Positions 1-46,257 of a DNA stretch of 46,257 bases are shown here, piece after piece. Source of the stretch: Deltaproteobacteria bacterium (GTDB lineage: Bacteria > Myxococcota > Myxococcia > Myxococcales > Anaeromyxobacteraceae). The stretch covers positions 1 to 46,257 of the forward strand of contig JACRMN010000008.1 in NCBI GenBank assembly GCA_016214955.1, given 5' to 3'. Position 1 is the stretch's first letter. The number at the start of each line of letters is the position of its first letter. The notes under the pieces were generated by a model. That model was not told where the DNA came from. It saw only the letters and a program-made list of their open reading frames with translations, and did not search any database. Both the position numbers and the translations under genes were made by a program.

Positions 1-96
1 GAGGATAGGCGCGCCGGCCGGCGGAGCGTGCTGTTCCCTTACGGCACCTACCTCCTGCGCGTCCTTCACGGCGTGCCCTGCGCGACCTGCGGGTAG
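1..96 (+). CDS. C-terminal fragment of an unidentified protein, cut by the window edge
   Basis: An open frame runs from the first base to TAG at 94-96 and gives 31 residues ending in a Cys-containing tail, with the string FPYGTYLLRVLHGVPCA. The start lies outside the window. The string has the feel of a transposase C-terminus, but I cannot assign a family. Adjacent repeats and the transposase fragment at the other edge make a mobile-element origin plausible. The frame could also be chance in such GC-rich DNA. Confidence 0.35.
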   Translation, partial: EDRRAGRRSVLFPYGTYLLRVLHGVPCATCG

Positions 97-425
97 CGCG
101 CGCATCGAGCAGCCCGGAGACGCGGCAGCCAGGGCGCAGGCCCCGGCGGAGGACTGCCTCCAGCCAAGGCCTGCTCGCTTCCAGCGTCGTCCCCCCGGCT
201 CGGGAAAGTCTCGCCCCGGCGGAGAGCCGCTTACCACTGCTCCAACCCGAAGGATTCCTCGGTTGCCCAGCCGCGGGCAGGCCGCGGCTCGCGACAACTA
301 CTCTCGGACGGGTTCCCCGACGGTTGCACAGCCGCGGGCAGGCCGCGGCTCGCGACAACTACTCTCGGACGGGTTCCCCGCCGACAACTACTCTCGGACG
401 GGTTCCCCCGGCCCCCCCTACTTCG
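97..425. other. Intergenic region, 329 nt, with palindromic tandem repeats
   Basis: No convincing gene is visible here. The left 160 nt show nothing recognisable. The right part (261-409) is a tandem repeat described separately. The region lies just downstream of the OmpA-family gene, which reads toward it, so that transcript would run into the repeats. Confidence 0.6.
261..409. repeat. Tandem 61-bp repeat with internal perfect palindromes (REP-like)
   Basis: Two near-identical 61-bp units start at 261 and 322. A partial third copy of the segment beginning CGACAACTACTCTCGG follows at 382; earlier copies of that segment lie at 292 and 353. Each full unit holds a perfect inverted repeat, AGCCGCGG-gcagg-CCGCGGCT, at 269-289 and 330-350. 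The arms are 8 bp and the loop is 5 nt, so each unit could fold as a stable hairpin in RNA or single-stranded DNA. The site 17-165 nt downstream of a stop codon is typical of REP-type elements or a hairpin terminator. Confidence 0.8.
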
Positions 426-1190
426 CTACTTCGCGGCCAGCGAGATCTCGATGCGCCGGTTCTGGGCCCGCCCCTCGGGCGTATCGTTCGCGGCGATGGG
501 CTGCCACTCGGCGTAGCCCGCAGCCGCGAGCCTGGCGGGATCGACCCCCGCGCCCTGGAGGAAGCGCACCACGGCGATGGCACGGGCGGCCGAGAGCTCC
601 CAGTTGGAGGGGAAGGCGGCACTCTGGATGGGCACGTTGTCGGTGTGTCCCTCCACCCGGACGATGCGGTCCTTCAGGTCCTTGAAGGCGTCGGCCACCT
701 TGCCGAGCGTCGCCTTGCCGTCCCGAGCGAGCGTCGCCGAGCCGCTGGGGAAGAGCACCTTCTCGGCCAGCCTCACCGTCATCTTTCCCTGCAGCTCCGA
801 GATCTGGATGCGGCCCGACTGGATCTCGCCGGCCAGCGACCGGGAGAGCGCTTCGTACTCGGCGCTCTTCTTCTCCAGGGCCGACTTCTCGGCGGCGAGC
901 CGCGAAGCGGCCTGCTCCAGCTGGCTCTTCGACTGGGCCAGCTCCGCGGCCTTGCCCCGCTCCTTCTCGAGATCGGCGGCGGTGGCGCTGGCCCTGCCCT
1001 CGGCGGCCTGCAGCCGGGCGGTGGTGTCGGCGAGCTTGGCCTCGAGGTCCCTGGCGCGCTGCCCCTCCTTGTCGAGGCCGGCCTGGAGCCGCTGGCTCTC
1101 GGCGAGCGCGGCCTTGTGCTTCTCCTCGGGGATGCCGCAGGCGGCCAGGGCGGCCAGCAGTGCGACGGCGGTGAGGCGAGCGAGGTTCAT
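426..1190 (-). CDS. OmpA-family peptidoglycan-binding lipoprotein
   Basis: 254 aa. A signal peptide ends in a lipobox with Cys18, so the mature protein should be a lipoprotein, probably anchored in the outer membrane. Residues about 22-125 are Ala/Glu/Lys-rich with heptad character and should form a coiled coil. Residues about 135-252 are an OmpA/MotB-type domain. It has GHTDNVPI around Asp184, LSAARA with Arg203 (the Asp/Arg pair that binds meso-diaminopimelate in this family) and the usual NRRIEI end. The role would be to tie the outer membrane to the cell wall. The start is supported by GGAGGAGACGCC directly before ATG. It appears to be transcribed alone. Confidence 0.93.
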   Translation of the reverse strand: MNLARLTAVALLAALAACGIPEEKHKAALAESQRLQAGLDKEGQRARDLEAKLADTTARLQAAEGRASATAADLEKERGKAAELAQSKSQLEQAASRLAAEKSALEKKSAEYEALSRSLAGEIQSGRIQISELQGKMTVRLAEKVLFPSGSATLARDGKATLGKVADAFKDLKDRIVRVEGHTDNVPIQSAAFPSNWELSAARAIAVVRFLQGAGVDPARLAAAGYAEWQPIAANDTPEGRAQNRRIEISLAAK

Positions 1191-1278
1191 GGCGTCTCCT
1201 CCGGTGTGGTCGGTGGGTGAGGATGCCGTGCGCCGGCCCGCCCGTCGAGGACTCGGATGTGGTCCGCCTCCGCCACGG

Positions 1279-2697
1279 TCACACCGTGCGTGCCGCCGCG
1301 CGCAGGGCTCCCCACACCGCCTCCACGTGGCGCCGCTCGGTGGACTCGGCGCCGATGGAGACGCGGATCATCTGCTTGCCCTTGAGCACGGCCGGCGTGA
1401 CGTACGCCTTGCCGCTGCGGTTGACCCGCTCGGCGATGGCCAGGTTGTGGGCCGCCAGCCGCTTCTCGTCGCGCTGGTCGGTGGGCACGTGGCGCAGGCA
1501 CAGGGTCTGGAAGTGCACCGGCGCCAGCAGCTCCCAGTCGGTGGTCTGCCCCACCTGCTCCACCAGCCAGCGGGCGTTGGCGAGGTCGCGCCGCAGCCGC
1601 GCCTGCATCCCCTCCACCCCCTCGTCCAGCAGGTGGAGCCAGGCCTTGAGTGCCCGGAAGCGGCGGCCCAGCGGGATGCCCCAGTCGCGCAGGTTGCGGA
1701 CCTCGCCGTCCTGGGCGGTGCGCAGGTAGCTGGGGTTGGTGCTCATCACCCGCACCAGGTGCTCGGGGTCGCGCACGAAGTAGGCGCTGAAGTCGAAGCC
1801 GATGCCCATCCACTTGTGCGGGTTCACCACCAGGGAATCGGCCGCCTCGACGCCCTCCCAGTGCACCCGGCACTCGGGCAGCACCATGGCGGTGCCGGCC
1901 ATGGCCGCGTCCACGTGGAGCCACAGGCCGTGCTTCGCCGCCAGGGCGGCGATGCCCTTCACGGGATCGATCGAGGTGGTGGCAGTGGTGCCCACGCAGG
2001 CCACCACGGCGCAGGGGCGGCGACCGGCGGCCTTGTCCTTCTCGATGGCCGCCTGGAGGAGCTCGAGCCGCAGGGCGTGCCGGCCGTCGGTGCCCAGCAG
2101 GCGGAGGTGGTCCTTGCCGAACCCGGCGAGCAGGGCCGCCTTCTCGATGGAGGCATGGCTCTGGTCGGAGGCGTAGACGGTGAGCGGCGGGCCGCCGCCC
2201 TGCAGGCCGCCGTGGTTCTGGGCGAAGCCGCTGGTCCGCTCGCGGGCGCAGAGCAGCGCGCAGAGCGTGGCGGTGGAGGCGGTGTCCTGGATGACGCCGG
2301 TGAAGGCCGGCGGCAGCCCCAGCATCTGCCGGAGCCAGCCCATCACCACCTCCTCCAGCTCGGTGGCGGCCGGGGCGGTCTGCCAGCTCATGCCCTGGGC
2401 GGCGAGGCCGGAGGAGAGCAGGTCGCCGAGGACGGAGCCGTAGGAGGCGTTGGAGGGGAAGTAGGCGAAGAAGGAGGGGTGGGTCCAGTGGGTGACGCCG
2501 GGGAGGATGTCGGCGTCGATGCCGGCCAGCCCCGCGGCGGCGCCGCCGCCGCGCCGAGGCGGCTCGGCGGGGAAGCGGGCCTTCACCTGGCCCGGCTTCA
2601 CCGGGCTCATCACCGGCAGCTTTTCCATCCGCTCCCGGTAGGAGGCGATCCAGTCGATGAGCTGGTGACCCAGCCTGCGGAACTCGTCGTGGTCCAT
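1279..2697 (-). CDS. PLP-dependent group II decarboxylase (aromatic-L-amino-acid decarboxylase-like)
   Basis: 472 aa, the usual length for group II PLP decarboxylases of the DDC/TDC/AADC family. Visible landmarks are HPSFFAYFPS near residue 73, the TAPAATELE string at about 107-115, His181 in the cofactor-stacking position, HVDAAMAG with Asp263 (pairs with the pyridine nitrogen) and the Schiff-base lysine Lys295 in NPHKWMG. The family removes CO2 from aromatic amino acids such as Trp, Tyr, Phe or DOPA to give amines. The exact substrate cannot be read from sequence. The usual HVDAAYAG has Met in place of Tyr here. No clear Shine-Dalgarno precedes the ATG; CACATT lies 6 nt upstream. No amine transporter is adjacent. 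Confidence 0.9.
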   Translation of the reverse strand: MDHDEFRRLGHQLIDWIASYRERMEKLPVMSPVKPGQVKARFPAEPPRRGGGAAAGLAGIDADILPGVTHWTHPSFFAYFPSNASYGSVLGDLLSSGLAAQGMSWQTAPAATELEEVVMGWLRQMLGLPPAFTGVIQDTASTATLCALLCARERTSGFAQNHGGLQGGGPPLTVYASDQSHASIEKAALLAGFGKDHLRLLGTDGRHALRLELLQAAIEKDKAAGRRPCAVVACVGTTATTSIDPVKGIAALAAKHGLWLHVDAAMAGTAMVLPECRVHWEGVEAADSLVVNPHKWMGIGFDFSAYFVRDPEHLVRVMSTNPSYLRTAQDGEVRNLRDWGIPLGRRFRALKAWLHLLDEGVEGMQARLRRDLANARWLVEQVGQTTDWELLAPVHFQTLCLRHVPTDQRDEKRLAAHNLAIAERVNRSGKAYVTPAVLKGKQMIRVSIGAESTERRHVEAVWGALRAAARTV

Positions 2698-2778
2698 GGG
2701 GCGAATGTGTCAAATGGAGGCGGAGAGCGCGAGGAGAACTTGGGCGCAGCGGAGGCGCCGTCTCGCCCGATCGGCCCG

Positions 2779-3297
2779 CTACCTCACCGGCAGCTTCAGC
2801 CCCATCTCCACCATCGCCAGCAGCGCCTCGGCGTTGCCGCGGGCGTCGTTCACCGGGTCGTGGTCGTGACCGGTGCGGCGCAGGTGCTTCCAGGTGGCGT
2901 AGCCGTCCTTCACCATGCCGCAGTAGAGGTCGCCGATGCGCCGGCCGCTCCAGCCGAACGGGTTCCGGCCGAGGTGGGCGTGGAAGTAGTAGTTGATGAA
3001 CTGCCAGTCATAGGCCAGGTTGTCGGAGCAGAAGACCGGCTTCCCCTTCGACGACTCCTGGATCCACCTCTCGAAGCGCTCCATCACCGGCCCCGGCTCC
3101 TCGAAGCCGAGGTGCCGCTCGCGCGTCACCCCGGAGACCGCCAGCGCCTCCGGCAGCCAGCGATCCGAGATGGGGCGCACCTCGGCGCGGAAGGTGCGGC
3201 TGAGCGTGGGCTCGACCACCACCGCGCCGAAGGAGACCATCGAGTAGATGGGCGGCACGGGCCCGTCGCTCTCCACGTCCACGACGATGAGGGACAT
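2779..3297 (-). CDS. DEDDh 3'-5' exonuclease domain protein (RNase T / exonuclease family)
   Basis: 172 aa, essentially a single exonuclease domain. The ExoI motif is VDVESDG at residues 6-12, with two acidic metal ligands. A middle segment with YDWQFINYYF supplies the third acidic residue. The C-terminal HDPVND has the His and Asp of the DEDDh class. Such proteins trim 3' ends of RNA or DNA; this one has no polymerase or helicase partner nearby. The ATG has no Shine-Dalgarno site. A CATGAT hexamer sits exactly 6 nt upstream, consistent with a leaderless mRNA. It is divergent from the histidine kinase gene across 209 nt. Confidence 0.85.
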   Translation of the reverse strand: MSLIVVDVESDGPVPPIYSMVSFGAVVVEPTLSRTFRAEVRPISDRWLPEALAVSGVTRERHLGFEEPGPVMERFERWIQESSKGKPVFCSDNLAYDWQFINYYFHAHLGRNPFGWSGRRIGDLYCGMVKDGYATWKHLRRTGHDHDPVNDARGNAEALLAMVEMGLKLPVR

Positions 3298-3303
3298 GCC
3301 GGG

Positions 3304-3309
3304 ATCATG
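3304..3309 (-). promoter_or_regulatory. Candidate -10 element of the exonuclease gene
   Basis: CATGAT on the minus strand ends 6 nt before the ATG at 3297, so transcription would begin at or next to the start codon. No clear -35 box was found. Confidence 0.4.
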
Positions 3310-3454
3310 GCACGGTGGCGTCTCCTCGGCCCGCTTGCCGGGAACGTGCGCCGCATCCGGGGCCCGGTGCCGGACACAGCAGGTGAAACCACCGCGTGAT
3401 TCCGGTGGGTTGCGAGCGTGCGGCGGAGCGCCCGCCCTGCGGCGCGAGCCGCCG

Positions 3455-3485
3455 TTGACGGGCGCTCACCCTGCCGGGTTATCCT
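3455..3485 (+). promoter_or_regulatory. Candidate promoter of the GAF histidine kinase gene
   Basis: TTGACG (3455-3460) and TATCCT (3480-3485) lie 19 nt apart, or 18 nt if TTATCC is taken as the -10. A start site near 3492 would give a short leader to the ATG at 3507. Confidence 0.5.
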
Positions 3486-3506
3486 CGGGCACGTTCGTCC
3501 TGCCCG

Positions 3507-4826
3507 ATGAGCCCTTCGACCCGCCCTAACCCCGAGGGGACGCAGGCCAGGATGAGCGGCGCCTGGGAACCCGAGCCCCGGCAGCTGCTCTTCCTGCACC
3601 GCGCCACCGCTGTCATCTTCGCGGATCCCTCCGACTACGGCGGAACCGTGGACGCACTCTGCAGCCTCGTCGTACCCGAGGTGGCCGACTGGTGCGCGGT
3701 GGACCTCATCTGCGAGGACGGCACGCTGGCGCGCGCCGCCGTCCGGCACCGCTTCCCGGCGCTCAACCAGGCCGCCGACGAGCTGCGCCAGCTCCCGCCC
3801 GCCGCCGGCCCCATCGACCCGGAGCGGGTGGCGGCCGAGGGCCACGCCGAGCTCGCCGTCTCCGTGGACGCCGACCCGGAGCTGCGCGCCGCCCGCGACC
3901 GCTCCGACCGCGCCGCCGAGCTGGTGCGGCAGCTCGGCATCTCCTCCTTCGTCTGCGTGCCGCTCCTGGCCCGCGGCCGGCGCCTCGGCGCGCTGACGCT
4001 GGCGGCCGGCCCCTCGGGCCGCCGCTTCCGCGCAGACGAGCTGCCCTTCGCCGAGGAGCTGGCGGCCCGGTGCGCGCTGGCCCTCGACAACGCCCGCATC
4101 TTCCGCGAGGGCGAGGAGGCGCGGCGCCTCGCCGAGGAGGTGGCCCGGGCCAAGGAGGACGCCGCCCGCTTCGGCGAGCAGCTCCTCGGCATCGTCAGCC
4201 ACGACCTGCGCTCGCCGCTGGCGGCGGTGCAGGCCTCCACCCAGCTGGCGCTGCGCCGGGCCGGGCCCGACGAGGCGCTGCAGCGCGCCCTGCGCCGGGC
4301 CAGCAACAGCGCCGAGCGCATGGGGCGGATGATCGAGGACCTGCTCGACTTCACCCGCGCCCGGCTGGGCGGCGGCATCCCGCTGTCGCGGCGCGAGGCC
4401 GACCTCGGCAAGATCGCCCGCTACGCGGTGGAGGAGGCGCAGGCCGCCAACCCCGAGCACCCGCTGGTTCACCGGCTCCACTACGAGAAGGGTGAGTACG
4501 ACCCGGACCGCATGTCCCAGGTGGTGCAGAACCTCATCGCCAACGCGCTCCAGCACGGCGCGCCGCGGGCGCCGGTGGTGGTCGAGACCCGGCCCGAGCC
4601 CGACGCCATGGTCCTCGAGGTCTCCAACCAGGGGCAGGCCATCCCGGCGGAGCTGCTGCCCGAACTCTTCGAGCCCTTCCGGCGCGGCGCGCACGGCAAG
4701 GCGCGCAACCTGGGGCTCGGCCTCTTCATCGTGCGCGAGGTGGTGCGCTCTCACGGCGGCACCGTCGAGGTGAGCTCCTCCGCTCAGACCACCACGTTCA
4801 CCGTCCGGTTGCCGCGCAGGGCCTGA
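3507..4826 (+). CDS. GAF-domain sensor histidine kinase
   Basis: 439 aa from the ATG at 3507; a second in-frame ATG at 3552 is also possible and neither has a clear ribosome site. No transmembrane segment is visible, so it should be cytosolic. A GAF domain fills about residues 28-200. A short coiled linker leads to a HisKA domain with His232 in SHDLRSP. The ATPase domain has Asn346 in NLIANALQHG, a G1 box with Asn (SNQG, residues 373-376) where many kinases have Asp, and the G2 box NLGLGLFIVREVV. There is no receiver domain and no adjacent response regulator. The methyltransferase gene starts 3 nt after the stop. Confidence 0.9.
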   Translation: MSPSTRPNPEGTQARMSGAWEPEPRQLLFLHRATAVIFADPSDYGGTVDALCSLVVPEVADWCAVDLICEDGTLARAAVRHRFPALNQAADELRQLPPAAGPIDPERVAAEGHAELAVSVDADPELRAARDRSDRAAELVRQLGISSFVCVPLLARGRRLGALTLAAGPSGRRFRADELPFAEELAARCALALDNARIFREGEEARRLAEEVARAKEDAARFGEQLLGIVSHDLRSPLAAVQASTQLALRRAGPDEALQRALRRASNSAERMGRMIEDLLDFTRARLGGGIPLSRREADLGKIARYAVEEAQAANPEHPLVHRLHYEKGEYDPDRMSQVVQNLIANALQHGAPRAPVVVETRPEPDAMVLEVSNQGQAIPAELLPELFEPFRRGAHGKARNLGLGLFIVREVVRSHGGTVEVSSSAQTTTFTVRLPRRA

Positions 4827-4829
4827 CGG

Positions 4830-5951
4830 GTGGCCCCTCCCCTCGTGACCGTGGGTTCCGGCGCGGCGGCGCGCCGGCTCCTCTGGCTCTCCGACCTCGC
4901 ACCCGCCCCGGGGCGGGCGGGCATCACCGGCGACCGGGCCCGCGCCGACACCACCCTGCGCCGGCTGCGCGCCGGCGAGGCGCTCCTCTACCAGGGCGAC
5001 TACCGCAACGCGCGCCAGCTCCTCTCGGCCCTGGGCCGCCGGCTCGAGCCGCGGCCCGGGACGCTGCCGCCGGCCGAGGCCTTCCGGCGCGAGCGGGCCC
5101 GCCGCGCCGAGGCCCAGGCGGTGCTGCTGCGGCTGCTGGTGCCGGTGGGGCCCGGCTGGCGGATCGCGCTCGCCCGGGCGCCCGACCTCTCGGCAGCGCT
5201 GTCCGAGGCGCTGGGCCCGCCGCCGGAGGGCGAGGGGCTCCTTCCGCTGCGCGAGGTGCTGGGCGTCGCCGGCGCCCATGAGTGGCGGCGCAAGGGGGTG
5301 CCGGTCCCGGCGCTCGGGGCCGCGGTCCACCCGCACCACGGCGTCTTCGCGCCGGTGCGCGGCGAGTACGTGGGTCTCGTTGCCCGGGCGCTGGAGGCGC
5401 GCGACCTCGCCGGCCGCACCGCCTTCGACGTCGGCACCGGCACCGGCGTGCTCGCCTTCCTGGCGGCGCGGCGCGGCGCCCGGGTGATCGCCACCGACGA
5501 CGAGCCGCGGGCGGTGGCCTGCGCTCGCGACAACGCCACCCGGCTCGGGCTCGCGGACCGGGTGGAGGCGCGTGAGGCCGACCTCTTCCCCGAGGGGCGT
5601 GCCGACCTCGTCCTCTGCAACCCTCCCTGGCTCCCGGCCGAGCCGCACGGCCCGCTCGATCGCGCCGTCTACGACCCCGCCTCCCGCTTCCTGCTCGGCT
5701 TCCTGCGCGGCCTGCCCGCTCACCTCGCGCCCGGCGGCGAGGCCCTGCTGGTCCTCTCCGACCTGGCGGAGCGGCTCGGGCTGCGTCCGCCGGACTTCCT
5801 GGCCACCGAGGCGGGCGCCGCAGGCCTCTCGCTGGAGGTGATGGAGCGCACCGTCCCCTCGCACCCGCGCGCGCGCGACGCGGAGGATCCGCTGGCGGAG
5901 GCGAGAGGGGCGGAGGTGACGGCGCTCTACCGGCTCAGGGTGAAGGGGTAG
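4830..5951 (+). CDS. Class I SAM-dependent methyltransferase (HemK/RsmC-like)
   Basis: 373 aa from a GTG start 3 nt after the kinase stop codon, so the two genes are almost certainly co-transcribed and translationally coupled. The N-terminal 190 residues are an Arg/Ala-rich domain I cannot name. The C-terminal half is a Rossmann methyltransferase domain. SAM motif I is DVGTGTGVL at about 200-208, an acidic TDDE follows at the end of strand 2, and NPPW at 264-267 is the catalytic motif of enzymes that methylate amide or exocyclic amino nitrogens. The two-part layout resembles RsmC and HemK/PrmC-type enzymes, but the substrate is open. It converges on the next gene with a 14-nt gap. Confidence 0.85.
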   Translation: MAPPLVTVGSGAAARRLLWLSDLAPAPGRAGITGDRARADTTLRRLRAGEALLYQGDYRNARQLLSALGRRLEPRPGTLPPAEAFRRERARRAEAQAVLLRLLVPVGPGWRIALARAPDLSAALSEALGPPPEGEGLLPLREVLGVAGAHEWRRKGVPVPALGAAVHPHHGVFAPVRGEYVGLVARALEARDLAGRTAFDVGTGTGVLAFLAARRGARVIATDDEPRAVACARDNATRLGLADRVEAREADLFPEGRADLVLCNPPWLPAEPHGPLDRAVYDPASRFLLGFLRGLPAHLAPGGEALLVLSDLAERLGLRPPDFLATEAGAAGLSLEVMERTVPSHPRARDAEDPLAEARGAEVTALYRLRVKG

Positions 5952-5965
5952 GGGGTCGGGCGTCT

Positions 5966-8389
5966 CTAGGGCCGGTGCCGCTGGATGATGGGGTAGTCCG
6001 CGCCCACGGCGACCGCCCAGGCGTCTCCCGGGCCCGCTCCCCAGATCGACGAGAAGCCATATGGCGAACCCGTCCAGTGGGTGGTCCACGAGTTGCCGTC
6101 CCAGTGAAGGACGGTGGAGGGCCCCGAGGACGGCAGGTACGTCCCGCCCACCGCCCAGACGTCGTTCGGCCCGGTGCCCCACACGTCGGTGCCCTCGACA
6201 CGATCGGGGAAGGTTGCGGCGTGCCACCACGTCGACCCATCCCAGCGCAGCACGTCCCCGTCCCTCACCACCCACACGTCGTTGGGACCGCTCCCCCAGA
6301 CGGCGCGCGCCCTCGTCCCCGTGAAGTTGGCGGCGGTCCAGGTGATGCCGTTCCCGCGGAGGAGGAGCGCGCCACCGGCGTCGGCTCCCACTGCCCAGAG
6401 GTCGTCAGCCGCGGACGCCCAGACTCCCAGGAGGGCTGCGCCCGACACCGTCGGCACCTCGGCCCATGCGGTGCCGTCCCAGTGGAGCAAGGTATCCCCG
6501 AGGCCCGCGAGCCAGGCGTCATCGCGGCTTCTGACGAGCATCCGCTGCGGCTGGAATCCGAGCGGGAGCGCCTGGGGTGTCGACCACACGAGGCCGTCCC
6601 AGCGGGAGAGGCTCCCTGCGGAGGAGCTGAGCGCCGAGTGCGTCACGGCCCATACGTCGTCGGGGCCACTCCCGGCGAAGAGCACCACCCGGGCATTGCC
6701 CTCCAGTTCCACCTGCCGCCATCCCGCTCCATCGCGGTGAAAGCCGAGGCCGCCCGCAGCCACCCAGACGTCGTCCGGACCGCTCGCCCAGACCCTGGCA
6801 TCGAGGTTGGCATCGAAGACGGGGTCGCCGGGGCGGCAGACGGCTCCGCAACCCACCGAGAGCCGGGAACGGGCGCTCGACCACGTCGCGCCGTCCCAGT
6901 GCCGCAGGGCCGAACCGCCGACCCACAGGCTCCTCCGGGAGCCGGCCCAGAGCGTGTTCAGGCGCGACCCTTCGGAGCGGAGGACTTCCACCCAGCCGGT
7001 GCCTTCCAGTCTCTGGACCACGCTGTCCTTGGTTCCGGCGAGGGCCCAGCCGCTGGAGCCATCACTCACGACCTGCTTCAGGTTGGCTGCGGTACCTGCG
7101 GGCAGTGCGAAGGTCCAGCCCCCCTGGACCCGGCGCCACACGCGCTGACTTGGGGCGTCGCTCGGATCTCGGCAGTTCCACAGCCAGACCTCGCCCGGCG
7201 CGGCGAGCCCCATGCGCTCGCACCCCCATGTCCCACCCTCCGGCTGCAGCTCCTCGACCCAGGATGTGCCGTTCCAGTGCAGCAGGACGTTGCGCTCGCC
7301 CTGGTAGACCAACCTCGGCCGCGCCAGGACCCAGACGTCTCGCGGGCCGGTCCCCGCGAGTCCCCGATACTCGCCGGACAGAGGCTTCTCGAAGGTGCTC
7401 CCGTTCCAGTGGTAGAGGCGGCCCGTGGAGAAGAAGTACACGTCGTCGCGACCGCTCCCCCACACCGCGGTCGCCCCGTCGATCCAGTCGTACTGTGGTG
7501 TCTGCAACGTCAGCCTCTGCATCCTGGTGCCATCCCAGTGCAGGATCGCGCTCTGCCCGACGGCCCAGACGTCCTGCGGACCGCTGCCCCACACGCTCAG
7601 GAGCTGGCTCCGCACCCCGGAGTCCACCGCTGTCCAGGCCGTCCCGTCGAAGTGCAGCAGCATGCCGCCGTCGCCTACTGCCCAGACGTCGTCTGGCCCG
7701 GTGCCCCAGATCGCGTTCACCTGGTTGCCGCTCGGCGTCGGGCTCTCCCAGCACCAGCCGTCGGCGCTGCAGGAGACCTCTCCCGGAATCGTCTGCTGCT
7801 GGACTCCGTAGAACCGGCGGCTCGCGCCTGGCCCGCACGAGTTGGAGAACCTCGAGGAGGCCGGCGTGAAGGTGAAGCCCGCGCTGCGAGGCGTCACCTC
7901 GTAGGTTCCCGCCGGCAGGGATCCCCGGAAGCCGCCGAAGGAGGTGCCGCTGAGCGGGCCCCCGATGTCCACCAGGGTACCGGGGAAGCCACCGCCCCCG
8001 TCCCCGTACACAGAGACGTCCAGCGGCTGGCACCCGGCGACCGGGGTGAAGTCGAGCGCGACGTTCCCGGAGTCGAGGGTGACCAGCCGGCTCATGGGCG
8101 AGAAGGAGAACCCCTCCGACCACGGCTGCACGACGTAGGTGCCTGCCGGCAGGTCGACCGCGGACGTGCATCCGCTCGCCCAGCCGTCGCAGTGCATGCC
8201 GTAGGAGCGCGACTCGCCCACGATCAAGAAGAGGAGCTGACCCGAGGGTGCCACGGGTGGTCGCCCGACCGAGGCGACGACAGCGTGGCGCGGCGTCCCG
8301 GGGGTGCCGCCGGAGCCGGAGCATCCGACCAGGGCAAGGGCCATGCCGAGGCCCCGCGCCGCGCGGGCCGTGAGGTGGCTGTTGCTCAT
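5966..8389 (-). CDS. Large lipoprotein with about 14 propeller-like repeats
   Basis: 807 aa from the ATG at 8389, which has GGAGGGG 7 nt upstream. The signal peptide ends in a lipobox with Cys23. Residues about 45-200 hold two copies of a carboxypeptidase-regulatory-like beta-sandwich; compare LPAGTYVVQP with LPAGTYEVTP, each followed by GFSF/GFTF. From about residue 215 to the end comes a tandem repeat of roughly 35-50 residues with the core WGSGPDDVWAVG followed by LLHWDGTAW. I count about 14 degenerate copies. Similar repeats in myxobacterial proteins are taken as beta-propeller blades, so one or two propellers are likely. It should be surface-exposed or periplasmic. The ligand is unknown. 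Confidence 0.85.
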   Translation of the reverse strand: MSNSHLTARAARGLGMALALVGCSGSGGTPGTPRHAVVASVGRPPVAPSGQLLFLIVGESRSYGMHCDGWASGCTSAVDLPAGTYVVQPWSEGFSFSPMSRLVTLDSGNVALDFTPVAGCQPLDVSVYGDGGGGFPGTLVDIGGPLSGTSFGGFRGSLPAGTYEVTPRSAGFTFTPASSRFSNSCGPGASRRFYGVQQQTIPGEVSCSADGWCWESPTPSGNQVNAIWGTGPDDVWAVGDGGMLLHFDGTAWTAVDSGVRSQLLSVWGSGPQDVWAVGQSAILHWDGTRMQRLTLQTPQYDWIDGATAVWGSGRDDVYFFSTGRLYHWNGSTFEKPLSGEYRGLAGTGPRDVWVLARPRLVYQGERNVLLHWNGTSWVEELQPEGGTWGCERMGLAAPGEVWLWNCRDPSDAPSQRVWRRVQGGWTFALPAGTAANLKQVVSDGSSGWALAGTKDSVVQRLEGTGWVEVLRSEGSRLNTLWAGSRRSLWVGGSALRHWDGATWSSARSRLSVGCGAVCRPGDPVFDANLDARVWASGPDDVWVAAGGLGFHRDGAGWRQVELEGNARVVLFAGSGPDDVWAVTHSALSSSAGSLSRWDGLVWSTPQALPLGFQPQRMLVRSRDDAWLAGLGDTLLHWDGTAWAEVPTVSGAALLGVWASAADDLWAVGADAGGALLLRGNGITWTAANFTGTRARAVWGSGPNDVWVVRDGDVLRWDGSTWWHAATFPDRVEGTDVWGTGPNDVWAVGGTYLPSSGPSTVLHWDGNSWTTHWTGSPYGFSSIWGAGPGDAWAVAVGADYPIIQRHRP

Positions 8390-8416
8390 GGAGCTTCCCC
8401 TCCGTGGAGAAGCTCG

Positions 8417-8445
8417 ATGCTGCAGTGGCCCCGCGGACCCGTCAA
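8417..8445 (-). promoter_or_regulatory. Candidate promoter of the propeller lipoprotein gene
   Basis: On the minus strand TTGACG (8445-8440) is followed after 17 nt by CAGCAT (8422-8417). A start near 8410 gives a leader of about 20 nt that contains the strong GGAGGGG ribosome site. The -10 box is a weak match. Confidence 0.4.
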
Positions 8446-8645
8446 TCCCGGGCGCGAGGCAGGTGGCCCCGCCCTTGACGGAAGTCAGGACCACGGTCCT
8501 CGACACCGTGCCGCCGTGGAGTCGGCGCGGCAGGCAGAGCTCCGCGTGGGCAGAGAAGGCGCAGCCGAGCGGCTGGCACCCGGTCGACCCGCCTCGTCAC
8601 GGACTCACCGGGCAGAAATGTTGCCGTTGGCGGTCGCCCTCCTCC

Positions 8646-9683
8646 CTACGCCGCCTCGACCGCGCTCTCCTCCCCCACCCTCACCTCCACCGCCGGCGCG
8701 AAGGCGCGCAGCACCAGCTCCACCGGGCGGCGCCGCGGCGTGCGAAGCACCGTCCCCCGCCCCAGCCTCAGCAGCACCTGCGGGTGCCCGGCCTCGAAGA
8801 TGGCGCGCCGCAGCCGCTGCCTGACGCCGGGCACCTCCAGCGGCGGGCTCAGGTACGAGGCCTCCAGCCCGGCGGCGGCAGCCCGCAGCAGCACCGCCTG
8901 CAGCGCGCGCCCGGCGGCCACCCAGTCGGCCGGCTCGTCCCCGCGCGTGGAGAGGAGGAGTAGGCCGGCGAGCTGGGCGCCGATGCGGCGGTCCAACTCG
9001 CGGCCCGTCCCTGAGAATCGCTGCAGCAGCCGGCCCAGCACGCCCGCCGCCCGCGCCGGGGCCGGGGCCGGGGTCCGGAGGGCAGGGCGCGTCCAGATCG
9101 CCTGCTCGGCGCGGAAGCGCGGGCTGGCCCACTGCTCGGCGTCGGCCTCGGCCGCCAGCGCCGCCAGGGCGCGGTGATGCATCGGAGGCACCGGCCGCAG
9201 GGCACAGCCCAGGCGCGCGGCCTCCTCGCGGAGGGAGCCCTGCAGCGCCTCCGGAAGGAGCGCGGTCTGCACCGAACCCGAGGAGCGGCGCAGCGGGATG
9301 GCGCGGAAGAGCAGCTCGTCGGCCAGGCGCGGCGCCGCCCGGGCGCCGAGCCAGAGGCGGGCGAGCGGCTCGCCCACGCCGCGCGCCTGCCCGGTCTCGA
9401 CCTCGGCGGCGTGGCCGTGGTGCGCCGCCGCCACCCGCGCGTTCTCCAGCGCCGCGCCGCAGGCGATGGCCGCCTCGCGCCCCTGCGGGTCGGCGGCGCG
9501 CAGTGCCCGGCGCCTGTCGGCGAACACGGCGAGCCCGTCGCCCTCGATCTCGAAGAGCCAGGGCTGGGCGTTGTACCGGGAAGGGGCCTGGACGGCGTAG
9601 CCGAGCAGGTGGCGCAGCCGAGCCTCCGGCCCGGCCCACGCCGGGAAGCCCCGCGCCGGGGGCCGCACCACAGCACCACTCAT
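8646..9683 (-). CDS. Acg-like nitroreductase-family FMN-binding protein
   Basis: 345 aa from the ATG at 9683. GAGGG lies about 8 nt upstream, and an earlier GTG would add 28 residues without family character. The segment APSRYNAQPWLFEI near residues 30-45 matches the opening of Acg-type nitroreductases (the mycobacterial Rv3131 group), in which two nitroreductase half-domains form one chain. The C-terminal part has a second FMN-fold-like segment (ASYLSPPLEVPGVRQRLR) and HPQVLLRLGRG, typical of the last strand of the family. Members bind FMN but often lack clear enzymatic activity and are induced by hypoxia or stress. It is monocistronic, transcribed toward the lipoprotein gene. Confidence 0.78.
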   Translation of the reverse strand: MSGAVVRPPARGFPAWAGPEARLRHLLGYAVQAPSRYNAQPWLFEIEGDGLAVFADRRRALRAADPQGREAAIACGAALENARVAAAHHGHAAEVETGQARGVGEPLARLWLGARAAPRLADELLFRAIPLRRSSGSVQTALLPEALQGSLREEAARLGCALRPVPPMHHRALAALAAEADAEQWASPRFRAEQAIWTRPALRTPAPAPARAAGVLGRLLQRFSGTGRELDRRIGAQLAGLLLLSTRGDEPADWVAAGRALQAVLLRAAAAGLEASYLSPPLEVPGVRQRLRRAIFEAGHPQVLLRLGRGTVLRTPRRRPVELVLRAFAPAVEVRVGEESAVEAA

Positions 9684-9871
9684 GAGAGGAGCCCTCGCTC
9701 CCGGGGCGCCGCCCGCGCGCCACCCCGCGACCAGATGACACTCTGCACGGGGAGGGGGCGCCACCATCCCCCGTGCGGAGGTCAGCGCGCGTTCTCCCCG
9801 CTTTTCACGGTGGTAGGCGCGCTGGGCTCGGCCCTCCGCTCCGGGTGGATGACACGGAGGGTGAGAACCGC

Positions 9872-9877
9872 TAGACT
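9872..9877 (+). promoter_or_regulatory. Candidate -10 element before the 30-aa ORF
   Basis: TAGACT, in the context GCTAGACT, ends 6 nt before the GTG at 9884. The spacing matches that of several other genes in the window. Confidence 0.4.
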
Positions 9878-9883
9878 GCGCCC

Positions 9884-9976
9884 GTGTCCATTTTCGGCAA
9901 CAACCTCTTCCTCGCCGTCGCCGGCGGCGCGCTCCTCACCTTCCTGGGCTGGGCGGCCCTGCAGCTCCTCACCTGA
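9884..9976 (+). CDS. Putative 30-aa single-pass membrane peptide
   Basis: A GTG-started frame of 30 codons encodes MSIFGNNLFLAVAGGALLTFLGWAALQLLT in effect: a short polar head and one continuous hydrophobic helix of about 21 residues. There is no ribosome site next to the GTG, but a -10-like hexamer ends 6 nt upstream, so a leaderless message is possible. No family is recognised. Small membrane subunits of respiratory complexes look similar, but nothing nearby supports that. It is divergent from the nitroreductase gene. Confidence 0.4.
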   Translation: MSIFGNNLFLAVAGGALLTFLGWAALQLLT

Positions 9977-10010
9977 GGGGGCGGGACTGCGGCCCTGCGG
10001 GTCCGAGCGG

Positions 10011-10370
10011 CTAGAGCTCGCGCGCTCCTTCGAGGGCGCGGGCTTCCGGCGCCAGCTCGCGCAGCGGCAGCCGCATGGTGCGATCCATCCCGTCGATGGG
10101 CGGGTGTCCGGGCGGCAGCCACTTGCCGGGCGAGAGCGCCGGGCACGCCTGCTCGGAGGCGGAGACCGGCATGGCGGCCGGAGCCGCGGCCCGCGCCGCC
10201 TGGACCACCGGCACCGCGATGCTGGCCACGAGCCCCAGCATCCCTCCCAGCACCAGGAGCTGGGCGAACCGCATCACCCGCCTCGCCCCGCCGTCGAGTC
10301 GCGTGCGGCAGTAGCGGCACAGGACGGCGGCCTCCTGGATCTGCTCGGCACAGGCTGGACAGGTCTTCAT
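10011..10370 (-). CDS. Zinc-ribbon protein with one membrane helix
   Basis: 119 aa. It opens with a zinc ribbon, CPAC at 4-7 and CRYC at 18-21, of the type seen in short double-Cys ribbon families. A hydrophobic helix follows at about 36-58, then a 60-residue Pro-rich tail that should lie outside the membrane. GGGGAG lies 6 nt before the ATG. The function is unknown; the ribbon is expected to be cytosolic and may bind a protein partner. The neighbouring J-domain-like gene, on the same strand 99 nt upstream, also carries Cys pairs. Confidence 0.72.
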   Translation of the reverse strand: MKTCPACAEQIQEAAVLCRYCRTRLDGGARRVMRFAQLLVLGGMLGLVASIAVPVVQAARAAAPAAMPVSASEQACPALSPGKWLPPGHPPIDGMDRTMRLPLRELAPEARALEGAREL

Positions 10371-10469
10371 GACCGGCTCCCCGGGGCGAGGACTCTGGCG
10401 CCCACCAGGGGGTTGTAAGGGAGCCTTCGACGTCCGCGCGTCCCGTCGGGGGCGGCCGCGGGCGCCCGC

Positions 10470-12344
10470 CTACTCGCGGAAGCGCCGCTCGATGCGGGAG
10501 CGAAGCAGCTCCAGTGCCTCGGCCTCGCCGAGGCCGGCCGCGTGGAGCCCGAGCACGAGCCGCCCGGCAGGCACCCGCTGGCGCGGCCCGACCTCGCCGG
10601 CCTTGCTCCGCAGCCGGAGGTGGCGGGCCTCGACCTCGATGCGGTACGGCGCGAAGAGCACCGCCGCCAGCCGCTCCCGCAGCGCCGTCCCGGTGAGCGC
10701 CTGCCGCTCCGCCGGCAGGAGCTGGAGCGCCAGCGGCGCACCGGCGAAGCGCAGCGAGACCTCGGCCACCAGCCCGGCCTCCAGCGCCAGCGGGGCCAGG
10801 GCCTCGAGGCCGCCCGGCTCCCCGTACTGCCAGTAGCTGCGCAGCACGCTCCCACAACCCGGACACACCAGGCCGTGGACCTCGTCGAGCCCGCGCAGCC
10901 GCAGGAGGTGCAGCGCCCGCCGCTCCTCCTCGCCGCAGCCCCGGCACGGGAGCACCGGCCCCAGCGCCGCCAGCACCCGGGAGAGGAGCGCCGTCACCCG
11001 CTCGCGACCTAGCGCCAGGCGCACGCCCGGCCCCAGCTCCGGCGAGGCGAGCTGGGCGCCGAAGTCGAGCTCCTTCCCGCGCGCGCGCATACCCAGCGCC
11101 AGGTGGCGCGGCAGGCGAGCCAGCGCCCGCGGCAGGTCGGGCGCGTCCCAGCCCTCGACCACCGCCGCCCAGGTGGCGGCGAGTGCCCCGGCGCTCGCCA
11201 TCGCGTCGGGCGGCGTCCCGGCGGCCTCTCCCACGAAGGCGAGGAGCGTCAGCGCCGCCTCCCAGGGCACCTCGGCGTGGGCCTTCTCCTCCAGCCAGCG
11301 GGCCAGCTCCCGCGCCGCCGGGCCGGCGCGGCGCGCCTCGACGAGCCGGAGCCCCTGGCGCACCAGCGGGCTCTCGGCCACCGGGTCGAAGGGGCGCAGC
11401 GCGCCCGTGGGACCTCGGCGTCGAATGCGGTCCATGGCCTTCCTCCGCTGCCGCGCCAGCGCGCCGGCAGCCTGGTAGATGCGAGCGAGCCGGGCGAGGG
11501 CGTCCTGGCGGGCCGCGGCTGCGTCGGCGACGGCCGCCGCCCGGGTCTCGGCCCGGAGATCCCCGCCGGCGCCCGCACGCGCCTCGGCCTCGCCGCGGAG
11601 CCGCGCCGTGGCGCTCTGGCGGAGGCGTGCCTCCTCGGCGCGAAGGCTGCGGCGCACCTCGGCCAGCGCCGCCTCGCGCCGCGCCAGGTGGGCGAGGCGG
11701 GCCGCCTCGTCCGGCACCTCCGGGTCCTCACCGGCGCCGATGCGCTCGGCGAGGAGCTCCAGGGCGGCCAGGTCGCCGGCCTCGTAGGCGGCGTTGGCCC
11801 GGGCCATGAGCCCGGTGAGCCGCCCGCGGTCGGCCTCGCTGCCGGCCAGGTCGGGGTGGAGCACGCGGGCCAGCCTCCGCCAGAGCCGCTTGAGGAGCAC
11901 CTCGGCGGCGGCGATCTCCGGAGCCGGCTCGCCGGCCGCGGGCCCCTGGGCGTCGTCCTGCCCCTCCTCCGTCTCCTCGCGCGCGCCGCCCGCGTCGCCG
12001 CGGGCGCCGGAGGGCCTCCCTCCCCGCCCCCGCCGGCGCGCCGGCCGCGAAGGCCGAGCCTCCTCGCCCGCCTCCCGCAGGAGCGCCCCCAGCCGCCCGA
12101 TCTCGTCCTCGATGCGCTGCAGCCGGCGCACCAGCCCCTCGGCCTCGGACAGCTCGGCCAGGGCCGGCCCCACCTCCGACTCCCAGCGCCGCGCGAAGTC
12201 GTCGAGGCCGCGGGACAGCTCCTCGATCCCGGCGTCGAGGCGGGAGACCTCGTCGAGCAACGCCCGCACCCGCAGTCGCGCCGCCTCGGCCGAGGGCGCG
12301 GGCCGCTCCCCCGCCACCGGGACCAGGCGCTGCTCGGTGCTCAT
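10470..12344 (-). CDS. J-domain-like protein with coiled coils and a CxxC zinc site
   Basis: 624 aa. Residues 15-95 form a coiled coil. A basic, low-complexity linker follows at 97-140. Residues about 145-200 look like a J-domain: basic helix II LLKRLWRRLARVL, then the HPD tripeptide at 163-165 and a third helix with ARANAAYEAGD. This is the part that stimulates Hsp70 ATPase in DnaJ proteins. A long Ala/Arg/Glu-rich helical region (210-300) and a globular middle come next. A four-Cys site, CRGC and CPGC, sits in the last third. No Hsp70 gene is adjacent. The ATG has no Shine-Dalgarno site but TAACGA lies 7 nt upstream. It is divergent from the CBS gene by 65 nt. Confidence 0.75.
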   Translation of the reverse strand: MSTEQRLVPVAGERPAPSAEAARLRVRALLDEVSRLDAGIEELSRGLDDFARRWESEVGPALAELSEAEGLVRRLQRIEDEIGRLGALLREAGEEARPSRPARRRGRGGRPSGARGDAGGAREETEEGQDDAQGPAAGEPAPEIAAAEVLLKRLWRRLARVLHPDLAGSEADRGRLTGLMARANAAYEAGDLAALELLAERIGAGEDPEVPDEAARLAHLARREAALAEVRRSLRAEEARLRQSATARLRGEAEARAGAGGDLRAETRAAAVADAAAARQDALARLARIYQAAGALARQRRKAMDRIRRRGPTGALRPFDPVAESPLVRQGLRLVEARRAGPAARELARWLEEKAHAEVPWEAALTLLAFVGEAAGTPPDAMASAGALAATWAAVVEGWDAPDLPRALARLPRHLALGMRARGKELDFGAQLASPELGPGVRLALGRERVTALLSRVLAALGPVLPCRGCGEEERRALHLLRLRGLDEVHGLVCPGCGSVLRSYWQYGEPGGLEALAPLALEAGLVAEVSLRFAGAPLALQLLPAERQALTGTALRERLAAVLFAPYRIEVEARHLRLRSKAGEVGPRQRVPAGRLVLGLHAAGLGEAEALELLRSRIERRFRE

Positions 12345-12351
12345 GCGACTT

Positions 12352-12357
12352 TCGTTA
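12352..12357 (-). promoter_or_regulatory. Candidate -10 element of the J-domain-like gene
   Basis: TAACGA ends 7 nt before the ATG at 12344. A weak -35 match, TTGGCT, lies 18 nt further upstream. The 65-nt gap must also hold the promoter of the opposite gene. Confidence 0.4.
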
Positions 12358-12393
12358 CCACCGTTCGTCCCGGCCAGCCAACGCCCGCCCTGC

Positions 12394-12399
12394 TATCCT
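12394..12399 (+). promoter_or_regulatory. Candidate -10 element of the cNMP/CBS/DUF294 gene
   Basis: TATCCT ends 10 nt before the ATG at 12410, so the leader would be 0-4 nt. There is no Shine-Dalgarno site between them. Confidence 0.45.
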
Positions 12400-12409
12400 T
12401 CGCCTCTCC

Positions 12410-14218
12410 ATGGCCGCCACCGACCCGGTCGTCTACCTGCGCGGGACTCCGCCCTTCGACTCGCTGCCCGAGCCCCTCTTCGCGGTCGCCTCCCGGGCCC
12501 TGGAGATCGCCTACTACCCGGCCGCCTCCCGCCTGGTGCGGCGCGGCGCCGACCCCCTCGAGCACCTCTACGTCATCCGCAAGGGGGCGGTGCGGCTGGA
12601 GCGCGAGGGGCAGACGATGCAGCTCCTCGAGGAGGGCGAGATGTTCGGCTACACCTCGCTCATCACCAACAAGGCCACCCTCGACGTGGTGGTCGAGGAG
12701 GACCTGCTCGCCTACCGGCTGCCCAGGGCGCAGTTCGAGGCGCTGCTCGCCGATGCCCGCTTCGCCGGCCACTTCGCCGTCGGCCTCTCCGAGCGGCTCA
12801 AGGCCAGCCTGGAGCACTCGCAGGTCACCACCTTCCAGGCCGACCTCTCGGCCCGGGTGGAGCAGCTGGTGCGGCGGCTCCCGGTGCGGGTGCCGGCCAC
12901 CGCCACGGTGGGCGAGGCGGCCCAGGTGATGCGCGACCAGCACGTCTCCTCGGTGCTGGTGGGCACCGAGCCGGAGAGCATCGTCACCGACCGCGACTTC
13001 CGCAACCGCGTGCTGGCGGAGGGCATGGGACCGGATACGCCGGTCCTCCGGGTGGCCTCGTCCAGGCTCAAGACGGTGGCCGCCGAGACGCCCATCTACG
13101 AGGCCTGGACCATGCTCCTCGACTCGGGCGTGCACCACCTGCCCGTGACCCGCGGCAAGGAGATCATCGGCGTCATCACCTCCAACGACCTGCTCAAGGC
13201 CACCGCCCAGGGGCCGGTGGCCGTGCTGCGGCGCGTGGAGCGGCTGGCCTCGCGCGACCAGCTCCCCGGCTACGGCCAGCGGGTCACCGAGATGACCTCG
13301 GCGCTGCTGGCCGGCGGCCTCGACGCCACCGTCATCGCCGGCTTCGTGGCCCGCCTCAACGACGCCCTGGTGCACCGCATCCTCACCTGGGCCGAGGCGG
13401 AGATGGGGCCGCCGCCCTGCGCCTACGCCTGGATCGTCTCCGGCTCGGAGGGGCGCATGGAGCAGACGCTCCTCACCGACCAGGACAACGCGCTGGTGTA
13501 CGCCGACGGCTACCCCGATGCCCGCAGCTACTTCGAGCGGCTCGCCATCCGCGCCAACGACGACCTGGAGGCGGCCGGCTTCCCGCGCTGCCCCGGCGGC
13601 TACATGGCCCGCGAGTGGAACCTGCCCCTCGACGAGTGGACCCAGCGCTTCACCTCCTGGACCAGCGACCAGAGCCCCAAGGCGCTCCTGCGGGCCGCCA
13701 TCTTCGTCGACTTCCGCAAGGTGTACGGCGCCCTCGACCTCGCGCCCTTCGAGGCGGCGGTGCAGCGCGCCGGGCGCGAGCGGGTCTTCATGCAGCGCCT
13801 GGCAAAGGCGGCCCTCGACTCCACCCCGCCGCCGTCGCTGCTCCTGCGGCTGCGGGGCGAGTCGTCGGAGGTCAACATCAAGACCAAGGGCATCACCCCC
13901 ATCGTCTACCTGGCCCGCTGCTACGGCCTGGAGGTGGGCAGCGAGCGGCGCAACACGCTGGAGCGGCTCGACGCCGCGGTTCGCGCCGGCCTGATGGGGC
14001 CCGACGGCCGGGCCATGGTGGGCGAGGCCTACCGCTTCCTCCTCGGGCTCCGCCTCCGCCGCCAGCTCCACATGATCGGCGAGGGGCGCACGCCCACCAA
14101 CGTGGTCTCCTTCGCCGACCTCTCGGCCATCGAGCGCAGCCGGCTCCGCGAGTCCTTCCAGGCCATCCGCGACTGGCAGGAGAAGGCCTCGTACCACTAC
14201 CGCACCGACCTGTTCTGA
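12410..14218 (+). CDS. cNMP-binding / CBS pair / DUF294 nucleotidyltransferase-like protein
   Basis: 602 aa with no membrane segment. Residues about 10-130 form a cyclic-nucleotide-binding-type beta barrel. Residues about 150-210 and 212-270 are two CBS motifs that usually sense adenine nucleotides. Residues about 300-440 are a DUF294 domain with GSEGRMEQ at 345-352 and the paired Asp357 and Asp359, the Pol-beta/GlnD-type nucleotidyltransferase signature. The rest is the helical DUF294 C-terminal domain. This is the standard architecture of the family, whose substrate is not settled. The exonuclease gene starts 9 nt downstream; the pair is conserved in many proteobacteria, often beside acetate permease genes, which are absent here. 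Confidence 0.92.
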   Translation: MAATDPVVYLRGTPPFDSLPEPLFAVASRALEIAYYPAASRLVRRGADPLEHLYVIRKGAVRLEREGQTMQLLEEGEMFGYTSLITNKATLDVVVEEDLLAYRLPRAQFEALLADARFAGHFAVGLSERLKASLEHSQVTTFQADLSARVEQLVRRLPVRVPATATVGEAAQVMRDQHVSSVLVGTEPESIVTDRDFRNRVLAEGMGPDTPVLRVASSRLKTVAAETPIYEAWTMLLDSGVHHLPVTRGKEIIGVITSNDLLKATAQGPVAVLRRVERLASRDQLPGYGQRVTEMTSALLAGGLDATVIAGFVARLNDALVHRILTWAEAEMGPPPCAYAWIVSGSEGRMEQTLLTDQDNALVYADGYPDARSYFERLAIRANDDLEAAGFPRCPGGYMAREWNLPLDEWTQRFTSWTSDQSPKALLRAAIFVDFRKVYGALDLAPFEAAVQRAGRERVFMQRLAKAALDSTPPPSLLLRLRGESSEVNIKTKGITPIVYLARCYGLEVGSERRNTLERLDAAVRAGLMGPDGRAMVGEAYRFLLGLRLRRQLHMIGEGRTPTNVVSFADLSAIERSRLRESFQAIRDWQEKASYHYRTDLF

Positions 14219-14227
14219 TCGGCCCCG

Positions 14228-14824
14228 ATGCTCTTCTCCTCGCCGCCGTGGGACTCGGTCGTCTACTGGGCGCTCGACCTGGAGACCGGCGGGCTCGACG
14301 TGCGCCAGGACCCCATCCTGGCGGTGGGCATGGTGCCGCTGCGCCAGGGGATCATCCGGCTGGGCGAGTCCTACGCCACGCTGGTGCGGCCGCCGCGGCC
14401 CGAGGCCATCAACCCCTCCTCCATCCAGGCCCACCAGCTCGTCTGGGGCGAGGTGCGCGAGGCCCCGAGCGTCCTCGACGTGCTCCAGGCCATCGACGGC
14501 CGGCTGCGGGAGGGCGTGCTGCTGGTCCACGAGGCCCGCATCGACGTCGGCTTCCTCAAGAAGGCCTACGCCGGCTGCGGCCTGCGCTGGCCGGCGCCGC
14601 CGGTGGTGGACACGGTGGACCTGCTCTGGAAGGCGGCCCGCATGGCCCACTTCACCGACCCCAGCCCCGCCGAGCCCACGCTCAACCTGGCGGCGGCCCG
14701 GGCCGAGCTGGGGCTGCCCGCCTACCCGGCCCACGACGCGCTGACCGACGCCGTCTCGGCGGCGGAGCTCTTCCTGGTCCTGCGCCGGAAGCTGGGCGCG
14801 AAGAAGCTGCGGGAGCTGCGGTAG
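14228..14824 (+). CDS. DnaQ-like DEDDh 3'-5' exonuclease, DUF294 partner
   Basis: 198 aa. The ExoI motif is ALDLETGG (Asp17, Glu19), ExoII is VHEARIDVGFL with the third acidic residue, and ExoIII is AHDALTDA with the His and Asp of the DEDDh class. It resembles the proofreading subunit family, but its position 9 nt behind the DUF294 gene marks it as the DUF294-linked type. A linked role, such as processing a nucleotide or RNA end handled by the partner, is an inference. No Shine-Dalgarno site is evident, so translation probably depends on the upstream gene. It converges with the YfiR-like gene, 11 nt between stop codons. Confidence 0.9.
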   Translation: MLFSSPPWDSVVYWALDLETGGLDVRQDPILAVGMVPLRQGIIRLGESYATLVRPPRPEAINPSSIQAHQLVWGEVREAPSVLDVLQAIDGRLREGVLLVHEARIDVGFLKKAYAGCGLRWPAPPVVDTVDLLWKAARMAHFTDPSPAEPTLNLAAARAELGLPAYPAHDALTDAVSAAELFLVLRRKLGAKKLRELR

Positions 14825-14835
14825 CGCGGGCCCCC

Positions 14836-15420
14836 TCAGTGCCTGTCGCCGCCCAGGCCCACGACCTCCGCCACCGTGAACAGCGTCGCGTCGAGGTCGG
14901 CGCTGGTGGCGCGCGCCGCGGCCACGTTGACCACCACCGCCGCCCCGTTCCGGCGCACCACCAGGCCGATGGCCAGCCCCGCCTCCACCGCCGCGCGCGA
15001 CGTGGTGGCCGAGAGGAGCCGCAGCCTGCGAAACCGGGGCGCCAGGCCGGCGGCCTCGTCGGCCAGGCTGGCCACCACCAGCACCGCGCACGGCCTCTCC
15101 TCTTCCAGCTGGCGCTCGAACTCGCCCGGCTCCCACCGCACCGGCACCGCTCGCACCGGAAGACCCGCGACCCGGAACTCGGAGCCTGCCCCGCGCAGCG
15201 CCTCCAGCATCGCGTCCCGCTGGCTCTCGTCTCCCGCCCGCCAGGCGACGGCGATGGTGATCCTGTCGCCGGCTCGCTGCGTCAGCGCCCGGTCGTAGCC
15301 GAGCACGCGCAGCAGGAGCAGCGCCTGCGTCCGCGGGGGAAGCTCCGGGTCGGCGCGCGCCGGTCCGGCACCCGCCAGGGCGGCGAGCAGGCAGAGCAGG
15401 CTTGTGGCGCGACGGTGCAC
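14836..15420 (-). CDS. YfiR-like (DUF4154) periplasmic protein
   Basis: 194 aa from a GTG at 15420, only 5 nt after the receptor stop codon. The first 23 residues are a signal peptide ending ...GAGPARA, so the protein is exported. The mature part has the YfiR/DUF4154 pattern: LLRVLGYDRAL, ITIAVAW, LPVRAVPV, CAVLVVASL and a closing GLAIGLVVRRNGAAVVVNVAAAR. In Pseudomonas, YfiR is a periplasmic repressor of the CHASE8-containing cyclase YfiN. Here the same operon encodes a histidine kinase with a CHASE8-like sensor domain, so YfiR probably regulates that kinase (inference). It is the last gene of a three-gene operon. Confidence 0.82.
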   Translation of the reverse strand: MHRRATSLLCLLAALAGAGPARADPELPPRTQALLLLRVLGYDRALTQRAGDRITIAVAWRAGDESQRDAMLEALRGAGSEFRVAGLPVRAVPVRWEPGEFERQLEEERPCAVLVVASLADEAAGLAPRFRRLRLLSATTSRAAVEAGLAIGLVVRRNGAAVVVNVAAARATSADLDATLFTVAEVVGLGGDRH

Positions 15421-15425
15421 GGGGC

Positions 15426-17552
15426 TCAGTCGAGGTCGTAGCGGAAGGCCAGGCCGAGCGTCCGGGGGCGCTGCGGCATGGAGGTGACGGGCGCGAAGTC
15501 CCGGATCAGGGGATCGGGGGCGGCCTCCCCGAGCAGGTTGGCGACCCGGAGTTCCAGCGAGGCCCTGCTGCCCGGGATCTCGAGCAGCGCGGCGGCGTTC
15601 ACCAGGACCTGCGGGCCGGTGGAGGTGGCGCCGTCGGCCGGCAGGTTGGCCGGGTCGAGGCCGCGGCGCGAGACGGCCCCGAGGTTGGCCGACAGCACGA
15701 GCGGCTCCCACAGGGCTCGCGACGAGGCGGCAAGGTTCGCGGTCGCCGAGGGGAAGTTCACCCGGCCCCCGGCGTCGATCTCCTGGAGGCCGAGCCCGCC
15801 GTAGAGAGAAAGCCAGCGGCCCCAGCGGACGCTGGCCGTGAGCTCGGCGCCGCGCAGCCAGAGGGCGCCGGCGTTGCGTGCCTGCTGGCGGAAGTCGAGC
15901 GGGTTGGCGGGGTCGGGGCTGATGACGCCCGGGGCCGCCACCGTCTCGTAGCGGATGAGGCTGGTGTAGTGGTGGGCGAAGAGGCTGGCGGTCAGCGCGG
16001 CGTGCGGCCCGAGGGCCCGCCGGTAGGCCAGCTCGAACGCGTCCACCACCTCGGGCCTCAGGGCGGGGTTGGCCAGGTAGCTGTACTGGTCGTCGTAGAA
16101 GGCCTCCGAGGCCGCCGGCGGGCGGAAGCCCTGCGCGAACACCGCCTTCAGGACGTCGCGAGAGGTCGGGCTCCACACCAGCGCCGCCTTGGAGGTGAGC
16201 CGGCTGCCGAAGAGTTCGTGCCAGGTGACCGTGGCCCCGAGGTGCATGCGCAGGCCGCGAGCCAGCGCCTGGTCCAGCAGGAGGTAGCCGTCGACGGTCC
16301 CGTAGTCCCGGGGGACGTCGCCGGACCCCACGCCGTTCACGGGGTCCTCTCGCACCGTCGGCAGCCCGTCGGCCCAGGTGCGCTGCACGGTCCGGTGCCA
16401 CTGGCCGGAGACCCCGGCGACGACCAGCGAGCCCTCGCGCGGGCGCCAGGTGGCGCGGGCCTCCAGGGAGCCCCAGCGGTCCCACGACGCGTCGCGGAAG
16501 AGCCCGTAGCCCTCCGGGGGCGGCGGATAGGCGTAGACGTCCCGGTAGGCCGCCGTGTCCCAGGAGGCCCGGAGCGCGATCGAGAGCCGGTCGTCGAGCC
16601 GACGGGCGTGCGCGGCCTCCACGAAGCAGTTCCGCGTCGCCGCCCGGGTGCGGTCGTCGCCGATGGACGAGCCGTAGGCCGCGGTGACCAGCCCGCTCGA
16701 CCAGGCGGAGCAGGCGCCGGCCAGGCTCACGCCCTTCCACTCCAGCCGCGCGTAGGCGCTCCCCGAGGCGTTGCCGTCGAGGCCGCTCGCCAGGGGCCCG
16801 GCGGCCGGCGCGCGCCCGGCCAGGGGGAGGGTGAGCTCCGGCAGCCGGTAGTCGGCGCCGCCGGCGCGGTGGCCCTGCACGGCCGCCACCACCCGGGCCT
16901 CGCCGGCGCGGGCGGTCAGGACGGCACTCACCTCGGCTCCGCGCACCTGGCCCTGGGACGCCTCCGCGCCGACCCGCACCTGCGACGCCTGGTCGTCGGC
17001 GTCCACGGTGACCAGGTTCACCAGCCCCAGGAAGGCGGTCGGCCCGTAGAGGCTCCCCACCGGCCCCTTGATGACCTCGATCCGCTTCACGGCGTCGAGG
17101 GGGATGGGCAGGTCGCGCCCCAGGCGCGTGCCTCCGAGGCCGATGCTGTCGTTGAGGGCGTGGCCGTTGACCAGCACCAGGAGGCGCGTCGAGTAGTCGC
17201 TCGGCAGGCCTACCCCCCGCACCCCGATCATCGGGAAGGAGTCGTCCCGGTAGCCGAACAGCCCCGGGACGGAGCGGAGCGCCTCGTGGAGCGTGCGGAA
17301 GCCTTGCTGCCGGAGGTCGTCCCCGGTGAGCACGAAGGCGGTTGCCGCCGCCTCGGAGAGCCGCTCCTCGTGGAGCGAGACCGCCTCCAGCGGCAGGTCC
17401 ACCAGCGACGCCAGCGAGACGGCCTCGATGTCGGCCGTGGCCGGGGCCGCCAGCTGGGCCGCGGCAGGGGCCGCGGCTGCGAGGGCGGCGGTCGCGACCA
17501 GGCAGAGGGCCGGCCAGGAGGGGATGCGGTGGAGCGGGCTAGGGCTTGCCAT
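15426..17552 (-). CDS. TonB-dependent outer-membrane receptor
   Basis: 708 aa. A signal peptide covers about residues 1-32. The plug domain runs from about 60 to 180, with VLTGDDLRQQGF, LHEALRSVPGLF, IGVRGVG, RLLVLVNGHALND, IEVIKGPVGSLYG and LGLVNLVTV, all typical of the family. The rest is a 22-strand-type beta barrel, with ASEAFYDDQYSYLANPALRPE in the usual C-terminal third (residues about 470-490). The start has GGAGG 8 nt upstream and overlaps the end of the kinase gene by 14 nt, so it is translationally coupled. The co-encoded kinase and YfiR-like protein suggest it feeds a signal rather than only importing a siderophore or cofactor (inference). Confidence 0.92.
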   Translation of the reverse strand: MASPSPLHRIPSWPALCLVATAALAAAAPAAAQLAAPATADIEAVSLASLVDLPLEAVSLHEERLSEAAATAFVLTGDDLRQQGFRTLHEALRSVPGLFGYRDDSFPMIGVRGVGLPSDYSTRLLVLVNGHALNDSIGLGGTRLGRDLPIPLDAVKRIEVIKGPVGSLYGPTAFLGLVNLVTVDADDQASQVRVGAEASQGQVRGAEVSAVLTARAGEARVVAAVQGHRAGGADYRLPELTLPLAGRAPAAGPLASGLDGNASGSAYARLEWKGVSLAGACSAWSSGLVTAAYGSSIGDDRTRAATRNCFVEAAHARRLDDRLSIALRASWDTAAYRDVYAYPPPPEGYGLFRDASWDRWGSLEARATWRPREGSLVVAGVSGQWHRTVQRTWADGLPTVREDPVNGVGSGDVPRDYGTVDGYLLLDQALARGLRMHLGATVTWHELFGSRLTSKAALVWSPTSRDVLKAVFAQGFRPPAASEAFYDDQYSYLANPALRPEVVDAFELAYRRALGPHAALTASLFAHHYTSLIRYETVAAPGVISPDPANPLDFRQQARNAGALWLRGAELTASVRWGRWLSLYGGLGLQEIDAGGRVNFPSATANLAASSRALWEPLVLSANLGAVSRRGLDPANLPADGATSTGPQVLVNAAALLEIPGSRASLELRVANLLGEAAPDPLIRDFAPVTSMPQRPRTLGLAFRYDLD

Positions 17553-19515
17553 CCAGGATCCTCCGGAGTCGCTCCAGGTCGATGGGCTTCTGCAGCCAGG
17601 GGACGTCGCCCGAGGCCAGCAGCTTCTGGCCGCTCTCGCTGACGACGCTGGCCGTCATGAGCACCACCGAGGCCGCGGCCCCGGGGTGGCGCGCCTCCAG
17701 CTCCTCCCGCAGCTGGATGCCGGTGAGACCCGGCATCATCACGTCGCAGAGGATGGCGTCGAAGCTCTCCCCCGCCTCGATGCGACGCAGGGCCGCCCGC
17801 GGATCCGACTCGGTGACCACCTCGTGGTCGCGCCCCAGGCCTCGCAGGATGGCCTTGCAGATGAGCGGCTCGTCGTCCACCACCAGCAGCCGTCGCCGGA
17901 CCACCGCCGCGCGGCGGGCGGTCGCGTCGGGCGGGGGCGTCGCGACCGGGGCCGAGGGCGGCAGGATCACCCGGAAGGTGGCGCCCTGGCCCGGCGTGCT
18001 CTCGACCGAGATGGTCCCACCGCAGCGCTCCACGATCCCCCGGGAGATGGAGAGCCCGAGCCCGGTCCCCTCGCCTGTGGGCTTGGTGGTGAAGAAGGGC
18101 TCGAAGAGCCGCGCCTGGACCTCGGGCGGGATCCCGGCTCCCGTGTCGGTCACCTCGACGATGGCCCGGCCGTCGGCGCCGGTCGCCGCGGTGACCCGGA
18201 CCTCGTTGCCCTCGGCGTCGCCCGCGGGGATGGCCTGTGCGGCGTTCATGAGGAGGTTGAGGAAGACCTGCGAGAGCCGGACCTCGTTGCCGTGGACCTT
18301 CGGCAGCTCGCCGATGCGGGTGACGAGCTGCGCCCGCTTCTGCACCTCGGACCGGGCCATGTCGATGGCCGCCTCGAGCGCCGAGCGCACCGAGGCGGCG
18401 TCCACCTCCTCCTGGGCGTTGCCGGAGAAGGTCTTGAGGCCGCGGACGATGTGGCGCACGCGGCCCGCACCCTGTCGCGACTCCGCGACCGCCTCGGCCA
18501 TCTCCTGCACGGCCGGGCCGAGCTTGCTGCTGCCCGAGGTCGCGACGGCAGCCTGGAGCTCGCGGAGGGCGCCTTCCAGGTAGCCGAGGTTGGCGTCGAT
18601 GTAGGCCAGGGGGTTGTTGATCTCGTGCGCCACGCCGGCCGCGAGCCGGCCCACGCTGGTGCGGCGGTCGGCGGCGATGAGCTTCTCCTGGGCGGTGGTG
18701 AGCTCGGCCAGGCGCCGGGAGAGCTCCTGGTTGGCCAGGGCCAGCTCGGCGGTGCGCAAGGCGACCCGCCGCTCCAGGTCGGCCGCGAGAGCGGTGATCC
18801 CGGCCTCCTTCTCGTAGAGCCGGTCGAGCATGACCCCGAACGCGGCCGCCAGAGCGCCGACCTCGTCGCTGCGCCCCACCGGCAGCTGGGAGCGGGCCCC
18901 GGCACGGCCGCCGGCGATCTCCTTCGCCACGCGGGTCATCCGCAGGAGCGGCCCGACGACGACGGCGCCGACGCCGAAGGCCGCCGGCACACCCAGCGCC
19001 AGCAGCAGCAGCGCCGCGATGGTCACCATGAGTCTCGCCTCGGTGCGCGCCTCCTCCAGATCCGTCTGGTCGAAGCCCAGCACCAGGGTACCCCGCGCTC
19101 CGCTGCGCCCCTCCACCGGGACCGCCACGTGGATGTAGCCGCCGGCGTGAACCACCCGGTCGGCGGCGCCCGGACCGGGCGCCCCGAGCGGCACCTGCCG
19201 CCAGCCGGCCAGCGGCCTGCCGTCCTGGCGGAGCAGCACCGCGTATGCGGCGCCCCGCGCCGACTCCAGCTCCGCCAGGAGGGCCGCGGCGGCGTCCCTG
19301 TCGTCGAAGTCCAGCGCTACCGCCAGGATCGGTGCCAGCACCTTGGCGATGCCCACCGGGCGGCTCTCCGACCAGCGCCTCGCCAGCCGGTCGAGGCGGC
19401 CGGGCAGGACGAGGAGGAGCGCGATGGCGAGCAGCGCCACCGTGGCGACCTGGAGGGCAACCAGGCGTGCGCGGATTCCCCACCCGGCGCGGGGTGGTCT
19501 TGGCGTCACCGCCAT
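17539..19515 (-). CDS. Hybrid histidine kinase with CHASE8-like periplasmic sensor
   Basis: 658 aa. Order: membrane helix about 17-38; periplasmic domain 40-158 with the CHASE8-type string VALDFDDRDAAAALLAEL and LLRQDGRPLAGW; second helix about 160-188; HAMP 180-240; coiled coil 240-285; HisKA with His297 in GVAHEINNP; ATPase domain with Asn424, DTGAGIP (457-463), FEPFFTTKP and GTGLGLSI; receiver domain from about 540 with Asp547/Asp548, phospho-acceptor Asp591 in CDVMMPG and Lys643. CHASE8 is the sensor domain of YfiN, which fits the YfiR-like gene in the same operon. It is the first gene of the operon. TATCCC ends 5 nt before the ATG and there is no Shine-Dalgarno site. Confidence 0.93.
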   Translation of the reverse strand: MAVTPRPPRAGWGIRARLVALQVATVALLAIALLLVLPGRLDRLARRWSESRPVGIAKVLAPILAVALDFDDRDAAAALLAELESARGAAYAVLLRQDGRPLAGWRQVPLGAPGPGAADRVVHAGGYIHVAVPVEGRSGARGTLVLGFDQTDLEEARTEARLMVTIAALLLLALGVPAAFGVGAVVVGPLLRMTRVAKEIAGGRAGARSQLPVGRSDEVGALAAAFGVMLDRLYEKEAGITALAADLERRVALRTAELALANQELSRRLAELTTAQEKLIAADRRTSVGRLAAGVAHEINNPLAYIDANLGYLEGALRELQAAVATSGSSKLGPAVQEMAEAVAESRQGAGRVRHIVRGLKTFSGNAQEEVDAASVRSALEAAIDMARSEVQKRAQLVTRIGELPKVHGNEVRLSQVFLNLLMNAAQAIPAGDAEGNEVRVTAATGADGRAIVEVTDTGAGIPPEVQARLFEPFFTTKPTGEGTGLGLSISRGIVERCGGTISVESTPGQGATFRVILPPSAPVATPPPDATARRAAVVRRRLLVVDDEPLICKAILRGLGRDHEVVTESDPRAALRRIEAGESFDAILCDVMMPGLTGIQLREELEARHPGAAASVVLMTASVVSESGQKLLASGDVPWLQKPIDLERLRRILDGKP

Positions 19516-19520
19516 GATTG

Positions 19521-19526
19521 GGGATA
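19521..19526 (-). promoter_or_regulatory. Candidate -10 element of the kinase/receptor/YfiR operon
   Basis: TATCCC on the minus strand ends 5 nt before the ATG at 19515, too close for a normal leader. No good -35 match was found 16-18 nt upstream. Confidence 0.4.
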
Positions 19527-19659
19527 CAGCAACAGCGGGGCCAGCGTCGGCGCGCGTGATCTCTCGCGTTCCCGGGCGTCAGGCCCGGGTTGGCGAGCAC
19601 CCTCATCGCGGCCGCCGGGTCCGTTGGCCCCGTGTGGCCGCCGATCGGCAGGGCAAACC

Positions 19660-19688
19660 TGGCGCAGGAGCCGGTGCGTCCCTAGATT
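19660..19688 (+). promoter_or_regulatory. Candidate promoter of the 48-aa protein gene
   Basis: TGGCGC (19660-19665) and TAGATT (19683-19688) are separated by 17 nt. The start codon at 19725 follows after a leader of about 30 nt that contains AGGAGA. Confidence 0.4.
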
Positions 19689-19724
19689 CCCGGGGCGCGC
19701 CGCTCCCGGCGCCAGGAGACCCCG

Positions 19725-19871
19725 ATGGAGATCTCGCTCTGGACGGTTGCCATGCCCATCGGGCTGACGGTGCTGTGCATCCTGCTCACCGGCCCGGGGA
19801 TGTGGAGCGAGAAGTGGGGCTGGAACCTGCTGGACCGCAAGAAGCGCCGGGAGCCCGAGGAGAAGCGCTGA
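19725..19871 (+). CDS. 48-aa single-pass membrane protein
   Basis: 48 residues from an ATG with AGGAGA 7 nt upstream, an excellent ribosome site, so the gene is very likely real despite its size. The N-terminal half is one hydrophobic helix (LWTVAMPIGLTVLCILLTG, residues 5-23). The second half has WSEKWGWNLLD and then a strongly charged tail of Lys, Arg and Glu that should lie in the cytoplasm. No family is recognised. The layout resembles small accessory subunits or regulators of membrane complexes. It is divergent from the kinase operon. Confidence 0.7.
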   Translation: MEISLWTVAMPIGLTVLCILLTGPGMWSEKWGWNLLDRKKRREPEEKR

Positions 19872-19895
19872 GGGGCGTGCCCGGCGGGCCTGCCG

Positions 19896-20027
19896 CTAGA
19901 ACACGATCATCCCGAAGAGGATGGCGTTCAGGACCAGCGCCAGGACCACCTTGACCACCTCCCCGCGGGAGGTGGTCCGGGAGCGGGGCATGGGGCGCTG
20001 CGAGAAGATCGGTGCGGCGGTCGTCAT
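19896..20027 (-). CDS. 43-aa single-pass membrane protein
   Basis: 43 residues. About 25 N-terminal residues are polar and basic (MTTAAPIFSQRPMPRSRTTS, then RGEVVK), followed by one C-terminal hydrophobic helix, VVLALVLNAILFGMIVF, ending at the stop. This is a tail-anchored layout. GGGAG lies immediately before the ATG, closer than ideal. It converges on the 48-aa gene, with 24 nt between the stop codons. No family is recognised. Confidence 0.55.
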   Translation of the reverse strand: MTTAAPIFSQRPMPRSRTTSRGEVVKVVLALVLNAILFGMIVF

Positions 20028-20090
20028 GCTCCCAAGCTGCGGCTCGTGCCGCGCTGCGGCAAGCCCGCCTGTGACCTTTGCCCGGTCCCC

Positions 20091-20279
20091 CTAGCACTTG
20101 CGGTCTGTGGCTCCCCCGCACACCTTCGCCGACAGGGCCGGAGGAGCGCTGCCCGCCGAGCGGGCAAGCTGTGCGGACCCCGCACCGGGCACACCCCGGA
20201 TGGCTGTCAGGAAGGCGCCCTGCAGGGCGATGGAACCGATGACGAGACCCAGGGCCAGAACGTCGATCAGGCGCCGCAT
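20091..20279 (-). CDS. 62-aa membrane-anchored or secreted small protein
   Basis: 62 residues from the ATG at 20279, which has AGGAGG 7 nt upstream, the strongest ribosome site in the window. Residues 4-28 form a hydrophobic helix (LIDVLALGLVIGSIALQGAF) that could be a signal peptide or anchor. The tail is Ala/Gly/Ser-rich and ends with two Cys residues (KVCGGATDRKC), possibly a disulfide. It lies 50 nt downstream of the DUF3501 gene on the same strand and may be the last gene of the rubrerythrin operon. A hairpin covers part of its ribosome site. Confidence 0.65.
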   Translation of the reverse strand: MRRLIDVLALGLVIGSIALQGAFLTAIRGVPGAGSAQLARSAGSAPPALSAKVCGGATDRKC

Positions 20280-20282
20280 GGT

Positions 20283-20305
20283 GGGACCTCCTGCAAGGCG
20301 GTCCC
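20283..20305 (-). promoter_or_regulatory. Hairpin overlapping the ribosome site of the 62-aa gene
   Basis: On the minus strand GGGACC and GGTCCC are perfect 6-bp arms around an 11-nt loop. The second arm takes up the last two G of the AGGAGG site. It may limit translation or act as a weak terminator after the DUF3501 gene. Confidence 0.4.
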
Positions 20306-20329
20306 TACGCCCGGCCGGGGGCGGGTATT

Positions 20330-20887
20330 TCAGGCGTCGGCGAGGTCCTGCGCCAGGGCCTGGCGCTGGGCCGGCTCGAGCACCGTCTCGGCGGAGATGT
20401 CGGGGTGGTCGCAACCGATGGAGGCCGGCGCCACACCCTTCACGTCGAAGCGCAGGTACTGCACCGAGGAGAGCCGGTCCTCGCCCACCTGCCGCGGGTC
20501 GAAGGTGCAGGGCACGCGCCGGCCGTCGGGGAGCCGCGCGTAGAGGTGGTCGAGCAGCTTCACCCAGCGCCGCAGCTTCTGGTCCCGGTCCTGGGGATCG
20601 GCGATCTCGATGAGCAGCGAGCAGCCCAGCTCGCCCGGCCCGCCCAGGAGCTCGTTGTAGGTGTCGAGCTCGTGGGTGATCTCGGCCTCGCGGAAGAGCC
20701 GCTCGGCCCGCATCATCTCGTGCACCTGGTAGCGGATCGTCTCCCGGTTCTCGAACAGGAAGGTGAGGTGAGGCCCCACGTGGATGCGCCGCTGGTCCTT
20801 GGCGGCCATGGCCGCGGGCCGGATGCGCTCGCGCTCCCTGTCGTAGGTCTGGAGGTCGAGAAGCTCCTCGCGCTGCACCTTCTTCAT
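20330..20887 (-). CDS. DUF3501 family protein
   Basis: 185 aa from the ATG at 20887. It lies 11 nt downstream of the Fe-S protein gene, so both are in one operon. It matches the DUF3501 pattern: an N-terminal helix with LDLQTYDRERERIRP, the string GPHLTFLFENRETIRYQVHEMMRAE, then LELDTYNELLPGPG-like EITHELDTYNELLGGPGEL, and a beta-rich C-terminal half with CTFDPRQVGEDRLSSVQYLRF. No cofactor motif or signal peptide is visible. The family is known mainly from its constant place beside rubrerythrin and GlpC-like Fe-S genes; its biochemical role is not established. Confidence 0.85.
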   Translation of the reverse strand: MKKVQREELLDLQTYDRERERIRPAAMAAKDQRRIHVGPHLTFLFENRETIRYQVHEMMRAERLFREAEITHELDTYNELLGGPGELGCSLLIEIADPQDRDQKLRRWVKLLDHLYARLPDGRRVPCTFDPRQVGEDRLSSVQYLRFDVKGVAPASIGCDHPDISAETVLEPAQRQALAQDLADA

Positions 20888-20898
20888 GACCGTGGCCC

Positions 20899-22233
20899 TC
20901 ACTGGAAGGAATCCCCGCGGTAGGCCCGCGCCAGGATGCTCATGGGGTGGAGAGGCTTCTTGCCGGCGTGCTGGGCGAACTGCAGCGAGGCCAGCGGACA
21001 GTCGGTGGCCCAGACCTCGGCCTCGCCGGCCTTCATGCCCTCGAAGGCCTTCTGCCCCACCTTGATGCTGCCGGAGAAGCCCTCGACGGTCATGGCGTAG
21101 GTGCCGTCGTGGCCGCAGCACTCCACCACGGTGGCGGCCACGGTGACGCCGGGGATCTTCCGCAGCAGGTCGCGCCCCTTGAAGCCGATGCCCTGCGCCC
21201 GCAGGTGGCAGGGGGCGTGGTAGGCGACCTTGCCGCCGGGCGGGCTGGACTTGAACTCGGCGTTGAAGCGCGGCTGCTCGCGGATGGACCAGAGGAACTC
21301 GGAGGGGTCCATCACCGCCGGCGCCAGCTTCTCCGCCCGCGGCCTGTCGGCGCCGTCGAGCAGGTGGGGCCACTCGCGCCGCATCATCATCGAGCAGGTG
21401 GGGTTGACGACCAGGATCTTGGCCCCCTTCTCCACGAAGGGCAGCAGGAGGTCGAGGTCGTGGTGGGCCTGGCGCCGCAGCGACGTCAGGTCGCCATGCT
21501 CCCAGGCCGGCATGCCGCAGCACTGCAGCCCCTTCACCACCCGGACGTCCACCTGGTTGCGGCGCATCACCTCCAGCACGTCCTTGCCGATCTGGGTCTC
21601 GTTGTGCTGGACGAAGCAGGTCTGGAACAGCACCGCCTCGCCGCCCGGCTCCGGCTTCACGAAGCCGTTCTTCTGGGCCCATCCGTCGAAGGGCTCGGCG
21701 GCGAAGTCGGGGAGCAGCTTGTCGCGGTGGATGCCGACGGTCTTCTCCATCAGCACCCGCAGCGGCCGGGAGCGGTTGGCCAGGTTGGCCATGCCCAGCG
21801 AGGCGCGGGCCATGCGGCCGGCGGTGTCGGGATCGCCCAGCACCTTCTCGCGCAGCGTCTTGCCGCGCTTGCGGAGCTGGACCGCGTCCCAGCGGTGGAC
21901 GAGCTTGGGGAAGTCGAGCTGGAACTCGTGCTTGTCGCGGGGGGTGTAGGGGCACTGCACCTCGCAGAGCTTGCACTGGAAGCACAGGTCCATCACCTGC
22001 CGGGTCTCCTCGGCGGTGACCTCGTGCACGTTGGCGCCGTGCCGCTCGTCGATGAACTTGAAGAGCGTGGGGAAGCTCTCGCAGTACTTGAAGCACATCC
22101 GGCAGCCGTGACAGATCTCGAAGGCGCGCGTCACCTCGCCCTGCAGCGCCGCCTCGTCCCAGTACCTGTTCTCCGAGGGGTCGTAGGAGAGGCCGGGGGT
22201 GGGCTGGTACGAGATGCGCTTGTCGTCTGCCAT
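20899..22233 (-). CDS. GlpC/heterodisulfide-reductase-like Fe-S oxidoreductase
   Basis: 444 aa. Two 4Fe-4S ferredoxin motifs lie near the N-terminus: Cys41-44-47-51 ([11 protein letters not shown]) and Cys84-87-90-94 ([11 protein letters not shown]). Two CCG domains follow, with QCCGMPAW in the middle and ECCGHDGTY in the last third, as in GlpC, LutA and Hdr[13 protein letters not shown] begins the first CCG domain and [11 protein letters not shown] the second. It is a soluble electron-transfer protein. In this conserved cluster it is thought to pass electrons to or from rubrerythrin. No clear Shine-Dalgarno site precedes the ATG. Confidence 0.9.
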
Positions 22234-22267
22234 GGCGGGGCCGGGGTCCGGCGAGGAGGAGGCAGGT

Positions 22268-22299
22268 GGGGCCCGGCGCCGGATGCGGAGCCGGGCCCC
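22268..22299 (-). terminator. Intercistronic hairpin between rubrerythrin and Fe-S genes
   Basis: Perfect 10-bp arms GGGGCCCGGC and GCCGGGCCCC enclose a 12-nt loop, starting 8 nt after the rubrerythrin stop codon. There is no U-run. It could be a partial terminator or an RNA-stabilising end that raises rubrerythrin output over the downstream genes. Confidence 0.55.
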
Positions 22300-22306
22300 G
22301 CGGGCG

Positions 22307-22726
22307 CTACTTGATGGTCTCGAGCATCTTCTGGAAGCGGCCGGCGTGGGACTTCTCGGCCTTGGCCAGGGTCTCGAACCAGTCGGCGATCTGGGTGAAG
22401 CCCTCGTCGCGCGCGGTCTTGGCCATGCCCGGGTACATGTCGGTGTACTCGTGGGTCTCGCCGGCGATGGCGGCCTTGAGGTTGAGGACCGAGTCGCCGA
22501 TGGGCAGGTCGGTGGCGGGATCGCCGGCGACCTTGATGTAGTCGAGGTGCCCGTGGGCGTGGCCGGTCTCGCCCTCGGCGGTCTCGCGGAAGTTCATCGC
22601 CACCTCGGGGTAGCCCTCCACGTCGGCCACCTTGGCGAAGTACAGGTAGCGGCGGTTGGCCTGCGACTCGCCGGCGAAGGCGTCCTTGAGGTTCTTGTGG
22701 GTCTTGGTGCCCTTGAGATTGGCCAT
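22307..22726 (-). CDS. rbr: Rubrerythrin (ferritin-like domain only)
   Basis: 139 aa from the ATG at 22726 with GAGGAGAA 5 nt upstream. The di-iron ligand pattern of rubrerythrin is present: Glu20 in GESQANRRY, Glu53 and His56 in EGETGHAH, Glu90 and Glu93 in IAGETHEY, Glu124 and His127 in AEKSHAGRF. The C-terminal rubredoxin domain of classical rubrerythrin is missing, so an external electron donor is needed; the Fe-S protein of the same operon is the obvious candidate. The enzyme reduces hydrogen peroxide to water in the cytoplasm, fitting an anaerobe or microaerophile. It is first in the operon. Confidence 0.93.
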
Positions 22727-22754
22727 CGTATTCTCCTCAGCGTGAAGGTCGCGA

Positions 22755-22772
22755 CGGGGAGCATCGTCCCCG
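22755..22772 (-). promoter_or_regulatory. Hairpin in the rubrerythrin leader
   Basis: CGGGGA and TCCCCG are perfect 6-bp arms around a 6-nt loop, 28 nt or more upstream of the start codon. It may shape the leader RNA. No known riboswitch fold is recognised. Confidence 0.35.
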
Positions 22773-22848
22773 CATGCGAGGCGGGGCGCCACGCCCCTTG
22801 CGCGTTCCGCGGCGAAGTACCTCGTGGACTCCGGGTCGAGGGTCGCGC

Positions 22849-22885
22849 TTAGACGATGTCTAATGTCGGACTTCGTCGCGCGCAA
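22849..22885 (-). promoter_or_regulatory. Promoter of the rubrerythrin operon with overlapping palindromic operator
   Basis: On the minus strand TTGCGC (22885-22880) and TAGACA (22862-22857) are 17 nt apart. The perfect inverted repeat TTAGACGATGTCTAA (22849-22863) covers the whole -10 box, an ideal place for a repressor. Read as a 7-1-7 box it has one mismatch, the layout of PerR/Fur-family sites, but the sequence is not the known consensus. The start of transcription would be near 22850, giving a leader of about 125 nt. Confidence 0.6.
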
Positions 22886-22930
22886 GGGCGGACGGAGCCG
22901 GGCGACCCGAGCGGGCCGTGGGCCCGGGCT

Positions 22931-23950
22931 TCAGGCGAGGAGGTCGACGTGCTGCAGGGCCCCGGCGGTGCCATCCTCCCGCAGGAAGAGGCCGGTCTCG
23001 GCCACCTCGGCCCCGGGCGCGCCCTGGGGGGTGGCCAGGGTGAAGGGGGTGGCCGCCGCGCCGGTGTACAGGGCTCCGACCCCGCGCTCGGCCAGGGTGG
23101 AGAGGCGCGCCCCCTCCGCCGGGCTCCAGAGCCTCAGGCTGGCGAAGGCGGGGTCGGCCTCGTCCACCCAGCCGCTGCCGTCGGCGTCGAGCGCCCGCAC
23201 CTCAGCGTAGCCGTCGCCGGTGGACGGGCCGAACAGCTCGCCGCCGCCGGTCACCCGGCCGTCGCCGTCGAGGTCCCTGGCCAGCCAGGCGGAGCCGGGG
23301 GCGAGGCGGGCGACCTGCTCCGCGGAACCGTCGCCGTCGAGGTCTAAAGGGTGGGTACCGGAGACCTCCACGGCGCTGCCCTGCAGCGCGAGGGCGATGG
23401 GGTCGGTGCGCTGGGCGTCTCCGGCGCGCAGCGAGACCGCGCGCTCCTGGATCCGCACCCGCTCCATGGAGAGGGCCATGGCCACGTCGAGGCGCCGGCC
23501 GTCGGCGGTCTGCACCTTGCCGCGCGCCGAGAAGGCCACGGCCTCGCGCTCCACCTCCCGCTCCCGGACGTCGACCTCGAGCCCCCACCCGGCCCGCTCC
23601 GGCGCGTCCGGCGCGTCGGCGCCCTGCGTGCCGGCGGCCTGCGTGCCGGCGGCCCGGGCCTGGCCGTCGGCGTAGCCGCGGGCGATCTCGGCGGCGCCGG
23701 CGAGCCGCAGGTCGAGCCGGAAGGCGCGGGTGAGGATGAGCAGGTCGACGTCGTGGCGGGAGAGCGGCGTCCCGGCCGGCGGCGGCGGCGCGCTGCCGCC
23801 CGGGTCGGGTGCGGGCACGGGCGCCGGGTCGGGCGCGCCCCGCTCCGGCACGGCCGGATCCACCCAGGCGCGCACCCTCTCCTCGTGCGTGAAGGTGCGC
23901 TCGGCCTGCCGCTCCGCCCGGAGCTCCACCGACGACGCTGCGATGCGCAT
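22931..23950 (-). CDS. Protein with calcium-binding DxDGDG loops
   Basis: 339 aa from the ATG at 23950 with GAGGGG about 5 nt upstream; an in-frame GTG six codons earlier is less likely. There is no signal peptide. Residues about 35-70 are Pro-rich. The C-terminal half holds EF-hand or thrombospondin-like calcium loops: LDLDGDGSAEQ, DLDGDGRVTGGGELFG and LDADGSGWVDEADPAF, followed by LRLWSPAEG. This order of loops with GGELFG is the end domain found in many repeat-rich secreted proteins. Lack of a classical signal suggests type I secretion or a cytosolic role. No transporter is adjacent. Confidence 0.75.
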   Translation of the reverse strand: MRIAASSVELRAERQAERTFTHEERVRAWVDPAVPERGAPDPAPVPAPDPGGSAPPPPAGTPLSRHDVDLLILTRAFRLDLRLAGAAEIARGYADGQARAAGTQAAGTQGADAPDAPERAGWGLEVDVREREVEREAVAFSARGKVQTADGRRLDVAMALSMERVRIQERAVSLRAGDAQRTDPIALALQGSAVEVSGTHPLDLDGDGSAEQVARLAPGSAWLARDLDGDGRVTGGGELFGPSTGDGYAEVRALDADGSGWVDEADPAFASLRLWSPAEGARLSTLAERGVGALYTGAAATPFTLATPQGAPGAEVAETGLFLREDGTAGALQHVDLLA

Positions 23951-24025
23951 GGCGCCCCTCGCCCCCACACCTCCATCGTCACGAGCCGGGCAGCTCTTGC
24001 GTCACCCGGGAGGGGGACGCGGCGG

Positions 24026-24031
24026 TATCCT
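24026..24031 (+). promoter_or_regulatory. Candidate -10 element of the 212-aa TPR gene
   Basis: TATCCT ends 7 nt before the GTG at 24039. The only purine-rich stretch (GGAGGGGG) is about 25 nt upstream of the start, too far to act as a ribosome site. Confidence 0.4.
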
Positions 24032-24038
24032 CGCCTCC

Positions 24039-24677
24039 GTGGGCCTCTTCTCTCGCAAGCCGAAGTCGCGCCGCGACATCGCGCAGGCGGCGGACAGGGC
24101 CCGCGCCCGCGGCAGGCTGGAGAAGGCGGCCGCCGGCTACCGCAGGCTGCTCGTCGAGCAGCCCAGCGACCCCTCGACCAGCCTCAAGCTCGGCGAGGTG
24201 CTGGCGCGCATGGGCGACGAGGACGGCGCCGCCGCCTGCTTCCGGGCCGCGGCGCAGCGCCACCTGGCCGCCGGCTTCACCGACAGGGCCTCGGCGGTGG
24301 TCACCACCGCGGTGGAGGCGCTGCCCCTCTCGATCGAGTTCCGGCAGGAGAGCGCCCGGCTCCAGATCCTCCGCGGGCGCGGAGCCGACGCGTTGAAGGT
24401 GCTGGTCGCCGGCGGCGAGGCGCTGGCCCGGGCCAGGCGCCGGCCGGAGGCCATCGGGCTCCTGCGGCGCGCGCGGGAGATCGAGCCCTGGCACCTGGAG
24501 ACGGTGCTGCTGCTGGCGCGGCTGCTGGCCCGCACCGGCGAGCGCGAGGAGGCGCGGGCGCTCTGCGCCGGCCTCGAGGCCCGCGTGCGCGGGCCCGCCC
24601 TGCGGCGGGCCCGGTGGCTCAGCTTCCGGCTCTCCCCCGGCCTGCGCACCTTCTGGCGCTGGCTGCGGGCCGGGTAG
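24039..24677 (+). CDS. Tetratricopeptide-repeat protein, 212 aa
   Basis: The GTG start gives MGLFSRKPKSRRDIAQAADR in effect, a basic head that is typical of a real N-terminus. The rest is helical with about four TPR-like pairs: ARGRLEKAAAGYRRLLVEQPSD, KLGEVLARMGDEDGAAACFRAA, ALARARRRPEAIGLLRRAREIEPW and LARLLARTGEREEARALCAGL. No membrane helix or catalytic motif is visible, so it should act as a protein-protein adaptor. It converges with the DHOD-like gene (16 nt between). Confidence 0.75.
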   Translation: MGLFSRKPKSRRDIAQAADRARARGRLEKAAAGYRRLLVEQPSDPSTSLKLGEVLARMGDEDGAAACFRAAAQRHLAAGFTDRASAVVTTAVEALPLSIEFRQESARLQILRGRGADALKVLVAGGEALARARRRPEAIGLLRRAREIEPWHLETVLLLARLLARTGEREEARALCAGLEARVRGPALRRARWLSFRLSPGLRTFWRWLRAG

Positions 24678-24693
24678 GCGCCCGCGGCGGGCG

Positions 24694-25680
24694 TCAGCTG
24701 TTCTGCGAGAGGATGAGCTGGACGTACTGCGCCCGCTCGAAGGCGCCGGGCTCGCGGATGACCCGCTGCGAGAGCGTGCCCCGGAAGTCCTCGATGTTGC
24801 CGTAGCCGCGCTTGTCCATGAAGTCCTCGAGCCCGTCGCGCAGCTTGGCCAGGTAGGGCACGCCGTTCTTCACCAGGGCGGCGGCGAGCTGCACCGTGGT
24901 GGCGCCGGCCAGCATCATCTTGATGACCCCGGCGGCGTCGTGGACCCCGGTGGAGGCCGAGAGGTCGGCCTTGACGCGCCCGTAGAGCAGGGCGATCCAG
25001 CGCAGCGGCAGCAGCATCTCGCCGGGCTGGGAGAGGCTCATGTCGCTGCGGAGCGAGAGCTTCTCCACCGAGAAGTCGGGCTGGAGGAAGCGGTTGAAGA
25101 GCACGAAGGCCTGCACGCCGGTGGCGTCGAAGCGGCTCACGGTATTGGCGAGCGCGGTGAAGAAGGGGGAGAGCTTCACCGCCATGGGGATCTTCACCGA
25201 GTCGCGGATGCCGGCGATGATCTCGTGGTAGCGGTTCTCCACCTCGGCGCCCGAGACGGCGGGGTCGGCCTGCACGCCGTAGAGGTTGACCTCCAGGCCG
25301 TCGGCGCCCGCCTCCTCGATCTGCTTGGCGTACCCGCTCCAGCTCCCCGGGGCCACGCAGTTGAGGCTGGCGATCACCGGGATGCGCACCGCCTTCTTGG
25401 CGCTGCCGATGAGCCGCAGGTACTCCTGCGGGCCGATCACCTGCCGGGGGAAGAAGTTCTGGGCCTCGGCGCTGATCTCCGAGTTCTTGGAGAGGGCCTC
25501 CTGCAGCGCCGAGTCCACCGCCTCGATCTGCTCCTCGAAGAGGGAGCGCAGAACCACCGCGCCGGCCCCGTGCTGCTCGGCCGCCAGGAAGTTCTCCACC
25601 TTGTTGGTCAGCGAGGAGGAGGCCAGCACCAGCGGGCTCGGCAGCGTGAGCCCCATGTACGTCGTCGAGAGGTCGGCCAT
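24694..25680 (-). CDS. Dihydroorotate-dehydrogenase-like flavoprotein
   Basis: 328 aa from the ATG at 25680 with AAGGAG about 8 nt upstream. The sequence follows the FMN-binding TIM barrel of DHOD-like proteins: TTYMGLTLPSPLVLASSSLT, PVIASLNCVAPGSW, EEAGADGLEVNLYGV, KIPMAVKLSPF, GVQAFVLFNRF and a closing phosphate-binding segment with STGVHDAAGVIKMMLAGATTVQ. The catalytic Cys of class 1 DHODs is not obvious in the usual loop. Members of this subgroup commonly sit next to pyruvate:ferredoxin oxidoreductase genes and are not proven pyrimidine enzymes. No such partner is in this window, so the role is open. Confidence 0.82.
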   Translation of the reverse strand: MADLSTTYMGLTLPSPLVLASSSLTNKVENFLAAEQHGAGAVVLRSLFEEQIEAVDSALQEALSKNSEISAEAQNFFPRQVIGPQEYLRLIGSAKKAVRIPVIASLNCVAPGSWSGYAKQIEEAGADGLEVNLYGVQADPAVSGAEVENRYHEIIAGIRDSVKIPMAVKLSPFFTALANTVSRFDATGVQAFVLFNRFLQPDFSVEKLSLRSDMSLSQPGEMLLPLRWIALLYGRVKADLSASTGVHDAAGVIKMMLAGATTVQLAAALVKNGVPYLAKLRDGLEDFMDKRGYGNIEDFRGTLSQRVIREPGAFERAQYVQLILSQNS

Positions 25681-25797
25681 GGGCGGTGCTCCTTGGTAGG
25701 TCGTGACACCGCGGCCCCCGGCCGCGGCGCGTCCCGGCAATCTGTACAGCCATCCTCGCCCGGGCAAGCCCGGTTGGGAAGAACCGTTTCGGACGGG

Positions 25798-26403
25798 CTA
25801 TTGCGCGCCGCGCCGTGCGAAGGCGGCGCTGGCGCACAGGGCGAAGGCCAGGGCGGCCACCGCGGTGAACACCAGGCTGTGCGAGAAGAGGGCCATGGGG
25901 AGGAGCAGCGCCGCCCCGCTGGTGGCCGCCAGGAGATCGAGCCCCTCCGGCCGCTGGAAGGGGAAGACCAGGAAGGCGGAGAGCACCGTCAGCGGCAGCC
26001 CCACCGCGAACACCCGGGTCACCGCGGCGCGGGCCGACTGCACCAGCTCCCAGTCGCGGATGAGGATGACCGCGAAGACCCCCACGGCGCAGCCGGCCAG
26101 CAGCAGCACCGCCCCGGCAGCCGCGTCCTTGGCGCGGCGCGCCCGGTCGTCGGGCTCCCCGGTCACGAGGTCCACCGCCGCCTCGATGGCGCTGTTCATC
26201 ACCTCGGCCGAGAGCACCAGGAAGATGCTCACCAGCAGCCCGAGCTGCTCGGCCAGTCCCAGCGGCACCGCGCTGCCGAAGGTGGCCACCAGCACGGCGG
26301 CCACCAGGTGGATGTGCATGTTGCGCTGCGAGGCCACGGTCTCGAGGATCCCGCGGGCCGCGAACTGGAAGCTGCCGCCGAGGGTTCCTCGCTCACCGGA
26401 CAT
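25798..26403 (-). CDS. dgkA: DgkA-like membrane lipid kinase with extended C-terminus
   Basis: 201 aa. The first 120 residues match prokaryotic diacylglycerol/undecaprenol kinase: ARGILETVASQRNMHIH, the catalytic LSAEVMNSAIEAAVDL, KDAAAGAVLLLA, with three membrane helices. The enzyme phosphorylates a lipid alcohol at the inner membrane. Family members are usually about 120 aa; here a further 75 residues add two or more hydrophobic helices (VFAVGLPLTVLSAFLVF and onward). GAGG lies 8 nt before the ATG. The 54-aa gene lies 38 nt upstream on the same strand and may share the transcript. Confidence 0.85.
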   Translation of the reverse strand: MSGERGTLGGSFQFAARGILETVASQRNMHIHLVAAVLVATFGSAVPLGLAEQLGLLVSIFLVLSAEVMNSAIEAAVDLVTGEPDDRARRAKDAAAGAVLLLAGCAVGVFAVILIRDWELVQSARAAVTRVFAVGLPLTVLSAFLVFPFQRPEGLDLLAATSGAALLLPMALFSHSLVFTAVAALAFALCASAAFARRGAQ

Positions 26404-26441
26404 GGATGGACCTCACCGGGCAACCATACTGGAACCGCAGG

Positions 26442-26606
26442 CTACTTCCAGTTGTCGTACAGGTACTGGAGCTCCAGCGGGGTGAGGTCGAACTTCGACC
26501 CCGCCTCCTGGATGAGGTCGGCCCGCTTCGCCTTCGGATCCTCCAGCCTCCGGTCGGAGAGCCACCGCATCGCCCTCTTCAGCCCGTCACCGTCGCCCAC
26601 CGCCAT
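26442..26606 (-). CDS. 54-aa soluble conserved-looking protein
   Basis: 54 residues with GAGGAGGAAAC directly before the ATG, one of the best ribosome sites in the window. The sequence is charged and helical: LKRAMRWLSDRRLEDPKAKRADLIQEAGSKF-type content, then DLTPLELQYLYDNWK at the end. There is no signal, membrane helix or Cys. Two helices and an aromatic C-terminus suggest a small helical domain, perhaps binding a larger partner. No family is recognised. It probably shares a transcript with the DgkA-like gene. Confidence 0.75.
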   Translation of the reverse strand: MAVGDGDGLKRAMRWLSDRRLEDPKAKRADLIQEAGSKFDLTPLELQYLYDNWK

Positions 26607-26638
26607 GTTTCCTCCTCGTCGCCCGCCGCGCTTGGCGG

Positions 26639-26644
26639 TACAAC
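26639..26644 (+). promoter_or_regulatory. Candidate -10 element of the rarD-like gene
   Basis: TACAAC ends 6 nt before the ATG at 26651. The 44-nt divergent gap also serves the 54-aa gene. Confidence 0.35.
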
Positions 26645-26650
26645 CGCCCG

Positions 26651-27547
26651 ATGTCTGCCGCCGAGGCCCCGCGCCGCGCCGGGCTCTTCTACGCCCTGGC
26701 CGCCTACCTCGCCTGGGGCCTGCTGCCAGTGTACTTCCGGGCGCTGGCTCCCGTCCCGCCGCTCGAGATCCTGGCCCACCGCATCCTCTGGTCGGTGCTG
26801 CTCCTGGCGGCGCTGGTCACGCTGCTGCGCCGCTGGGGCGAGGTGGCCCGCCCGCTGGGGAGCGCCCGGGGGCGCTGGGTGCTGCTGGCCACCACCTCGC
26901 TCATCTCGGTGAACTGGCTGGTCTACATCTGGGCGGTCCATGCCGGGCGGGTGCTGGAGGCGAGCCTCGGCTACTTCGTGAACCCGCTCGTCAACGTGCT
27001 GCTCGGGGTGCTGTTCCTGCGCGAGCCGCTCTCGCGGCCCCAGCGGATCGCGGTGGGCATCGCCGGCCTGGGCGTGGCGGTGCTGGTGCTCTCGGCCGGC
27101 CGCTTCCCCTGGGTGGCGCTGGTGCTGGCCCTCTCCTTCGGGACCTACGGCCTGCTCCGCAAGATGGAGCGCATCGACGCGGTGGGCGGCCTCTTCCTCG
27201 AGACCGGCCTGGTGGCGCCGCTGGCCGCCGCCTGGGTCTTCCGCCTGGCGCGGGCCGGCGAGGGCCACTTCGGCGGCGATGCCCGGCTCACGCTCCTGCT
27301 CCTGGCCGCCGGGGTCATCACCGCGGTGCCGCTCATCTGGTTCGCCCTCGGGGTGCAGCGGCTCCGCCTCTCCACCATCGGGCTGCTGCAGTACATCGCC
27401 CCCAGCCTGCAGTTCTCCATCGCCGTGTTCCTCTTCCGCGAGCGCTTCACCGCCGCCCACGGCGTGGCCTTCGCGTGCATCTGGGGGTCGCTCGCCCTCT
27501 ACACCTGGGACGCCCTGGCGCGGCTGCGGCGGGTCGAGGCGAGCTGA
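26651..27547 (+). CDS. rarD: RarD-type EamA-family transporter
   Basis: 298 aa with about ten membrane helices in two homologous halves. Recognisable RarD features are the opening GLFYALAAYLAWGLLPVYFR, EILAHRILWSVLLL, NWLVYIWAVHAGRVLEASLGYFVNPLVNVLLG and the second-half STIGLLQYIAPSLQFSIAVFLFRE. The family exports or imports small metabolites across the inner membrane; the Escherichia member is linked to chloramphenicol sensitivity, but the natural substrate is not settled. It appears to be transcribed alone. Confidence 0.9.
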   Translation: MSAAEAPRRAGLFYALAAYLAWGLLPVYFRALAPVPPLEILAHRILWSVLLLAALVTLLRRWGEVARPLGSARGRWVLLATTSLISVNWLVYIWAVHAGRVLEASLGYFVNPLVNVLLGVLFLREPLSRPQRIAVGIAGLGVAVLVLSAGRFPWVALVLALSFGTYGLLRKMERIDAVGGLFLETGLVAPLAAAWVFRLARAGEGHFGGDARLTLLLLAAGVITAVPLIWFALGVQRLRLSTIGLLQYIAPSLQFSIAVFLFRERFTAAHGVAFACIWGSLALYTWDALARLRRVEAS

Positions 27548-27622
27548 GGGCTTCGCTCCTGCCTCCTCCGGGTCAGCCTGCCAGTGCGGGTGGCGCCGAG
27601 GGGGTTAACGGAGAGAATGGGT

Positions 27623-27638
27623 CCGGGGTTGTCCCCGG
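27623..27638. repeat. Inverted repeat before the Gly-rich lipoprotein gene
   Basis: CCGGGG and CCCCGG form perfect arms around TTGT, ending 11 nt before the ATG at 27650. It could be a leader hairpin or a protein site. The -10-like GAGAAT just upstream (27611-27616) would put it in the transcript. Confidence 0.4.
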
Positions 27639-27649
27639 TGGTGATCGCC

Positions 27650-29554
27650 ATGTCCCGACCCTCGTCCGCAGGCCTCGTCTCCCTGGTCCTCGTCGCCGGC
27701 TGCGTCAGTTACCCCCGGCCCATGACCCGGGAGGAGCTTTCCGCGCAGCGCGCCCCCCCGGCGGTGCTCCACTACCTGGGCCAGCCCGACGCCAGCCCAT
27801 CGGCGTGCGAGGGGGCTAGCGAGGCACTCTCCGAGGAGCCGGACGTGGTCGGCCCGGCGCTCCTCGACGCCTTCCTGGAGGGGCGCATCGCCCCGGACCT
27901 GTTCGCGCCCTGCACCGCGGCGCTGCTGCGGCGGCTGCCGAGGGAGCGGGGGCGCGACCTCGCCGAGCGATTGCTGCTGGCCGAGGGGCGCCTGGCCGCC
28001 GATCCCGGCCTGGAGGGCGACGCGGCGCTGCGGGCCCGGCTGGCGGCGCTCCACTCCACGCTGGTGGAGCGGCCGGCAGGCGCACTTCCGCTGGGCGAGG
28101 CCGCCCTGGAGGAGGCGCTGGCCCCGGCCCGGAAGCGCCAGGCGGGCGCGGGGCTGGGCCCGGTGGCGCTCTCCCGGATCTCGGCGCTCGTCGAGGCCGC
28201 CGGGCTGGAGCGAGGGCGCTGGCGGGGCGAGCCGGTAGACGCCGTGCTGCTCGACCTCCTGGCGCGCCGCGCCGACGCCGAGGCCCTCCGCCTCGCCGCC
28301 CTGCGGCTGCCCGACGCCACCCTGCGCGAAGCCGCCGCCCGCAGGCTCGTCAGGCTCCGCATCGCCACCTCGCCCCACGCCGAGGTCCGCGGCGCCCCCG
28401 AGGCGGTGGAGCAGGCGGTCATCGGCACGGGCACCAACGCCGTCTCGCTGGCCGCGCGGCCGGTGCGCGCCGCCCGGCTGGAGGCGGCCTCGCTGCCGCA
28501 GCGCGGGCTCCTGGTGCGCCAGGACGTGCCCGGGCAGACGGCCAAGCTCATGGGCACGGCGCCGGGCCGGCCCGAGCCGTCGGTGTTCCCCGACCTCCCG
28601 CTCCGCGGCCCGCTCCGGGTGGAGGTGGCCGGCCTGCCCGGCCCCATCACCCTCTGTGCGGAGGGCACCCTCGACCCGACGCCCTGCGTGGCGCCGGGCG
28701 ACGTCTCGGTCGCCTCCGACCTCGCGCGACTCGGGCCCGGCGGCGCGATCCAGCTCGCCGGCTGGGTGTGGGCGCCGGTGGCGGTGGGCCTGGCGAGGGC
28801 CGGGGCGGCGGTGGAGCTTCCGCTGCAGGTCGGCGGCCTCCCGGTGGCCGGCCCGGCGCTGCCGGTGGCCTTCGAGCGGCCGGCCGACTTGATGCTGGAG
28901 GGGCCTTCGTCCGGCGCGGACGGGCCGCCGCTGGAGATCCGGGCGGAGCGGCTCCCGGCCGGGCGGCTGCACTACACGGTGGCCGCCCCTGGCCAGCTCC
29001 TGGAGGTGGTGGTGGAGTGGCCCGACGCCGGCGGCTTCCGGGTGGTGAGCCGGGGGGCCCGGGGAGCCAGCGGCCACGACGGCCACTCCGGGAGCAGCGG
29101 ATCGAGCGGCTCGAGCGGCCACTCGGCGAGCTGTCCATCCTTCTCGGCGTCCGACGGCGGGGATGGTGGCAACGGCGGCGACGGGGGCGACGGTGGAAAC
29201 GGAGGCGACGGCGGAAACGGCGGCGACGTCCTGGTGCTCGTGGCGGCCCCCCCGCACCTAGCCGAGGAGACGCTGGCGCTGCTGCGCACCGCGGTGGCGA
29301 GCGAGGGCGGGGCGGGCGGACGAGGGGGGAGCGGCGGCAGCGGCGGCTCGGGAGGGCGCGGCGGCTCGGGCGGCTCCGGCACGAGCTGCACCGACTCCCG
29401 CGGCCACAGCCACTCGCTCTCCTCGGGCCGCAGCGGCCGCGACGGCTCCGACGGCCGCAGGGGCTCGGACGGCCACAGCGGCCGGGCGGGCTCGCCGGGC
29501 CGGGTGCGGTTCGAGCTGCTGGCAGCGGACGGCGCCGCCGGCCCCCGCAGCTAG
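27650..29554 (+). CDS. Lipoprotein with glycine-rich collagen-like segments
   Basis: 634 aa from the ATG at 27650; the upstream in-frame extension lacks a signal. A lipobox (LVAGC) places the lipid anchor on Cys18. Residues about 30-260 are helical and Leu/Ala/Arg-rich, and 260-465 look beta-rich. Two Gly-rich blocks follow. Residues about 470-527 have G-x-x triplets (GHDGHSGSSGSSGSSGHS) and GGD/GGN triplets. Residues about 550-620 have GGS/GGR and then GRSGRDGSDGRRGSDGHSG. A short beta-strand segment, DVLVLVAAP, lies between. This fits a surface protein with a fibrous or flexible region. Its stop codon overlaps the stop codon of the opposite gene. Confidence 0.78.
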   Translation: MSRPSSAGLVSLVLVAGCVSYPRPMTREELSAQRAPPAVLHYLGQPDASPSACEGASEALSEEPDVVGPALLDAFLEGRIAPDLFAPCTAALLRRLPRERGRDLAERLLLAEGRLAADPGLEGDAALRARLAALHSTLVERPAGALPLGEAALEEALAPARKRQAGAGLGPVALSRISALVEAAGLERGRWRGEPVDAVLLDLLARRADAEALRLAALRLPDATLREAAARRLVRLRIATSPHAEVRGAPEAVEQAVIGTGTNAVSLAARPVRAARLEAASLPQRGLLVRQDVPGQTAKLMGTAPGRPEPSVFPDLPLRGPLRVEVAGLPGPITLCAEGTLDPTPCVAPGDVSVASDLARLGPGGAIQLAGWVWAPVAVGLARAGAAVELPLQVGGLPVAGPALPVAFERPADLMLEGPSSGADGPPLEIRAERLPAGRLHYTVAAPGQLLEVVVEWPDAGGFRVVSRGARGASGHDGHSGSSGSSGSSGHSASCPSFSASDGGDGGNGGDGGDGGNGGDGGNGGDVLVLVAAPPHLAEETLALLRTAVASEGGAGGRGGSGGSGGSGGRGGSGGSGTSCTDSRGHSHSLSSGRSGRDGSDGRRGSDGHSGRAGSPGRVRFELLAADGAAGPRS

Positions 29555-30015
29555 GTCGCCCGCGCCTTCCCCTCGGGGTGCACGGTCAGCACCGGGCAGC
29601 CGGCGCGCCGCACCACCCGCTCGGCGGTGGAGCCGAGCAGCGCGTGGCGCAGGCCGGTGCGCCCGTGGGTGCCCACCACCATGAGGTCCTGCTGCTGTTC
29701 CCGGGCGAAGGCCACGATCTCGCTCGCCGGCTCGCCCACGCTCTTGGCGACCCGCACGTTGCGGGCCCCCATCCCCTCGGCGACCGCGCGCCACTCCTGC
29801 AGGTGGGCCTCGGCCTGGTCGGCCAGCTCCTGCAGCATCTTGGGGCTGGCGACCACCGAGCCCTCGGGCAGGGTGTAGCCGGGGAGCTGGTAGGAGTGGA
29901 ACAGCGTCAGCTCCGCGCCGAAGGCGGCGCAGAGGTCCACCGCGACCCGCAGCGCCTCGCGAGAGGGATCGCTGAAGTCGATGGGGCAACAGATCCGCTT
30001 CCAGCCGATGGCCAT
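29551..30015 (-). CDS. Universal stress protein (UspA family)
   Basis: 154 aa, a single Usp domain. It begins WKRICCPIDFSDPSREALRVA and ends with the ATP-binding pattern GTHGRTGLRHALLGSTAERVVRRAGCPVLTV, which has the G-x2-G-x9-G-S/T spacing of nucleotide-binding members. Such proteins act in the cytoplasm under starvation or stress. No good ribosome site or -10 box is seen at the ATG at 30015. Its stop codon (29551-29553) overlaps the stop of the Gly-rich lipoprotein gene on the other strand. Confidence 0.92.
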   Translation of the reverse strand: MAIGWKRICCPIDFSDPSREALRVAVDLCAAFGAELTLFHSYQLPGYTLPEGSVVASPKMLQELADQAEAHLQEWRAVAEGMGARNVRVAKSVGEPASEIVAFAREQQQDLMVVGTHGRTGLRHALLGSTAERVVRRAGCPVLTVHPEGKARAT

Positions 30016-30191
30016 GGTCCGTGGAGCGGCTCGCCCGGATGCTGCGGCAGGGCCGCCAGCCTCCTTCCGAGTCGAGGATACGCCTTCTGCGCGCCTCCGC
30101 TCACCTGTCGCGTCCTCCCGCCGCAGGGGGTTCCCGGCAGGCGGGTCGGGCGAGCCCCGCAAAGGGTGGCGCACCCGCCCCCTCGCCCTGC

Positions 30192-30197
30192 TAGGGA
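30192..30197 (+). promoter_or_regulatory. Candidate -10 element of the homogentisate operon
   Basis: TAGGGA, in the context GCTAGGGATT, ends 8 nt before the ATG at 30206. The last base does not match TANNNT. No -35 box is evident. Confidence 0.35.
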
Positions 30198-30205
30198 TTC
30201 GCGGC

Positions 30206-31180
30206 ATGCGACTCGCGACGCTGCGCGATGGAACCCGCGACGGCCTGCTGGCCGTGGTGCGGGGGGACGGGGAGGCGCTCACGCCCGCCGGGGCCGTGGC
30301 CGGCACGCTGCAGCAGGCGCTCGACGGCTGGGCGGAGGTCGAGCCCCGGCTGCGGGCGCTGGCCGCCGACCTGGAGGCCGGGCGGGCGCCGGCCCGGAAG
30401 CTCGACCCCCGCGCCCTGCACTCGCCGCTGCCGCGGGCCTACGAGTGGGTGGACGGCTCCACCTTCCTCAACCACACGCGGCTGGTGCGGCGGGCCCGCG
30501 GGGCGCTGCCGCCGCCAACCCTGGAGACCGAGCCGCTCGTCTACCAGGGCGGGGGCGGGGTGCTGCTGGCGCCCACCGACCCCATCCCCCTCGGCGATCC
30601 CGGCTGGGGGCTCGACCTCGAGGGCGAGGTCTGCGTGATCCTCGGCGACGTGCCCATGGGCACGCGCGCCGCCGGGGCCGAGGGCTGCATCCGGCTCCTG
30701 TGCCTCGCCAACGACCTCACCTTCCGCAACCTCGTGCCCACGGAGATGGAGAAGGGCTTCGGCTTCTTCCAGTCGAAGCCGGCCACCGCCTTCAGCCCCT
30801 TCGCCGTCACCCCCGACGAGCTGGGCCCGGCGTGGCGCGGCGGCCGGCTGCACCTGCGCATCACCGTGCGGCTCAACGGTGCGCTCCTCGGCGACCCGGA
30901 CGCCGGGCCGGAGATGCACTTCTCCTTCCACGACCTGGTGCAGCACCTGGCGCGCACGCGGGCCTTCACCCCCGGGACCATCCTGGGGAGCGGCACCGTC
31001 TCCAACGCCGACGAGGCCCGCGGCGTCACCTGCCTGCAGGAGCGGCGGGTGCGCGAGACCATCGGCGCCGGGCAGCCGCAGACCCCTTTCCTGCGGGCAG
31101 GGGACCGCGTGGAGATCGAGATGCGCGACGGCGCCGGGCGCAACCTCTTCGGCACCATCGACCAGGTGGTGGTGCCATGA
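30206..31180 (+). CDS. fahA: Fumarylacetoacetase-family hydrolase
   Basis: 324 aa from the ATG at 30206. It matches the bacterial FAH family of tyrosine-degradation operons: MRLATLRDGTRDG, PLPRAYEWVDGSTFLNH, the metal-binding LDLEGEVCVILGDVPMG, LANDLTFRNL, then SKPATAFSPFAVTPDELG and GTILGSGTVSN near the C-terminus. The reaction splits fumarylacetoacetate into fumarate and acetoacetate, the last step of the pathway. It is first in a four-gene operon; its TGA overlaps the ATG of maiA (ATGA). No Shine-Dalgarno site precedes the start. Confidence 0.92.
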   Translation: MRLATLRDGTRDGLLAVVRGDGEALTPAGAVAGTLQQALDGWAEVEPRLRALAADLEAGRAPARKLDPRALHSPLPRAYEWVDGSTFLNHTRLVRRARGALPPPTLETEPLVYQGGGGVLLAPTDPIPLGDPGWGLDLEGEVCVILGDVPMGTRAAGAEGCIRLLCLANDLTFRNLVPTEMEKGFGFFQSKPATAFSPFAVTPDELGPAWRGGRLHLRITVRLNGALLGDPDAGPEMHFSFHDLVQHLARTRAFTPGTILGSGTVSNADEARGVTCLQERRVRETIGAGQPQTPFLRAGDRVEIEMRDGAGRNLFGTIDQVVVP

Positions 31181-31830
31181 AGCTCACCCTCTACTCCTAC
31201 TGGCGCTCCTCCTGCTCCTGGCGCGTGCGCATCGGCCTGGCGCTGAAGGGCGTGCCCTTCGACTACCGCGGCGTGGACCTGCTGAAGGGCGAGCAGTGGG
31301 ACGAGGCCCACGGGCGGCGCAGCCCCCTGCACCAGGTGCCGGCCCTGGAGGTGGAGGAGGGCGGCCGCACCGTCACCCTGGTGCAGTCGATGGCGATCCT
31401 GGAGTGGCTCGAGGAGCGCTTCCCGGCGCCGCCGCTCCTGCCCCGCGACCCGGAGGGGCGCGCCCGGGTGCGGGCCATCGCCGAGCACGTCAACGCCGGC
31501 ATCCAGCCCTTCCAGAACACCTCGCCGCGGAAGCTCCTGGCCGCCGAGCGCAAGGGGCTGGAGGACGAGTACACCCGCCACTTCCTGGCCCTGGGGGTGC
31601 GAGGGCTGGAGGCGGCGGTGGCCGCGGGCGCGGGCCGCTTCTGCCACGGCGACGCGGTGTCCCTCGCCGACCTCTACCTCGTGCCACAGCTCTTCGGGTG
31701 CCGCCGCTTCGGCGTGGACCTGGCGGGCTGCCCCACCCTGCTGCGCGTCGAGGCGGCCTGCAACGAGCTCCCCGCCTTCCAGGCCGCGCTGCCGGAGCGG
31801 CAGCCGGACGCGCCGCGCCAGGAGGCCTAG
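31177..31830 (+). CDS. maiA: Maleylacetoacetate isomerase (zeta-class GST)
   Basis: 217 aa. The zeta-class active-site motif SSCSWRVRI lies at residues 11-19. NPLHQVP-type SPLHQVPALEVEE, VQSMAILEWLEERFP and the helical C-terminal domain with NAGIQPFQN follow, all typical of MaiA. It isomerises maleylacetoacetate to fumarylacetoacetate with glutathione. Use of a glutathione-type enzyme is worth noting, because glutathione synthesis genes are not in view. The start overlaps the fah stop by 4 nt, and hpd begins 1 nt after its stop codon. Confidence 0.94.
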   Translation: MKLTLYSYWRSSCSWRVRIGLALKGVPFDYRGVDLLKGEQWDEAHGRRSPLHQVPALEVEEGGRTVTLVQSMAILEWLEERFPAPPLLPRDPEGRARVRAIAEHVNAGIQPFQNTSPRKLLAAERKGLEDEYTRHFLALGVRGLEAAVAAGAGRFCHGDAVSLADLYLVPQLFGCRRFGVDLAGCPTLLRVEAACNELPAFQAALPERQPDAPRQEA

Positions 31831-31831
31831 C

Positions 31832-32998
31832 ATGGCAGTCGAGCCCATCGGCATCGTCCGCCTCGAGGCGCTGCACTACTACGTGCACGACCTGGAGCGC
31901 TCGCGCCGCTTCTACGTGGATCGGATGGACTTCGCCGAGACGGCGCGCTCCTCGCCGGAGCTCACCCGCGACGGCCGGCAGCGCTCGGCGACGTTCGAGG
32001 CCGGCAAGGTGCGGGTGGTCTGCTCCGAGCCGGTGCGCGAGGGAGGCCGGGCCTGGCGCTGGCTGCGCAAGCACCCCGACGGCGTGGGCTCCCTGGTCTT
32101 CGAGGTGGAGGACGCCGCGAGGGCCTTCGCGCTCCTCGAGGCCCGGGGCGCCACCCCCATCACCGACCTGCTGCGCTTCCGCGACGCCGGCGGCGAGCTC
32201 TTCACCTTCCACGTCACCACCCCCTTCGGCGACACCACCTTCCGCTTCGTGGAGCGGCGCGGCTACCAGGGGCTCTACCCGGGCATCGACCGGCTGCCCT
32301 CGCCCACCGGCGGCCACAACCGCTTCGGCTTCGCCGCCTTCGACCACGTCACCTCCAACTTCCAGACCATGAAGCCGGCGCTCCTGTGGATGGAGCACGT
32401 GTTGGGCTTCGAGGAGTTCTGGGAGGTCCAGTTCCACACCCGCGACGCCGCCGGGGAAGCGCGGCGGGCCGCCATGCAGGCCCACGGCTCGGGGCTGCGC
32501 TCGGTGGTGATGCGGGACCCGAAGAGCCACGTGAAGTTCGCCAACAACGAGCCCTGGCGCCCGGCCTTCAAGTCCTCGCAGATCAACGTCTTCAACGAGG
32601 AGCTCCGCGGCGACGGCGTGCAGCACGCGGCGCTGCTGGTGCCCGACATCCTCTCCACCGTCGAGGGGCTCCGGGGCCGCGGCGTCGAGTTCATGCCCAC
32701 CCCGGCCAGCTACTACGAGGTGCTGCCGGCGCGGCTGGAGCGCATCGGCGTGGGGCGCATCGACGAGGCCATCGCGCGGCTGCAGGAGCTGCAGATCCTG
32801 GTCGACGGCGGCGCCCCCGGCTCCTACATGCTGCAGATCTTCCTGCGCGAGTCGTCGGGCCTCTACCACGAGCCCGCGGCCGGCCCCTTCTTCTACGAGA
32901 TCATCCAGCGCAAGGGGGACCAGGGGTTCGGCGCCGGCAACTTCCGCGCCCTCTTCGAGAGCATCGAGCGGGAGCAGCAGAAGGGGGAGAGCCGGTGA
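31832..32998 (+). CDS. hpd: 4-hydroxyphenylpyruvate dioxygenase
   Basis: 388 aa, the expected length. Two vicinal-oxygen-chelate domains are visible. The iron ligands are His172 in FDHVTSN, His265 in GVQHAALLV and Glu356 in FFYEIIQRKG. The C-terminal string GFGAGNFRALFESIE is the family hallmark. It turns 4-hydroxyphenylpyruvate and oxygen into homogentisate and CO2 in the cytoplasm. AGGAGG lies 6 nt before the ATG, the best ribosome site of the operon. Its stop overlaps the GTG start of hmgA. Confidence 0.97.
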   Translation: MAVEPIGIVRLEALHYYVHDLERSRRFYVDRMDFAETARSSPELTRDGRQRSATFEAGKVRVVCSEPVREGGRAWRWLRKHPDGVGSLVFEVEDAARAFALLEARGATPITDLLRFRDAGGELFTFHVTTPFGDTTFRFVERRGYQGLYPGIDRLPSPTGGHNRFGFAAFDHVTSNFQTMKPALLWMEHVLGFEEFWEVQFHTRDAAGEARRAAMQAHGSGLRSVVMRDPKSHVKFANNEPWRPAFKSSQINVFNEELRGDGVQHAALLVPDILSTVEGLRGRGVEFMPTPASYYEVLPARLERIGVGRIDEAIARLQELQILVDGGAPGSYMLQIFLRESSGLYHEPAAGPFFYEIIQRKGDQGFGAGNFRALFESIEREQQKGESR

Positions 32999-34146
32999 TC
33001 GAGCGGGTGGTGGCCGGCGAGGTGCCGGAGAAGCACCACATCGCCTTCCGCCAGGAGGGGCGGCTGCTCCACGAGGAGTGCCTGACCCGCGAGGGCTTCG
33101 ACGGCCCGTACACCATCCTCTACCACCGCCACCGGCCCCACCCCTCGCGGGCGGCTCCGGTGGAGCACGGCTGGAAGGTGCCGGGCGAGGCGCCGGCGCG
33201 GCCGCTGCTGCGCCGCCACTACAAGACGCAGGACCTGGCGCTCCCCGGCGGCGCGCCCCTCGACGCCCGGGTGGCGCTGCTCCACAACGCCGACGTGGTG
33301 GCCGGGGTGCTGGCTCCCACCGCCGCCGACCCGGTGTACTTCGCCAACGGCGACGCCGACGACCTCTACTGGATCCAGCAGGGCGGCGGCACGCTGCGCT
33401 CGGTGCTCGGCGACCTGCGCTTCGAGAAGGACGACTACCTCTGCGTGCCCCGCGGCGTCGTCCACCGGCTGCTGCCCGACCCCGGGCCGCAGCGCTGGCT
33501 CTCGCTGGAGCTGCTGGGCGGGCTCTGGCTGCCGCGGCAGTGGCGCAACGAGGCCGGCCAGCTCCGCATGGACGCGCCCTACTGCCACCGCGACTTCCGT
33601 CGCCCCGCCTTCCGCGGCCCCCTCGACGAGGGCATCCGGCGCACGGTGGTGAAGCGCGGCGGCGCCTTCCACGCCTTCGACCTGCCCGAGTCGCCGCTCG
33701 ACGTGGTGGGCTGGGACGGCTCGGTCTGGCCCTTCGCCTTCCCCATCCTCAGGTTCCAGGCCCGGGCCGGCCTGGTGCACCTGCCGCCTACCTGGCACGG
33801 CACCTTCGCCGGGCGCGGGGCGCTGGTCTGCTCCTTCGTGCCGCGGATGGTGGACTTCCACCCCGAGGCCATCCCCTGCCCCTACCCGCACTCGTCGGTG
33901 GACGTGGACGAGATCCTCTTCTACGCCCGCGGCCAGTTCACCTCGCGGCGCGGCGTGGGGCCCGGCTCCATCTCCCACCACCCCGCCGGCATCCCCCACG
34001 GCCCGCACCCCGGGGCTTACGAGGGCAGCATCGGCCACCGCAGCACCGACGAGCTGGCGGTGATGCTCGACCTGGCCCGGCCGCTCTCCCCGACCGCGGC
34101 CGCGCTGGGGGTCGAGGACCCGGCCTACCACGACAGCTTCTCCTGA
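32995..34146 (+). CDS. hmgA: Homogentisate 1,2-dioxygenase
   Basis: 383 aa from a GTG that overlaps the hpd stop codon (GTGA), with GGGGGAG about 6 nt upstream. It is a cupin-type enzyme of the homogentisate dioxygenase family: HHIAFRQEGRLLHEECLTREGF at the N-terminus, LHNADV, DDLYWIQQGGG, VPRGVVHRL, and in the C-terminal half YPHSSVDVDEILFYARGQF and HHPAGIPHGPHPG, which supply the iron-binding His and Glu. It opens the homogentisate ring to maleylacetoacetate. It is last in the operon and is followed 2 nt later by a hairpin. Confidence 0.94.
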   Translation: MIERVVAGEVPEKHHIAFRQEGRLLHEECLTREGFDGPYTILYHRHRPHPSRAAPVEHGWKVPGEAPARPLLRRHYKTQDLALPGGAPLDARVALLHNADVVAGVLAPTAADPVYFANGDADDLYWIQQGGGTLRSVLGDLRFEKDDYLCVPRGVVHRLLPDPGPQRWLSLELLGGLWLPRQWRNEAGQLRMDAPYCHRDFRRPAFRGPLDEGIRRTVVKRGGAFHAFDLPESPLDVVGWDGSVWPFAFPILRFQARAGLVHLPPTWHGTFAGRGALVCSFVPRMVDFHPEAIPCPYPHSSVDVDEILFYARGQFTSRRGVGPGSISHHPAGIPHGPHPGAYEGSIGHRSTDELAVMLDLARPLSPTAAALGVEDPAYHDSFS

Positions 34147-34147
34147 G

Positions 34148-34180
34148 CCGGATTCGACTGCGCGGCGCTTGTCGATCCGG
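34148..34180 (+). terminator. Hairpin after the homogentisate operon
   Basis: CCGGATTCGAC and GTCGATCCGG can pair with one bulged base around a 12-nt loop, starting 2 nt after the hmgA stop codon. No U-run follows, as is common in such GC-rich genomes. Confidence 0.5.
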
Positions 34181-34239
34181 GCGCGACCTGTGGCAGAATC
34201 CGCCGCCCTCGCCCGCCGGCGAGGGGGCGGAGGTCCATC

Positions 34240-34851
34240 GTGAACAAGAACACCATCATCGGCGCACTGGTCGGACTCGTGGTGGGCGGGCTCGGGGGCT
34301 ACACGCTCGGCATGAGCGACGGCCGCGCGGCCGCGGCCCGGGGCGGCCCCATGGGCGGCGCCCTGCCGCCGGGCATGCCGCCCCCGGGCATGGGGGCGCC
34401 GGCCCCGATGCCCAACCCGCAGGCGCTGCAGGCCGAGGCCTTCCAGCGCATCGAGATCAACCGCAAGCTCACCCAGACCGATCCCAAGGCGCGGCCGGCC
34501 TGGGTGGCGCTGGGCAACGACTACTTCGACACCCGCCAGTTCCAGAAGGCCATCGAGGCCTACGAGCAGGCGCTCGCGCTCGACCCCAAGGACCCCGACG
34601 TCCTCACCGACCAGGGCGTGATGTTCCAGGAGCTGGGCCAGTACGACAAGGCCATCGCCAACTTCGAGAAGGCCAGCAAGCTCGCCCCCACCCACGTCCA
34701 GAGCCTCTTCAACATCGGCGTGGTGCAGGCCAACGGCAAGAAGGATCCGCAGAAGGCCGCCGCCGCCTGGAAGAAGGTCATCGAGCTGGCCCCGCAGAGC
34801 CCGCAGGCCCAGGCGGCGCGGCAGGCGCTCGACCAGATGGGCGTGAAGTGA
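34240..34851 (+). CDS. Membrane-anchored TPR protein, 203 aa
   Basis: GTG start with GGAGG 6 nt upstream. Residues 5-25 are a hydrophobic, Gly-rich helix (IIGALVGLVVGGLGGYTLG) that anchors the protein. A Gly/Pro/Met-rich linker runs from 35 to 65. The C-terminal part has three TPR units: AWVALGNDYFDTRQFQKAIEAYEQALALDP, the following VLTDQGVMFQELGQYDKAIANFEKA and a third with IGVVQANGKKDPQKAAAAWKKV. It resembles small TPR proteins that assemble envelope or cytochrome complexes; no specific partner is indicated. It converges with the giant TPR gene. Confidence 0.82.
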   Translation: MNKNTIIGALVGLVVGGLGGYTLGMSDGRAAAARGGPMGGALPPGMPPPGMGAPAPMPNPQALQAEAFQRIEINRKLTQTDPKARPAWVALGNDYFDTRQFQKAIEAYEQALALDPKDPDVLTDQGVMFQELGQYDKAIANFEKASKLAPTHVQSLFNIGVVQANGKKDPQKAAAAWKKVIELAPQSPQAQAARQALDQMGVK

Positions 34852-34864
34852 CCGCCCGGCGGCC

Positions 34865-37800
34865 TCACTCCTCCGCGAAGGCGCCGGCCGCCGACATCCC
34901 GGCCAGGAACAGGAACGGCGCCCGCAGGCGGCTCCGGCGCCGGGCCACGGCCCAGACCGCCCTGCGCCGGTAGCGGCGCAGGAAGGGCTCGCGCCGGGAG
35001 GTCCGGGCGCCGAACCGCCCCCGGCGCAGGTGGTCCATGGCCGCGAGCCAGGCGGGGCGGGGGTCGTCTCCCGCAAGCCCGGCCGCCACCGCCAGCGCCA
35101 GCTCCGCCAGCTGCCGGGCGTACCCGCTCTCGGGGAGGACCACGCCCGCGAGCGGATCGGGCGCGCTCGCCAGGGCGGCATCGCTCGCCAGGTAGATGCG
35201 GTGGCTGGCGGTGCAGTGGTCCTCGGGCAGGCCCAGCGCCGCCCGGCCCACCTCGCGGGCCTCTTCCTCCCGGCCGAGGTCGCGCAGCGAGGCCACCAGG
35301 TTGATCAGCATCCAGGGGCGCAGCCCCTCGCGGCCCCGCCAGCCCGCCATCCAGGCGACGACCTGCCGGTGCTGGCGGGTGCTCGACAGGGCGAAGCCGC
35401 CCGTGCCCCAGGCGTAGACGTCGGCCTGGAGCGCCTCGCGATGGCGGCGCAGCAGGGCGCGGATGGCCCGCGGGCGCCGCGCCGTGGCCAGCCGCTCCAG
35501 CCACTCGGAGGCCGCCCCCAGCGCCGCCGGGGCCGCCGGCGACTGCGCCAGCGCCCGCCGCAGCACCCGCCCGCCCCGCAGCCAGCGCCCGCTCGCCGCC
35601 GCGCGCCCCGCCCACAGCGCCCCGGCGTGGCGCGCCACCGCCGGGTCACCGAGCGCCCCGGCGAGCGCCCGGTCGAGGTCGGCACCCCAGCCCGCGCCGT
35701 CGAGCGCCTCGGCCAGCTCCTGGCCGCCCCAGCGCGGGCACCGCAGCAGGGGCCCGAGCCCCTCCACCGCCCGCTGCCGGTCCCCGCCCCGCGCCGCGAG
35801 GCGAACGGCCCCGAGCCGCGCCTCGCCCGGGCCGAGGTGGCGCTCGACGAGCTCCAGCGTCCGGCGCGCCGCCTCCTCCTCCCGGTCCTCGATCTCCAGG
35901 GCCAGCAGGCGGCGCAGCGCCCAGGGGTAGGCGGGATCCAGCTCCAGCGCGCGCCGCAGGGCCCCCTTGGCCTCCTCGCGCGCTCCGGTGGCCAGCAGCG
36001 CCTGGCCCCGGAAGCCGTGGGACACCGGCCGGTGGGGCGCGAGGCGCACCAGCTCGTCGGCCGCCTCCAGCGCCGCGGCCGGGTCGCCGCGCTCCTCGTC
36101 CCAGTCGGCCCTGAGCTGCCAGGCCTCCAGGTAGTCGGGCTCGGCCCGCAGCAGCGCCCCGAGGTCCTCGAGCGCGCCGGGGCGATCCCCGCGGGCGCCG
36201 CGCAGCCGCACGGCGCGCAGCTGCAGCGAGCGCGGCGGCGTCTCGCCGAAGACGGGCGGCCGGCAGGCGGCCAGCGCCTCGTCGTGCCGGCCCGCGTCGG
36301 CGAGGGCGTCGGCGCGCAGCTCCCAGGCCTGCAGGCTCTGCGGGTCGGCGCGGGTCGCCTCCTCCAGGGCCGCCAGCCTGTCGGCCGGCGCGCGCGAGGC
36401 CAGCGCCACCAGCACCCAGGCCCGGGCGTCGCGGGGCCGCTCCTCGGCGATGGCCTGCGCCAGGGCGCGAGGCCTGCCCGCTTCGCCCCGGTCCTCGCGG
36501 AGCTGCACCAGGGTGTCCCAGGCCCATCGGTAGCCGGGGTCGAGGCGCAGCGCCCGCTCGAGCTGCTCCAGGGCCTCGGCCTCCCGCCCCGCCAGCCGCA
36601 GGGCGTCGGCGAGCCAGCCGTGCAGCAGCGCCTCGCCGGGCGCGTGGCGCAGGGCCCGCTCCAGCACCTGCCGCTCGGCCTCGAGCTCCCCCGCCTCCTG
36701 AAGCAAGCCGGAGAGGTCGATGGCCGCTTCGGGCCAGGACGGCGAGAGGGCCACGGCCCGCTCCAGGGCCCGCCGGCGGGCGTCGCGGTTCCCGAGGAGC
36801 CGCTCGACCTGCGCCTGCTCCACGGCGATGCGCGGGAGCAGCGGGAACCGCTGCGCCGCCTGGGCGAGGAGCGCCCGGGCCTCGGCGAGCGCGCCGGCGT
36901 GCACCTGCTGGCGGGCCAGCGCCACCCAGGCCTGCCACAGGTCGGGCCGCTGCCGGTGGCCCTCGCGCAGGTTCTCGAGCAGCTCCGCCGGATCGAGGAT
37001 CCGCTGCGCCAGGGCCTGGTACTCGAGGAGCCCGTCGCCGAGGAGCACCTGCCGGCGCAGCTCGGCCAGGGCGGCGGCCAGGTGGGCGCGCCGCTCCGCG
37101 GCGTCGGCCGAGAGGTCAAGGAGGCGCCGCAGCGCCCAGCCTTCGTCGGCGGCGCAGGCCAGCGACTCCAGCAGCTCGGCCTTGGCCTCGGCGGTGCGTC
37201 CGGCCCGCTGGAGGACCAGGGCCCGCACGTTGTGCAGCGACGCCGCCGAGGGGTCGATGGCGCGGGCCCGCTCCAGGGCGGCCAGGGCCTCGTCGGCGCG
37301 CCGCTGGGCCGAGAGGTTCGCGGCCAGCTCGCGCCAGGCCCAGGCGTCGGAGGGGTGGTGCCCGAGCAGCCGCCGCAGCTCGGCCTCGGCCACCGGCTCC
37401 GGCTCCTCGTCGAGCCAGCCCACCAGCACCTGGGCCAGCCCCTGGTGGTGGGGGAAGCGCTCTACCTGGCGCCGCAGCGCGGCCAGCGCCGCCGGGCGGC
37501 CCCGGGTCGCGGCGGTGAGCCGCGCGGCAGCCCGCGCCGCCACCACGTCGAGCGGCTCGACCTCGGCCACCGACGACCAGAGCTCGGCGGCCCGCCCCGC
37601 CTCCCCCGCCCGCTCGGCCAGGGAGGCCTCGGCCCGCAGGAGCTCGACAGGCCGCACCGAGCCCCGCGCCCGCTCCAGCAGCGCCCAGGCCCCGGCGAAG
37701 TCGCCCGAAACGGCCCGCACCCGCGCGGCCAGGAGCAGCAGCGCCCCGTCGGCGGGCCGGCGCACCAGTGCCTGCTCCAGCTCGGCATTCGCCTCCGCCG

Positions 37801-39835
37801 TCCGCTCCAGCGTGTCGAGCGACTCGAACAGCGTCACCACCGGCTGGCCCGACCGGCCTCCCTGGCGCCGCACGCGCCAGCGCAGGAGGTCCAGCCCCTC
37901 CTCGCTTCGCCCCAGCCACCGCGCCGCGCGGAAGTGGACCTCGGCGTACCGCTCGTCGGTCCACTCCAGGCAGGCGGCGGCGCGGTAGGCGGGCAGGGCC
38001 TCCTCGCGCTCCTGCCGCTCCCAGCGCACGTTTCCCAGGAGCAGGTAGCCGGCGGCGTCGTAGGGCCGCGCCTGGAGCACGCGCCGGCACAGCGCCTCGG
38101 CCTCAGGCAGGGCCCGGGCGTCGAGGCGGATGGCCTCGGCCAGCGCCCGGGTGAGGAGCGGGTGGCCGGCGCGGGCGCACTCGGCCCGCAGGTACTCCAC
38201 CTGCGCCGTGCGGCGGCCCAGGTCGGCCAGCGAGGCCTGCTTGGCGAGCCTCAGGTTGACGTCGTCGGGGAAGAGCGCGAGGAGCGCCTCGGTGGCTGCC
38301 AGCCGCGCCTCCTCGTCGCCGTCGTAGGCGGCCAGGGCCCGCGCCGCCTGCAGCGCCAGCCGGTGGCCCGGCGCCCGTGCGTCGAGGCTGCGGCGCAGCC
38401 CCTCGGCCTCGTCGCGGCGGTGGGCGACCAGGGCCGCCTGCACCCCGTGGTAGAGGTCGTGGAGGTCCGCTTCGGGCAGGTCGAGGCCGTCGAGCAGCGC
38501 CTCCTTGCCCGGCGGGACGGGCACCATGCCGCGGGGCCCGCAGGCCCGGTAGTCGTCGAGCCCCGGCTCGGCGAGCTCGGTGAGGGAGCGGAAGGAGGGG
38601 TCGCGGATGAGCAGCGTGGCCCGCGACTCGTCGTAGCCCACCACCGCCTGCAGGTGGGCGCTCCCCGGCTCGACGGTGGTGAGGGTGAAGGGGAGGCCGC
38701 GGTCCACCAGGGCCTTCGCCGCCGCCCAGGTGACGGTGAACTCCCGCACCCGGAAGCCGCGTTCCTGGGCCCAGCGCCGCTCGGCCCAGTCGGGCGTGCC
38801 GTCGTAGCAGATGGCCTCGGCGATCTCGAGGTGGAGCGCCTCCACGCCGTGGAAGCCGGAGAGGCTGGCCAGCGTGGCCGGCGCGCAGGTCTTGTCGTGC
38901 TGGCGCACCGAGGCGACGGGCAGCACGCGGCGCGGCCCCTGGCGCCCCGCCTCGAGGCGGTCGGCCAGCCGCTGGTGGAAGGGGCTCCGCGAGGCGCGCG
39001 CCAGGCGGATGGTGGCCTCGCGGTCGCCCTGCAGCCAGGCGAGGTCGGAGCGGCGCTGGGCCAGGTAGGCCTCGAAGGCGCGGCTCCGCAAGGGAGAGAG
39101 CTCCTCGACGCGCGCCAGGGTGCGCGCCGCCTCGTCCTTCTCCTCCCTCTCCATCTGCAGGTTGAGCAGCGTCCAGGCGATCCCGGCGCTCTCCAGGCGC
39201 CAGGTGGCGTCGCGCAGCAGCGCCAGGGCCTCCTCCTCCCGCCCCAGGCTCACCAGCAGGTCGGCGCGGGCCTCCAGCGCCGGACGGTAGGAGGGGCGCA
39301 GCCGCAGGGCCTCGTCCACCGCGGCCAGCGCGCCGTGGGGATCGTCGGCCGATCCCAGGACGTGGGCGCGCTCCAGCCGGATCCAGGCGCGCGACGGCTC
39401 GAGCGCCTCGGCCCGGGCGATGAGCCCCTCGGCCGCCGAGAAGTCCTTGAGCAGGGCCGCTGTGCTGGCCCACAGCGCCAGGGTCTCGGCGCCCGGCTCG
39501 GCGAAGGGGCCCCCGCGGCGCAGCATGGCCAGGGCGGCGAAGGCGCCGCGGCGCGAGAGCACGGTCCGCACCACCCAGCCCCAGGCCCGCTCCGAGTCCG
39601 CGTGCCGGCGCCGCAGCCGGAGGTAGAGCCGGTTCGAGAGCGGCGTGTTGCCGAGCTGGGCCGCGAGCTGGGCCGCCAGGATGCTGGCGTCGAGCCCGGT
39701 CCACGCCGTCAGCGGCCCGGCCGGCGCCGCGGCTCGCCAGGCCTGCAGGTAGAGCCCCTGCTCGTAGAGCCGCCGCGCCTCCTCCAGGGCGGGCACGGCG
39801 TGATCCACGATTGGGGCGTCGTCGGAGATGTCCAT
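34865..39835 (-). CDS. Giant TPR protein with an embedded C39-like cysteine peptidase domain
   Basis: 1656 aa. No signal peptide is visible. Residues 1-300 are TPR-like helical pairs. Residues about 302-440 form a C39-like papain-fold domain with the catalytic set in order: Gln312, Cys317 (RQHDKTCAPATL), His394 (SAHLQAVVGYD) and Asp412 (LLIRDPS). From about 450 to 1620 follow more than 25 TPR-like repeats with strings such as ADALADAGRHDEALAACRP and ALRRALELDPAYPWALRRL. The C-terminus is basic with one weakly hydrophobic patch (APFLFLAGMSAAGAF). A peptidase domain inserted between TPR arrays is unusual. The protein could process or bind a substrate captured by the repeats; no peptide or transporter gene is adjacent. 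The start has no good ribosome site. Confidence 0.88.
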   Translation of the reverse strand: MDISDDAPIVDHAVPALEEARRLYEQGLYLQAWRAAAPAGPLTAWTGLDASILAAQLAAQLGNTPLSNRLYLRLRRRHADSERAWGWVVRTVLSRRGAFAALAMLRRGGPFAEPGAETLALWASTAALLKDFSAAEGLIARAEALEPSRAWIRLERAHVLGSADDPHGALAAVDEALRLRPSYRPALEARADLLVSLGREEEALALLRDATWRLESAGIAWTLLNLQMEREEKDEAARTLARVEELSPLRSRAFEAYLAQRRSDLAWLQGDREATIRLARASRSPFHQRLADRLEAGRQGPRRVLPVASVRQHDKTCAPATLASLSGFHGVEALHLEIAEAICYDGTPDWAERRWAQERGFRVREFTVTWAAAKALVDRGLPFTLTTVEPGSAHLQAVVGYDESRATLLIRDPSFRSLTELAEPGLDDYRACGPRGMVPVPPGKEALLDGLDLPEADLHDLYHGVQAALVAHRRDEAEGLRRSLDARAPGHRLALQAARALAAYDGDEEARLAATEALLALFPDDVNLRLAKQASLADLGRRTAQVEYLRAECARAGHPLLTRALAEAIRLDARALPEAEALCRRVLQARPYDAAGYLLLGNVRWERQEREEALPAYRAAACLEWTDERYAEVHFRAARWLGRSEEGLDLLRWRVRRQGGRSGQPVVTLFESLDTLERTAEANAELEQALVRRPADGALLLLAARVRAVSGDFAGAWALLERARGSVRPVELLRAEASLAERAGEAGRAAELWSSVAEVEPLDVVAARAAARLTAATRGRPAALAALRRQVERFPHHQGLAQVLVGWLDEEPEPVAEAELRRLLGHHPSDAWAWRELAANLSAQRRADEALAALERARAIDPSAASLHNVRALVLQRAGRTAEAKAELLESLACAADEGWALRRLLDLSADAAERRAHLAAALAELRRQVLLGDGLLEYQALAQRILDPAELLENLREGHRQRPDLWQAWVALARQQVHAGALAEARALLAQAAQRFPLLPRIAVEQAQVERLLGNRDARRRALERAVALSPSWPEAAIDLSGLLQEAGELEAERQVLERALRHAPGEALLHGWLADALRLAGREAEALEQLERALRLDPGYRWAWDTLVQLREDRGEAGRPRALAQAIAEERPRDARAWVLVALASRAPADRLAALEEATRADPQSLQAWELRADALADAGRHDEALAACRPPVFGETPPRSLQLRAVRLRGARGDRPGALEDLGALLRAEPDYLEAWQLRADWDEERGDPAAALEAADELVRLAPHRPVSHGFRGQALLATGAREEAKGALRRALELDPAYPWALRRLLALEIEDREEEAARRTLELVERHLGPGEARLGAVRLAARGGDRQRAVEGLGPLLRCPRWGGQELAEALDGAGWGADLDRALAGALGDPAVARHAGALWAGRAAASGRWLRGGRVLRRALAQSPAAPAALGAASEWLERLATARRPRAIRALLRRHREALQADVYAWGTGGFALSSTRQHRQVVAWMAGWRGREGLRPWMLINLVASLRDLGREEEAREVGRAALGLPEDHCTASHRIYLASDAALASAPDPLAGVVLPESGYARQLAELALAVAAGLAGDDPRPAWLAAMDHLRRGRFGARTSRREPFLRRYRRRAVWAVARRRSRLRAPFLFLAGMSAAGAFAEE

Positions 39836-40023
39836 GCGCTGCCGGGGCTCGCCGGTGCAACCCAGCCTCTCCGTGAGAGTAGCCCGAGCCGCCGGCGGCG
39901 CGGAAATCTGCGGAGGGCGGCACCCACCGGGACGCCGCCCGCCCGGGTGGCCCCATCGCGGGCCCGCCCCCTGCGGTGCGTTGACGGAGAGTGGCGCGGC
40001 CCTCGCCGCGCCATCGCCCCTGC

Positions 40024-40029
40024 TATCCT
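40024..40029 (+). promoter_or_regulatory. Candidate -10 element of the GNAT gene
   Basis: TATCCT ends 6 nt before the ATG at 40036. TTGACG occurs at 39981-39986 but is too far away to be its -35 box. Confidence 0.45.
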
Positions 40030-40035
40030 GCCGCC

Positions 40036-40536
40036 ATGCTCACCATCCGCCCCGCCGAGCCGCGCGACGCGGCCCTGCTGCTCCAGCTCGTCCGCGAGCT
40101 GGCCGAGTACGAGAAGCTGGCCCACGAGGTGGAGGCCACCGCCGAGGACTTCCTCCGCGACGGCTTCGGCCCGCGGCCGCGCTTCGAGGCCGCCGTGGCC
40201 GAGTGGGACGGCACCCCGGCCGGATTCGCGCTCTGGTTCTACAACTACTCCACCTTCGCCGGCCGCCACGGCCTCTACCTCGAGGACCTGTTCGTGCGCC
40301 CCCCCTTCCGCGGCAAGGGGATCGGCAAGGCGCTCCTGGTCCACCTGGCCGGCCTGGCCGCCGCCCAGGGCTGCGCCCGGTACCAGTGGCAGGTGCTCGA
40401 CTGGAACACCCCCTCCATCCGCTTCTACGAGGCGCTGGGAGCCCGGAAGTTCCCGGAGTGGCTGACCATGCGCGTCGCCGGTCCGGACATCGCCCGGCTG
40501 GCGGGGCAGCAGCCGGCCCCACCCCGGGTTCCTTGA
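40036..40536 (+). CDS. GNAT N-acetyltransferase (diamine acetyltransferase-like)
   Basis: 166 aa, one GNAT domain. It starts MLTIRPAEPRDAALLLQLVRELAEYEKL, typical of the spermidine/spermine acetyltransferase-like subgroup. FNYSTF-like FYNYSTFAGRHGLYLEDLFV follows, then the acetyl-CoA pyrophosphate loop RGKGIGKALL. The last part is DWNTPSIRFYEALGA, where the catalytic Tyr lies in these enzymes. It acetylates a primary amine; the polyamine preference is an inference from similarity. It is monocistronic and divergent from the giant TPR gene. Confidence 0.9.
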   Translation: MLTIRPAEPRDAALLLQLVRELAEYEKLAHEVEATAEDFLRDGFGPRPRFEAAVAEWDGTPAGFALWFYNYSTFAGRHGLYLEDLFVRPPFRGKGIGKALLVHLAGLAAAQGCARYQWQVLDWNTPSIRFYEALGARKFPEWLTMRVAGPDIARLAGQQPAPPRVP

Positions 40537-40604
40537 CAGGTGCGGCGGCCTCCGCCGTCAATGGGCGACACCCACAACCCGCCCGTCGCCGGAGGTCGCG
40601 CCCC

Positions 40605-41108
40605 GTGAGCCAGCCCGCCGCCCCCGAGATCTCGCCCCCGCCCCCCGGCCGCGTGCGCGCGCCGCAGGACCTCTTGGCCGGCGGGAGCCTGGTGGCGCTC
40701 TCCGCCTTCGCGCTCTGGGCCGGCCGCGAGCTGCCGGGGGGCCGGCTCGGCGCCATCGGAGCCGGCTTCCTGCCTCGGGTGCTGGCGACGCTCGTCGGCG
40801 TGTGCGGCCTGTGGCTCGTGGCCTTCGCCTTCCTGCGGCGCGGCGATCCGCTGGCGCGCTGGTCGCTGCGGCCGGCGCTGTTCGTGTGCCTGGGGGTGGT
40901 GGGCTTCGCGCTCACCATCCGCTCGCCCGGCCTGGCGGTGGCCGGGCCGCTGGTGGTGCTGGTGAGCGGCGCCGCGTCGCCCGAGACCCGCGCTCGCGAG
41001 CTCCTCCTGTTCGCGGCCGTCCTCACCGCCGCCTGCACCGTGCTCTTCCGCTTCCTCCTCCACCTGCCCATCCCCATCCTGCGCCTCGGCGGCTGGGTGA
41101 ACCTCTAG
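40605..41108 (+). CDS. tctB: Tripartite tricarboxylate transporter small membrane subunit TctB
   Basis: 167 aa from a GTG with GGAGG 9 nt upstream. Four hydrophobic helices and the pattern DLLAGGSLVALSAFALWAGRELPGG ... GAGFLPRVLATLVGVCGL fit TctB proteins. The N-terminal 20 residues are Pro-rich and cytoplasmic. It partners with TctA in a secondary, binding-protein-dependent carboxylate importer. tctA begins 2 nt after its stop codon, so the genes are one operon. Confidence 0.9.
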   Translation: MSQPAAPEISPPPPGRVRAPQDLLAGGSLVALSAFALWAGRELPGGRLGAIGAGFLPRVLATLVGVCGLWLVAFAFLRRGDPLARWSLRPALFVCLGVVGFALTIRSPGLAVAGPLVVLVSGAASPETRARELLLFAAVLTAACTVLFRFLLHLPIPILRLGGWVNL

Positions 41109-41110
41109 CC

Positions 41111-42613
41111 ATGGCCGACCTGCTCGCCAACCTGTCGCTGGGCTTCCAGGTGGCCCTCTCCCTGCAGAACCTGGGGCTGGCGCTGGTGGGCTGCCTGGTG
41201 GGGACGCTCATCGGCGTGCTCCCCGGCGTGGGCCCCATCGCCACCATCACCATGCTCCTGCCCATCACCTTCGGCATGCCGCCGGTGGGGGCGCTCATCA
41301 TGCTGGCCGGCATCTACTACGGCGCCCAGTACGGAGGCTCCACCACCGCCATCCTGGTGAACATCCCCGGCGAGGTGACGGCGGTGGTCACCACCCTCGA
41401 CGGCCACCAGATGGCGCGCCAGGGGCGCGCCGGCGCGGCGCTGGGCGTGGCGGCGCTGGGCTCTTTCTTCGCCGGCTGCGTGGCCACGGTGGTCACCGCG
41501 GCGCTGGCGGTGCCCCTCACCCGCCTGGCGCTCGTCTTCGGCCCGGCCGAGTACGCCTCCCTCATGACCATGGGGCTCGCCTTCGCGGTGGTGCTGGCCC
41601 GCGGGTCGATCCTCAAGTCCATCGCCATGACGCTCATCGGGCTGCTGCTCTCCACCGTGGGCACCGACCTCGAGACCGGCGTCGAGCGCATGACCTTCGG
41701 CCAGAACGCGCTGGCCGACGGCATCGACTTCGCGGTGCTGGCCATGGGGCTCTTCGGGTTCGCCGAGGTGCTGCGCAACCTCGACGGCGCCGGGGCCCGC
41801 GACGTGGTGCACAAGGCCATCGGGCGGCTCCTGCCCTCGGGGCCGGAGCTCCGCCAGTCGGCCGGTCCGGCGGCGCGCGGCACGCTCCTGGGCGCGGTGC
41901 TGGGCATCCTCCCCGGCAACGGGGCCGTGCTCGGCCCCTTCGCCTCCTACGCGCTGGAGAAGAAGCTGGCCAGGGACCCGAGCCGCTTCGGCCGCGGCGC
42001 CATCGAGGGCGTGGCCGGGCCGGAGGCGGCCAACAACGCCGGGGCCCAGACCTCCTTCATCCCGCTGCTCACCCTGGGCATCCCGCCCAACGCCGTCATG
42101 GCGCTGATGGTCGGGGCCATGACCATCCACGGCATCGTGCCCGGCCCGCTGGTGATGAGCCGCAACCCGTCCCTGTTCTGGGGGCTGGTGGTCAGCATGT
42201 GGATCGGCAACCTCATGCTGCTGGTCATCAACCTGCCGCTCATCGGGCTGTGGGTGCGGCTCCTGCGGGTGCCCTACCGGCTCATGTTCCCGGCCATCCT
42301 CCTCTTCTGCTGCATCGGCATCTACTCGGTGAACAACTCGCCCTCCGACGTGCTCTTCACCGCCGGCTTCGCGCTGGTGGGCTACGCCGCCGGCAAGGTG
42401 GGCTTCGAGAGCGCGCCGCTCCTGCTCGGCTACGTGCTGGGCCGCCTGCTGGAGGAGAACCTGCGCCGCGCCCTGGCCATCGCCCGCGGCGACCTCGCCA
42501 CCTTCCTCCACCGCCCCATCAGCGCCGGCCTGCTCGCCGTGGCGGTGCTGGTGCTGGGCGTCGCGCTGCTGCCCTCCATCCGCCGGGGGCGCGAGGAGGT
42601 CTTCACCGAGTGA
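41111..42613 (+). CDS. tctA: Tripartite tricarboxylate transporter large membrane subunit TctA
   Basis: 500 aa, the normal family length, with about twelve membrane helices. The two conserved family motifs are clear: GTLIGVLPGVGPIATITMLLP with the following GIYYGAQYGGSTTAILVNIPGE, and in the second half GAVLGILPGNGAVLGPF with PEAANNAGAQTSFIPLLTLGIPPNAVMALM. It is the transport channel of the system, driven by an ion gradient. The next gene, tctC, follows after 41 nt. Confidence 0.96.
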   Translation: MADLLANLSLGFQVALSLQNLGLALVGCLVGTLIGVLPGVGPIATITMLLPITFGMPPVGALIMLAGIYYGAQYGGSTTAILVNIPGEVTAVVTTLDGHQMARQGRAGAALGVAALGSFFAGCVATVVTAALAVPLTRLALVFGPAEYASLMTMGLAFAVVLARGSILKSIAMTLIGLLLSTVGTDLETGVERMTFGQNALADGIDFAVLAMGLFGFAEVLRNLDGAGARDVVHKAIGRLLPSGPELRQSAGPAARGTLLGAVLGILPGNGAVLGPFASYALEKKLARDPSRFGRGAIEGVAGPEAANNAGAQTSFIPLLTLGIPPNAVMALMVGAMTIHGIVPGPLVMSRNPSLFWGLVVSMWIGNLMLLVINLPLIGLWVRLLRVPYRLMFPAILLFCCIGIYSVNNSPSDVLFTAGFALVGYAAGKVGFESAPLLLGYVLGRLLEENLRRALAIARGDLATFLHRPISAGLLAVAVLVLGVALLPSIRRGREEVFTE

Positions 42614-42654
42614 CCCGCCGCGACCCGCCCCACCCCCGATCGAAAGGAGCCACC

Positions 42655-43626
42655 ATGCGCCTCTTCGCCCTCCTCCTCCTCGCCGCCCTCTCGCTGCCGC
42701 AGCGCGCCGCCGCCGCCTGGCCGGAGCGCCCGGTGACCATGATCGTCCCCTTCGCCGCCGGCGGCCCCACCGACGTGGTGGCCCGCATCGTGGGCGAGCA
42801 CATGTCGCGCACGCTGGGCCAGCAGGTGGTCATCGAGAACGTGGCCGGCGCCGGCGGCACCACCGGCATCACCCGGGCCGCCCAGTCGGCGCCCGACGGC
42901 TACACCATCATGATGGGCCACATGGGCACCCACGGCGCTGCGCCGGCGGTGTACCCCGGGCTCAAGTACGACCCGGTGAAGGACTTCGCCCCGGTGGGCA
43001 TGGCCGCGGGCACACCCATCGTCATCGTGGCCAAGAAGGCCTTCCCGGCAAAGGACCTGGCCGAGTTCGTGGCCTACGCCAGGAAGAACGGCGACAAGCT
43101 CAACGAGGGGCACGCCGGGGTGGGCTCGGTGTCCTTCACCACCTGCTCGCTCCTCAACTCGGTGCTGGGCATCAAGCCCACCCGCGTCGTCTACCGCGGC
43201 ACCGGCCCGGCGCTGAACGACCTGGTCTCCGGCCAGATCGACTACATGTGCGACCAGATCGTGAACCTGGTGCCCCAGATCCAGGCGGGCACCATCCGCG
43301 CCTACGCCGTGGCCCTGCCGGCCCGCTCCCCTGCCCTCCCCGACGTGCCCACCACCAAGGAGGGCGGCCTGCCCGAGTACCAGGTCAGCGCCTGGAACGC
43401 GGTGTTCGCCCCCAAGGGCACGCCCCGGGAGATCGTGACCAGGCTCAACGGCGCGCTCCTCCAGGCGCTGGCCGACCCGGCCACCCGCAAGCGGCTCCTC
43501 GATCTGGGCGCCGATCTCTCCGACACGGCCTCGCAGTCGCCGGAGGGGCTGCAGAAGCTGGTGGAGAGCGAGGTGGCCCGCTGGTCGAAGGTGCTGAAGG
43601 AGACCGGCGCGGCCGCGCCCAAGTAG
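42655..43626 (+). CDS. tctC: Tripartite tricarboxylate transporter binding protein TctC (Bug family)
   Basis: 323 aa. AAAGGAG lies 6 nt before the ATG. A signal peptide of about 20 residues ends in AAAAW. The mature protein starts PERPVTMIVPFAAGGPTDVVARIV, the Bug-family opening, and has ENVAGAGGTTG, DGYTIMMGHMGTHG, FAPVGMAAGTPIVIV and the NDLVSGQIDYMCDQ pattern. It binds a carboxylate in the periplasm through two water-bridged loops. The ligand (citrate, tricarballylate, nicotinate, aromatic acid or other) cannot be read from sequence. A perfect hairpin follows the gene. Confidence 0.95.
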   Translation: MRLFALLLLAALSLPQRAAAAWPERPVTMIVPFAAGGPTDVVARIVGEHMSRTLGQQVVIENVAGAGGTTGITRAAQSAPDGYTIMMGHMGTHGAAPAVYPGLKYDPVKDFAPVGMAAGTPIVIVAKKAFPAKDLAEFVAYARKNGDKLNEGHAGVGSVSFTTCSLLNSVLGIKPTRVVYRGTGPALNDLVSGQIDYMCDQIVNLVPQIQAGTIRAYAVALPARSPALPDVPTTKEGGLPEYQVSAWNAVFAPKGTPREIVTRLNGALLQALADPATRKRLLDLGADLSDTASQSPEGLQKLVESEVARWSKVLKETGAAAPK

Positions 43627-43650
43627 CCGCCGACCCCCGGCCGCCGGTTT

Positions 43651-43682
43651 GCCGCGCGCCCCTTCGTGGCCGGGCGCGCGGC
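43651..43682 (+). terminator. Hairpin terminator after tctC
   Basis: GCCGCGCGCCC and GGGCGCGCGGC are perfect 11-bp arms around a 10-nt loop, 24 nt after the tctC stop codon. No T-run follows. The next gene has its own -10 element 11 nt later. Confidence 0.6.
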
Positions 43683-43693
43683 GCCGCAGGGGT

Positions 43694-43699
43694 TACCCT
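43694..43699 (+). promoter_or_regulatory. Candidate -10 element of the outer-membrane protein gene
   Basis: TACCCT ends 6 nt before the ATG at 43706, directly downstream of the tctC hairpin. Confidence 0.4.
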
Positions 43700-43705
43700 G
43701 GACTC

Positions 43706-44440
43706 ATGCGGGCCGCGCTCGTCACCGCCGCCGCTGCGCTGCTCCTCGTGCTGGTGCCGGGGCGCGCCTCCGGCGGAGCCGTGGCCACACCGGTGGGTCC
43801 CACCGCGATCCCTCGCGACTACTGCGGCAGCGACCCGGCACCCGCAGGCTGGCGCTTCTCGGCCGGCTACGGCCTGCTGCAGAGCACCATCCGCTTCACC
43901 GGCGTCTCGGCGGACTTCACCCACCACTCGGTGCTGGCCGGGGTGAGCCGTCGGCTGCGCCACGACCTGACGGTGCAGCTCTCGGCCGGGGCGCTGCTGT
44001 CCGGCACCTGGAACCTCCCCGGGGCACCGGGCACGCTGAACGCCGGCCCGATGGCCCAGCTCTCGGCCACCTGGATGGCGCTCGAGGGGGGCAGCGGCTG
44101 GCCCTTCGTGGCGCTGGGTGCCGGCCTCTCGGCCTTCACCGCCGGCGTGAGCGGCGCGGGCAACGTCGGCATCGAGAGCGTCACGGCCGGCGACCTCTCG
44201 CTCTCGGCCACGGTGGGCCGCTCCCTGTGGGGCACCGTCGCGCCCTACGTCGGTGCCCGGGTGTTCGGCGGCCCGGTGCACTGGACGCTCGGCGGCCAGA
44301 AGCGCTCCGGCGACGACACCCACCATTTCCAGGTGGCCCTGGGGCTGGCGGCGGCGCTCCCGGCCGGCTTCGACCTCCTCGTCGAGGGCTCGCCCCTGGG
44401 CCAGAGGAGCATCTCGGCCAGCGCCGGCTGGTCCTTCTAG
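43706..44440 (+). CDS. Putative outer-membrane beta-barrel protein
   Basis: 244 aa. A signal peptide of about 22-24 residues is clear. The mature part alternates hydrophobic and polar residues in many short strands (WRFSAGYGLLQSTIRF, LTVQLSAGALLSG, PMAQLSATWMAL, PFVALGAGLSAFTAG, DLSLSATVGRSL, VAPYVGARVFGG, HFQVALGLAAALP). It ends SISASAGWSF with a terminal Phe, the sorting signal of outer-membrane barrels. An 8- to 10-strand barrel is likely. The family is unrecognised. The esterase gene begins 52 nt downstream. Confidence 0.72.
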   Translation: MRAALVTAAAALLLVLVPGRASGGAVATPVGPTAIPRDYCGSDPAPAGWRFSAGYGLLQSTIRFTGVSADFTHHSVLAGVSRRLRHDLTVQLSAGALLSGTWNLPGAPGTLNAGPMAQLSATWMALEGGSGWPFVALGAGLSAFTAGVSGAGNVGIESVTAGDLSLSATVGRSLWGTVAPYVGARVFGGPVHWTLGGQKRSGDDTHHFQVALGLAAALPAGFDLLVEGSPLGQRSISASAGWSF

Positions 44441-44492
44441 CGGCACCCCGGCGAGCGCTTCCCGGCCCCTGCGGCCTCTGGTACGAGGGGCC

Positions 44493-45494
44493 ATGAACGG
44501 ACGGCTCGTCACGGCCCGGCTCCGCGCCCGGGTGCTCGAGGGGAACCCGCTCGGCGACCCCGCCGAGCGCGAGGTGCTCGCCTGGCTGCCCGCCTCCCAC
44601 CGGCGCGGGGTGCGGCTCCCGGCGGTCTACTTCCTCCACGGCTTCAGCGGCAGCCTGCGCTCCTGGACCAACGTCTCCCCCTTCGGCCGCACCGTGCCCG
44701 AGCGCATCGACGACCTCCACGCCGCCGGCGAGCTCCCCGACTTCGCCGCCGTGTTCGTGGACGGCTGGACCGGCATCGGCGGCAGCCAGTGGGTCAACAG
44801 CGAGGCGGTGGGCCGCTACCGCGACTACGTGGTGGAGGACGTGGTCCCCTTCGCCGAGCAGGAGTGGGGGCTCCTGCCCGAGGCCGGCGCCCGGGCTGTG
44901 GTGGGCAAGAGCTCGGGCGGCTACGGCGCGCTGGTGATGGCGCGCCACCACTCCGACGTCTTCGCCCACGTCGGCTGCCACGCCGGCGACGCCGGCTTCG
45001 AGTACTGCTACCTGCACGACTTCCCCCGGGCGGCGGCGGCGCTGGAGGGCACCGACGCAGCCGCCTGGATGGAAGGGCTCAAGGAGCGGGCCCGCGAGCG
45101 GCGCATGGACGGCGACGACTTCTCGGTGCTCAACGTCATCGCCATGGCCGCCGCCTACTCGCCGCGGGCCGGCGAGCCGCTGGGCCTGGAGCTGCCCTTC
45201 GACCCCGACACCTGCGCGGTGCGGCCGGCGGTCTGGGAGCGCTGGCTGGAGAACGACCCGGCCCGCTTCGTGGCCGGCGCGCTCGACTCCTTCCGGCGCC
45301 TCGAGACCCTGTTCCTGGACTGCGGCCGCTTCGACGAGTTCCAGCTCCGCTGGGGCGCCCGCATGGTGGTGAAGGCGCTCGAGGAGGCCGGCATCCCGGT
45401 CACCTACGAGGAGTTCGACGACGGCCACCGCGGCATCGACTACCGCTACGACCGCTCGCTGCGCCTCATCGTCCCGCGGCTGCGGCGGGGCTAG
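44493..45494 (+). CDS. Alpha/beta-hydrolase esterase (esterase D-like)
   Basis: 333 aa without a signal peptide. The oxyanion-hole region is VYFLHGFSGS at 45-54. The nucleophile elbow is GKSSGGYGA with Ser140. An acidic residue in LFLDCGRFDEFQL and the His in FDDGHRGIDYRYD complete a plausible Ser-Asp-His triad. This layout matches the esterase D / putative esterase family (S-formylglutathione hydrolase and mycolyltransferase relatives). The natural ester is not known. GAGGGG lies just 2 nt before the ATG, which is close. It may be co-transcribed with the outer-membrane protein gene. Confidence 0.85.
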   Translation: MNGRLVTARLRARVLEGNPLGDPAEREVLAWLPASHRRGVRLPAVYFLHGFSGSLRSWTNVSPFGRTVPERIDDLHAAGELPDFAAVFVDGWTGIGGSQWVNSEAVGRYRDYVVEDVVPFAEQEWGLLPEAGARAVVGKSSGGYGALVMARHHSDVFAHVGCHAGDAGFEYCYLHDFPRAAAALEGTDAAAWMEGLKERARERRMDGDDFSVLNVIAMAAAYSPRAGEPLGLELPFDPDTCAVRPAVWERWLENDPARFVAGALDSFRRLETLFLDCGRFDEFQLRWGARMVVKALEEAGIPVTYEEFDDGHRGIDYRYDRSLRLIVPRLRRG

Positions 45495-46059
45495 GAGGTC
45501 GCTGAAATAGTCCCCTGAGAGGCGGTGCGGGTCCTGTCGGCTTCGCCGGGGCGCGGCCGCGGCGTGTCCTCGGCGGCGGGCGGCCGCTTGAACATGGGTG
45601 GGCTAAGCTGTGGCGGCGACGTCGTAGAGCGGGAAGATCGGAGCCGCGCGCTCCGACGCCGTTCGCGGCAGCGGCAGTCGAGAAGGTGACGGACAGGCCC
45701 GTGGCACTGCTTTGCGAGCCCCGCCTGCGGTACGGCGCGTCGCGCCCCGGGCTTCGCTGCCACCCGCACCGCCCCAAGCGCGACCAGGCCCAGGAGGGGG
45801 CCGTGCCGGAGTGGGCCGGGGGGGGCCGTGCCGGACAAGAACCGCAGCGATAGCGCAGGAGTCACCGCGTGTCTGCGGACGTTGACGCGAGGTGATCGAC
45901 CTCGCCGGCGCAAACCATCACCCGGCGGGGCATGGTCGCGCCGCGTGAACGGGCGAAGGCCGGACGCCCGAGGCCAAGGAGCGTCGTCGAGGTAGCGCCC
46001 GGCCGGCCGAAGGCGAGCCTCCGGCAACACCGGGCCAGCAGCGGCGGCGAAGGAGGAGC
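45495..46059. other. Gene-free region of 565 nt beside a transposase fragment
   Basis: I see no credible gene; frames are short and have no family character. The region holds a 15-bp direct repeat, GGGGGCCGTGCCGGA, at 45796-45810 and 45821-45835, and a hairpin, CGGAGC-cgcgc-GCTCCG, at 45639-45655. It may be the flank of the transposase gene or the remains of a decayed element. Confidence 0.5.
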
Positions 46060-46257
46060 TCAGGCCCGCGCAACGAGCTCGCCCGGAGGGGAGAGCCCGC
46101 AGGCGCGAAGCCGCCTGGCCACCCAGCGCTCCTCGCCGATGAAGGGCGCATCGACCAGGTCTCGCCGGCGCGTCAGCAGCGCCTCGACCAGCGGGACGGC
46201 GAAGAGGTGCAGATAGGCCTTGCGGCGCTCGGCGCCGGTCCGGCCCAGCGCGAGGTA
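46060..46257 (-). CDS. REP-associated tyrosine transposase-like protein, C-terminal part
   Basis: 65 residues and a stop codon are visible; the gene continues beyond the window. The frame begins YLALGRTGAERRKAYLHLF and goes on to FIGEERWVARRL, which matches the tail of Y1/IS200-like REP-associated transposases, in which YRALG-x-ERxxAYRxLF is followed by a short helical end. These single-copy enzymes use a catalytic Tyr on single-stranded DNA hairpins. The catalytic HUH and Tyr motifs are outside the window, so activity cannot be judged. Confidence 0.6.
   Translation of the reverse strand, partial: YLALGRTGAERRKAYLHLFAVPLVEALLTRRRDLVDAPFIGEERWVARRLRACGLSPPGELVARA

Follow-up and report, generated by a model that had tools for sequence, protein, structure and literature searches.

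C39 peptidases are best known either as domains borne by exporters, where they cut leader peptides, or as single-domain peptidases. Papain-fold enzymes holding the same catalytic residues can also be acyl- or peptidyl-transferases, and the system known as TPR-CHAT resembles, in its repeat-plus-protease design, the protein of 1656 amino acids described here. The members of C39_2 have been reported to be single-domain peptidases with extra decorations, and those of PF03412 to be fused to ABC transporters; in the same work, C39_2 has been placed near the acyltransferase BtrH and phytochelatin synthase (PMC10318531). C39-like domains without catalysis have also been described, in type I exporters (PMC6363468).

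The window analyzed in this study (the whole stretch of DNA, 46,257 nucleotides) comes from a member of the Anaeromyxobacteraceae (Myxococcota). It encodes a protein with the C39 fold embedded in a tetratricopeptide repeat (TPR) solenoid that appears to be cytosolic and has a length and a domain order that are fixed in at least five phyla.

The gene and its product

An open reading frame for 1656 amino acids runs on the minus strand from an ATG at 39835 to 34865. This frame had been reported in an earlier note on the sequence without indication of its strand, which is supplied here. The minus frame has been taken as the true gene because of its codon-position GC pattern (GC1/2/3 = 0.84/0.55/0.97) and because full-length homologues match its product at 37-39% identity; on the same grounds, an ORF on the plus strand (35030-40465) has been discarded as a shadow. 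The features assigned to the gene, with the evidence for each of them, are as follows:

34865..39835, minus strand: whole gene, encoding the 1656-aa TPR-C39-TPR protein (ORF, Pfam, GC, homologues)
38939..39808, minus strand: N-terminal TPR solenoid, residues ~10-299 (AlphaFold2 model, VIA-align matches)
38501..38935, minus strand: C39 papain-like peptidase domain, residues ~301-445 (PF13529, AlphaFold2, fold search, conservation)
38900..38902, minus strand: codon of Gln312, oxyanion-hole position (homologue conservation)
38885..38887, minus strand: codon of Cys317, putative nucleophile (homologue conservation)
38654..38656, minus strand: codon of His394, putative general base (homologue conservation)
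38600..38602, minus strand: codon of Asp412, putative third residue of the triad (homologue conservation)
35768..38500, minus strand: main TPR solenoid, residues ~446-1356 (Pfam and NCBIfam TPR matches; start in the AlphaFold2 model)
35006..35767, minus strand: C-terminal region, residues ~1357-1610, helical or repeat-like by eye (conservation of 0.28-0.47, alignment)
34868..35005, minus strand: basic Trp-containing C-terminal tail, residues ~1611-1656, with possible membrane contact (family-wide enrichment in Trp and Arg/Lys)

A papain-like fold between two TPR arrays

The presence of a C39-like domain buried inside the TPR protein, with Gln312, Cys317, His394, and Asp412 in place, had been proposed from the sequence alone, and both the domain and the four residues have been found. 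Pfam Peptidase_C39_2 (PF13529) matches residues 307-413 with E=2.4e-7 and 31.9 bits, above the gathering cut-off of 24. When the own genome was searched with PF13529, this protein was the sole match, with 37.8 bits. The domain modeled alone with AlphaFold2 from 9 sequences (pLDDT 78.6, pTM 0.79) shows the papain-like fold of Peptidase_C39_2, with Cys, His, and Asp and an upstream Gln. Foldseek searches with this model placed the ComA peptidase domain at the top (E 1e-6) and PCAT1 next, with staphopains, LahT, and also HlyB at lower ranks. In VIA-align 2 superpositions, Z-scores of 15-18 span PeiR (Z 17.7, 2.1 Å, 136 residues aligned), LahT (Z 16.3, 2.5 Å, 132 aligned), ComA (Z 16.2, 2.5 Å, 132 aligned), and PCAT1, and the phytochelatin synthase Alr0975 also appears among the fold matches (Z about 14.5-14.8). 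Structure prediction and superposition on C39 peptidases, the check suggested in the earlier note, have therefore yielded a papain/C39 fold and not the unrelated fold that would have spoken against the proposal. At the sequence level, a profile built from 46 family members brings the Cys, His, and Asp into register with their ComA counterparts, although the match by itself is weak (E 0.011), and phmmer found no match in the PDB for the C39 domain sequence alone.

The TPR arrays postulated on both flanks of the domain are borne out by an AlphaFold2 model of residues 1-641 (42 homologues; pLDDT 93.1, pTM 0.90), in which a TPR solenoid extends to residue ~295, the C39 domain occupies ~302-440, and TPR helices resume from ~456. 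The N-terminal solenoid consists of helical pairs, mostly with pLDDT >90, and has VIA-align matches to TPR solenoids. To judge from the pTM, the arrangement of the TPR and C39 parts relative to each other appears to be well defined in the model. Pfam TPR models match the repeat regions, and NCBIfam TPR matches extend to about residue 1356.

Conservation and selection

Across 45 full-length homologues, Gln312, Cys317, and His394 do not vary, and Asp412 is conserved in 98%, with Glu in the remainder. When the comparison was extended to 73 distinct domain sequences, Gln312, Cys317, and His394 were each present in 72 (the exception for His394 is a sequence that is cut off), and the position of Asp412 was held by Glu in L072 and L098. 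The other exceptions in this set are L083, a cut-off fragment; L113, a PA2778-type protein with Ser at the Asp position; and the distant relative L112, in which Ser replaces the Cys. The four residues are thus kept in essentially all homologues, and the loss of Cys or His, which had been named as the observation that would argue against the proposal, is not regular. L112 (2014-5148, plus strand) encodes a Planctomycetota TPR protein of 1044 aa with a C39-like domain, and its sequence makes it a possible pseudo-enzyme branch. As this protein lacks the Cys, proteins with this architecture need not be catalytic.

In the 45 homologues, conservation peaks in the C39 core, with block identities of 0.65-0.74 against values mostly of 0.45-0.55 elsewhere, and the C-terminal region (~1357-1610) is less conserved (0.28-0.47). 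Family-specific invariants appear around Gly346-Thr347 and Trp355 and in the Gly433-Pro-Arg-Gly436 motif. The domain is under purifying selection: its dN/dS ranges from 0.007 to 0.30 and lies below that of the rest of the protein in 9 of the 9 close pairs yielding values, which are rough owing to the short domains and to some near-saturated pairs. Column occupancy is near 1.0 across nearly the whole alignment, indicating that the number of repeats is held fixed. According to its sequence, the C39 domain is probably active.

Distribution of the family

When the GTDB species set was scanned, about 52 loci with relatives of the protein were found, distributed in at least five phyla (Pseudomonadota, Planctomycetota, Verrucomicrobiota, Myxococcota, and Armatimonadota, assigned from the record titles). 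Nearly all complete relatives exhibit the TPR-C39-TPR order; most of them have about 1640-1760 aa, and the C39 domain begins about 285-310 residues into the likely protein. The search for proteins with this order, which had also been recommended, hence uncovered a conserved and widely scattered family, including a shorter Planctomycetota branch (about 640-720 aa) that maintains the order and retains Q, C, H, and D.

In the host phylum, strong homologues were found in 8 of 195 genomes, own genome excluded: six in one genus, G045, and the distant G065. A query with a longer piece gave only one other match among the first 60 relatives. With the family profile, strong hits (E about 1e-30 or better) were obtained in at least 27 of 294 genomes of Planctomycetota and in at least 11 of 298 of Pseudomonadaceae; in the latter, PA2778-family proteins are among the weak hits, which have about 326 aa. 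The family occurs in culturable Pseudomonas and Myxococcus. Two hits, L031 and L032 (G141 and G022), were discarded as chance hits in which the motif is absent. In the homologue of G045 (L029/L043), the reading frame changes near L029:7252-7223, which separates the C39 domain from the TPRs that come after it; this is either a pseudogene or an assembly error. A close homologue (L036) is found in a MAG labeled Bordetella parapertussis, a bin whose organism label looks doubtful.

The distribution is patchy in some groups, and no match to the family was found in 72,556 plasmids. Horizontal mobility has been rejected on the basis of the gene tree, which mostly groups by phylum, with deep branches that are not resolved. 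No NCBIfam equivalog scores above its cut-off, and no family name was found in Pfam or NCBIfam. The C39/C39_2 domain family is already known; for the fixed TPR-C39-TPR arrangement, no description was found in the open-access literature searched.

Genomic context

The flanks of the gene encode a GNAT protein, TctA/TctC, a small TPR protein, a glyoxalase-family protein, and FAH. The adjoining genes are a divergent GNAT gene on one side and the convergent small TPR gene on the other, and therefore the geometry indicates that the large gene is its own transcription unit. The small TPR gene (34240-34851, plus strand) encodes a separate 203-aa protein, and its end and that of the large gene are 14 bases apart. 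TctA and TctC (40802-43626, plus strand) belong to a tripartite tricarboxylate transporter, which is an importer and not a peptide exporter. At 29981-32998 (plus strand), a fumarylacetoacetase-type hydrolase is followed by a protein with two glyoxalase domains, probably HPPD-like, a gene pair that suggests aromatic amino-acid catabolism. Elsewhere in the window (12410-14824, plus strand), a cNMP-CBS-DUF294 nucleotidyltransferase adjoins an RNase_T-type exonuclease. No peptide exporter or leader-peptide gene is present in the flanks read, as the earlier note had stated.

The neighborhoods of the homologues were scanned as 93 proteins from mechanically chosen ORFs, a selection that may miss very small genes. 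Among them, no family recurs across phyla, including ABC exporters, HlyD, and small-peptide families. The commonest Pfam families, NA37 and NMT1_3 (4 of the 93 proteins), correspond to the NdpA-like and TAXI-like genes found beside the Pseudomonas loci. There is, then, no conserved partner gene among the neighbors examined, and the function therefore looks self-contained. In the own genome (95.6% complete), no C39 ABC exporter was found, and the sole PF03412 match is a protein of 197 aa, apparently exported and with no transporter fused. This protein, the second C39 protein of the genome (L118 1435-2028, minus strand, contig C29), holds a signal/lipobox-like N-terminus (LAACATAGG).

Cellular location and C-terminal tail

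No signal peptide or lipobox was seen by eye at the N-termini of the protein and its homologues, and the protein has no strong hydrophobic segment (maximum Kyte-Doolittle value of 1.22 over 19 aa), in support of the cytosolic location that had been predicted. The last 40 residues of 36 proteins are enriched in Trp (6.7% vs. 2.7%) and Arg/Lys (20% vs. 12%), while Asp/Glu are scarce (4% vs. 14%). L059, L060, L072, L073, L074, and L076 exhibit a strongly hydrophobic end segment (Kyte-Doolittle >1.8). This composition suggests that the Trp/Arg-rich tail, or the hydrophobic end that replaces it in some members, touches the cytoplasmic membrane.

Proposed mechanism and alternatives

With moderate confidence, we propose that this protein is an intracellular C39-fold cysteine endopeptidase whose giant TPR solenoid captures and presents a client. 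The C39 domain would be a rigid module inside the solenoid of a stand-alone enzyme. The repeats, the length of which is fixed across phyla, would bind a protein or a peptide and present it to the Cys317/His394/Asp412 center, with Gln312 in the oxyanion hole. This center would have peptidase activity, and the C39 domain may cut the client captured by the repeats. The basic Trp-rich tail may keep the protein in contact with the cytoplasmic membrane on its inner side. A bolder version, according to which these proteins are ancient giant solenoid cysteine proteases, tethered by Trp/Arg to the inner membrane, that cut one TPR-threaded client in a design like that of separase without descent from it, is doubtful.

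The main rival is a papain-fold transferase or ligase (acyl-, peptidyl-, or transglutaminase-like) that would use the same Cys-His-Asp to modify the TPR-bound client. Simple hydrolysis does not explain the family-specific invariants mentioned above, and both the match to Alr0975 and the placement of C39_2 near BtrH and phytochelatin synthase (PMC10318531) point to such an enzyme. Nevertheless, ComA, PCAT1, and staphopain, which Foldseek ranks nearest, are genuine peptidases, and Pfam assigns the domain to a peptidase-like family, so that a transferase is considered unlikely.

The remaining explanations are less likely because of the points against each of them. ComA, PCAT1, and LahT, the nearest solved relatives, cut Gly-Gly leaders, and the protein could be a leader peptidase for double-glycine peptides acting in trans on behalf of an exporter whose gene lies elsewhere. 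However, short leaders need no solenoid of >1000 residues, and neither the neighborhoods of the homologues, where no exporter, HlyD, or small-peptide family recurs, nor the own genome, where a C39 ABC exporter was not found, provides a suitable partner; this role is quite improbable. Even less credible is a mobile anti-phage defense module with the TPRs as the sensor, the protease as the killing component, and a logic like that of TPR-CHAT. The shared repeat-plus-protease design and the patchy distribution agree with it, but PADLOC gave no convincing full-domain match, only two partial ones that fall within the repeats (E 0.0015 and 0.0095). In addition, the family is absent from the plasmids searched, its chromosomal setting beside NdpA-like and TAXI-like genes is conserved in Pseudomonas, and the gene tree largely follows phyla. 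A non-catalytic scaffold that binds peptides, like the C39-like domain of HlyB, is just as hard to sustain, since Cys and His are invariant in 45 of 45 full-length homologues over great divergence and dN/dS in the C39 domain is low, even if HlyB is among the fold matches, L112 has no Cys, and type I exporters include examples of non-catalytic C39-like domains (PMC6363468).

Comparison with known systems

The domain belongs to Peptidase_C39_2 (PF13529) by its score above the cut-off, its papain fold, and its Q-C-H-D arrangement, and differs in that it sits inside a TPR solenoid of >1000 residues in a protein where no signal peptide was seen. With ComA, PCAT1, and LahT (PF03412), it shares the predicted fold and the catalytic Cys, His, and Asp. 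In contrast to these peptidases, no ABC transporter is fused or nearby, and the Gln precedes the Cys by 5 residues and not by 6 as in LahT (Gln21/Cys27, PMC6363468). The protein does not have the N-terminal fusion to an ABC exporter of the Gly-Gly leader peptidases (PCAT, PF03412), as it holds no transporter domain and the flanks no exporter.

The PA2778 family (NF033920) also presents a C39 domain followed by TPRs. Its members L113 and L114, which score 328-333 bits on NF033920, have 325-352 aa, an N-terminus resembling that of lipoproteins, and a C39 domain located N-terminally, and share the Gln-x4-Cys spacing with the TPR-C39-TPR family. Moreover, the Pseudomonas homologue L057 shows a weak colinear match (residues 313-549 to profile positions 5-240, 58.8 bits). 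The TPR-C39-TPR family, however, has ~300 TPR residues ahead of the C39 domain. The 1656-aa protein is not a PA2778 member: it reaches 45.7 bits against a cut-off of 150, with the best stretch in the TPR part, its C39 domain is located at ~300 and not at the N-terminus, and no lipoprotein-like signal is present (no lipobox by eye). PrsT (TIGR02917) has also been rejected, with 137.6 bits against a cut-off of 312 and similarity in the repeats only.

In design, the protein resembles eukaryotic separase, another giant helical solenoid that holds a Cys protease. The structural match to separase (9hn5) concerns the TPR part only (Z 15.3, 291 residues, 6.1 Å rmsd). The protease of separase has a caspase-like fold, whereas that of the protein described here is papain-like, and there is no evidence of common descent, so the likeness is one of design.
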